Assembly: GCA_021202155.1 (NCBI GenBank)
Contig: JAJQDP010000031.1
Coordinates: forward strand, 1 to 36,924
Direction of reading: 5' to 3'
Origin: Oscillospiraceae bacterium
GTDB lineage: Bacteria; Bacillota; Clostridia; Oscillospirales; Ruminococcaceae
DNA length: 36,924 nt
Under the pieces are notes generated by a model, which saw only the letters and a program-made list of their open reading frames with translations, did no database searches and had not been told where the DNA came from. Shown in pieces: positions 1 through 36,924 of this stretch. Positions within the stretch are counted from its first letter, which is position 1. Each line of letters begins with the position of its first letter. Position numbers and translations under genes: made by a program.

Positions 1-2
1 CT

Positions 3-1241
3 CATACATGCTCCGTTTGTGGCGACAGTTATGTTGATACCTACACTGCCGCACTTGGTCACACCTATGGCGAGCCTGTTTTCACCTGGGCTGAGGACTA
101 CAGCACGGCAGTGGCGGTGTTTACTTGCACAAGTAACGACGACAGGCAGACTGTGGCGGCTACTATTGACAGTGAGACTACTGAGGCTAAGTGCGAAAGC
201 GACGGTGTTGCAGTCTATACTGCAACGGCAGTGTTCAATGGCACTACCTATACCGATAAACAGTCGGTAGTTCTGACGGCTACTGGTCACACTGCAGGTA
301 CTCCGACGATTGAGAACGAAGTTGCGGCGACATGCACGACTGATGGTTCTTATGACACTGTGACAAGATGCACGGTGTGCGATGCGATAATTTCAAGAGT
401 GACAACAACAGTTCCCGCCACCGGTCACACCTACGAGGCAGTAGTAACCGCCCCAACTTGCACTGAGACCGGCTACACTACTTACACCTGCTCCGTCTGC
501 GGAGACAGCTATGTAGCAGATGAGACCGCGGCACTCGGTCACAGCTATGTAGCAGTAGTAACCTCTCCAACCTGTACCGAGCAGGGGTACACAACCCATA
601 CATGTTCAGTTTGCGGCGACAGTTATGTTGATACCTACACTGCCGCACTGGGTCACACCTACGAATTCCAGTACTTCACCTGGTCAAATGATCTGAGCTC
701 TGCCACCGCGACCTTCAAGTGCAAGACTTGCGGAGATACCCAGGTAATCGACGCGACAATATCCGGAGTCGGCTCTCTCGGAGTTTCCGTGCATACGGCA
801 TCAGTCACATTCGAGGGCGAGACTTACAGCGATTCAGTGTCCACCGGCACAAGTCTTTTGAAGACCGCGGCTGACTATACTGCTGTTAATGAAGCGATAG
901 AGAAGGCAAATGCACTGAACGCAAGTGACTACACCAACTTTGAAATCGTAACCGCCGCGATAGACCTGGTCAACTGGAACTTGAGCATAGTGAACCAGGA
1001 GACGGTCAACGCCTATGCGGGGAATATTGAGGCGGCAATCGCGAACCTCACTCCACTGGTTGAGGAGACGGTAACCATCACCGAGCCAATAGAGGACTCA
1101 ACTACCGAAACCGAGCCGGAAGAAGTCGAGGTTACTGAATCTGAACCCGAGACAAATCCGACCACAGGAGTTGTGGTGGCACTTCTGCCGATGGCGATGG
1201 CAATGGCGGCAATTGTTGCGGGAAAAAAGCGACTTGGCTGA
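3..1241 (+). CDS. Cell-wall anchored Cys-rich repeat surface protein (5' end outside the window)
   Basis: The reading frame is open from the first bases of the window, so the N-terminus is missing and 412 residues are visible. It contains Cys-rich modules built around 'TCSVCGDSYV' and 'ALGHTY', each about 40 residues; two are adjacent at about 420-660, and half of another lies at 3-70. A helical FIVAR-like stretch follows (about 880-1060), then an acidic Thr/Glu/Pro-rich spacer. The tail has NPTTG at 1155-1169, about 15 hydrophobic residues and a GKKRLG end, which is a sortase sorting signal of the NPxTG type. It is therefore expected on the cell wall, possibly as an adhesin or a glycan-binding protein. 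The last codons and stop lie in the first hairpin of a downstream palindromic repeat. Confidence 0.85.
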   Translation, partial: HTCSVCGDSYVDTYTAALGHTYGEPVFTWAEDYSTAVAVFTCTSNDDRQTVAATIDSETTEAKCESDGVAVYTATAVFNGTTYTDKQSVVLTATGHTAGTPTIENEVAATCTTDGSYDTVTRCTVCDAIISRVTTTVPATGHTYEAVVTAPTCTETGYTTYTCSVCGDSYVADETAALGHSYVAVVTSPTCTEQGYTTHTCSVCGDSYVDTYTAALGHTYEFQYFTWSNDLSSATATFKCKTCGDTQVIDATISGVGSLGVSVHTASVTFEGETYSDSVSTGTSLLKTAADYTAVNEAIEKANALNASDYTNFEIVTAAIDLVNWNLSIVNQETVNAYAGNIEAAIANLTPLVEETVTITEPIEDSTTETEPEEVEVTESEPETNPTTGVVVALLPMAMAMAAIVAGKKRLG

Positions 1242-1429
1242 CGCCAAGTCGGCGAGTTTCGGCGAAGCCGAAACTCGCGCGCTCCCGCTGGTCGCGCACC
1301 TCTCAGTCGCGCCTGCGGCGCGCCAGCTCTCCTTGAAAAAGGAGAGCCTTTTTCTGCCTCTTTGCAAGCTTCTGGGAGGAGCAACCAAAGCCTCCCCCGA
1401 AGGGGGAGGGGGACCATGCGAAGCATGGT
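1231..1429. repeat. Cluster of GAA-loop palindromes (intergenic repeat element)
   Basis: Perfect or near-perfect inverted repeats lie in series: 1231-1250 (8-bp arms), 1252-1278 (12-bp arms, loop GAA), 1326-1347 (9-bp arms, loop GAAA), 1391-1409 (8-bp arms, loop GAA) and 1413-1429 (7-bp arms, loop GAA). The DNA is richer in G+C than its surroundings. The recurring GAA loop suggests a mobile or amplified palindromic element rather than ordinary spacer. The first hairpin contains the stop codon of the surface protein gene. A similar cluster, with loops on the opposite strand, lies at 22604-22781. Confidence 0.75.
1326..1353 (+). terminator. Rho-independent terminator
   Basis: A 9-bp perfect stem (1326-1334 with 1339-1347) has a GAAA loop and is followed by CTTTTT. 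It is placed to end transcription of the surface protein gene. Confidence 0.7.
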
Positions 1430-1466
1430 GGAGGGGTTTCCGCCCCTACTATTTTCTCATTCCTCA

Positions 1467-1495
1467 TTGAAATCTCCTCCACAATATGCTATACT
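1467..1495 (+). promoter_or_regulatory. Sigma-A promoter of the ANT(6)-like gene
   Basis: TTGAAA (1467-1472), a 17-bp spacer and TATACT (1490-1495), about 30 bp before the start codon. Confidence 0.75.
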
Positions 1496-1525
1496 TATCT
1501 TAACAAAATTCAAGGAGGGCAAGTT

Positions 1526-2374
1526 ATGCGTTCAACTGAGGAAATGTTAAGGCTTATTACCGACACGGCGGCGGGAGACGAGAATGTCCGGGCGGCTGTT
1601 CTGAGCGGTTCACGGGCGGATATTTCGCGACCCGGGGATGTCTATCAGGATTACGACGTCGCGTTTTTGGTCAAGGATTTATCGCCGTACTTCAACAACC
1701 CATGCTATATCGAGAGAATTTTTGGCAAAGTCCTCATTATGCAATTGCCCGACCTTAATGACAATCCTGATTTATCTTTGGAGACCGCGGAGCACTTTAC
1801 ATATCTGACGATTTTTGAGGATGGAGTGCGCCTTGACCTCACTTTTACCGCTGTGATGCCCGACTGGGGCAATGAGCCGATGAAGGTGCTTTTCGACCGC
1901 GAGGGGCATCTCTCTGACAACCTTGATAACGAGTGCTACATGGTTCATCAGCCCACGCAGGAGGAATTTTCCGCCTGCTGTAACGAGTTCTGGTGGTGCT
2001 TGAATAATGTCGCGAAGGGCTTGAAGAGGGAGGAGATTCCCTATGCCAAAGCGATGTTTGAGGAGACCCTCCGCCCACAGCTCAATAAGATAATTGAGTG
2101 GTACATCGGCACCATCTCCGACTTCTCTGTCTCAACCGGCAAGAAGGGGAAGTACTTTAAAAAGTACCTCCCCGACAGCATCTACGGAAAGTATCTCAAA
2201 ACCTACACCATCGCCGACCCGGGAAGAATCTGGACAAGTGTAATCAACACCTGCAAGCTCTTCTCCGACCTCGCCCAAATCGTTGCCCAGGATTTGGGAC
2301 TCAACTATAACATCGATGAAGAAGCAGGAGCGAGACTATATATGATGAATGTTAAGGGCGGAATTTATGAATAA
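1526..2374 (+). CDS. ANT(6)/AadE-like aminoglycoside 6-adenylyltransferase family protein
   Basis: The 282-residue protein is close to the usual length of streptomycin 6-adenylyltransferases (about 285-300). Residues 27-46 carry the nucleotidyltransferase signature: GS at 28-29, then D42-x-D44 within QDYDVAF. These residues bind metal and the nucleotide phosphates in this family. The known reaction is transfer of AMP to the 6-hydroxyl of streptomycin. The start is fixed by an AAGGAGG site 8 bases upstream. It has its own promoter and is monocistronic, ending before a convergent toxin-antitoxin operon. Chromosomal homologues of this family are common in Clostridia, and many have not been shown to confer resistance, so the substrate is uncertain. 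Confidence 0.85.
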   Translation: MRSTEEMLRLITDTAAGDENVRAAVLSGSRADISRPGDVYQDYDVAFLVKDLSPYFNNPCYIERIFGKVLIMQLPDLNDNPDLSLETAEHFTYLTIFEDGVRLDLTFTAVMPDWGNEPMKVLFDREGHLSDNLDNECYMVHQPTQEEFSACCNEFWWCLNNVAKGLKREEIPYAKAMFEETLRPQLNKIIEWYIGTISDFSVSTGKKGKYFKKYLPDSIYGKYLKTYTIADPGRIWTSVINTCKLFSDLAQIVAQDLGLNYNIDEEAGARLYMMNVKGGIYE

Positions 2375-2381
2375 CGAATAA

Positions 2382-2413
2382 CAAAAACTCCCCACCAATC
2401 TCCGGCGGGGAGT
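2382..2413 (-). terminator. Terminator of the toxin-antitoxin operon
   Basis: On the minus strand a stem with arms 2407-2413 and 2387-2393 is followed by a T run (A run at 2383-2387 on the plus strand). It lies just past the toxin stop codon. Confidence 0.7.
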
Positions 2414-2419
2414 CCAATA

Positions 2420-2737
2420 TTATTGCAATAACCAGTTGTAATCCTGACGGCAGTCGACTATGTATTCTACATAAACGGTATCATCCAGAATCTGATAGAT
2501 AACAACATACCACTTTGGTACATACATCTTGTGATATTTGTCATACTCAACAGAACCATCATCAATATATGGAAACCGTTGCGGCATTTGCCTTAGGGAA
2601 CGAATTGCATTCATAATGTCTTTTCTCTTTGCATGTGCCGCTTCCTTATTGACTTTTGCAATGAAACGGATATGTCCTTCTAACATGCTTTCTGCTTTTT
2701 CTGTAATATTTACAGTGTATGTCTTCTGTCCTGCCAT
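2420..2737 (-). CDS. RelE/ParE-family toxin of a type II toxin-antitoxin pair
   Basis: A 105-residue basic protein with the RelE/ParE layout: an N-terminal strand (TYTVNITEKAES), a long helix with basic residues, then strands ending in YVEYIVDCRQDYNWLL. RelE-type toxins cut mRNA on the ribosome and ParE-type toxins poison gyrase. The sequence alone does not tell which this is. It begins one base after the antitoxin stop codon, so the two are cotranscribed and probably translationally coupled. The C-terminal 'VEYIVDCRQDY' resembles the plasmid-stabilisation (YoeB/Txe-like) subgroup. Confidence 0.85.
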   Translation of the reverse strand: MAGQKTYTVNITEKAESMLEGHIRFIAKVNKEAAHAKRKDIMNAIRSLRQMPQRFPYIDDGSVEYDKYHKMYVPKWYVVIYQILDDTVYVEYIVDCRQDYNWLLQ

Positions 2738-2738
2738 C

Positions 2739-3002
2739 TTAAGCCTCTTCTATCACCTTTTCGAGCATAGCATCTACTTCCTCAATGGTGTATCCTTTGC
2801 TTCCCCGTTTTCTCGCCTCCTCAACTTCTTCAAGTTCCCGGCGGAGTTCAAACATTTTTTTACGGCGATAGGAATCATAGTCCATAACGACTAACTCCTC
2901 CTGTCCGTTATTGGTGAGGATAACCGGTTGAGAAGTCTTCCTGCAAATATCTGCGATTTCATTATAGTTCTGGCGGATTTCCGCAGACGAACGAGTAATC
3001 AT
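2739..3002 (-). CDS. Phd/YefM-family antitoxin
   Basis: An 87-residue protein with an N-terminal Phd/YefM DNA-binding fold (MITRSSAEIRQNYNEIADI, then 'PVILTNNGQEELVVMDYDSY') and a charged C-terminal helix that should wrap the toxin. The ATG at 3002 is chosen because GGGAGG lies 8 bases upstream. An ATG seven codons further upstream would overlap that ribosome site. The gene precedes the toxin, as is usual, and the operon has one strong promoter that the antitoxin probably represses. Confidence 0.87.
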   Translation of the reverse strand: MITRSSAEIRQNYNEIADICRKTSQPVILTNNGQEELVVMDYDSYRRKKMFELRRELEEVEEARKRGSKGYTIEEVDAMLEKVIEEA

Positions 3003-3046
3003 TAATTTCGCCTCCCATGGCATTATAGCATTGAAATTCTAACTGT

Positions 3047-3075
3047 ATTATAACCGATTTCCAAAGGAAAGTCAA
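3047..3075 (-). promoter_or_regulatory. Promoter of the toxin-antitoxin operon
   Basis: On the minus strand TTGACT (3070-3075), a 17-bp spacer and TATAAT (3047-3052). Confidence 0.85.
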
Positions 3076-3194
3076 TAGCGATCCGCTCCGCAAGAGAGCT
3101 GTCACGAATTCAGATTTGTTTTTTAAAATTCGCCCTATTGGAGGATTTTATTTTGAAGACTTTTGCATTTCACAAACATTTCAGCAATTTGAGG

Positions 3195-4578
<1,384 letters not shown>

Positions 4579-4599
4579 TTTCGGATTAAGACGAATTTC

Positions 4600-4632
4600 A
4601 AGGGACTTTCCTTCGGGAGAGTCCCTTTTTTC
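4600..4632 (+). terminator. Terminator of eno
   Basis: An 8-bp stem AAGGGACT/AGTCCCTT (4600-4607 with 4620-4627), extended by inner pairs around a TTCG-containing loop, is followed by a T run. Confidence 0.9.
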
Positions 4633-4643
4633 TTTGAAAACGA

Positions 4644-4672
4644 TTGACAAAACGTGCGAATTGTGATAATAT
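4644..4672 (+). promoter_or_regulatory. Promoter of tRNA-Leu
   Basis: TTGACA (4644-4649), a 17-bp spacer and TAATAT (4667-4672), 14 bp before the mature tRNA. Confidence 0.8.
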
Positions 4673-4685
4673 AGTTAGCGGTAAC

Positions 4686-4771
4686 GCCGCTGTGGTGGAA
4701 TCGGCAGACACAAGGGACTTAAAATCCCTCGCCCTTAAAGCGTACCGGTTCAAGTCCGGTCAGCGGCACCA
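4686..4771 (+). tRNA. tRNA-Leu (anticodon TAA)
   Basis: The acceptor arms GCCGCTG (4686-4692) and CAGCGGC (4761-4767) pair fully. The anticodon stem is AGGGA/TCCCT with loop CTTAAAA and anticodon TAA at 4720-4722. The T arm is ACCGG-TTCAAGT-CCGGT. There is a class II variable arm, as expected for leucine, and CCA is encoded (4769-4771). Total length is 86. Confidence 0.97.
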
Positions 4772-4780
4772 AACAAAGAT

Positions 4781-4822
4781 AATCCGAACCCATTCCCAAT
4801 AGGAGATGGGTTCGGATTTTTC
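4781..4822 (+). terminator. Terminator of tRNA-Leu
   Basis: A perfect 13-bp stem (4781-4793 with 4806-4818) is followed by TTTTTCTT. A close relative of this hairpin ends the recombinase gene at 22810. Confidence 0.9.
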
Positions 4823-4846
4823 TTGTATTTTGATAGATATGAGGAG

Positions 4847-4924
4847 ATGTATTTCCCAAACGGAGCAATCAAACGACCGGAATCTAAGCCGAGAGGACCA
4901 CACAAGAAAAAATCGAACAAGTAA
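4847..4924 (+). CDS. Possible 25-residue basic peptide (unrecognised)
   Basis: ATG at 4847 follows GAGGAG and opens 25 codons rich in Lys, Arg and Pro ('RPESKPRGPHKKKSNK' at the end). It could be a gene-tail remnant or a chance frame. I do not recognise it. Nothing else coding is visible between the tRNA terminator and metY. A small hairpin at 4933-4957 lies downstream. Confidence 0.25.
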   Translation: MYFPNGAIKRPESKPRGPHKKKSNK

Positions 4925-5002
4925 GAAACAGGCAAGGTAGTTTATGAGGCTACCTTGAGCCTCAATTTGTCAAGGAGCAATTCTGCAAAAAGTTATAAAT
5001 TT

Positions 5003-5041
5003 TTAAATAAAGAGCAGTCTCAGGTGCTATGAGACTGCTCT
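5003..5041 (-). terminator. Terminator of metY
   Basis: A perfect 12-bp stem (5030-5041 with 5011-5022) is followed on the minus strand by TTATTTAAAAATTT. It lies 54 bp past the metY stop codon. Confidence 0.85.
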
Positions 5042-5094
5042 TGTGCTCTCTGATAAATTTTATGCTATTTGTACATCGATCGTGATCGCGTACA

Positions 5095-6387
5095 TCAATT
5101 CCCAAATGCCTGTGAAAGGTCGGCAATGATGTCATCGATATGCTCAGTACCGATAGATAGGCGTATTGTATTCGGCTTTATTCCCTGATCCAAAAGCTCC
5201 TCCTCGGAAAGCTGAGAGTGAGTCGTGGTTGCCGGATGGATGACAAGGCTCTTTACGTCGGCTACATTAGCCAGAAGCGAGAATATCCTGAGGTTGTCTA
5301 TGAACTCGTGAGCTTCTTTCTGACCGCCCTTGATCTCGAATGTGAATATTGAGCCGCCTCCGTTCGGGAAATACTTCTCGTACAGAGCGTGGTCAGGATG
5401 GTCGGGCAGTGCAGGATGATTTACTTTTTCGACCTTCGGATGATTTACAAGGAAATCGAGAACCTTCTTTGTATTCTCAACGTGGCGGTCAATTCTCAGG
5501 GATAAGGTTTCGGTTCCCTGCAAAAGAAGGAAAGCATTGAAAGGCGAAATCGTAGCTCCCGTATCTCTAAGAAGAATCGCTCTTATGTAGGTTACGAATG
5601 CCGCAGGACCGACTGCGTCAGCAAAGGAAATTCCGTGATAACTTGGATTTGGCTCAGCTATCGGCGCATACTTCCCGCTTGCCTTCCAATCGAACTTTCC
5701 ACCATCAACGATAACTCCGCCTAAAGTTGTTCCATGCCCGCCAATGAACTTGGTCGCGGAATGGATTACTATGTCCGCTCCATGTTCAATAGGTCTGAAA
5801 AGATAGGGAGTCGCAAATGTGTTGTCGATTGCAACGGGAATACCGTGTCTGTGTGCAATTTCAGAAATGGCATCAACATCGGGAATATCACTGTTCGGAT
5901 TGCCCAAGGTCTCAAGATAAATTGCCTTTGTATTATCCTGAATAGCGGCTTCAACTTCTTCCAGATTATGAGCATCGACAAAAGTTGTCTCAATCCCGCT
6001 TAACTTAAGAGTATGAGCAAGAAGATTGTAGCTACCGCCGTAGATGGTCTTCTGCGCAACAATATGGTCACCCTTCTGAGCGAGCGCCTGAATTGTATAT
6101 GTGACAGCCGCTGCGCCTGAAGCAAGCGCAAGACCCGCAACTCCGCCCTCTAAAGCGGCGATTCTTGACTCGAAAACATCCTGTGTGGAATTGGTCAGCC
6201 TGCCGTAGATGTTGCCGGAATCACGGAGTCCAAAGCGGTCTGCGGCGTGAGCTGAGTTATGAAAGACATAGGAGGTTGTCTGGTAGATGGGAACAGCCCT
6301 TGAATCGGTTACGGGATCGGGATTCTCCTGACCGGCGTGGAGCTGGATGGTCTCAAACTTAAAGTTGTTTTCGTAATTGTATTTCAT
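5095..6387 (-). CDS. metY: O-acetylhomoserine sulfhydrylase (aminocarboxypropyltransferase)
   Basis: A 430-residue PLP enzyme of the Cys/Met-metabolism family. MetY-type enzymes make homocysteine from O-acetylhomoserine and sulfide. The N-terminal '[32 protein letters not shown]' region is typical of MetY. The PLP lysine is K213 in [12 protein letters not shown], with D188 (AIDNTFATP) expected to hold the pyridine nitrogen. The MetY-specific insertion around '[27 protein letters not shown]' is present. The start is supported by AAGGAG 8 bases upstream. It stands divergent from cysK. Its transcript has a leader of about 200 nt with a Cys-rich leader peptide and a hairpin, so it is probably controlled by attenuation. 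Confidence 0.95.
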
Positions 6388-6404
6388 TGTGTATACACTC
6401 CTTG

Positions 6405-6452
6405 ATAAAGATAAAATAAGATTATTCCCGGCTTCCGAAACAGAAAGCCAGG
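6405..6452 (-). promoter_or_regulatory. Putative attenuator hairpin in the metY leader
   Basis: On the minus-strand transcript a 10-bp stem with two G-U pairs (6443-6452 with 6427-6436) has a 6-nt loop. It is followed by an A/T-rich run (AATAATCTTATTTTAT). It starts 16 nt after the stop codon of the leader peptide and ends just before the metY ribosome site, as an attenuator would. The downstream U-tract is imperfect, so it may act on translation instead of transcription. Confidence 0.5.
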
Positions 6453-6468
6453 CGGTTACTGTGGATTA

Positions 6469-6540
6469 TCAACAACAGCACATACACATTCGACCGAATC
6501 TGAAGTTATGTCTTAATAAAACTATGAAATTTGCAGGCAT
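6469..6540 (-). CDS. Cys/Met-rich leader peptide of metY
   Basis: A 23-codon ORF starts with ATG at 6540, five bases after a strong GGAAGG ribosome site, and ends with codons for Met-Cys-Met-Cys-Cys-Cys followed by TGA (6469-6471). It lies wholly inside the metY leader, about 80 nt upstream of metY and just before a hairpin. Four Cys and two Met among the last six residues, upstream of a gene that makes a methionine precursor from sulfide, is the classic arrangement of ribosome-mediated attenuation. Stalling on scarce Cys-tRNA (or Met-tRNA) would alter folding of the downstream RNA. The function is inferred. The peptide and its ribosome site are seen directly. Confidence 0.7.
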   Translation of the reverse strand: MPANFIVLLRHNFRFGRMCMCCC

Positions 6541-6597
6541 AATAACCTTCCTTTCAATCGAAATAAAATACATACTAAAAAGATATGCATTGTAGGC

Positions 6598-6626
6598 ATT
6601 ATAACCGATATATTTTCTCTTGTCAA
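6598..6626 (-). promoter_or_regulatory. Promoter of metY
   Basis: On the minus strand TTGACA (6621-6626), a 17-bp spacer and TATAAT (6598-6603). It puts the start of transcription about 200 nt upstream of metY. GCCTACAATG directly follows the -10 box and could be an operator half-site. Confidence 0.85.
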
Positions 6627-6666
6627 TACCTTTTCAAAAAATTTTTAAAAAATTTGAAAAGACGTA

Positions 6667-6695
6667 TTGACAGCGAGACTGACTTATGATATAAT
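6667..6695 (+). promoter_or_regulatory. Promoter of cysK
   Basis: TTGACA (6667-6672), a 17-bp spacer and TATAAT (6690-6695). Confidence 0.88.
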
Positions 6696-6696
6696 C

Positions 6697-6713
6697 CCTA
6701 CCATGTTGATAGG
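6697..6713 (+). promoter_or_regulatory. Operator CCTAC-N7-ATAGG at the cysK promoter
   Basis: A 17-bp imperfect dyad begins one base after the -10 box and spans the transcription start. The same pattern occurs at the tcdA promoter (14900) and the thiol-cluster promoter (15014). Its position fits a repressor. The dyad resembles sites of Rrf2-family regulators such as CymR and IscR, which is an inference. Confidence 0.6.
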
Positions 6714-6766
6714 TTTTAATTTGGTAAAGCTTATCCGACAATTAAACTCTTAAGGAGGAAAACATT

Positions 6767-7702
6767 ATGACAGTATACAACAGCATAACCGGCCTGGTAG
6801 GAGGAACCCCGCTCCTCAGACTCAGTAACCTTTTGAAGGCAGACAACTACTACGCTGATATTCTTGCAAAGCTCGAATATCTGAACCCCGCAGGAAGCGT
6901 CAAGGACAGAATTGCCAAGGCGATGATTGACACCGCAGAAGAAAATGGTGATTTGAAAGAAGGCTCGGTAATTATTGAACCTACGAGCGGCAATACGGGA
7001 ATCGGTCTTGCGGCGATTGCGGCATCCAAAGGCTACAGGATCATTCTTACTATGCCTGAGACAATGAGCGTTGAGAGAAGAAATCTCTTGAAAGCTTACG
7101 GCGCAGAACTTGTTCTGACAGAAGGCTCCAAGGGCATGAAGGGTGCTATTGCGAAAGCAAAAGAGCTTGCTGAAACAATTCCAAACAGCTATACTCCCGG
7201 TCAGTTTGTGAATCCCGCCAATCCGAAGGCTCACTTTGAGACCACAGGTCCGGAAATCTGGAATGATACTGACGGCAAGGTTGACATCTTCGTTGCGGGT
7301 GTTGGAACAGGCGGAACCGTAAGTGGCGTCGGAAAGTATCTCAAGAGCAGGAATCCGGACGTTAAGATAGTCGCAGTTGAACCGGCAGGCTCTCCTGTCT
7401 TGTCAACAGGCGTTGCCGGCTCACACAAGCTTCAGGGAATCGGTGCGGGCTTTGTGCCGGACACTCTTGACACAAGTATATATGACGAGATTATTACCAT
7501 CAAGGATGAAGAAGCATTCGACACAGGCAGGAAGCTTGCAAAAGTAGAAGGACTCTTGGTCGGAATCACATCTGGAGCCGCAGTTTATGCCGCTTCTATT
7601 CTTGCGAAGCGTCCCGAAAACGAAGGCAAGATAATAGTTGCACTTCTACCAGACACAGGTGACAGGTATTTGTCAACACCGATGTTTGCAGAGCAGAATT
7701 AA
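6767..7702 (+). CDS. cysK: Cysteine synthase A (O-acetylserine sulfhydrylase)
   Basis: A 311-residue PLP enzyme of usual CysK length that makes cysteine from O-acetylserine and sulfide. The PLP lysine is K46 in [11 protein letters not shown]. The substrate loop [10 protein letters not shown], the phosphate-binding [15 protein letters not shown] and 'GITSGAA' near the end are all intact. The ribosome site AAGGAGG is well placed. It is followed after 33 bp by a second PLP sulfur enzyme, so the two form an operon. A promoter with a 17-bp dyad operator suggests control by sulfur or cysteine state. Confidence 0.97.
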
Positions 7703-7735
7703 AGCTTGAGAGAATTCAATCCGGAGGTTTCAAAA

Positions 7736-8932
7736 GTGTCAAAGAAAGAAAACAAGTTTGAGAGATACGACATTTCGACGCAGGCTGTACATTCGGGAAA
7801 TGACTACGACGAAGAAACCGGTGCGGTTCGCAGACCGCTACACATGGCGAACAGTTACAAATTACCGGATGACCTCTCGCAGGTCAACTACTCATCAACG
7901 GATCTTCTGATGTACTCCAGAAACGGAAACGCTAATCAGCACTGGTTAGAAGAAAAAGTTGCGGCTTTGTACCATGCAGATGATGCCATTGTCCTCGCCA
8001 GCGGCGTAGGTGCACTTCATGCGTTGTTCTGGACACTTTTGAAATCGGGGGATAGAGTTGTTTATCCGAAAGTAAGCTATATGGCTGTTTACAGAATGTT
8101 TCACGAGCTGTTCAACAGAAAATTTGGCGTGGAGACAGTGATGGCGGACATGACCGACATCGAGGCTGTGAAGAAAGCAATCACTCCCGGCACAAAGCTT
8201 GTTCACATCGAAACTCCCGACAATCCCACCGTTGGAGTAACAGACATAGCGGCTGTTGCAAAAATCGCCCACGAAAACGGCGCAGTTCTGTCGGTGGACA
8301 ACACATTTGCCTCCCCACTGAACCAGAGACCTCTGGAGCTTGGCGCAGATTTCGTGGTAGACTCGCTCACCAAGTTCATCAACGGTCACGGCGATGCCCA
8401 AGGCGGTGCAATCATATCCAACGACTTGGAGACAATGGATCGCATCCGCTATGAAGCACAGGTCAATGTCGGTGCGGTTATCAGCCCGTTCAATGCGTGG
8501 CAGATTTTCCGAGGATCAGTTACCTTCCCGCTACGCATGGAGCGAATCAATCAGTCTTCGCAAAGGATTGCTGAGTGGCTGGAGCAGAGGGAAAATGTGA
8601 CGTTTGTCTCTTATCCGGGGCTTCCGAGCAATCCGGGACACGAGCTGGCAAAACGGCAGATGGAAAACGGATTCGGAGGAGTTATCTCCTTCGGCGTTAG
8701 TGCAGATGACAAAACGGTAGAACGGTTTTGTGCGAATCTAAAGGTTGTCACCTTTGCCGTCTCTTTAGGACATGATGAAAGCCTCATCTTCCCACAACCA
8801 AGTTACGATGAGAGAATCAACTTGTATCCGGAAAAGTTCCGGAACGGCTTTATTCGTTTCAGCGTCGGGCTTGAGTCGCCGGAAGACATCATCGAAGATC
8901 TGGATCAGGCGTTAAGGGCTGTCGGATTATAG
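7736..8932 (+). CDS. Cys/Met-metabolism PLP-dependent enzyme (cystathionine synthase/lyase type)
   Basis: A 398-residue member of the fold-type I trans-sulfuration family. The PLP lysine is K213 in DSLTKFINGHGD and the ring-binding aspartate is D188 in SVDNTFASP. Family members act as cystathionine gamma-synthase, cystathionine gamma- or beta-lyase, or methionine gamma-lyase, and these cannot be told apart safely by eye. The GTG at 7736 is chosen because GGAGG lies 8 bases upstream. A TTG ten codons earlier has no ribosome site. Cotranscription with cysK suggests a role linking cysteine and homocysteine. A hairpin at 8939-8959 follows but lacks a plus-strand T run. Confidence 0.85.
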   Translation: MSKKENKFERYDISTQAVHSGNDYDEETGAVRRPLHMANSYKLPDDLSQVNYSSTDLLMYSRNGNANQHWLEEKVAALYHADDAIVLASGVGALHALFWTLLKSGDRVVYPKVSYMAVYRMFHELFNRKFGVETVMADMTDIEAVKKAITPGTKLVHIETPDNPTVGVTDIAAVAKIAHENGAVLSVDNTFASPLNQRPLELGADFVVDSLTKFINGHGDAQGGAIISNDLETMDRIRYEAQVNVGAVISPFNAWQIFRGSVTFPLRMERINQSSQRIAEWLEQRENVTFVSYPGLPSNPGHELAKRQMENGFGGVISFGVSADDKTVERFCANLKVVTFAVSLGHDESLIFPQPSYDERINLYPEKFRNGFIRFSVGLESPEDIIEDLDQALRAVGL

Positions 8933-8978
8933 CAAAAAGCTATAGATTGAATCTATAGCCGAACATCCAAAGATTGTA

Positions 8979-9009
8979 TTGGTAGATAGCGGACAAAATA
9001 TGCTATAAT
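8979..9009 (+). promoter_or_regulatory. Probable promoter of metE (weak -35)
   Basis: A perfect TATAAT lies at 9004-9009. The best -35 is TTGGTA (8979-8984) at 19-bp spacing, so the promoter may need an activator. Confidence 0.5.
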
Positions 9010-9057
9010 TATGCCGACGGACGGTCACACGCTTTTGTACAAGGAGAGGATATATTC

Positions 9058-11331
9058 ATGCAGTCATCAATCGTAGGTTATCCGAGAGTAGGAAGCCAGA
9101 GAGAACTCAAATTCGCAACAGAAAAGTATTTCCGCAATGAGATGGGGTCAAGTGAACTTTATTCTGTTGCATCCGGGATCAGAAAGTCACAGTGGGCTAC
9201 GGAGAAAGAATCCGGGCTTGATTATATTCCGTCAAACGATTTCTCGTTTTACGATACCACGCTCGATACGGCGGTTCTTCTGAACATTATTCCCGAAAGA
9301 TATTCTGAGCTTGGGCTTTCGGAATTGGATACATATTTCGCGATGGCAAGAGGCTATCAGAGCGAAAAGGGCGATGTCAAGGCTCTTGCTATGAAAAAGT
9401 GGCTCAACACCAATTACCACTACATGGTTCCCGAAGCGGATGACAACGTCGAGATTAAGCTTGTCGGAACAAAGCCCTTTGATGAGTATCTCGAAGCAAA
9501 AGCCGAGGGCGTTGAGACAAAGCCGGTTATAGTCGGTGCATTCACTCTCTTGAAGCTCACGAAATTCACCGGCGAAAAGAATGCAGTGGATTTTGCAGAC
9601 AGCGTAGCCGAGGCTTATTCGGAGATTTTAAGGAAGCTCTCATCTCTCGGAGCAAAGTGGGTTCAGTTTGATGAGCCTTATCTTGTCCATGATCTGAGCA
9701 TCGATGATATTGAGCTTTTTAAGGCACTCTATAGCAAAATTCTTTCTGCAAAGGGCTCTGTAAAGGTTCTCCTTGAAACCTATTTCGGCGATATAAGAGA
9801 TTGCTACAGCGACGTTGTAAAACTTGCTTTTGATGGAATCGGACTTGATTTTGTCGAGGGCAGAGAGACACTTTCACTTGTCAATAAGAATGGATTTCCT
9901 AAAGATAAGCTACTCTTTGCGGGTCTTGTCAACGGCAAGAATATCTGGAGAAATAATTATAGCAACACTTTAGCTGTTCTTGATGACTTAGCAAGCGCGG
10001 GAATCAACACTGTGATCAGTTCTTCATGTTCTTTGCTACACGTTCCGTATACACTTGATAACGAAACAAAGCTGTCGGAAGATTATAAGAAGCATTTTGC
10101 CTTTGCTGAGGAGAAGCTTTCAGAGCTTTCTGAAATCAAGGCATTATTCTCCGAAACCGACAGAAGCATTTCGGAAGCATACAAGAAAAACGAAGCTCTC
10201 TTTGAAAAGCGTGAGGGAGCAACAGACGAAAACGTAAGAAAACGTGTATCGGAAATCAAGGAAGCTGACTTTGAAAGACTTCCTGCTTTCTCCGAAAGAG
10301 AAAAAATCCAAAAGAAAGAATTCAACCTTCCCAAGTTCCCGACAACAACTATCGGTTCTTTCCCTCAGACTCAGGATGTCAAAGCAAATCGCACTGCATT
10401 CAGAAAAGGAAATATAACCGAGGAAGAGTATAAAGAGTTTAACCGCAAGAAAATTGCTGAATGTATCGAGCTTCAGGAAAATATCGGGCTTGACGTTCTG
10501 GTTCACGGTGAGTACGAAAGAAACGACATGGTCGAATATTTCGGCGAACAGCTCAAGGGTTTCCTGTTCACGGAGAAGGCTTGGGTGCAGTCGTATGGCA
10601 CCAGATGCGTAAAACCGCCGATTGTCTGGGGTGATGTTTCAAGAATCAGACCGATTACGGTTGAATGGTCAACATATGCCCAGAGCCTGACCGACAAGCC
10701 GCTCAAGGGAATGCTCACAGGTCCGGTTACAATTCTCAACTGGTCGTTCCCTCGTGAGGACATATCCACTAAAGAGAGTACATATCAGATAGCTCTTGCA
10801 ATAAGGGATGAGGTTCTGGATCTTGAGGCGAGCGGAATCAGAGTTATCCAGATTGACGAAGCCGCCCTGAGGGAAAAGCTTCCCTTGAGAAAGAGCGACT
10901 GGTACAGCGAATACCTCGACTGGGCAATTCCCGCTTTCCGTCTGGTTCACAGCGGAGTCAAGCCGGAAACCCAGATTCACACTCATATGTGTTACAGCGA
11001 ATTCACCGATATAATCACCGCTATTGACGATATGGATGCCGATGTCATCACCTTTGAGGCTTCCCGCTCCGACCTTCAGATCTTGGATTCCCTCAAGGAG
11101 TCCGGCTTCAAAACCGAGGTGGGTCCCGGAGTTTATGACATTCACTCGCCGAGAGTTCCTTCTGTTGAGGAAATCAAGTCGGCACTTCACAAAATGCTTT
11201 CAAGGGTTGACCCAAGCAAGCTTTGGGTGAACCCCGACTGCGGACTTAAAACAAGAGGCACCGTCGAAACAGAGGCAAGCCTGAGAAACCTCGTCCAGGC
11301 GGCAAGAGAGCTTAGAAATGAAAATATCTGA
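9058..11331 (+). CDS. metE: Cobalamin-independent methionine synthase
   Basis: The 757-residue, full-length MetE transfers the methyl group of 5-methyltetrahydrofolate (polyglutamate) to homocysteine without B12. The two-barrel layout is seen: N-terminal barrel 1 to about 370, a charged linker, and C-terminal barrel from 'FPTTTIGSFPQTQDVKANR'. Zinc ligands are in HTHMCYSEF (His, Cys), in FEASRSD (Glu) and in NPDCGLKTR (Cys). 'HGEYERNDMVEYFGEQL' and 'MLTGPVTILNWSF' are diagnostic. AAGGAGAGG precedes the ATG. The stop overlaps the metF start by 14 bp, so the two genes are translationally coupled and supply each other with substrate. Confidence 0.97.
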   Translation: MQSSIVGYPRVGSQRELKFATEKYFRNEMGSSELYSVASGIRKSQWATEKESGLDYIPSNDFSFYDTTLDTAVLLNIIPERYSELGLSELDTYFAMARGYQSEKGDVKALAMKKWLNTNYHYMVPEADDNVEIKLVGTKPFDEYLEAKAEGVETKPVIVGAFTLLKLTKFTGEKNAVDFADSVAEAYSEILRKLSSLGAKWVQFDEPYLVHDLSIDDIELFKALYSKILSAKGSVKVLLETYFGDIRDCYSDVVKLAFDGIGLDFVEGRETLSLVNKNGFPKDKLLFAGLVNGKNIWRNNYSNTLAVLDDLASAGINTVISSSCSLLHVPYTLDNETKLSEDYKKHFAFAEEKLSELSEIKALFSETDRSISEAYKKNEALFEKREGATDENVRKRVSEIKEADFERLPAFSEREKIQKKEFNLPKFPTTTIGSFPQTQDVKANRTAFRKGNITEEEYKEFNRKKIAECIELQENIGLDVLVHGEYERNDMVEYFGEQLKGFLFTEKAWVQSYGTRCVKPPIVWGDVSRIRPITVEWSTYAQSLTDKPLKGMLTGPVTILNWSFPREDISTKESTYQIALAIRDEVLDLEASGIRVIQIDEAALREKLPLRKSDWYSEYLDWAIPAFRLVHSGVKPETQIHTHMCYSEFTDIITAIDDMDADVITFEASRSDLQILDSLKESGFKTEVGPGVYDIHSPRVPSVEEIKSALHKMLSRVDPSKLWVNPDCGLKTRGTVETEASLRNLVQAARELRNENI

Positions 11332-12187
11332 AATATTCAAGACAAAGACGGTCTTCTCCTTTGAAGTCTTCCCACCGAAAACCACGTCATCGGTAAACTC
11401 CGTATATGACACCCTTGCAGAACTTCGGGATCTCTCCCCCGACTTCATAAGTGTCACATACGGGGCGGCGGGAGGAAAAAACAATACCGAAACCTTCAGA
11501 ATCGCATCCGCAATAAAGAAAAACGGCATCGAAAGTGCCGCACACCTCACTTGCCTTGGAATGACAAGGGCTGATATTCTGGAAAAGCTGGATGAGCTGA
11601 AACGAATCGGTGTTGAGAATATCTTAGCCTTGCGTGGAGATTTGCCGGCAGACGGTAGCGAGGTTCCTAAGGGCGATTTTGAGTATGCGTCCGACCTGAT
11701 TTCTTTCATCAAGCAAAACGGCGACTTTGATGTTTCGGGGGCTTGCTATCCCGAAGGTCACATCGAGGCGTCAAGCAAGGCTGAGGACATACTTAATCTC
11801 AAGAAAAAAGTTGATGCAGGTGCAGACCATCTCATTTCGCAGCTTTTCTTCGACAACAACTGCTTCTATTCGTTTTTAGAGAGATGCCAGATTGCCGGAA
11901 TCAACGTCCCGATAGAAGCGGGAATTATGCCTGTCACTAACCGCAAACAGATTGAAAGGATGGTTTCTCTCTGCGGTGCAACGCTTCCGACAAAGTTCCT
12001 GAAGATTATGGAACGATACGAGAACAACCCGATTGCTATGCGTGATGCCGGTATTGCCTATGCTGTTGACCAGATTGTAGACCTGATTACGCAGGGAGTA
12101 GATGGAATCCATCTTTATGTGATGAATAACTCCTATGTCGGCAGGAGGATATATACTTCCGTAAACAGCCTTATGACTTGCAAATAA
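11318..12187 (+). CDS. metF: 5,10-methylenetetrahydrofolate reductase
   Basis: A 289-residue MetF that reduces 5,10-methylene-THF to 5-methyl-THF using FAD, supplying the methyl donor for MetE. Landmarks are FSFEVFPPKT (N-terminal strand with the catalytic Glu), SVTYGAAGG, 'HLTCLGMTR', 'ILALRGDLP', 'GACYPEGHIEA', 'GADHLISQLFFDNNCFYSF' and the C-terminal 'GVDGIHLYVMNN'. The ATG lies inside the metE 3' end, and both genes end at a stem-loop shared with the convergent metal-protein operon. Confidence 0.96.
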   Translation: MKISEIFKTKTVFSFEVFPPKTTSSVNSVYDTLAELRDLSPDFISVTYGAAGGKNNTETFRIASAIKKNGIESAAHLTCLGMTRADILEKLDELKRIGVENILALRGDLPADGSEVPKGDFEYASDLISFIKQNGDFDVSGACYPEGHIEASSKAEDILNLKKKVDAGADHLISQLFFDNNCFYSFLERCQIAGINVPIEAGIMPVTNRKQIERMVSLCGATLPTKFLKIMERYENNPIAMRDAGIAYAVDQIVDLITQGVDGIHLYVMNNSYVGRRIYTSVNSLMTCK

Positions 12188-12226
12188 GCGCAATCCGTCT
12201 GTAACTATATCACCTCGATTACGGAA

Positions 12227-12283
12227 AATGTGCACACACTCAGTCGGGCGTAAGTCCGGCGAGCGTTGTGCACATTCTCTTTG
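12227..12283. terminator. Bidirectional terminator between metF and the convergent operon
   Basis: A 10-bp stem (12227-12236 with 12267-12276) has a structured loop. It is followed by TCTCTTTG on the plus strand and TTTTCC on the minus strand, so T-tracts are short on both sides. Confidence 0.5.
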
Positions 12284-12297
12284 TTTGCAGTTTGTAT

Positions 12298-13581
12298 TTA
12301 CTTTTCAACGACTGTAATCGTATTTTTCAGCATTCCCATCCAACAGGAATAGGTATATGTTCCTTCTTCAGTCGGCGTAAACTCTATCACAACCTCACCT
12401 GTTGTAAGCTTTACTTGCTGATTGAATGCCGACAGTACAATCTCGTTATTACAGCCGTTCAGATTGCTCTCGTCAACTTCTATCGTCCACACCACAGGGA
12501 TTCCTGCCGTGACCTGAATGTCATCGTAGCCATTTGAATGAAGCGTTGTGCTGACATACTGAACATCACCGTCAATCGTTGAAACTATTACATCATCTGA
12601 GCTTGTGCTTACCGATGCTGTAGTAAATCCAGTGAGTACAAGATTGTTCTGAAGCATAAAAATTCCCATCACAATCAGGAGAACTGAGCCGATCTGCAAC
12701 ATTCTGGTGCGCCAATGTGCCTTAAGCATTCCCGCCGCCATCCCAAAAACAAATACAAGCGGAATGGTTCCGAGGCAGAAAGAAAACATTGACAGCGCAC
12801 CTGCAATCATGCTTCCGCTTGCAATAGCGTATATCTGCATGGACTGGAGCGGTCCGCACGGCATGAATCCGTTTGCAAGCCCGACGGCGAAGGAGCTGTG
12901 TCTGCCAACACGCTGAATCTTCTGAGAAATCTTTGCGGATAGCTTCGGGAAAATTCGGACATGGAATTGAAATCCGCCGAGCATTCTTATCCCCATTACG
13001 AGCATAAATACTCCGGCTATGAGCCCAATAATTCCCCGAACCTGCAATGTAATTGCGGCTTTCTCTCCGATAAATCCAAGAACGCCGCCAATTACCGTAT
13101 AGCTTGTGAGTCTGCCCAAGTTATACAGAACGCTTCGCTTGAGGGGTTTTGTATTGCCTTCGGAGATGCTTTGGGCAAGGTTAAGCCCACCGCACATAGC
13201 GATGCAGTGAACGGAGGTGAGAAGCCCTATCAGAAACAGTGCGAAATAGCTCATCTGCTCCTCGCCGATGACAGGAATATTCTGAAACACCTCAAGCCAG
13301 CCCATATGCCTCGCTATGACATACAAAGCAAGTATGATTACAAGAATAGCAACAGTGTCTCCAAGCTTCTTACCTGTTTCGCTCACGCCGTAGCCCGTTT
13401 CCTCTATTGCGGTTTTTATTTTCGCTTCTGTACACGGAGATGAGTACTCGACGGTCAGTTGCCCCTTTCCACAATCGGCGGATGCGGATGATACTCCCTC
13501 GATAGCCGATACTGCGCCCTCGACCCTACATTCACAATTCCGGCAGGTCATTCCCGTGACATGAATAACCGATTTTTTCAT
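12298..13581 (-). CDS. HMA-TauE/SafE (DsbD-like)-cupredoxin fusion membrane protein
   Basis: A 427-residue three-part protein. Residues 3-65 form a heavy-metal-associated domain with the metal-binding CRNC (C13, C16). Residues 75-310 form a TauE/SafE-like membrane domain with about six helices, including the conserved GLLTSVHCIAMCGG (119-132) and NGFMPCGPLQSMQIYA (237-252), whose buried cysteines recall DsbD-type transporters. Residues about 340-427 form an extracytoplasmic cupredoxin-like domain with C377 and CWMGM (413-417) as likely copper ligands. The probable role is handling of copper or another thiophilic metal, or electron transfer across the membrane. A GAGGTG ribosome site lies 8 bases upstream. 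It is the last gene of a three-gene operon. Confidence 0.85.
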   Translation of the reverse strand: MKKSVIHVTGMTCRNCECRVEGAVSAIEGVSSASADCGKGQLTVEYSSPCTEAKIKTAIEETGYGVSETGKKLGDTVAILVIILALYVIARHMGWLEVFQNIPVIGEEQMSYFALFLIGLLTSVHCIAMCGGLNLAQSISEGNTKPLKRSVLYNLGRLTSYTVIGGVLGFIGEKAAITLQVRGIIGLIAGVFMLVMGIRMLGGFQFHVRIFPKLSAKISQKIQRVGRHSSFAVGLANGFMPCGPLQSMQIYAIASGSMIAGALSMFSFCLGTIPLVFVFGMAAGMLKAHWRTRMLQIGSVLLIVMGIFMLQNNLVLTGFTTASVSTSSDDVIVSTIDGDVQYVSTTLHSNGYDDIQVTAGIPVVWTIEVDESNLNGCNNEIVLSAFNQQVKLTTGEVVIEFTPTEEGTYTYSCWMGMLKNTITVVEK

Positions 13582-13593
13582 ATATCAGGCACC

Positions 13594-14085
13594 TCAGAAG
13601 TTCTTCCAGTTTGCAAAGCGATAAGCGTTATCGCTCAGAAATTCTGACGAAATTGTAATTACACTTTCCTCTTCGGAATAATCATCAGAGGTTATCGGGA
13701 CGGGATTGCATCCACCGCTTACTATGCCTATCTTGTCTGTTGAGAATTTACTTCCGCAATTCTGACAGACGAAATAGTCGCCCTCCTGCACGAAATAAGC
13801 ATATGGAGAACCGTTGCACACCTGACAGGTATTCATTGCAAGGCGAATTGTGCCGTCAGAAGCGAGAACCGCGAAAACCTCAACAGTTGTTCCTTCAACT
13901 GTCGTATCGTAATAACTGGCACTGGTGCTTATATCTTCTATGTGAATCTCGATTCCTGTCTCCGCTATGTCGGATGTACTTTCCTGTGTTTCTACAGACT
14001 CTGCTTCGGAAGAGCAACCGACCATAACAAACATCATAGCTACCACGATGACTCCTGTGAAGAATTTTGCTCTTATTTTGCTCAT
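13594..14085 (-). CDS. DUF2318-like Cys-rich lipoprotein
   Basis: A 163-residue lipoprotein. An N-terminal signal helix ends in the lipobox VMVGC with Cys24 as lipidation site, followed by an acidic Ser/Thr/Glu linker. The C-terminal half has CQVC (87-90), CQNCGSKF (107-113) and GGCNPVP (125-131), the pattern I associate with DUF2318 proteins near metal-transport genes. It probably binds a metal or an Fe-S centre outside the membrane. The ATG at 14085 is chosen because GAGG lies 8 bases upstream. An alternative ATG at 14106 overlaps the tcdA stop (ATGA). The HMA-TauE-cupredoxin gene begins 12 bp downstream, so the two probably work together. Confidence 0.8.
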   Translation of the reverse strand: MSKIRAKFFTGVIVVAMMFVMVGCSSEAESVETQESTSDIAETGIEIHIEDISTSASYYDTTVEGTTVEVFAVLASDGTIRLAMNTCQVCNGSPYAYFVQEGDYFVCQNCGSKFSTDKIGIVSGGCNPVPITSDDYSEEESVITISSEFLSDNAYRFANWKNF

Positions 14086-14102
14086 AATTAATGCCTCAAC
14101 TT

Positions 14103-14855
14103 TCATTTCGTTAAATCCTTTACAACTTCTCCTGCAAGAATCAGACCGGCTACAGACGGGACAAACGCGACGCTTCCCGGAATATCTCTCCTTACAGTAC
14201 ATTTGCGCTTTGTGTCAGGAGGGCAGATGCAGTGCGTCCGGCAACTGATTTCCATGTCATCAAGCGGGCGGATGCATTCTTCCGTGGAATACACCACTTT
14301 CAAAGCTCGTATTCCGCGCTTTCTGCACTCGTACCGCATCACTCTTGCAAGCGGGCAAACCTTAGTGTCATAAATATCTGCCACCTGAAATTTTGTGGGG
14401 TCAAGCTTGTTTCCTGCTCCCATACAACTGATGACCGGCACGCCGCACCTTTGCGCTTGCTCAATAATCCCGAGCTTCGCTGTAACGGTATCTACAGCAT
14501 CTATGACATAGGAATACTGCGAAAAATCAAATTCGCCTGCATTTTCGGGAAGATAAAAGCACTTCCTTACTTCCACTTCTGCATTGGGGTTGATTTCGAG
14601 TATCCGTTCCTTCATGGCATCCGCTTTATATTGACCGACTGTTTTTCTGGTTGCAATGATCTGCCTGTTTAAATTGGTAAGGCAAATCCTGTCATCATCA
14701 ATCAGTACGAAGTGACCGACCCCACTTCTGGCAAGTGCTTCTGCAGCATAACCACCGACGCCTCCGATGCCGAATACGGCAACACGGGATTCCGATAACC
14801 GCTCCATTCCGTCTTTTCCAAGCAGAAGCTCTGTTCTTGAAAACTGATTCAACAC
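14103..14855 (-). CDS. tcdA: tRNA threonylcarbamoyladenosine dehydratase (ThiF/MoeB/E1-like)
   Basis: A 250-residue E1-like enzyme. TcdA (CsdL/YgdL) uses ATP to cyclise t6A37 to ct6A in tRNAs that read ANN codons. The nucleotide-binding VFGIGGVGGYAAEALARSG, 'LIDDDRICLTNLNRQ', and the adenylation region 'YVIDAVDTVTAKLGIIEQA' are present. The GTG at 14855 is preferred: AGGAGGA lies 9 bases upstream, and it gives MLNQFSRTELLLG, the usual start of the family. Earlier in-frame starts up to 14900 have no ribosome site and would reach the operator. It heads an operon with the two metal-binding proteins, and its promoter carries the CCTAC-N7-GTAGG dyad shared with the sulfur genes. Confidence 0.9.
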   Translation of the reverse strand: MLNQFSRTELLLGKDGMERLSESRVAVFGIGGVGGYAAEALARSGVGHFVLIDDDRICLTNLNRQIIATRKTVGQYKADAMKERILEINPNAEVEVRKCFYLPENAGEFDFSQYSYVIDAVDTVTAKLGIIEQAQRCGVPVISCMGAGNKLDPTKFQVADIYDTKVCPLARVMRYECRKRGIRALKVVYSTEECIRPLDDMEISCRTHCICPPDTKRKCTVRRDIPGSVAFVPSVAGLILAGEVVKDLTK

Positions 14856-14899
14856 TATGTATTGTCCTCCTGTCAGATGCACCATTCTTATATTCATCA

Positions 14900-14916
14900 C
14901 CTACCATTTAAGTAGG
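14900..14916. promoter_or_regulatory. Operator CCTAC-N7-GTAGG at the tcdA promoter
   Basis: A perfect 5-bp dyad with a 7-bp centre lies just downstream of the minus-strand -10 box, at or just after the transcription start. It is the same 17-bp pattern as at cysK (6697) and at the thiol-cluster promoter (15014). Confidence 0.65.
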
Positions 14917-14927
14917 CGAACCACTTT

Positions 14928-14956
14928 ATTATAGCCTACAATGATGCCAATGTCAA
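14928..14956 (-). promoter_or_regulatory. Promoter of the tcdA operon
   Basis: On the minus strand TTGACA (14951-14956), a 17-bp spacer and TATAAT (14928-14933). The spacer carries CATTGTAGGC, the inverse of the GCCTACAATG that follows the metY -10 box. Confidence 0.88.
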
Positions 14957-15013
14957 GCGGCAGAACTCGCAGATATTGTGCAGGAGTGAAAAATTTTCGC
15001 AAAGCCTATTAAA

Positions 15014-15030
15014 CCTATTGACATGGTAGG
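15014..15030. promoter_or_regulatory. Operator CCTAT-N7-GTAGG at the thiol-cluster promoter
   Basis: A 17-bp dyad covers the -35 box of the plus-strand promoter, so a bound regulator should block RNA polymerase. It belongs to the same motif family as 6697-6713 and 14900-14916. Confidence 0.65.
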
Positions 15031-15046
15031 TTATTGATGATATAAT
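15018..15046 (+). promoter_or_regulatory. Promoter of the esterase/ATP-grasp/GshA/amidohydrolase operon
   Basis: TTGACA (15018-15023), a 17-bp spacer and TATAAT (15041-15046). It is the only strong promoter seen upstream of the four close-packed genes. Confidence 0.88.
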
Positions 15047-15093
15047 AGTCCGCATTAGCATATTAAAAATTCAGGGTTCAAGTGAGGCATTGT

Positions 15094-15846
15094 ATGGTTT
15101 ACAAATTTGATTACTACTTTCCTGCCGCATCGCAGGTCAGACGGATTCATCTGTATCTCCCCGATGACTACGATTTCTGTGGCGAAAGATACCCGACGCT
15201 CTATATGTTTGATGGTCACAATCTGTTTTTCGATTTTGACGCCACATATGGCAAATCACTTGGGCTGAAGCAGTTTCTGGATCATTGGGGCAAAAAGCTC
15301 ATTGTAGTAGGGATTGAGTGTTCGAGCGACGATGTGCAAAGGTTGTATGAATATTGTCCGTATCATATATACAGCAAAATTTATGGCGAGGTGTGGGGAC
15401 GAGGTGACGATACCCTTCGTTGGATTGTTGAAGACCTGAAGCCCTACATAGACAGAACCTATCGGACATACCCGTTTCGGGAATCAACCGCAATCGCCGG
15501 CTACAGCAATGGTGGCATGACTGCGCTTTATTCGGTACTGCGTTACAACCGCTTCTTTTCAAAAGCGGCGGTGATCTCGCCCTCTCTGTTACCTGCAATG
15601 GAATCCTTTGATAAAGAGATCAGGGAAGACAGCCTGTCTCCGGATACCAAGGTGTTCTTTAGTTGGGGTACCGCAGAAGACACACCTGAGCGGGTGCAGA
15701 ATATCGCTGACAGCATCTGTTATCTGGAAGCGAAGCTTATGAAAAAACAGGTGCAAACGTATCTTTATTGTCAGCAAGGCGGAGTACACAATGAAGCAAG
15801 TTGGGAGATACAGGTTCCCACATGGATGCAATTTTTATGGCTGTAA
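15094..15846 (+). CDS. PF00756-type esterase (alpha/beta hydrolase)
   Basis: A 250-residue alpha/beta hydrolase of the family that includes S-formylglutathione hydrolase, enterochelin esterase and mycolyltransferases. The nucleophile is S138 in GYSNGG and the catalytic His is H232 in GGVHNEASW. The acid is probably in 'WGTAEDTPERV' (191-201). 'YPTLYMFDGHN' supplies the oxyanion region. No signal peptide is seen, so it should be cytoplasmic. The ATG at 15094 is chosen because GTGAGG lies 6 bases upstream. It is the first gene of an operon with a gamma-glutamylcysteine ligase. A thiol-ester hydrolase acting on conjugates of the product is one possibility, but the substrate is unknown. Confidence 0.85.
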   Translation: MVYKFDYYFPAASQVRRIHLYLPDDYDFCGERYPTLYMFDGHNLFFDFDATYGKSLGLKQFLDHWGKKLIVVGIECSSDDVQRLYEYCPYHIYSKIYGEVWGRGDDTLRWIVEDLKPYIDRTYRTYPFRESTAIAGYSNGGMTALYSVLRYNRFFSKAAVISPSLLPAMESFDKEIREDSLSPDTKVFFSWGTAEDTPERVQNIADSICYLEAKLMKKQVQTYLYCQQGGVHNEASWEIQVPTWMQFLWL

Positions 15847-15859
15847 GGAGTTGAAACAC

Positions 15860-17056
15860 ATGAATGTAATTTTTATCTCGCCCAATTTTCCGTCGCATTT
15901 CTACAATTTCTGTGACCGCCTGAAAGCTCTCGGGGCAAATGTGTTCGGAATCGGCGATTGTCCATGGAACGACCTCAGCGACAACTGCCACAATTCTTTG
16001 ACTGACTATTACTATCTGCCCAGTCTGGAGAGATATGATGATGTTTACCGTGCAGTAGCCTTTTACATATCCAAGTATGGTCGGATAGACTATATCGAAA
16101 GTCAGAATGAATATTGGTTGGAGCTTGAAGCACGACTGCGTGCTGATTTCAACGTCCGCTCCGGCTATCTGCCGGATAAGCTCGAAGACGTCAAGCTAAA
16201 GTCACGGATGAAGGCGGGATATTCAAGAGCCGGCGTCAGAACAGCGAGATATGTTCTGGCAGATTGTGCAGATATATGCCGACAGTTCGTTTCTCAGGTG
16301 GGCTATCCTGTAATCGTCAAACCGGACAATGGTGTGGGCGCGGCGAACACGTGGAAGCTCAGTTCCGATGATGAGCTTGAGAGGTTTATCTCCGGCAAGC
16401 CTGAACAGCCGTACATTATGGAGGAGTTTGTACCCGGTCATATCGAAACATTTGACGGAATCACCGACAGCAGAGGCAATATCCTGTTCTGTTCAGGTCA
16501 GGTCATGGCTGTCACACCGCTGGATATGCTCCTTGGTAACGGAGAAAACGTGAGTTATACTCAAAATGTTCAGCAGACAGATCTGAGTGAGATAGGACCA
16601 CGGGTAGTTGCCGCTTTTGGGTTACACAACCGATTCTTTCATTTTGAATTTTTCCGTCTGGATGTTGATAAGCCGGGGTTAGGAAACAAGGGAGACATTG
16701 TCGGACTCGAAGTGAATATGCGTGCACCGGGCGGATATATTCCGGACAAAATGAACTATGCTTATAATGTAGACGTTTATCAGATATGGGCTGAAAGCCT
16801 TATGTTTGATGAAAATCGCTCCTTCCCGGAATACCATTTTCAGTCCTATGTGACTCACTTCGCACAAAGTGACAAGGAAAGCTATGAGCATTCCCGGGAC
16901 GAAGTATTTGGCAGGTACGGAGAAAAAATACTTTTGGAGAACGCACCGCCATCATCCATCTCCGGCGGCATGGGCAGCCACGTTTATCTTATTCGCGCAG
17001 ATTCGACAGATGAGATATGGGAACAGGCGGAATTTATACTTTCCCATAAAACCTGA
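15860..17056 (+). CDS. ATP-grasp carboxylate-amine ligase of unknown substrate
   Basis: A 398-residue ATP-grasp protein. An N-terminal Rossmann-like pre-ATP-grasp domain (1-105) begins MNVIFISPNFPSHF. ATP-binding strands follow: VGYPVIVKPDNGVGAANTW (147-165; K154 and the glycine-rich loop) and PYIMEEFVPG (184-193). The metal-binding end is 'FHFEFFRL' and 'VGLEVNMRAPGGYIPD' (Glu and Asn ligands). Such enzymes join a carboxylate, through an acyl-phosphate, to an amine. The ATG at 15860 has AAGGAG upstream and starts 13 bp after the esterase stop. It is not of the GshB or GshF sequence type, yet sits next to gshA, so it may ligate gamma-Glu-Cys or a related acid. Confidence 0.85.
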   Translation: MNVIFISPNFPSHFYNFCDRLKALGANVFGIGDCPWNDLSDNCHNSLTDYYYLPSLERYDDVYRAVAFYISKYGRIDYIESQNEYWLELEARLRADFNVRSGYLPDKLEDVKLKSRMKAGYSRAGVRTARYVLADCADICRQFVSQVGYPVIVKPDNGVGAANTWKLSSDDELERFISGKPEQPYIMEEFVPGHIETFDGITDSRGNILFCSGQVMAVTPLDMLLGNGENVSYTQNVQQTDLSEIGPRVVAAFGLHNRFFHFEFFRLDVDKPGLGNKGDIVGLEVNMRAPGGYIPDKMNYAYNVDVYQIWAESLMFDENRSFPEYHFQSYVTHFAQSDKESYEHSRDEVFGRYGEKILLENAPPSSISGGMGSHVYLIRADSTDEIWEQAEFILSHKT

Positions 17057-17082
17057 ACAGTCATGAAAGGAATGACACCGAA

Positions 17083-18363
17083 ATGCTACACATTGACACA
17101 CCGGAACTACGCAAGCTATTGCTCTCTGGTAATTTTGGACTGGAGAAAGAAGGTCTGCGGGTGGACGAGAACGGATTCATGGCTCACACGAAGCACCCTT
17201 TTCCGGGTAACAAGCATATAGTCAGAGACTTCTGTGAAAATCAGACCGAAATAAACACACCCGTCTGCGTTGGCTATCATGCCGCAGTTGAAAGCCTTAA
17301 GGAATACACCCGTGAAATTCACAGAACCCTGGCTTCGCTTGAGACCGGGGAGTATCTCTGGTCATTCTCCAATCCATCGTATATTCGGAATGAAGATGAC
17401 ATACCTGTGGCGCAATTCGGCGGAGTAGAATCCTCCAAAACATCCTATCGTGATTATTTGTCGCATCGATATGGGCGGTATAAGATGGCGTTTTCCGGCA
17501 TACATGTAAATTACTCTTTTAACGAAGAACTTCTGAGGGCAGATTTTCAGCGCGGTGGATTTGAAAGCTTCACGGAATATAAAAATGATCTTTACCTGAT
17601 GCTGGCTCGCAGAGTTGTAGCCTATGGCTGGATTCTGGTATCAATAACAGCGGCAAGCCCCCTGCTCGATAGCTCCTATGTGGAAAAGAATGTATTCGAT
17701 GGCGATGTCTTTCAAGGGCTTGCTTCCGTTCGATGCAGTGAGCTTGGATACTGGAATGCTTTTGTGCCAATTTTCGATTATTCGAATATTTCTGCCTATA
17801 CAGAAAGCATCCGCAGATATGTTCGTGATGGCTGGCTGATGGCTCCGACGGAGCTGTACTATCCTGTACGCCTGAAACCGGTCGGACTGAACCGACTTGA
17901 AACGCTTGAAGCAAACGGCGTTGATCACATTGAGCTTCGTATGTTTGACCTCAATCCTCTGGTTTATGCCGGTGTGGAGGAAAAGGATGTTGCGTTCGCC
18001 GAATTACTGCTCGGTTGGCTCGCCTCCACTCCGGATCAGGATCTGTCCGAAAAGGATCAGATACAGGCGGTGCAAAATTTCAAGAATGCGGCGCATTATG
18101 ACCTGAAAACCGTAAATCTTGTAACGCCTGCGGGTGAATTTTTCTCCATTGCTCATGCCGCACGGAATCTTATAGGCTTTATGAGAGATTTTTACTGCGA
18201 TTATCCGACCGAAGTACTCGAAATTCTGGATTTTGAGGAAGCAAAATTTATAGATGCCGAGAACCGCTACGCGTGGAAAATCCGTAAAGAATTTTCCGGC
18301 GGCTTCGCAAAGAAGGGTCTTGAGCTTGCAAAAAAGCGAAGGGAGGAGTCTTTTTATGTGTGA
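17083..18363 (+). CDS. gshA: Glutamate-cysteine ligase (gamma-glutamylcysteine synthetase)
   Basis: A 426-residue enzyme resembling the GshA part of GshA/GshF: FGLEKEGLRV (18-27), 'HPFPGNKHIVRDFCENQTEINTP' (38-60) with the glutamate- and metal-binding residues, FSGIHVNYSF, and 'IELRMFDLNPL' near the C-terminal part. It couples glutamate and cysteine through the gamma-carboxyl with ATP. It lacks the C-terminal ATP-grasp domain of bifunctional GshF, and no gshB is in the window. It lies 26 bp after the ATP-grasp gene and overlaps the amidohydrolase gene by 8 bp. Stand-alone gshA next to a non-GshB ligase argues for a product other than glutathione. Confidence 0.92.
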   Translation: MLHIDTPELRKLLLSGNFGLEKEGLRVDENGFMAHTKHPFPGNKHIVRDFCENQTEINTPVCVGYHAAVESLKEYTREIHRTLASLETGEYLWSFSNPSYIRNEDDIPVAQFGGVESSKTSYRDYLSHRYGRYKMAFSGIHVNYSFNEELLRADFQRGGFESFTEYKNDLYLMLARRVVAYGWILVSITAASPLLDSSYVEKNVFDGDVFQGLASVRCSELGYWNAFVPIFDYSNISAYTESIRRYVRDGWLMAPTELYYPVRLKPVGLNRLETLEANGVDHIELRMFDLNPLVYAGVEEKDVAFAELLLGWLASTPDQDLSEKDQIQAVQNFKNAAHYDLKTVNLVTPAGEFFSIAHAARNLIGFMRDFYCDYPTEVLEILDFEEAKFIDAENRYAWKIRKEFSGGFAKKGLELAKKRREESFYV

Positions 18364-19129
18364 GCTGTTCGGCGTTAGTGCCGCAACACATATTGATGTG
18401 ACTGACCTGCTCAGGGAATTCTTCTCGCACAGTGTGCGCCATCCGAACGGTTGGGGACTTGCGACCTTTTATGGAAATTCAACCTCGCTCGAAAAGGAGC
18501 CGGTTACTGCGGCAGACAGTGAATACCTCAGGCACAGGTTGTCACACAAAGTCGAAATCCGCGCCATGATAGCACATATCCGAAAAGCGACGGTCGGTAC
18601 AATGGACTATGAGAACTGCCATCCTTTTGTACTGAGGGATTCAAGCCAACGCTGCTGGACATTTGCACACAACGGAACTATGTTTGACTGCCCGATGCTG
18701 GACGGATATTATCATGTGCAGGAGGGCGGAACAGACTCGGAGCGGGTTCTTTATTGCTTTGTGGACAATATAAACAAAGCGATTACTGCCGCCGGACGGG
18801 AGCTGACAGAAGCGGAGAGGTTTTCTTTGATAGATAAGCTTGTCTGCCGGGTGACGCCGGGCAACAAAATGAATTTTCTTCTTAGCGACAGCGAGTACAT
18901 ATACGTCCACACAAATTACGCAAATTCGCTTTATTACTTGCATACACAGGGCGGTACGCTGTTTGCTACGGTGCCGTTAGGTCATCACAGCTGGGAGCCG
19001 ATGCCATTTACAACGCTGTGTGTCTATCAGGATGGGAATCTGGTCTACACCGGCACTTGCCATGGCAACGAATATATTGATAATATTTCGGACACCCGCT
19101 ATCTGTTTCTGGATTACTCTGCGCTGTGA
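18356..19129 (+). CDS. Class II glutamine amidotransferase-like Ntn hydrolase (EgtC/YafJ family)
   Basis: A 257-residue Ntn hydrolase of the GATase type. Cys2 (MCELFGVSA) becomes the N-terminal nucleophile after Met removal. Supporting motifs are NGWGLATFYG (31-40), AHIRKAT (73-79), 'ENCHPF' and FAHNG (103-107) for the oxyanion and glutamate pocket. In ergothioneine synthesis the relative EgtC removes gamma-glutamate from a gamma-Glu-Cys adduct. No synthase domain is attached, so it probably acts as a free amidohydrolase. The ATG at 18356 overlaps the gshA end and has GGGAGGA 8 bases upstream, so it is translationally coupled to gshA. This pairing recalls EgtA-EgtC, but egtB and egtD are absent. 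Confidence 0.88.
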   Translation: MCELFGVSAATHIDVTDLLREFFSHSVRHPNGWGLATFYGNSTSLEKEPVTAADSEYLRHRLSHKVEIRAMIAHIRKATVGTMDYENCHPFVLRDSSQRCWTFAHNGTMFDCPMLDGYYHVQEGGTDSERVLYCFVDNINKAITAAGRELTEAERFSLIDKLVCRVTPGNKMNFLLSDSEYIYVHTNYANSLYYLHTQGGTLFATVPLGHHSWEPMPFTTLCVYQDGNLVYTGTCHGNEYIDNISDTRYLFLDYSAL

Positions 19130-19168
19130 TGAGTTGGTTTTAATTTCAGGTGCCCCATCACATTTCAA

Positions 19169-19420
19169 TCATCGCTCATAGTCCTGCGGTTTTCTCTTTT
19201 CCCTGTCCGGCTGATTCCTCTGCTTCTCCATCTCCTTCTCATGACGCATCTTTGCAGTGCGCTCTTTGAACAATTCAGAGTCTTCATCAAGTCTGTCATC
19301 AATATGCTTGCTTCATCTCTGTATACCTGCTGCCAGACAAGCGGGTGTAGTCGTGCTGAATGCCGTCGTAGTCGTTGTAGATCTGACTGCAACTCATATA
19401 GGCAGATGCCGCACAGGCGG
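19169..19420 (-). pseudogene. Frameshifted C-terminal remnant of a relaxase/mobilization-type protein
   Basis: Two overlapping minus-strand frames make one broken gene tail. One reads 'YNDYDGIQHDYTRLSGSRYTEMKQAY' (by parts) before a stop. The other reads 'DDRLDEDSELFKERTAKM', then a Lys/Glu/Arg-rich tail ending KRKPQDYER and a TGA at 19169. The charged tail resembles the C-termini of relaxases from Clostridia mobilizable elements. That assignment is from memory and tentative. Upstream parts of the gene are gone. Confidence 0.5.
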
Positions 19421-19467
19421 ACGACCCTTGTATGAAAGGGAATTTTTATCGGATAACGGTGTGGGTA

Positions 19468-19496
19468 TTGAAAACGCCGTCGGATAGTAGTATAAT
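19468..19496 (+). promoter_or_regulatory. Promoter of a decayed gene
   Basis: TTGAAA (19468-19473), a 17-bp spacer and TATAAT (19491-19496), followed by GGAGGG and an ATG at 19549. The promoter is intact although the gene is not. Confidence 0.7.
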
Positions 19497-19548
19497 GGTA
19501 ATATATTTTAGAGTTATTGGGTTACAATACATAGTGGAGGGTCTGGCA

Positions 19549-19900
19549 ATGAATAACCTGTTTGAACGCACATCTTCAAGCTGGGTGCGATACAGCGAAT
19601 ACGAATGAAAAGAAGCCGAATGTGGTCAAGCAGGGCATAGAATCCATGTGGAACGTCAGCAACGACCGTGTTATGATGGCACTCGCCATGACTATGTCGG
19701 ACAAGCCGATGGCGGTAAATATGAGCTTCCAGAGGGAATATGCGGAAAGCTATGAGTGGATCAAGCAACAGTTTATCGACATTGCTTTTACCTACCTGAC
19801 TTCTGTTCTTTTCTATGAGGATTACGATAAGATGTCGCCCGAACAGCGGCTCCTTATGCAACAGGGTATGGAAGGGAAGCCTTTGGCGGAATTGCTTTGA
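19549..19900 (+). pseudogene. Remnant of a gene common in Clostridia mobile regions (internal deletion/frameshift)
   Basis: ATG at 19549 with a good ribosome site opens 19 codons ending 'SSWVRYSEYE' then TGA. In another frame from about 19610 a second piece continues: 'GIESMWNVSNDRVMMALAM', 'FQREYAESYEWIKQQF', 'FTYLTSVLFYEDYDKMSPEQ', stopping at 19900. I recall a family of over 300 residues in Clostridia with 'RYTEYEWK' near the N-terminus, a central 'ESTWNLSGDRTMMALTM'-like part and a C-terminal zinc finger. Both pieces match it, but the stretch between them and the zinc finger are missing. It is non-functional. Confidence 0.55.
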
Positions 19901-19901
19901 C

Positions 19902-20080
19902 CTACAGGATTGCCTGTTTAGTTTCTGCGTTGTCTCGTTGTGCTTTCCATTCAGTAAATTCTCGTTGCCCTCTTCACTTTCAAAGAAAGCTACAATGTCA
20001 GGGTAAACACACCGTGCGATAATTTCTATTTCCCGCTCCGGAATGCAGGAGTTGTTAATCAGTTTCTTGCGTCGGCTCAA
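19902..20080 (-). pseudogene. Frameshifted small protein of a mobilizable element
   Basis: Minus-strand frame from TTG at 20080 reads 'CIPEREIEIIARCVYPDIVAF' (by parts) and 'FESEEG'. A one-base shift then gives 'QREFTEWKAQRDNAETKQAIL' (by parts) and TAG at 19902. Joined, this matches the pattern of ~60-residue proteins ('EIEEIARCLLPDI..FFES..G..EF.EWK') that accompany relaxase genes in Clostridia elements, from memory. The frameshift near 19965 suggests it is dead. Confidence 0.55.
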
Positions 20081-20260
20081 TAAACGGCAGTCCTTTCTGT
20101 TGAAGTTTCAGGAGACTGTTTTTGTTCCCTCACTAACACAGAAAAGCCAGACACCCAGACAAGGTGTTTTGAATTTTTCAAAAATTTTTTCAAAGAAGCA
20201 AGAGCCAGATACGCCTATATCAGACAATAAATCCAAATGGATTATTTCCGCTAGGCAAAT

Positions 20261-20350
20261 CTTGATGGGAATTTCGGGTTTCCATGCCCTCGATTTTTGC
20301 AAAACCGAAAGGTTTTGAGTTTGGTTCCTATTGGGAATAGTCACAGCGGC
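20261..20350. repeat. Left arm of a ~90-bp inverted repeat around the mobC remnant
   Basis: Nearly the same sequence recurs in inverse orientation at 20713-20801, with only a few differences. Each arm contains a small hairpin CAAAACC-GAAA-GGTTTTG or its variant. The right copy lies directly upstream of the mobC remnant (minus strand), where transfer origins usually lie. The arms may therefore be two copies of an oriT or the ends of a small transposed unit. Confidence 0.7.
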
Positions 20351-20378
20351 GTGTCTTTGACTGCCGGAGATAAACGTT

Positions 20379-20406
20379 AAAAGCAGAGGAAGCCCCTCTG
20401 CTTTTT
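20379..20406. terminator. Terminator after the mobC remnant
   Basis: An 11-bp perfect stem (20379-20389 with 20395-20405) is flanked by A and T runs, so it can work on both strands. On the minus strand it lies just after the mobC stop at 20415. Confidence 0.7.
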
Positions 20407-20414
20407 CTTCGTCT

Positions 20415-20710
20415 TCACTTCCCGCCCTTATACTTCGCTATACATTTCCGATGCACCTTATCAACCATCTTTGCCACATCGAAATGAATTTGAAAGCAGC
20501 ATCAAGAGCTTTTTCTAATTCCGCAGTGACTGCCTGAGAGCGCAGACCACCGGTGTTGAAATGCTTCGCAATCTGATTGATGTTGTTTGCAATATTACTA
20601 AGTAACAAGTTTGTCTTCTTCATCTCCTTCCGAATGTCGGGAAACTCCGCAACTATCTCGTGAGTGACAGTGAGTCTTCCGCCGAGAAGGCATTTGCACC
20701 AACCCCGGCA
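20415..20710 (-). pseudogene. MobC-like mobilization protein remnant (frameshifted)
   Basis: On the minus strand an open frame reads 'EFPDIRKEMKKTN', then LLLSNIANNINQIAKHFNTGG, the helix typical of MobC relaxosome proteins, then 'AELEKALDAAF'. Near 20490 the frame shifts: the natural ending 'FDVAKMVDKVHRKCIAKYKGGK' (by parts) to TGA at 20415 is in another frame. The N-terminus is lost against the right inverted-repeat arm and has no start codon. MobC proteins help the relaxase at oriT. Confidence 0.65.
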
Positions 20711-20712
20711 TA

Positions 20713-20801
20713 GCCGCTGTGACCATTTTAATAGGAACCAAACTCAAAACTTTTCGGTTTTGCAAAAATCGAGGGCATGGGAACCTGAAATTCCCATCAA
20801 G
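20713..20801. repeat. Right arm of the ~90-bp inverted repeat
   Basis: It is the inverse of 20261-20350, from GCCGCTGTGA at 20713 to TCCCATCAAG at 20801. The 362 bp between the arms hold only the mobC remnant and its terminator. Confidence 0.7.
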
Positions 20802-20960
20802 AATATCGTTCGGTATTTGCTGATTTTTGAGTAAATGTCCGACACGGAGAATCTTGCTTTTGAAAACTTATCCCCTCACCAACACAGATTTCAGAGTTCT
20901 ATCGCCAAGTTTCTCGAAAAAATTTTTATTCGGAAATCTGCAATTTATTGCTTTAAAGTG

Positions 20961-20989
20961 TTGACGTGCAAAGCGAAATGTGTTAGAAT
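20961..20989 (+). promoter_or_regulatory. Promoter upstream of the serine recombinase
   Basis: TTGACG (20961-20966), a 17-bp spacer and TAGAAT (20984-20989), about 130 bp before the recombinase start. Confidence 0.7.
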
Positions 20990-21021
20990 ACAGTTAGTTC
21001 AAATCGAAGGAGGACACGAAC

Positions 21022-21273
21022 ATGGAAATAACTTATCATCTTACAGCTTGTCAAGACATCCGTTGCTTCTGTGTTAGTGAAGGGGATTTGATTCTCCAAA
21101 TTTCAAAATGGGGTGACAAAAATGACCGCCGTAATATATGCGAGGTATTCATCAGACAATCAGCGGGAGGAATCCATCGAGGGACAAATTCGGGAGTGTA
21201 CAGCGTTTGCAGAAAAGAACGGGATAACAATTCTTCGGCATTACATCGACCGAGCGTTTTCTGCAAAGACTGA
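21022..21273 (+). CDS. Possible small leader ORF overlapping the recombinase start (unrecognised)
   Basis: ATG at 21022 follows AAGGAGG with good spacing. The first ~35 residues ('MEITYHLTACQDIRC', 'FCVSEGDLILQISKWGDKN') look protein-like. The remaining frame runs 150 bp into the recombinase gene and is probably not meaningful, so a true stop may have been lost. A related 'FCVSEG' stretch occurs on the minus strand near 20130, and both lie in copies of CTGTGTTAGTGA-type sequence. Function unknown. Confidence 0.3.
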   Translation: MEITYHLTACQDIRCFCVSEGDLILQISKWGDKNDRRNICEVFIRQSAGGIHRGTNSGVYSVCRKERDNNSSALHRPSVFCKD

Positions 21274-22666
21274 CAACCGACCTGAGTTTCAGAACATGAT
21301 TAAGGACAGCGGCAAGAAGCTTTTTGATGCGATTCTTGTGTGGAAGCTTGACCGCTTTGGTCGGAATCGTTACGACAGTGCGAGATATAAAGCGACGTTG
21401 AAGAAGAATGGTGTTAAGGTTGTATCCGCTACTGAAAATATATCTGATGGTGCAGAAGGCATCTTGCTTGAATCAATGCTTGAGGGAATGGCAGAGTATT
21501 ACTCTGCGGATTTGTCCGAGAAAGTAATCCGGGGCATGACCGAGAACGCTCTCAAGTGCAAGTATAATGGCGGTGGTCTCACTCTTGGTTATATGATTGA
21601 CAATGAGCAGTATTTTCAGCCTGATCCAATAACTGCCCCATTCGTCTTGGAGGCTTTCAAGCTTTATGACGAAGGTTCAACTATGACGGAGATTCGTGAC
21701 ATACTTAATGAGCGAGGTGTTAGAAATACTAAGGGACAGCTGATGACCTTCGGAAGTGTTCAACATTTACTCAGTAACCGTCGGTACATAGGCGAATACC
21801 AATACAGGGACATCATAATACCGGATGGTATTCCCGCACTTGTCCCCAAAGACTTGTTTGACAGAGTTCAGCAGAAACTTGCCAAAAACAAGAAAGCACC
21901 AGCAAGACACAAGGCGGAGGACGATTATCTTCTCACAACAAAGTTATTCTGCGGCTATTGCGGTGCATACCTCTGCGGAGAAAGCGGAACAAGCAGGACG
22001 GGTATGGTTCACCATTACTACAAGTGTTCTTCCGTCAAAAAGAAACGTAAAGGGTGCCACAAGAAACCCGTCAGAAAAATTTGGATTGAGGATTTAGTTG
22101 TTGACGCAACTATGAAAATGGTAATGGACAATGCAACGATTAAAGCCATTGTCTCAATGCTAATGGATTTGCAAGACAGGGAGAATGTGAACATTCCCCT
22201 CTATGAGCAACAACTTAAAGAAACAGAAACTGCAATTCAAAATATCTTAAACGCTATCCAACAAGGCATTCTGACCAAGTCAACAAAGTCCCGTCTCGAA
22301 GAATCAGAGACGGCAAAAGAGAATTTAGAAGTCAAGATAGCCTGCGAAAAGTTAGCGAAGCCGAAGATAAGCAAGGAGTTCATGACATTTTGGCTTCATC
22401 GCTTCCGCAAGCTTGACGTCAGTCAGAAGTCTCATCGCAAGATGCTTGTTGACACCTTCGTCAATGCGATTTACCTGTACGACGACAAAATGCTCTTGAC
22501 TTTCAATTTCAAGGACGGGACAAAGACGATTACGTTTGATGATGTGAATAATGCCCGGAACAAGTATGGGATTGGTTCGGATTTGGATTGGAGAACTGCA
22601 CCACAGACAGCAACCTTCGGTTGCTGTCTGCTGAAGAAGCACCCTTTCGGGTGCTTCTTCAATTAA
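21122..22666 (+). CDS. Large serine recombinase (site-specific integrase/excisionase)
   Basis: About 514 residues in the resolvase/invertase-recombinase-zinc-ribbon order. The catalytic N-terminal domain has YARYSSDNQ (nucleophile Ser) and 'LVWKLDRFGRNRYDS'. The recombinase domain follows ('GGLTLGYMID', 'SNRRYIGEYQYRDIIIPDGI' by parts). The zinc-ribbon has CGYCG and later Cys residues (YYKCSSVKKKRKGC), and a coiled coil follows. It should integrate and excise a mobile element at att sites. ATG at 21122 has GGGGTG upstream; a GTG three codons earlier is an alternative. The last ~20 residues (from PQTATFGCCLL) are encoded by two perfect hairpins, so the original stop was probably replaced by repeat DNA. 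It is the only intact gene of the element. Confidence 0.93.
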   Translation: MTAVIYARYSSDNQREESIEGQIRECTAFAEKNGITILRHYIDRAFSAKTDNRPEFQNMIKDSGKKLFDAILVWKLDRFGRNRYDSARYKATLKKNGVKVVSATENISDGAEGILLESMLEGMAEYYSADLSEKVIRGMTENALKCKYNGGGLTLGYMIDNEQYFQPDPITAPFVLEAFKLYDEGSTMTEIRDILNERGVRNTKGQLMTFGSVQHLLSNRRYIGEYQYRDIIIPDGIPALVPKDLFDRVQQKLAKNKKAPARHKAEDDYLLTTKLFCGYCGAYLCGESGTSRTGMVHHYYKCSSVKKKRKGCHKKPVRKIWIEDLVVDATMKMVMDNATIKAIVSMLMDLQDRENVNIPLYEQQLKETETAIQNILNAIQQGILTKSTKSRLEESETAKENLEVKIACEKLAKPKISKEFMTFWLHRFRKLDVSQKSHRKMLVDTFVNAIYLYDDKMLLTFNFKDGTKTITFDDVNNARNKYGIGSDLDWRTAPQTATFGCCLLKKHPFGCFFN

Positions 22667-22781
22667 ATCCGTCCTACGGACTGGAATTACACGGTCTTCG
22701 ACGTGGAAATCGCTTCGCGATGAAATCCGGCTTCGCCGGGATTAAGGACGGATTTATTTCATCGTTTGCGAAGCAAACGAT
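22604..22781. repeat. Cluster of TTC/GAA-loop palindromes at the recombinase 3' end
   Basis: Palindromes lie in series: 22604-22630 (12-bp arms, loop TTC), 22633-22660 (12-bp arms, loop TTTC), a long-range stem 22665-22674 with 22746-22755 enclosing smaller TTC-loop hairpins, and 22761-22781 (9-bp arms, loop GAA). The style matches the cluster at 1231-1429. The first two hairpins are translated as the recombinase C-terminus. Confidence 0.75.
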
Positions 22782-22809
22782 TTCATTTTGTTGGTATACA
22801 AACTAATAT

Positions 22810-22852
22810 AATCCGAACTCATTCCGAATCGGAAACGGGTTCGGATTTTTTC
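22810..22852 (+). terminator. Terminator after the recombinase
   Basis: An 11-bp stem (22810-22820 with 22837-22847) is followed by TTTTTTCTC. The stem sequence closely matches the tRNA-Leu terminator at 4781. Confidence 0.85.
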
Positions 22853-22857
22853 TCTCA

Positions 22858-23727
22858 TCACTTCCTGAACTTTCTCGGGCTACATCCGGTGACCTCCTTG
22901 AAGGTTTTCGCAAAGTGGGTGTAGCTGTTGAACCCGACGGAGAAGCAGACATCGGTGGGAGATACGCCTTGCATGAGAAGCTTTTCCGCCAAGATTATTC
23001 TTTTTGCGGCGGTGTACTGGCTTATTGTGAGGAGGGTGCTTTCCCGGAATCTTCTTGAAACGTAGTCGCCATTGTGGTGAAGTGCTTCGCCGATGGCGTC
23101 GAGGGATATATCCTCGGTAATGTGCTCGTTGATGTAGTTCAGTGTTTTCAGAACGATTTCCGGCATCGCGCTTCCGCTGAGACTTACGATTTCCTCCGTG
23201 GCGTGTCGGTTTATCAGCGCCAAAAGCTCGGTGAGGTAAGCTCTCACCATGGCATCAGTGCAAAAGCCTCCGACCTCGATTTCACTTGACAACATATCCG
23301 AAATCTTTATGAACCTATTGACCTCACCTTCGCTGAGCCTGTACAGATTGATGCTTGAGCTGTCCGAGTCGAAGCACTTTGACAGCTCTGGGCTTTCATC
23401 GCAGAGTCTTTGAAGTGAGGCGTGGTCGATATTTATTACAATCCGCTCGTAGTTGCATTCTCCCATGAGCTGTACGCAGTGAAAGCTATAGGGATTGCAC
23501 AGAATGAGGTCGCCGCGCTCAAGCTTCTTGCTGACTGCCTCGCCGTGGTAGGTTATCTCTCCGTCAAGGAAAAGGTAAATCTCATACACATCGTGGAAAT
23601 GAAACCTCAGATTCTGCCGCGTGAGGCTACTGTTCAGATTTCCGATGGCATAAGTGCCCATTTCAGATGAAGATGAATGGATGCATTCTATCGGATTGCT
23701 TACGATGATCATTTTCTTGTTCTGCAT
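22858..23727 (-). CDS. AraC-family transcriptional regulator
   Basis: A 289-residue regulator with an N-terminal cupin-like sensor ('FHFHDVYEIYLFLDGEITYHG', by parts; 'GDLILCNPYSFHCVQ') and a C-terminal AraC DNA-binding domain with two helix-turn-helix motifs ('ISLDAIGEALHHNGDYVSRRF' by parts and 'SPTDVCFSVGFNSYTHFAKTF', ending GCSPRKFRK). Such proteins usually activate sugar or surface-glycan genes after binding a small ligand. AGGAG lies 7 bases before the ATG. It is divergent from the lipoprotein gene at 23922 and may control that gene or the sugar genes at 24613-26686. Confidence 0.93.
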   Translation of the reverse strand: MQNKKMIIVSNPIECIHSSSSEMGTYAIGNLNSSLTRQNLRFHFHDVYEIYLFLDGEITYHGEAVSKKLERGDLILCNPYSFHCVQLMGECNYERIVINIDHASLQRLCDESPELSKCFDSDSSSINLYRLSEGEVNRFIKISDMLSSEIEVGGFCTDAMVRAYLTELLALINRHATEEIVSLSGSAMPEIVLKTLNYINEHITEDISLDAIGEALHHNGDYVSRRFRESTLLTISQYTAAKRIILAEKLLMQGVSPTDVCFSVGFNSYTHFAKTFKEVTGCSPRKFRK

Positions 23728-23761
23728 GGGCTCACTCCTATAGAAATATTTTTATAACCAG

Positions 23762-23791
23762 ATTATATCATAGGACTCTGTTATTATGCAA
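23762..23791 (-). promoter_or_regulatory. Promoter of the AraC-family gene
   Basis: On the minus strand TTGCAT (23786-23791), an 18-bp spacer and TATAAT (23762-23767). Confidence 0.65.
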
Positions 23792-23832
23792 GCATAAAGT
23801 CGGATTTTATGTAGTTACAGTCGATTTATATG

Positions 23833-23861
23833 TTGAAAATATCTTTTCTAAGGTATATCAT
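23833..23861 (+). promoter_or_regulatory. Promoter of the lipoprotein gene
   Basis: TTGAAA (23833-23838), a 17-bp spacer and TATCAT (23856-23861). Confidence 0.55.
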
Positions 23862-23921
23862 TATAGCTACAGGAGCTTGCAAGCATGTTATATTTTCGAC
23901 TGCCAAAGGAGCATAGCATTT

Positions 23922-24554
23922 ATGAAAAGAAGAATTTTTGCAATAGTTTTAGCTGTTCTTATGATTACAGCACTCGTCGGCTGTGGGGGCTCGTCAAGGG
24001 AGATAGTATACCTGACTCTTTCGAGCGAGGATTCGGAGGCGATATTAGCCGCCGCAGGAATAACTCTTCCCGATGCCGCGGATGTCGAGGTCTGCGGAAC
24101 TACAATCAAGTGGTTTTCGTGGTATGACGATGGCGACGGCATCTACTACCTCAATGCAACTCCCACCGGATACATGATTTGCATGGGAGCTGGAAATCCC
24201 GAGGGCGTCGCGCTGTTGGCTTCCTGCGAGAGATTCAAGGTTATAGACCCGACAGTAGTCGACATCGACAAGAAGCAGCTCAAAGAAACTTATCTCTGGA
24301 CCGACGAGATGCTTGAAATGGTCGACATCTGCAATCAGTTGGTACTCGACAACACCATCATGTACTACACCGGCGACCTCGGCTCAAACCTCAACAGTGC
24401 TTATAATCGCTTTGACTGGGGAATCAACCGCTCCGGCGGAGGCTCAACCTGGGCTCAGCTCAAGGAATCATATTCCGACATGCTTGACTTCTACATCGAG
24501 GAGCTGAATTACATTGTTGATAACTACATCGAAACCGGGGAATTCGCAGACTGA
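23922..24554 (+). CDS. Lipoprotein of unknown function
   Basis: A 210-residue protein with a lipoprotein signal peptide (MKRRIFAIVLAVLMITALVGC by parts, Cys21 lipidated) and an acidic, aromatic-rich mature part with no domain I recognise. Notable stretches are 'CGTTIKWFSWYDDGDG' and 'NSAYNRFDWGINRSGGGSTW'. It should be anchored outside the membrane. The ATG at 23922 is chosen because AAAGGAG lies about 10 bases upstream; an upstream frame extension lacks a ribosome site. It lies between a divergent AraC regulator and a sugar-metabolism operon, but has its own promoter. Confidence 0.8.
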   Translation: MKRRIFAIVLAVLMITALVGCGGSSREIVYLTLSSEDSEAILAAAGITLPDAADVEVCGTTIKWFSWYDDGDGIYYLNATPTGYMICMGAGNPEGVALLASCERFKVIDPTVVDIDKKQLKETYLWTDEMLEMVDICNQLVLDNTIMYYTGDLGSNLNSAYNRFDWGINRSGGGSTWAQLKESYSDMLDFYIEELNYIVDNYIETGEFAD

Positions 24555-24557
24555 TTG

Positions 24558-24586
24558 TTGACATGACTCAACGATTATACTATAAT
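24558..24586 (+). promoter_or_regulatory. Promoter of the sugar isomerase/oxidoreductase operon
   Basis: TTGACA (24558-24563), a 17-bp spacer and TATAAT (24581-24586): a consensus match, located just after the lipoprotein stop codon. Confidence 0.88.
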
Positions 24587-24612
24587 TCAACTATACGAAA
24601 GGAGCTATGAAA

Positions 24613-25452
24613 ATGCACAAACCACACATTTACGCCTTTGCTGACGAGGCGAGTTCCAAGATTGACGGGCAGATTGCCGCTATGAAGCGAAACGGGCTTG
24701 ACGGCTTGGAAATCCGCACTGTCGACGGGGTGAATATTTCCGACATCACCCTTGAAAAGGCGAAAGAGGTCAGAAAAAAGCTTGACGATTCGGGGCTTAT
24801 CGTCTGGTCTTTAGGCTCACCCATTGGCAAAATCGGGCTTGATAAGGCAGAATTTGAAGCGCATCTTGACAAATTCAAGCACACATTGGAGCTCGGCGAC
24901 ATCCTTGGAGCGAAAAATATCCGCATGTTCTCCTTCTACATTCCGAAGGACAAACTAGCCGAGAATTATCGTGGCGAAGTGTTCGACAGAATGGGAAGAT
25001 TAATTGAGACGGCAAAGGGCAGTGGAATCGCGCTTTGTCACGAGAACGAAAAGGGTATCTATGGCGATATAGCATCCAGATGTCTCGAACTTCACGAGAC
25101 CTTCCCCGAGCTTAAAGCCGTCTTCGACCCGGCAAACTTCATCCAGTGCGGGCAGGAGACACTTGAAGCGTGGGAAATGCTGAAGCCGTATGTCTACTAT
25201 CTCCATATAAAAGATGCCCTTGCGAATGGCATGGTGGTTCCGGCAGGAAAGGGAATCGGGCATCTGGGCGAGATTCTCTCGGACTATCTCAGCGTTCCCG
25301 GGAAATCTGTCACAGTTGAGCCGCATCTTAAGGTATTCGCGGGATTTGCGAACTTAGAGCAGGGAGACGCTAAGCTTGACGACTACAGCTATCCCACTAA
25401 CGATGCCGCGTTCGACGCCGCTTGCAATGCTCTCATAGAAATCATAAACTGA
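24613..25452 (+). CDS. Sugar phosphate isomerase/epimerase (AP endonuclease 2-like TIM barrel)
   Basis: A 279-residue TIM-barrel protein of the xylose isomerase-like/IolE-IolH superfamily. It has 'GLDGLEIRTVDGVNI', 'LCHENEKGIYGD' (metal-binding Glu region), 'AVFDPANFIQCGQ', 'YYLHIKDAL' (His ligand) and 'VTVEPHLKVF' (Glu ligand). Family members isomerise or epimerise sugars or inositol derivatives with a divalent metal. The ATG at 24613 has GGAG 8 bases upstream; an ATG two codons earlier is too close to that site. It forms an operon with the Gfo/Idh/MocA oxidoreductase 10 bp downstream. Confidence 0.88.
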   Translation: MHKPHIYAFADEASSKIDGQIAAMKRNGLDGLEIRTVDGVNISDITLEKAKEVRKKLDDSGLIVWSLGSPIGKIGLDKAEFEAHLDKFKHTLELGDILGAKNIRMFSFYIPKDKLAENYRGEVFDRMGRLIETAKGSGIALCHENEKGIYGDIASRCLELHETFPELKAVFDPANFIQCGQETLEAWEMLKPYVYYLHIKDALANGMVVPAGKGIGHLGEILSDYLSVPGKSVTVEPHLKVFAGFANLEQGDAKLDDYSYPTNDAAFDAACNALIEIIN

Positions 25453-25462
25453 GGAGAAACTT

Positions 25463-26686
25463 ATGGATAAGAAGCTTAGACTTGGAATAATCGGAATCGG
25501 AAACATGGGAAGCGGTCACGCGAAAAGCGTTGTAGCGGGACAGTGCCCCGACTTTGAACTTGCGGCTGTTGCAGACATTAATCCTGCAAGGCTCGACTGG
25601 GCGAAAGAGAATCTTGGCGAGGTTCAGCTATTCGACGATGCCGAAAAGATGCTCGACAGTGGCTGTATTGACGCTTGCATAGTGAGCGTCCCTCACTATG
25701 ACCACCCGAAATATGCGATTGAGTGCATGAAGCGTGGAATCCACGTCATGGTCGAAAAGCCGGCGGGAGTCTACACGAAGCAGGTCAAAGAAATGAACGC
25801 AGAGGCTGACCTTCACCCAAATGTCGTTTTCGGAATGATGTTCAATCAGAGAACAAACTGCATCTACCGGAAGATGCGGGAATTGGTGCAGTCGGGCAGA
25901 TACGGCAGAATCCGAAGAACCAACTGGATTATCACCAACTGGTATCGTCCGCAAGCTTACTACGATTCGGGCGACTGGCGTGCGACCTGGTCGGGCGAGG
26001 GCGGAGGCGTCCTCCTGAACCAGTGCCCGCACCAGTTAGACCTCTGGCAGTGGATTTGTGGGATGCCGGTCTCCGTTCAGGCGCACATGAAATTCGGTCA
26101 GTGGCACGACATCGAGGTTGAGGACGACGTCACCGTCTATGCGGAGTATGAAAACGGTGCGACCGGCGTCTTTGTCACGACAACCGGTGACGCAAATGGC
26201 ACAAACCGCTTTGAGATTCAGATGGATTCAGCGAAGCTTATCGCCGAGCACGGCAAGCTCACCCTGATAGAATTCGACATGCCAGAGCCGGAGTTCTCAA
26301 AGACGAACACCAGCCCGTTCGGAAGCATCGGCGGGCATGAAGTCCCGGTCGAAACCGACGGCGAGAACCCTCAGCACGTCGGCGTCCTGAACGCCTGGGG
26401 CGGAGCGATTCTCCGCGGCACTCCCTTGGTTGCGGACGGCAGAGAGGGAATAAACGGCTTGACCCTATCGAACGCGATGCACCTCTCAGCATTCACTGAC
26501 TCAAAGGTGAAAATCCCGTTCGACGACGAGCTCTACTATAACGAGCTCATGAAGCGGGTCAAGACCTCCCGCAGAAAGACAAATGTCCAGTCTGTCTTCG
26601 CCGACACCTCCAACACCTACGGCGGAGCAGGCGGAAGTCCCAACCCCGACGACAAGTTCAGCCGGAGATGGAATGTTAATTGGTGA
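25463..26686 (+). CDS. Gfo/Idh/MocA-family oxidoreductase
   Basis: A 407-residue NAD(P)-dependent dehydrogenase. The N-terminal Rossmann motif is LGIIGIGNMGSGHAKS and the catalytic lysine is in VMVEKPAGVY. The C-terminal domain has 'GGGVLLNQCPHQLDLWQWICG' (by parts), with the conserved His and Asp of the active site. It probably oxidises or reduces a sugar, inositol or amino-sugar. Cotranscription with a sugar epimerase suggests they act on the same compound. The C-terminus ends in a Gly/Asn/Pro-rich tail. GAGGAG lies before the ATG. Confidence 0.92.
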   Translation: MDKKLRLGIIGIGNMGSGHAKSVVAGQCPDFELAAVADINPARLDWAKENLGEVQLFDDAEKMLDSGCIDACIVSVPHYDHPKYAIECMKRGIHVMVEKPAGVYTKQVKEMNAEADLHPNVVFGMMFNQRTNCIYRKMRELVQSGRYGRIRRTNWIITNWYRPQAYYDSGDWRATWSGEGGGVLLNQCPHQLDLWQWICGMPVSVQAHMKFGQWHDIEVEDDVTVYAEYENGATGVFVTTTGDANGTNRFEIQMDSAKLIAEHGKLTLIEFDMPEPEFSKTNTSPFGSIGGHEVPVETDGENPQHVGVLNAWGGAILRGTPLVADGREGINGLTLSNAMHLSAFTDSKVKIPFDDELYYNELMKRVKTSRRKTNVQSVFADTSNTYGGAGGSPNPDDKFSRRWNVNW

Positions 26687-26696
26687 GTAGGAGAAA

Positions 26697-26728
26697 GCCC
26701 GTCGCATTGAATTGCGGCGGGTTTATTC
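26697..26728 (+). terminator. Terminator of the sugar operon
   Basis: A 9-bp stem (26698-26706 with 26713-26721) containing one G-T pair is followed by TTTATTCT. Confidence 0.75.
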
Positions 26729-26767
26729 TATGTCAATTTTTATATCGATAAATTTGTTGCAAATAGG

Positions 26768-26796
26768 TTGACAAAAGCGTTTTACCATGGTATACT
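26768..26796 (+). promoter_or_regulatory. Promoter with palindrome upstream of the Phd-like gene
   Basis: TTGACA (26768-26773), a 17-bp spacer and TATACT (26791-26796). A perfect 10-bp palindrome TACCATGGTA (26783-26792) overlaps the -10 box and could be the binding site of the encoded DNA-binding protein. Confidence 0.75.
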
Positions 26797-26820
26797 ATTA
26801 TCGAGGAGGTGAACGGCATC

Positions 26821-27141
26821 ATGGTTAATCTCAGAAGCGCGATTGAAAATACCGTTCCAATCACTTTGTTTAATCGAGGTCAGGCTGGCAAAATTTTTGA
26901 AGATGTCCGCCGCGAAGGTCCGAAGGTTGTCATCAAGAATAACGTCGCAGAGTGCGTCCTTCTCTCGCCAGAGGATTACGTAAAGCTGATTGACGAGCTG
27001 GAGGATGCGAAACTTCTCGCCTTAGCTAATGAGCGAATGGCGCACTATGATCCCAGTAAAACAATTCCTGCGGAAGAGGTTTACAAGGAACTTGGAATTA
27101 CAGATGAGGATCTTGATGATATTGATGTTGAAATTGAGTAA
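26821..27141 (+). CDS. Phd/YefM-like antitoxin without an adjacent toxin
   Basis: A 106-residue protein with a Phd/YefM-type N-terminal domain ('MVNLRSAIENTVPITLFNRG', 'VVIKNNVAECVLLSPEDYVKL') and an acidic C-terminal tail. The ATG at 26821 is chosen with GGAGGTGA 8 bases upstream. The next gene downstream, past two terminators, encodes an unrelated small helical protein. No RelE, Doc or YoeB-like frame is visible on either strand nearby, so this is an orphan antitoxin or a stand-alone regulator. Confidence 0.78.
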   Translation: MVNLRSAIENTVPITLFNRGQAGKIFEDVRREGPKVVIKNNVAECVLLSPEDYVKLIDELEDAKLLALANERMAHYDPSKTIPAEEVYKELGITDEDLDDIDVEIE

Positions 27142-27148
27142 GTACGGC

Positions 27149-27182
27149 TAAGCCCCACCCGCGTCAGTGCGGGTGGGGCTTA
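27149..27182 (+). terminator. Terminator of the Phd-like gene
   Basis: A perfect 14-bp stem (27149-27162 with 27169-27182) with a 6-nt loop. The T run after it is weak (CATTTACTT). Confidence 0.7.
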
Positions 27183-27218
27183 CATTTACTTGTAGCTTCC
27201 TTTTGCAGGGAGATTTTT

Positions 27219-27259
27219 CGGACTAACTTTTGCTATTTAGCACGAGTTAGTCCGTTTTT
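27219..27259 (+). terminator. Second terminator-like hairpin
   Basis: A 10-bp stem (27219-27228 with 27245-27254) is followed by TTTTTA. It may back up the hairpin 40 bp upstream. Confidence 0.6.
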
Positions 27260-27274
27260 ATGTACTCACTTTGA

Positions 27275-27303
27275 TTGACACGGCTGTTTTCGGGTGGTAC
27301 AAT
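27275..27303 (+). promoter_or_regulatory. Promoter of the small-protein pair
   Basis: TTGACA (27275-27280), a 17-bp spacer and TACAAT (27298-27303). Confidence 0.8.
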
Positions 27304-27333
27304 GAAATCAAAATTATTGAAAGGAGCTTTAAA

Positions 27334-27486
27334 ATGAGCAAAAACAAAAGTGTATCTGAACTGTTGGTGGAAGTTGCCGAAGAGAATCAGGTGCGGATGA
27401 TTCTCGACTTGCTGAACGACTGCAAAGACCTTGACGAGGCGAAGGCGAAAGTGCAAGCCTTGCTTGACAAGGAGGCGGAAGCATGA
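27334..27486 (+). CDS. Small helical protein (50 aa, unrecognised)
   Basis: Fifty residues start MSKNKSVSELLVEVAEENQ and are rich in Glu, Leu and Lys, with predicted amphipathic helices ('VRMILDLLNDCKDLDEAKAKV'). GGAGC 9 bases before the ATG and a consensus-like promoter support expression. Its stop overlaps the start of a small membrane protein (ATGA), so the two are coupled. I do not recognise the family. Confidence 0.65.
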   Translation: MSKNKSVSELLVEVAEENQVRMILDLLNDCKDLDEAKAKVQALLDKEAEA

Positions 27487-27584
27487 GAGCTTTAAGATTC
27501 TTAAGTGCATATTTTCTCGCAATTGGCACTGTCAAGCTTATAATAGCGTTGGTAATGCTTGCAAAAGACAAAAAGCAAAACTGA
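27483..27584 (+). CDS. Small membrane protein (33 aa)
   Basis: ATG at 27483 overlaps the TGA of the preceding gene by ATGA. The 33 residues form one hydrophobic helix ('FLSAYFLAIGTVKLIIALVML') with basic ends (MRALR at the start, AKDKKQN at the end), a single-pass membrane peptide. A terminator begins at its stop codon. The overlap, helix and terminator make a real two-gene operon likely. Function is unknown; a membrane partner for the helical protein or a small toxin are both possible. Confidence 0.6.
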   Translation: MRALRFLSAYFLAIGTVKLIIALVMLAKDKKQN

Positions 27585-27605
27585 GCGGCTTCGGTCGCTC
27601 TTTTG
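27583..27605 (+). terminator. Terminator of the small-protein pair
   Basis: GAGCG (27583-27587) pairs with CGCTC (27596-27600), with inner pairs around a TTC loop, followed by TTTTGCC. Confidence 0.65.
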
Positions 27606-27617
27606 CCCGTTTTGATA

Positions 27618-27646
27618 TTGCTTTATTCGCGAATTTGTGCTACAAT
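27618..27646 (+). promoter_or_regulatory. Promoter of the methylase gene
   Basis: TTGCTT (27618-27623), a 17-bp spacer and TACAAT (27641-27646). Confidence 0.6.
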
Positions 27647-27678
27647 AAATTCAGAAACATCAAGAAAGAGGCGACAGC

Positions 27679-28812
27679 ATGGAAAAGAAAAGAGACTTAG
27701 CGGCTGCAAAATTGAGAAAGAAAGATGAGTTCTACACTCAGCTTTCGGACATCGAAAAAGAGCTCAAGCACTATCGCAAGCATTTTGCGGGCAAGACCGT
27801 TCTTTGCAACTGCGACGACCCATTTGAGTCGAACTTCTTCAAATATTTCGTCCTGAACTTCAACAAGCTTGGCTTGAAGAAGCTTATTGCGACCTGCTAT
27901 GTTGATTCGCCTATCATGGGCAGTCAGCTTCAATACTGCATTGACGGAAGCGGGCAAATGTCTTTCTCTTTCGGAGATGAGCCTCAGGTTACAGATGAAC
28001 AAAAGAAGCCCTACAAGGCTGTTGTGACGAAGGTCTACGACAAGACCGGCAACGGCGGAGTAGACATGCTTGACATAGCCGAGCTTTTCAAGTCCGGCGA
28101 CAACGAGCTATCTCTCTTAGAAGGCGACGGCGACTTCCGCTCTGCCGAGTGCATAGAGCTTCTGAAAGAAGCCGACATAGTAGTAACAAACCCACCTTTT
28201 TCGCTGTTTCGTCAGTATGTTCTTCAACTTATGGAGTATGATAAGAAGTTTATTATCATTGGTCACCAAAATGCAATTGCATATAAAGAATTCTTCCCTC
28301 TTCTGAAAGAGGATAAAGTGTGGATAGGATATGGATTTAATGGAAATGTAGGATTCTTTGAAAGTCCTTACGAGGATACTGCTGTTTCTACACAACACAA
28401 AGAGGGAATGATACGTGTTTCAGGTGTAATGTGGTTTACTAATCTCGACATTAAAAAGCGTCATGAAGAATTGGTTCTTGTAAAGAGATACAATGCAGAT
28501 GACTATCCTATGTATGACAATTATGATGCTATAAATGTAAATACAACGGCAAATATTCCCTGTGACTATGCTGGTACGATGGGAGTGCCGATTACGTTTT
28601 TAGATAAGTATAACCCTGATCAATTTGAGATTATAGGGCTTGGAATTACTGAACTTGGAAAGTCGATAGGTGTGGGTGATTACAATAGAGCGTATAAAAC
28701 ACCTGCTTCTCGTGATGGCACTTTGTACTATGTGAAAGATGGCAAGGGCGTCGTTCCATATGCAAGAGTTCTTATCCGCAACAAGCACCCTGAGCAGGCG
28801 AAAGGGGTTTGA
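27679..28812 (+). CDS. EcoRI-family adenine-specific DNA methyltransferase
   Basis: A 377-residue protein of the EcoRI methylase family. The N-terminal 'KKDEFYTQLSDIEKEL' and 'TVLCNCDDPFESNFFKYFVLNF' (by parts) are typical of this family. The catalytic motif IV is NPPF (171-174) in DIVVTNPPFSLFRQY. It methylates adenine N6, but its target site cannot be read from sequence. A DUF262/HNH gene starts 3 bp downstream, so the two probably formed a restriction-type or defence pair. The A/T content rises in the middle of the gene (28200-28700), a mild sign of different ancestry. Confidence 0.92.
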   Translation: MEKKRDLAAAKLRKKDEFYTQLSDIEKELKHYRKHFAGKTVLCNCDDPFESNFFKYFVLNFNKLGLKKLIATCYVDSPIMGSQLQYCIDGSGQMSFSFGDEPQVTDEQKKPYKAVVTKVYDKTGNGGVDMLDIAELFKSGDNELSLLEGDGDFRSAECIELLKEADIVVTNPPFSLFRQYVLQLMEYDKKFIIIGHQNAIAYKEFFPLLKEDKVWIGYGFNGNVGFFESPYEDTAVSTQHKEGMIRVSGVMWFTNLDIKKRHEELVLVKRYNADDYPMYDNYDAINVNTTANIPCDYAGTMGVPITFLDKYNPDQFEIIGLGITELGKSIGVGDYNRAYKTPASRDGTLYYVKDGKGVVPYARVLIRNKHPEQAKGV

Positions 28813-28815
28813 GGT

Positions 28816-29505
28816 ATGGAAATTAAGGAATTGAAGGTTACGATTGGCGAGGTTTGTGAGGGGTATTTTAATGATGAGGAAGAGGGAGTTGTCGGGTATG
28901 ATGGGCTCTTGGACATTCGTCCTCGGTATCAGAGGGAGTTTGTCTATAAGGACGAGCAGAGGAACGAAGTAATCAGAACCGTTATGAAGGGCTTGCCGCT
29001 GAATGTCATTTATTGGTGCAAGGTCAAGAAAGATGACGGGTCGGACGGGTACGAAGTGCTGGACGGTCAGCAGAGGACTATTTCTGTCTGCGAGTATGTC
29101 GACGGGTCGTTCTCGGTGGATGATAAGTATTTCTATAACCTGCCCTCAGACCAGAAAAAGCAGATTCTGGATTACCCACTGTTCGTCTATGTCTGTGACG
29201 GCACAGATTCGGAAAAGCTTGATTGGTTCAGAATCATAAATATCGCCGGCGAACAGCTCACCGACCAGGAATTAAGAAACGCAGTTTATGCGGGCTCTTG
29301 GGTTTCTGACGCAAAGAGATATTTTTCGAAGACCGGTTGCGCCGCAAATAAGCTGGCAGGAGACTATCTCAAAGGCTCTTCAATCCGTCAGGAATATCTC
29401 GAAACGGCTATCCTCTGGGCATCAAGCGCAGAAGGGAAAACCACTCCCGACAACTGCCAGATGCTCTGCCGCGATTGCAACCTCAAAAAGGGAGCGCAGG
29501 AGTAA
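28816..29505 (+). CDS. DUF262-domain protein with a truncated HNH end (probable internal deletion)
   Basis: 229 residues. The N-terminal DUF262 (ParB/GmrSD-like) domain has IRPRYQREFVY (34-44) and the nucleotide-binding DGQQRT (83-88). After about residue 204 (nucleotide ~29427) the helical part ends abruptly and the sequence continues with 'GKTTPDNCQMLCRDCNLKKG', the last strand and helix of an HNH nuclease. The preceding HNH core, including the catalytic His motif and the first Cys pair, is absent. Full relatives, as I recall them, are about 350 residues or more. The gene therefore probably lost about 120 codons in frame and cannot be a working nuclease. It is cotranscribed with the EcoRI-type methylase. 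Confidence 0.8.
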   Translation: MEIKELKVTIGEVCEGYFNDEEEGVVGYDGLLDIRPRYQREFVYKDEQRNEVIRTVMKGLPLNVIYWCKVKKDDGSDGYEVLDGQQRTISVCEYVDGSFSVDDKYFYNLPSDQKKQILDYPLFVYVCDGTDSEKLDWFRIINIAGEQLTDQELRNAVYAGSWVSDAKRYFSKTGCAANKLAGDYLKGSSIRQEYLETAILWASSAEGKTTPDNCQMLCRDCNLKKGAQE

Positions 29506-29519
29506 CAGGCAGAAAGTCG

Positions 29520-29548
29520 TTGACAAACAGCATTAGATATGCTATACT
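29520..29548 (+). promoter_or_regulatory. Strong promoter with no downstream gene
   Basis: TTGACA (29520-29525), a 17-bp spacer and TATACT (29543-29548), near consensus. It points into about 115 bp without an ATG-started ORF before a terminator. Confidence 0.75.
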
Positions 29549-29554
29549 GACCTT

Positions 29555-29673
29555 GATAAGAGACTATCAACTTATCTACCTCGACCGTAAGAGCGATAAT
29601 CCTCAGAGCATTTTGAACTTGCGGTCTATTTTGCAAAAAGCAGTCCGCCATTACAGCGAACTGCTTTTCTTTT
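29555..29673 (+). ncRNA. Candidate small RNA
   Basis: Between the promoter at 29520 and a 9-bp terminator stem (29636-29644 with 29660-29668, then CTTTTAC) lies a unit of about 115 nt with no start codon. It contains internal complementary segments, such as GATAAG/CTTATC and GACCG/CGGTC. The terminator also serves the convergent sigma-factor gene. It could be a free-standing sRNA or the leftover of a deleted gene. Confidence 0.35.
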
Positions 29674-30985
29674 ACAAAATATAACTCGTTACGCAATCAT
29701 ACCAATGCACGAACTTATTCCCATTGACGGTAATAGTCTCGTTTTTCGGCAGGAGTTCGCTCCATGGCTTCTTATACTTTCCTATCGCCCAGTTGTCGGC
29801 GTTGAAGCGGCGCCAGAGGATGGTTTTGCCTGACTTATCGAGATACTGCTCGCTGGCAACGCCGTCCTGATAGTTCTCGATGTCTAAAACGCAGACAGTA
29901 TCGTAAACCTTCCCGCCGATGGTGACGGTGTAGCGTCCGACAACGTCCAGGACGTTCTTTGAACCGGTGCAGGTGATGGTGTCGCCGTCGCGGGTGATGA
30001 TGCCCTTGGGAGCAAGATTTATCTCATTTCCGCAGTTGTCCTCGCCGAAGCCCCAGTTGTCAAGGAACTCGTCGCCGTCAAGGAAGGTATAGAGCTTCCG
30101 GACGCCGTCCTCGACGTGGCTCTCCGCTAAGATTCTTGAGTGGGTGTCGGTGAGCTGAGCGACGAAGGTGCGGTGGACGGGGTTATCGCCTGTGGCGTTT
30201 GCCTCCATCGGGTCGAGTTCAGTAGCGTGAATCTCGACGCCCTCTATCCCGTGAACTGACGCTTTGCCGGTGACCTCCATCATGACCTCCTCGGTCTTTT
30301 TCTTTTCGGGGAAGTCGTACATCGCCCAGCTCAGCTTCTCGCCGAGTCTCGGGACGACGAACCAGCCCATCATCTCCTCCCACTTGACCGGGAACGGCTC
30401 AAGCGGGGATTTCTCGATTTTGTAGTCCGGAAGAATTTCCGGCATGATGTTTAACTTGTTACTCATGATACCCTCTTCTTTCTTTGTATTAAGCCGTTCG
30501 GGAAACTTTTCTCGTAAACGGCTTTTTGCGTAGTGAAGGCGACTTTTGACCGTGCCGACGGGGATTTTAAGAATCCTGGCGATGTCCGCCTGCGGAAGCT
30601 GTTTCAGATAGTAGAGCCGGAGTATCTCGCTGTCGCGGTCTGAGAGCTCTCCCAAAGCCTCCGAAACGTCGCTACTGACCGTGATTCCGTGGATTCCGAC
30701 CGAAAGCTTCTCCTCGGGGACGCTCTCAATGTCCACAAGCTCAAGCTCGCGTGAGATTTCGCGGTAGCGGTCGCGGCACTTGTTTCTTGCAATTCCAATT
30801 ATCCACGCCTTGAAGCTGTCACGATTCTCAAGCTTCTCAAAGCCTAAGTATGCCGCAAGGTATACCTCCTGCAAAACGTCCTCCGCATTGGAGTCAGCCG
30901 GAATCTTGAACCTTACAAACCGCTCGACGGCATTTCTGTTTTCGCGAAGAAGCCGCTCAAATTCAGCCTGCAATCCAGTCTCCAT
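29672..30985 (-). CDS. ECF-type sigma factor fused to a ~260-residue C-terminal domain
   Basis: A 437-residue protein. Residues 1-95 hold sigma region 2 ('AEDVLQEVYLAAYLGFEKL', 'FKAWIIGIARNKCRDRYRE') and residues 110-165 region 4 ('LSDRDSEILRLYYLKQLPQAD', by parts; 'VGTVKSRLHYAKSRLREKF'). From about residue 175 (MSNKLNIMPE) a soluble domain of about 260 residues follows, rich in aromatic and acidic residues, with no membrane segment and no family I recognise. It may sense a ligand or keep the sigma factor off, replacing a separate anti-sigma. The ATG at 30985 has AAGGAGGTG upstream; a GTG three codons earlier lies inside that site. An ECF-like promoter lies upstream. Confidence 0.85.
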   Translation of the reverse strand: METGLQAEFERLLRENRNAVERFVRFKIPADSNAEDVLQEVYLAAYLGFEKLENRDSFKAWIIGIARNKCRDRYREISRELELVDIESVPEEKLSVGIHGITVSSDVSEALGELSDRDSEILRLYYLKQLPQADIARILKIPVGTVKSRLHYAKSRLREKFPERLNTKKEEGIMSNKLNIMPEILPDYKIEKSPLEPFPVKWEEMMGWFVVPRLGEKLSWAMYDFPEKKKTEEVMMEVTGKASVHGIEGVEIHATELDPMEANATGDNPVHRTFVAQLTDTHSRILAESHVEDGVRKLYTFLDGDEFLDNWGFGEDNCGNEINLAPKGIITRDGDTITCTGSKNVLDVVGRYTVTIGGKVYDTVCVLDIENYQDGVASEQYLDKSGKTILWRRFNADNWAIGKYKKPWSELLPKNETITVNGNKFVHWYDCVTSYIL

Positions 30986-31027
30986 TCGCCTCACCTCCTT
31001 GTGATTTTAAAACCGGTTTCACTTATA

Positions 31028-31055
31028 TAGTCGTGAACTGGGCGAAAAAGGTTCA
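31028..31055 (-). promoter_or_regulatory. Possible ECF-type autoregulatory promoter
   Basis: On the minus strand TGAACC (31050-31055), a 16-bp spacer and CGACTA (31028-31033), unlike sigma-A boxes but similar to ECF promoters. An inverted repeat CGTGAAC/GTTCACG (31032-31038, 31051-31057) overlaps it. It lies just upstream of the ECF gene. Confidence 0.45.
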
Positions 31056-31061
31056 CGTTCA

Positions 31062-31097
31062 CAAAAAATTAAAGCGGCTTCAAACTGAAACCGCTTT
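31062..31097 (-). terminator. Terminator of tRNA-His
   Basis: On the minus strand AAAGCGG pairs with CCGCTTT (31071-31097 overall) and is followed by AATTTTTT. Confidence 0.85.
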
Positions 31098-31098
31098 C

Positions 31099-31176
31099 TG
31101 GGGTGGATAATCGGACTCGAACCGATGGTCTTCAGAACCACAATCTGACGCGTTAACCAACTACGCTATACCCACC
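31099..31176 (-). tRNA. tRNA-His (anticodon GTG)
   Basis: On the minus strand the acceptor GTGGGTA pairs with TATCCAC. The extra G-1 at 31176 faces C73, the hallmark of tRNA-His. The anticodon stem TCAGA/TCTGA holds loop TTGTGGT with GTG at 31141-31139. The T arm is ATCGG-TTCGAGT-CCGAT. CCA is encoded (31099-31101). Confidence 0.97.
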
Positions 31177-31193
31177 AGATACCGAACGTAGAG

Positions 31194-31222
31194 ATTATAT
31201 CACAAGTCTCCGAAAAATGCAA
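31194..31222 (-). promoter_or_regulatory. Promoter of tRNA-His
   Basis: On the minus strand TTGCAT (31217-31222), a 17-bp spacer and TATAAT (31194-31199). Confidence 0.78.
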
Positions 31223-31290
31223 TAGTTTTTTTCAAAGTTTTTATTGCCCCGCTTTTCTTATAAGAAAAGAGTAATTTAAGTCGCTTTTTC

Positions 31291-31319
31291 TTGAATAAAT
31301 CCTGTACCTGTGATATAAT
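31291..31319 (+). promoter_or_regulatory. Promoter of the MATE/FNT operon
   Basis: TTGAAT (31291-31296), a 17-bp spacer and TATAAT (31314-31319), 24 bp before the ATG. Confidence 0.8.
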
Positions 31320-31342
31320 GTAACCAGTCTGGGGGAATAATT

Positions 31343-32710
31343 ATGAAGGATGAAAATGACACTCGGCGGGATTTTTCCGTCGGGAAGGTCTCTCAAATCA
31401 TTACGGCGCAGGCAGTGCCACTGACAATTGCCCAGTTGGTGCAGCTAATGTACAATATTGTCGACCGTATCTATATCGGACATCTGCCGGATATAGGGAG
31501 CATGGCTCTTACGGGAGTTGGAATCACTTTCCCGATTACAACGCTTATTTTAGCGTTTGCGAATCTGTTCGGCACCGGCGGTGCGCCGCTCTTTTCGATA
31601 CAAAGAGGAGCCAAAAACGAGGAGAGAGCCCGGGAAATCATGGGCAACGTTTTCACACTGATTCTCTGCACCTCGGTGGTTGTCATGGTTTTCTGCTATG
31701 CTGTCAGTACACCGATGCTGTATCTGTTCGGTGCAAGTGACGATACCATCATCTATGCGGAAAGCTATCTCAGAATTTATCTCTGCGGGGTTATCTTTTC
31801 CATGATAGTAACCGGCATGAATGGCTTTATCAGTGCTCTTGGATTTCCGCGGATTGCAATGTGGACGACGGTTATCGGTGCTGTACTGAATCTCATACTT
31901 GATCCTATTTTTATTTTCGGATTATCTCTTGGGGTGAGTGGCGCGGCACTTGCAACAGTCATAAGCCAGTGTGTATCAGCTATCTGGGTATTGCATTTTC
32001 TGACTTCAAAGAAAACGAGAATATCAACGAACATTTCTTTAAAAATGCGTTATATGAAGCTGAAATTCCGCACAGTCACGAGCGTATTAAGCCTCGGAGT
32101 GAGCGGCTTTATGCAACAGGCGACAAACTGCCTCGTCCAGATAGTGTGCAATGTAACGCTTCAGAATTACGGCGGAGATTTGTATGTTGGCGTTATGACA
32201 ATTATCAATAGTGTGCGCGAGATAGCTTCTCTGCCGGTAACCGGCATAAGTAGCGGAGGACAGCCGGTGCTCGGCTATAACTACGGTGCCGGAAAGAATG
32301 ACAGGGTCAGACAGGGAATACGCTTCATGGCGGTGGTCGGAGTAGCTTACACGGCTCTGCTATGGCTTGTCATTGAACTGTTTCCTGCTGTGTTCATAAG
32401 AATCTTCTCAAACGATGCCGAATCGATAGAAATTGGAGCAAGGGCATTGCGGATTTACTTCATGGGATTCGTGTTCATGAGCCTGCAGTTTGTGGGACAA
32501 TCAACGTTTGTCGGACTCGGAAAGTCAAAGAGGGCGGTATTCTTCTCGATACTGAGAAAGGTCGTCATCGTAGTACCGCTGACAGTATTTCTCCCGATGG
32601 TTATGGGGCTCGGCACCGATGGCGTGTTCCTTGCCGAACCGATTTCAAACCTCGTCGGCGGCTTGGCTTGCTTCTTAACGATGTATTTCACACTTTATAG
32701 AAAACTCTGA
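31343..32710 (+). CDS. MATE-family efflux transporter
   Basis: A 455-residue membrane protein with 12 predicted helices in two similar halves, typical of MATE antiporters that export drugs or metabolites with Na+ or H+. Each half begins with a conserved helix ('IAQLVQLMYNIVDRIYIGHLP' by parts; 'GVSGFMQQATNCLVQIVCNV'). 'PVTGISSGGQPVLGYNYGAG' is the family's conserved loop. The start has GGGGGA upstream. The FNT-family gene follows after 19 bp in the same operon. The exported substrate is unknown. Confidence 0.93.
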   Translation: MKDENDTRRDFSVGKVSQIITAQAVPLTIAQLVQLMYNIVDRIYIGHLPDIGSMALTGVGITFPITTLILAFANLFGTGGAPLFSIQRGAKNEERAREIMGNVFTLILCTSVVVMVFCYAVSTPMLYLFGASDDTIIYAESYLRIYLCGVIFSMIVTGMNGFISALGFPRIAMWTTVIGAVLNLILDPIFIFGLSLGVSGAALATVISQCVSAIWVLHFLTSKKTRISTNISLKMRYMKLKFRTVTSVLSLGVSGFMQQATNCLVQIVCNVTLQNYGGDLYVGVMTIINSVREIASLPVTGISSGGQPVLGYNYGAGKNDRVRQGIRFMAVVGVAYTALLWLVIELFPAVFIRIFSNDAESIEIGARALRIYFMGFVFMSLQFVGQSTFVGLGKSKRAVFFSILRKVVIVVPLTVFLPMVMGLGTDGVFLAEPISNLVGGLACFLTMYFTLYRKL

Positions 32711-32729
32711 ACAGGACGGTGCATTTGAA

Positions 32730-33404
32730 ATGAAAAAATATCTTCGTGATTTCCTGCTGGCAGTTTTAGCCGGCTTCTCAATCGGATTGGGCGGAACAGT
32801 GTTTCTCAGGCTCAAGGACGCATTCACCGGCGGAAACGTCGTCGGCGCACTCTTATTCGCAATCGGGCTCTTTATAATCTGCACCCGCGGCTACAACCTC
32901 TTCACCGGGAAAGCCTGCTACATATTCGACAACAAGCCGAAATATCTTATATTCTTAGCTGTCGTCTGGATAGGAAACCTCTGCGGCTGTATGCTGATGG
33001 CGGGGCTTGAGAAGCTGACCGGTCTTTGCGGAACGGAATCCGGAATCAACGTCACTGCCCGCGAGATGGTTCAGTCGAAGATGGATTCGTCGCTTCTGTC
33101 GCTTTTCGTTCTCGGAATAATCTGTAACGTCTGCATCTTCGTCGCCGTAAACGGCTATGCCAAGTGCCAGCACGAGCTCGGCAAGTATCTCTCGCTCTTC
33201 TTAGGTGTGTCGGTATTTATTCTGAGCGGAACCGAGCACAGCATCGCGGACATGTACTATTGGTGCATCTCCGGAGTGATTTTTGAGGATTTCGGGCAGT
33301 CGATTCTTCGGCTGTTGGTGGTCTCACTTGGCAACGTGGTCGGCGGAGTCTTCTTCCCGGTTGTGGAGAAGATTTGCCGGAAGTTATCCGAAGAAAAGGC
33401 GTAG
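32730..33404 (+). CDS. FNT-family (formate/nitrite/hydrosulfide) channel
   Basis: A 224-residue membrane protein with six hydrophobic helices. Family features are the N-terminal 'FLLAVLAGFSIGLGGTVFL' and 'ALLFAIGLFIICTRGYNLFTG' (by parts), the central 'VWIGNLCGCML', and 'GTEHSIADMYYW', equivalent to the conserved 'EHsvANMf' motif whose His lines the pore. Members conduct formate, nitrite, hydrosulfide or other small monovalent anions; which one cannot be decided here. It is slightly short for the family (about 250-280). It probably shares the MATE promoter. Confidence 0.85.
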   Translation: MKKYLRDFLLAVLAGFSIGLGGTVFLRLKDAFTGGNVVGALLFAIGLFIICTRGYNLFTGKACYIFDNKPKYLIFLAVVWIGNLCGCMLMAGLEKLTGLCGTESGINVTAREMVQSKMDSSLLSLFVLGIICNVCIFVAVNGYAKCQHELGKYLSLFLGVSVFILSGTEHSIADMYYWCISGVIFEDFGQSILRLLVVSLGNVVGGVFFPVVEKICRKLSEEKA

Positions 33405-33471
33405 AGTCGCGAGTTTTTCGGGCAATCCTGAATATAATAGTAGTACTATGATTTGGGAGGGCTTTTTAACG

Positions 33472-33591
33472 ATGCTGAACTTTGTTTTTGGGATGATGGT
33501 CGGAGGAACGGCGGCGACACTCGTACTTCTCTTCTTCATGGGAGCGGGCGGGGTTCGACTCTGCAAGAGAGACAGAAGCAGTCCGGATTGA
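33472..33591 (+). CDS. Small membrane protein, DUF3789-like
   Basis: 39 residues start MLNFVFGMMVGG, continue with a hydrophobic helix (TAATLVLLFFMGAGG) and end in a basic tail. The pattern resembles DUF3789 proteins of Firmicutes, by memory. GGGAGG about 11 bases upstream supports the ATG at 33472; an ATG at 33448 has no ribosome site. A TATAAT at 33433-33438 may be part of a promoter. No function is known. Confidence 0.55.
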   Translation: MLNFVFGMMVGGTAATLVLLFFMGAGGVRLCKRDRSSPD

Positions 33592-33755
33592 AAGAATATT
33601 GCCCGGTATGATGAATTTTTCGACTTTGATGCCTGTTTTTTAAATATTGTGGGGAGGACTGTTTGCGCTCGCCGTCAAATTAATAATTTTGGTTTGCAGG
33701 AAAAAGCTTTGTTTGTGCAAATTTCCGAACCGTGTAAAAACCATAAACTGTAGTG

Positions 33756-33784
33756 TTGACAACCGGTGGATTCTTTGCTATAAT
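33756..33784 (+). promoter_or_regulatory. Promoter of the polysaccharide locus
   Basis: TTGACA (33756-33761), a 17-bp spacer and TATAAT (33779-33784). A leader of about 130 nt follows, with small inverted repeats (for example TCGG-AGGTA-CCGA near 33839) and no ORF I can support. The stretch 33592-33755 holds nothing I recognise. Confidence 0.82.
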
Positions 33785-33924
33785 AGACATCGTAGAAATG
33801 TGGAATTTGGGTGGGTCGTGTTGAGAAGACTCACTGGTGTCGGAGGTACCGACTTTGGAACATGAGAAACTATTTGTTTCCAACATTGTATTTGAAATAG
33901 CTTGTGGAAGGGCTGGTAGAAACA

Positions 33925-34672
33925 ATGCAGGCTGATGTATTGGCAGTAAACGCTCCGACAGAGAATGCTGACTCTGCGGAGGGTACATATGAGACGGCTG
34001 TGAGCCTCGGCGGGGAAAACTGTCCCGACGATGATGAGCGTGTACTTATCACCCGGGAAGAGGTTGAGTCCTCAAAGAGGGTTTATCAGGTTGTCAAGAG
34101 GGTTGAGGATGTTGTGCTTTCACTTTTTGCACTGATTGTCCTCTGTATTCCTATGCTTATTGTGGCTCTTATCATCTGGGTGACAAGCCCTGGTGCGAGT
34201 CCGATATTCAAGCAGGAGAGAGTCGGAAAGAGCGGCAAAACGTTCAGACTCTGGAAGTTCCGCTCGATGATTCCCAATGCCGAGAGCAAGCTTGAAGAGC
34301 TCAAGGATCAGAACGAGATGGACGGTCCTGTGTTCAAAATCAAGAACGACCCGAGAATCACTCCGGTCGGAAGCTTCATAAGGAAGACCAGTATCGATGA
34401 GCTTCCCCAGCTCGTTAATATATTGAGAGGCGACATGAGCATCGTCGGTCCTCGTCCTGCCCTCCCGAAGGAGGTTGAGCAGTACGGTGACTACGAACGC
34501 CAGAGACTTCTTGTTCGCCCGGGACTCACTTGCTACTGGCAGACTCAGCGAGATAAGCTTTGAAGATTGGATGCGGCTTGATGCGAAGTATGTGCGCGAG
34601 TACAGCTTCAAGGAAGATTGGAAGCTCATCTTCAGAACCTTTGCGGTCATCTTCAATAAAGAAGGAGAATAG
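33925..34672 (+). pseudogene. Undecaprenyl-phosphate sugar phosphotransferase, frameshifted near its C-terminus
   Basis: A bacterial sugar transferase (PF02397-type) that attaches the first sugar-phosphate to the lipid carrier for surface polysaccharide. An acidic N-terminal tail of about 50 residues precedes one membrane helix (VVLSLFALIVLCIPMLIVALI by parts). The catalytic part follows: 'FKQERVGKSGKTFRLWKFRSM', 'KNDPRITPVGSFIRKTSIDEL' (by parts), 'GDMSIVGPRPALP' and 'VRPGLTCYWQTQ'. The frame then ends at 34563. The expected tail 'EISFEDWMRLDAKYVREYSF', 'DWKLIFRTF' continues in the next frame to 34672. Loss of a few bases near 34553 explains this. Most of the active site precedes the shift, but the tail is normally conserved. 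ATG 33925 or GTG 33904 could be the start. Confidence 0.8.
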
Positions 34673-34680
34673 AAGACACA

Positions 34681-34714
34681 CGGCGTAAAAAGACCAGTTC
34701 CTTACGCCGATTTT
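34681..34714 (+). terminator. Possible terminator after the sugar transferase
   Basis: CGGCGTAA (34681-34688) pairs with TTACGCCG (34702-34709), followed by ATTTTG. The rest of the gap to 34986 is A/G-rich with a TTGACA at 34853-34858 lacking a convincing -10 box; I see no gene in it. Confidence 0.55.
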
Positions 34715-34986
34715 GCGTTGTGTAAAGTCAAAGTAAAGCCGTAAGATCGCGAAGCGTGGCGACTGCGAATGCAGTAAAATGGAAAGCCAAGCGATAAAGT
34801 TAAGCAAAATGCAGGGATAGAACGTGCGGAAATGAAGAGAGCACTCCGTGTCTTGACACTATATAAAACCTTTTGCACATAACAGGGGTTTGAGGGCACT
34901 TGGATGGGTGAGAAAAAGTGGCAGGAGTAGAGAAATAGACCGTGCGTGAGTGCGATAGAAGATTGAAAAAGGGAGGGCAGAGTTGG

Positions 34987-36222
34987 ATGAACAAAGCAGA
35001 AGAAGCCTTTCTGACAATTCTAAAAGATATATTGCATCCGACTTCTGAATTATCTGATTTGCCTTCGCAAGATTGGGCTTCTGTATTTGATGTTTCCAAG
35101 AAGCAGAACTTATTTCCCCTACTCTATGATGCAGCAGAAAACTATCCGTCATTTGAAAGCTTTGATAGTGCTAATCCGCAGTACTTCTCGACAGCCACAG
35201 CTTCAATGACCGTGCAGATGAAGAAGACGGAGAAGTTCATTGAATTGTACCGAGCTTTTCTTTCAGCAGGTTTAGCACCAATAGTAATGAAAGGAATTAT
35301 CTGCAGAAGCCTATATGGTGAATGTGCGGATTTCCGCCCGTCAGGCGACGAGGATATTCTCATAGAAAAGAAAGATTATGAAAAGGCTGCAGAGGTTTTA
35401 ACATCCTGCGGTTATCGAAGTAACGAACAGCCAGATAGAGCTCTAAGAGTTGTCCAGGAAGTAACTTTCTATAGTCCGAACATAGATGGAGCACCAATTC
35501 TCACTGTTGAACTGCATTTGAATCTTTTCGGATCTGGCTCTACTTCAAAAGACAAGATGAACGATAGGTTCAGAAATGTCTTTCAAAACGAAGAAACTGT
35601 GGTTATTCAGGGTGTTTCAATAAGAACTATGACACCCACAGACCATTTCCTGTTTTTAGTATTACACGCATTCAAGCATTTCACCGGTGGTGGTCTCGGA
35701 GTGAGAATCATGCTTGATGTCCTGCTTTTTGATGAAAAGTATGGCGACAGAATTGATTGGGAGTATGTAGATAAGGCACTCGACGAGTTGGGAGCAAGCG
35801 GCTTTCTTGCGGATTTAATAAGTATTGGAAATGAGTATTTAGGATTCAAACTTGCACAGAAGACTGAACCAGTTTCTCCGTATGAGCTCCTTGATGATAT
35901 GTTCCGCGCAGGAACATTTGGTAATACGACCGCAACTGACTGCACAGCCGGCAGGATCGTCTCGGACACAATTCAGAAAGACGGCAGAGGTAAAAGTAGA
36001 TTTACGTCATATATGCGTCTTCTTTTCCCATCGTGGAAAGCATGGATCTCATGGAAACCGTATCTAAGTGATAAGCCGTGGTTGCTTCCGGCGGAATGGG
36101 TAAAAAGGATGATTCGATTTCTGCGTGGGGAGACGTCTACAAGCAATCTGAGTGAGATAGATGAGAGCTATGGAAAGGCAGTTGACAGGCTCGCGCTGTT
36201 GAAAAAGTATGGGATTGTATAA
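34987..36222 (+). CDS. Nucleotidyltransferase-fold protein of polysaccharide loci (NTP_transf_5-like)
   Basis: 411 residues. The core is a nucleotidyltransferase-like segment: 'IVMKGIICRSLYGECADFRPSGDEDILIEKKDYEKA' (by parts), with the conserved K-G, R and DxD-like GDEDILI. Then come 'VELHLNLF' and 'DHFLFLVLHAFKHF'. These match the uncharacterised nucleotidyltransferase family found in capsule and exopolysaccharide clusters. The activity of the family is not established. The ATG at 34987 has GGGAGG 10 bases upstream. It lies between a priming sugar transferase and a glycosyltransferase. Confidence 0.82.
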   Translation: MNKAEEAFLTILKDILHPTSELSDLPSQDWASVFDVSKKQNLFPLLYDAAENYPSFESFDSANPQYFSTATASMTVQMKKTEKFIELYRAFLSAGLAPIVMKGIICRSLYGECADFRPSGDEDILIEKKDYEKAAEVLTSCGYRSNEQPDRALRVVQEVTFYSPNIDGAPILTVELHLNLFGSGSTSKDKMNDRFRNVFQNEETVVIQGVSIRTMTPTDHFLFLVLHAFKHFTGGGLGVRIMLDVLLFDEKYGDRIDWEYVDKALDELGASGFLADLISIGNEYLGFKLAQKTEPVSPYELLDDMFRAGTFGNTTATDCTAGRIVSDTIQKDGRGKSRFTSYMRLLFPSWKAWISWKPYLSDKPWLLPAEWVKRMIRFLRGETSTSNLSEIDESYGKAVDRLALLKKYGIV

Positions 36223-36249
36223 CCCAGTGGAAGGGCAATTGATTGAAGT

Positions 36250-36903
36250 ATGAAGAGTAACAATAAAAGCAAACTTAAGATTGCCATGCTTGGACACAAA
36301 ACCATGCCCGCAAGAGATTGTTCTCGCGGAGGCGTTGAAGTAGTTGTAGAAGAGTTGTCCACCCGTTTGGTTGAAATGGGTTGTGAAGTGACCTGCTACA
36401 ATCGGACAGGCTGTGACAATGGTGGTCTGAAAGAATACAAAGGCGTTAAGTTGAAATCTGTCCCGACCATCAAGAAAAAAGGGCTTGCGGCGATGACGAG
36501 TAGCTTTTTCGCCACTGTCAGAGCGACATTCGGTGGCTATGACGTGATTCACTTCCACGCTGAAGGTCCTTGCTTTTGGATGTGGATTCCGCATTTGTTT
36601 GGTAAAAAGTGCGTTGCCACTATTCATGGACTTGATTTCGCACGCGCAAAGTGGAAATCCGGTTTCGGTGCCAAATACATAAAAGCCGGCGAAAAGATGG
36701 CTGTCAAGTACGCCTCAGAGATTATTGTGCTCAGTAAAGGCGTGCAGGATTATTTCAAAGAGACTTACGGTAGAGAAACCATCTTTATTCCGAACGGCGT
36801 CAGCAGACATCAGGCAGTAGAAGCTAAAGAGGTAACAGAAAAGTTTGGCTTGGAGAAAGATAGTTATATCCCAATCCGTCGACAAAGTCCTCAGAAATTT
36901 TGA
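36250..36903 (+). pseudogene. GT4-type glycosyltransferase truncated after its N-terminal domain
   Basis: 217 residues. The N-terminal Rossmann half of a GT-B glycosyltransferase is intact: 'IAMLGHKTMP', 'GGVEVVVEELSTRLVEMGCEV' (by parts), 'YDVIHFHAEGP', 'CVATIHGLDFARAKW' and 'IFIPNGV'. At about residue 207 (nucleotide 36870), where the linker normally leads into the sugar-nucleotide-binding domain ('..YILFLGRI..EKG'), the sequence switches to an unrelated tail 'PIRRQSPQKF' and stops. That tail is encoded by a terminator hairpin. The donor-binding domain is missing, so the enzyme should be inactive. The junction may be a rearrangement, an element boundary or an assembly end, since the window stops 21 bases later. 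Confidence 0.8.
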
Positions 36904-36919
36904 GGGCTTTGTTTTTTTT
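36883..36919 (+). terminator. Terminator abutting the truncated glycosyltransferase
   Basis: An 11-bp stem (36883-36893 with 36901-36911, one G-T pair) is followed by eight T. It lies within the last codons of the truncated gene. Confidence 0.85.
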
Positions 36920-36924
36920 GCAAA

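Follow-up and report, generated by a model that had tools for sequence, protein, structure and literature searches.

In the window, i.e. the whole 36,924-nucleotide stretch of Oscillospiraceae DNA that was analysed, an operon of four genes very probably makes γ-glutamylcysteine (γ-Glu-Cys), possibly adds a further unit to it, and afterwards takes the glutamate off again. We consider the core of this reading, in which γ-Glu-Cys made by GshA would be handled by the amidohydrolase GAT2 under cysteine control, to be likely, while the full proposed route to a small thiol Cys-X falls somewhat short of an even chance. The operon and the elements around it are as follows.

6697..6713, third dyad copy, before cysK (6767-7702)
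14872..14876, junction at which the same-genus relative G500 (locus L059) has 2,372 extra bp holding metB-like and PatB/MalY-like genes; elsewhere in the genome of the window, the closest PatB-type match reaches only 36% identity
14900..14916, second dyad copy CCTACCATTTAAGTAGG, on the side of the divergent gene (thiF in the window, a metB-like gene in G500)
15014..15030, operator-like dyad CCTATTGACATGGTAGG, which spans the −35 hexamer of the operon and is conserved in the close relative L059
15018..15046, + strand, promoter read from the sequence, TTGACA (15018-15023), 17-bp spacer, TATAAT (15041-15046)
15094..15846, + strand, EST, α/β esterase (PF00756), with a mechanical start at GTG 15082
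15860..17056, + strand, ATP-grasp ligase, predicted L-amino-acid-ligase type, GshA-linked clade
17083..18363, + strand, GshA, stand-alone glutamate-cysteine ligase (PF04262)
18356..19129, + strand, GAT2, class II (Ntn) amidohydrolase of the YafJ/EgtC kind

The original prediction had described four tightly packed genes behind a single promoter bearing a sulfur-type dyad. The coordinates match this packing exactly, with intergenic distances of 13, 26, and −8 bp (an overlap) from EST through ATP-grasp and GshA to GAT2, and the −35 lies inside the dyad, which is a conserved intergenic motif of cysteine-gene regions. For EST, ATG 15094 is a likelier start than GTG 15082 because it is preceded by GAGG. 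In a set of 87 non-duplicate GshA loci, mostly from the best 80 of 488 relatives, the predicted recurrence of the four families was found in 10 loci, with 6 more carrying a second esterase type (EST2). One of these 10, L081, has an intervening LysR gene and a split EST. Co-occurrence and gene spacing together rule out a chance neighbourhood. No cluster of GshA with a class II amidotransferase, with or without ATP-grasp, is described in the literature covered, which consisted of titles and abstract openings, with subscription papers mostly outside.

The commoner core of these loci is GshA with GAT2, which was overlooked in the original prediction. GshA scores 197.6 bits against PF04262 (Glu_cys_ligase, cut-off 27) and is under the cut-offs of the NCBIfam equivalog models; its nearest kin is the N-terminal half of GshF. 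Seven of its residues (F50, Y122, R123, L126, R217, Y223, and R286) are invariant in 11/11 aligned homologs and align with F61, Y131, R132, L135, R235, Y241, and R330 of Escherichia coli GshA, which we take to bind Glu and Cys. GAT2 scores 120 bits against PF13230 (GATase_4, cut-off 23), and its profile matches the YafJ-type structure 1te5 (1.9e-27) and EgtC 4zfj (9.1e-6). Residues C2, R76, N106, G107, and D127 are invariant in all 40 aligned sequences (40 out of 68 found, after exclusion of those with inner stops or cut ends), and we take them to be the Cys2, Arg, Asn-Gly, and Asp of the glutaminase site. Since GAT2 begins with Met-Cys, Cys2 is the expected nucleophile. The description of GAT2 as EgtC-like holds, yet its score against the EgtC model TIGR03442 is only 50.5 bits (cut-off 218.65), so the name EgtC itself would be wrong and a true EgtC ortholog is ruled out.

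Association between the two core genes is strong. All 11 GshA genomes have GAT2, which is present in 15 of 394 genomes of the order (hypergeometric 1.8e-18, kinship ignored), and 14 of the 15 GAT2 genes in these 394 genomes sit in a cluster with a glutamate-cysteine ligase of the PF04262, plant-GCL-like, or PF04107 type. In 49 of the 64 loci having both genes, GAT2 follows GshA on the same strand at a spacing of −46 to 50 bp. Of the 74 GshA loci whose flanks measure 1.5 kb or more on either side, 20 showed no GAT2 within 6 kb (or the shorter flank available). All five Actinomycetota loci (L121, L127, L136, L140, and L147) are among these 20, as are three that carry ATP-grasp (L071, L078, and L080). 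An ATP-grasp gene lies within 6 kb of GshA in 22/87 loci and none was found in the other 65, and therefore GshA and GAT2 must serve some use without it.

The ATP-grasp protein is only weakly matched in Pfam (PF02222, 22.3 bits, under the cut-off of 27), but profile and predicted fold clearly place it in the L-amino-acid-ligase type. Its best solved relative by profile is RizA (9.2e-17), and a Foldseek search with its model (pLDDT 89.9) returned RizA, YwfE/BacD, and BL00235 at the top, with L-amino-acid ligases at ranks 1-5 and 7. Enzymes of the RizA/BacD type form peptide bonds. The operon protein has the fold and ATP-grasp motifs in common with these three, at 14-18% identity over the fold alignment, and K154, E188, E189, E284, N286, and R288 are invariant in an alignment of 19 sequences. 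Unlike them, it sits in a GshA operon and has clade-specific residues of its own, at positions 289, 294, and 297 beside the NxR motif; position 297 is Lys in 19/19 GshA-linked copies and Met in 20/21 others. In a tree biased by sampling (most linked copies came via a GshA search, and most unlinked ones from a single family of genomes), 21 GshA-linked rows (19 distinct) were split from 21 others by a 100/100 branch. The 19 distinct copies, all within 2.3 kb of GshA, group in a single clade that excludes the rest, whereas the copies of L075 and L143 (2.7 and 5.2 kb from GshA, grouped as unlinked beforehand) cluster with the unlinked; a fragment in L080, 3.4 kb from GshA, was left out. This separate clade, kin to L-amino-acid ligases, bears out the earlier view that the ATP-grasp enzyme is of a different type from GshB and GshF. 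Pairing with GshA is recurrent: mapped onto the GshA tree, the label changes 10 times, and no fewer than 6 of these changes are forced.

Where the ATP-grasp gene is missing, another ligase may take its slot. A plant-GCL-like (GCS2-like) ligase does so in 15/87 GshA loci, and 50/87 have neither ligase within 6 kb; the two were never found together within 6 kb of GshA in the 87 loci. This 460-aa protein matches little or nothing in Pfam and NCBIfam, but resembles plant GCL by profile (2gwc, 8.9e-17) and by fold, in a model with a pLDDT of only 79.8. In L124, a 445-aa protein encoded between two ligases had no family and no solved relative in our searches. A kept core pair with a swapped extending enzyme points to an undescribed small-thiol pathway. 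More broadly, and slightly more tentatively than for the Cys-X route itself, we suggest that gut and rumen Clostridia may hold a modular family of thiols (Cys-X or γ-Glu-Cys-X), in which GshA and a γ-glutamyl hydrolase would be fixed, the third, product-setting ligase would be exchanged between an amino-acid-ligase-type ATP-grasp enzyme and a divergent plant-type glutamate-cysteine ligase, and one cysteine-linked operator would serve in many lineages.

EST scores 65.3 bits against PF00756 (cut-off 22) and has the motif GYSNG at Ser142 and a C-terminal histidine, His236, in HNEASW (numbering from GTG 15082). The esterase travels with ATP-grasp and not with GshA: EST is present in 11 and EST2 in 7 of the 87 GshA loci, all within the 22 with ATP-grasp, and both families also accompany ATP-grasp in loci without GshA. 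The proposal that it hydrolyses thioesters or conjugates of the thiol is therefore not supported, and we dropped an S-formyl-thiol hydrolase as the leading idea. The thiol-pathway reading as a whole is thus retained in part, its esterase role having fallen, while co-occurrence, the dyad, the ATP-grasp clade, and the lack of a detectable glutathione synthetase speak for it.

Domain searches covered genes of the glutathione, ergothioneine, and bacillithiol pathways. This genome has no GshB domain (PF02955, controls positive 10/14), no EgtD (PF10017, 2/14), no BshC (PF10079, 3/14), and no GGT, and the GshF-type ATP-grasp_6 domain (PF18419, controls positive 1/14) was found in 0/12 GshA genomes. 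The reported lack of gshB, gshF, and egtD thus extends beyond the window, and a complete glutathione pathway elsewhere, the other explanation offered for gshA, is set aside, since its synthetase was searched for by these two domains and not found. With glutathione synthesis (GshA-GshB or GshF), the operon shares a GshA nearest the GshF N-terminal half that keeps the aligned E. coli substrate residues, but no GshB/GshF ATP-grasp was found and an amidohydrolase gene overlaps gshA. The ergothioneine pathway (EgtA-EgtB-EgtC-EgtD-EgtE) likewise combines a glutamate-cysteine ligase with a class II amidohydrolase removing γ-Glu, and its PLP-dependent C-S lyase has a counterpart in relatives of the operon. 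In contrast to that pathway, the operon has a PF04262 GshA rather than EgtA, a GAT2 far under the EgtC model, and an amino-acid-ligase-type ATP-grasp enzyme instead, in a genome lacking EgtD. According to PMC7278568, EgtC removes γ-Glu and EgtE performs the C-S lyase step. Fungal glutathione degradation by DUG (Dug2/Dug3) also ties a class II glutamine-amidotransferase-type protein to sulfur supply, but GAT2 adjoins the ligase making γ-Glu-Cys. GAT2 is presumably kin to Dug3.

The dyad links the operon to cysteine genes. The pattern CCTAYN7RTAGG has 36 sites in 86 related loci, every one intergenic by gene calls, and 31 lie within 300 bp before gene families recurring beside GshA (transporters and regulators included), whereas the reversed pattern used as a control has 17 sites, 2 of them intergenic and 0 before such genes. 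An Rrf2-type gene, named by family similarity, adjoins a dyad-bearing cysK of this genome, and the regulator is probably an Rrf2/CymR-like protein. The CymR regulon of Firmicutes similarly has an Rrf2 gene beside cysK and cysteine genes under a common dyad, but the regulon here takes in gshA, GAT2, and GCS2-like genes, and its pairing of dyad and regulator is presumptive. If the regulator is CymR-like, its release under cysteine shortage would suit a role in supplying cysteine no less than the synthesis of a thiol that consumes it. With up to one mismatch and within 350 bp, the dyad was not found before 12/19 ATP-grasp operons (no upstream DNA was available for L107), and two of these 12, L132 and L141, have a perfect dyad before a metB-like gene heading the operon.

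Taken together, we propose that the operon would act as a γ-Glu-Cys cassette of the cysteine regulon. GshA would join Glu and Cys to form γ-Glu-Cys. The ATP-grasp enzyme might then activate the Cys carboxylate of this amine-protected Cys and couple it to X, an amine or amino acid, to yield γ-Glu-Cys-X. GAT2, an Ntn enzyme with Cys2 as nucleophile, would next strip the γ-glutamyl group to leave the small thiol Cys-X, and may also return Cys from γ-Glu-Cys. The esterase would assist ATP-grasp (ester or amide removal, or proofreading) rather than serve the thiol itself. At CCTAYN7RTAGG, the operon and the cysteine genes would be under a repressor, for which the Rrf2/CymR-like protein encoded beside another cysK is the probable candidate. 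The sequence itself shows which genes are present, their operon-like spacing and co-occurrence, the conservation of catalytic residues, the common dyad, and the GshA-linked ATP-grasp clade, whereas we infer what ATP-grasp and GAT2 act on, the sequence of reactions, what X is, how the esterase contributes, and which protein regulates the operon. To our knowledge, there is no agreement yet on which small thiol most strict gut anaerobes use, and the cassette brings a defined gene set with a conserved dyad, present in numerous relatives from gut and rumen, to direct testing of this question. One relative with the core is Lachnospiraceae bacterium 3-1 (locus L102), whose record carries no MAG label. 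If the ATP-grasp step is true, it would add a small-thiol route with γ-Glu as a removable protecting group, and the ligase swap would predict different products between species.

Three other explanations bear on this reading. γ-Glu-Cys may itself be the end product, a less reactive cysteine store or redox buffer that GshA loads and GAT2 unloads as a one-protein counterpart of yeast Dug2/Dug3, with ATP-grasp and esterase a side reaction in some lineages. The 50/87 loci without either ligase and the dyad's link to cysteine supply favour this, as does the report, in a reference title in PMC7278568, that γ-Glu-Cys is a main thiol in halobacteria. A store would leave unexplained the GshA-linked ATP-grasp clade, its residues beside NxR, and the repeated pairing with GshA, and unless it is under control, an overlapping gene pair that makes and cleaves γ-Glu-Cys would drive a futile cycle; we give it about one chance in four. 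We rate as slightly less probable than the store a γ-glutamyl-protected route for sulfur transfer or S-conjugates that parallels EgtA-EgtC-EgtE, in which γ-Glu-Cys (or a γ-glutamylated S-modified Cys) would be joined to an acceptor, GAT2 would remove γ-Glu, and a PatB-type C-S lyase would free the thiol. EgtC and EgtE perform such steps in ergothioneine synthesis (PMC7278568). Cystathionine γ-lyase-like and PatB C-S lyase genes (PatB family, 493 bits against TIGR04350, cut-off 340) often join GshA and GAT2. In 20/87 loci, PatB immediately precedes the cassette in the same orientation, with a gap of ~18-25 bp in 10 of these as measured from the tblastn match end, and on the divergent side in G500. 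Against such a route, G500 has both lyase genes at this operon but the window has neither there, both genes are absent within 6 kb in 60/87 loci, and no C-S bond-forming enzyme was recognised in an unsystematic look. Since cysK and the metB-like gene beside them are ordinary cysteine genes, common regulation alone may account for the lyase adjacency.

The third explanation, that ATP-grasp is an unrelated replacement for glutathione synthetase (X being Gly or a near analogue) and that GAT2 turns the tripeptide over, appears improbable. It would account for the missing GshB domain in this genome and GshF-type domain in the 12 GshA genomes, and its enzyme has the predicted fold of the peptide-bond-forming RizA/BacD type. 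Against it, the ATP-grasp family mostly occurs without GshA in the searched genomes (19/21 full-length places). This genome, too, has a stand-alone paralogue of the operon enzyme, on contig 49. Both this explanation and the sulfur-transfer route could draw on a GST-like gene found near GshA-GAT2 in L104 and L105, though both loci are without ATP-grasp. In L104, this gene (PF13410, 27.9 bits, cut-off 24.9) lies 3′ of GshA-GAT2, and the L105 copy is 98.8% identical to it. Its position fits the use of a small thiol and so also speaks for the reading that we favour.

Re-reading of the window bore out the four genes of the original prediction, together with their spacing and promoter:

15094-15846, + strand, esterase (EST)
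15860-17056, + strand, ATP-grasp protein
17083-18363, + strand, GshA
18356-19129, + strand, class II amidohydrolase (GAT2)

As assessed by Pfam and NCBIfam, the first product is a PF00756 esterase, GshA is a PF04262 glutamate-cysteine ligase closest to the N-terminal half of GshF, and GAT2 is an EgtC-like PF13230 class II amidohydrolase that scores far under the EgtC cut-off. The divergence of the ATP-grasp protein puts its score beneath the Pfam cut-offs. GAT2 most likely starts at 18356, because a Cys that is invariant in 40 aligned homologs then falls at position 2.

A survey of 394 genomes of the order identified GshA of the window kind in 11, all contained in the 15 genomes that have GAT2 (E < 1e-40, leaving out two weak matches near 1e-10); a GCS2-like (plant-GCL-like) ligase is present in nine. 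Four GAT2 genomes are without PF04262. In G524, GAT2 adjoins a GCS2-like ligase, and in G063 and G338 it adjoins a PF04107 glutamate-cysteine ligase, an assignment scored on the G063 gene, of which the G338 gene is a near copy. In G495, the GAT2 match has an internal stop codon, its neighbours are NifS/MnmA-like and ABC transporter genes, and no ligase was seen in this neighbourhood. Since all except G495 have one, 14 of the 15 GAT2 genes cluster with some glutamate-cysteine ligase. Named genomes were also scanned with a GshA alignment, and the best 80 of 488 relatives were taken; adding the window plus ten other loci and removing four duplicates gives 87 loci (the best-80-of-488 set). In this set, GAT2 lies within 6 kb of GshA in 63/87 loci, and in 54 of the 74 loci that are flanked on each side by 1.5 kb or more. 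Among the 64 loci of the set with both genes, GAT2 is 3' of GshA on the same strand, at -46 to 50 bp, in 49 and closely 5' in nine more. GAT2 was not found in 20 of the 74 loci, the five Actinomycetota loci among them, and these exceptions count against strict pairing.

Within 6 kb of GshA, ATP-grasp is found in 22/87 loci of the best-80-of-488 set, a GCS2-like ligase in 15/87 and both in none (Fisher p 0.0097, kinship ignored). As a label on the GshA tree, ATP-grasp changes 10 times, with at least six changes forced by supported branches, and the tree of the ATP-grasp proteins tells a clearer story. Nineteen distinct copies among the 22 lie on the same strand as GshA and no more than 2.3 kb from it (best-80-of-488 set). 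A 100/100 branch splits these linked copies (21 rows, including two duplicates) from 21 copies without an adjacent GshA, one of which is a paralogue from the window's own genome (contig 49). The copies in loci L075 and L143, 2.7 and 5.2 kb from GshA, fall on the unlinked side, the group to which they had been assigned ahead of tree building, and an ATP-grasp fragment 3.4 kb from GshA in L080 was omitted. An ATP-grasp-led search of 197 genomes of the family gave 21 full-length places; two are of the linked kind (the window and G052, at 65% identity) and both adjoin GshA, which was not seen beside the other 19 (40-47% identity) in the regions retrieved around them, a number of which are short.

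The nearest solved relatives of the ATP-grasp protein are L-amino-acid ligases, on which sequence profile and fold agree. Linked and unlinked copies differ consistently at eight positions, three of which (289, 294 and 297) lie just past the NxR motif; position 297 is Lys in 19/19 linked copies and Met in 20/21 others. In work on BacD, the loop after this motif reportedly contacts substrate. The added positive charge of Lys297 would suit a substrate having a second carboxylate, e.g. gamma-Glu-Cys. A PF04262 GshA and a plant-GCL-like protein share one operon in L108 (= L061), L112, L113, L122, L128, L133, L142 and others. In L124 (34-2781), GshA-GAT2 is preceded by a glutamate-cysteine ligase of PF04107 and by a 445-aa protein matching no family, perhaps a third kind of extender.

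The esterase seems to partner the ATP-grasp reaction, because either EST or EST2, a second family of esterases, also goes with ATP-grasp in many loci lacking GshA, often as EST-EST2-ATP-grasp or ATP-grasp-EST2. Eleven loci of the best-80-of-488 set have EST next to GshA, one of which (L145) has EST2 as well, and six have EST2 alone. GshA-less modules, seen in part of the family (L034:8140-11183, on contig 49 of the window's own genome, and L026-L044), may represent a separate pathway. The row at L145:3622-10054 reads EST2, a lower-identity (40%) ATP-grasp, EST, a linked-type ATP-grasp, GshA and GAT2, a tandem order that is possibly a trace of the origin of the linked copy.

C-S lyases are often members of the cassette. 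A cystathionine gamma-lyase-like (metB-like) gene, whose best model is PRK07671 with a score under its cut-off, and/or a PatB-family C-S lyase gene, which scores above its model cut-off, lie near GshA in 27/87 loci of the best-80-of-488 set; both are present in 24/87, and in 20/87 PatB is directly 5' of the cassette and in the same orientation. In the nearest relative, the same-genus genome G500, whose proteins are 96-98% identical over matched parts, both genes stand between thiF and the operon. Compared with G500, the window is missing 2,372 bp at junction 14872/14876, exactly the two-gene stretch, so that both genes are cleanly absent (window 14872-14876 versus L059:5143-7516). The pair might have been gained in G500 rather than lost in the window. 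Loss in the lineage of the window is the simpler reading, because both genes head the operon in L084, L086, L132 and L141, which are likewise EST-ATP-grasp-GshA-GAT2 loci. Elsewhere in the window's genome, the best match to the PatB protein is 36% identical.

The dyad in the operon promoter, CCTAYN7RTAGG, is not enriched in the whole genome (7 sites versus 9 for the reversed control). Three of the seven are on the 37-kb window contig (binomial 1.5e-4):

6697-6713, dyad 5' of cysK
14900-14916, dyad 5' of thiF
15014-15030, dyad 5' of the operon, overlapping its -35

A fourth lies 5' of another cysK with an adjoining Rrf2-type gene (L158:3361-4798, contig 22 of the same genome: dyad-bearing cysK, then a convergent Rrf2/CymR-like gene), and no cysteine gene was recognisable by eye at the other three. 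In 86 related loci, there are 36 dyads versus 17 reversed-control sites. By our own gene calls, 36/36 are intergenic versus 2/17 for the control. In addition, 31/36 versus 0/17 lie within 300 bp 5' of genes of GshA-neighbour families (including cysK, GAT2, GshA, GCS2, metB-like, LysR, Rrf2 and transporter genes), a count that is partly built in because these families were picked as frequent GshA neighbours, a bias of which the intergenic count is free. PMC3828012 describes the Rrf2 repressor CymR of Firmicutes as acting together with CysK, and places a likely CymR gene next to cysK in C. acetobutylicum; in C. perfringens, according to PMC2940859, cysteine limitation induces a CymR-like Rrf2 gene. 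We infer that a CymR-like Rrf2 protein would bind the dyad as a putative operator; for the window operon, the L158 protein is a candidate for this regulator. In 12 of 19 ATP-grasp operons inspected, L107 without upstream sequence included, no dyad (at most 1 mismatch) was seen within 350 bp 5' of whichever EST or ATP-grasp gene comes first.

Because the E. coli GshA substrate residues are retained in GshA of the operon, gamma-Glu-Cys is likely to be the first product. On the simplest view, the ATP-grasp protein, of amino-acid-ligase type and in the GshA-linked clade, would couple the free carboxylate of gamma-Glu-Cys to an amine or amino acid (X), giving gamma-Glu-Cys-X. GAT2, in which the glutaminase residues are retained and which is kin to EgtC-type enzymes, for these reasons likely cleaves a gamma-glutamyl amide, and would then yield Cys-X, with gamma-Glu serving as a removable amine cap. 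Such cap-and-trim logic is already known from ergothioneine synthesis. Weak points of this route to Cys-X are that many loci hold the core without an extender and that the operon appears tied to cysteine supply; both would also fit a store of gamma-Glu-Cys. An S-conjugate route also fits, a C-S lyase being frequent beside the cassette. Every enzyme type in the operon is already known. In the open-licence literature searched, we found no report of their combination, of a ligase that is exchanged between loci or of such a cassette linked to the dyad.

In L104 and its near copy L105, a protein whose C-terminal domain is of glutathione S-transferase type (PF13410, scoring 27.9 bits against a cut-off of 24.9) is encoded two genes 3' of GAT2 and beside an SBP_bac_3 transporter protein:

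L104:12296-13534, GST-like protein
L105:7227-8465, GST-like protein

More homologous ORFs occur several genes further on. This neighbour was noticed in 2/87 loci of the best-80-of-488 set; its sequence is, we presume, reminiscent of glutathionyl-hydroquinone reductases, and it is perhaps a user of the thiol. A short cysteine-rich protein (69-71 aa, family C23) is encoded near GshA in L067, L074, L076 and L082, the L082 copy having no Pfam match. In the window, a pair consisting of an HMA-DsbD_2 membrane protein and an FtrD-like protein (12298-14202) adjoins thiF, and these families are also near GshA in some other loci. In G500, GAT2 is divided between the ends of two contigs. Serine recombinase genes lie 3' of the operon both in the window (21113-22666) and in G500 (L156:666-1598).
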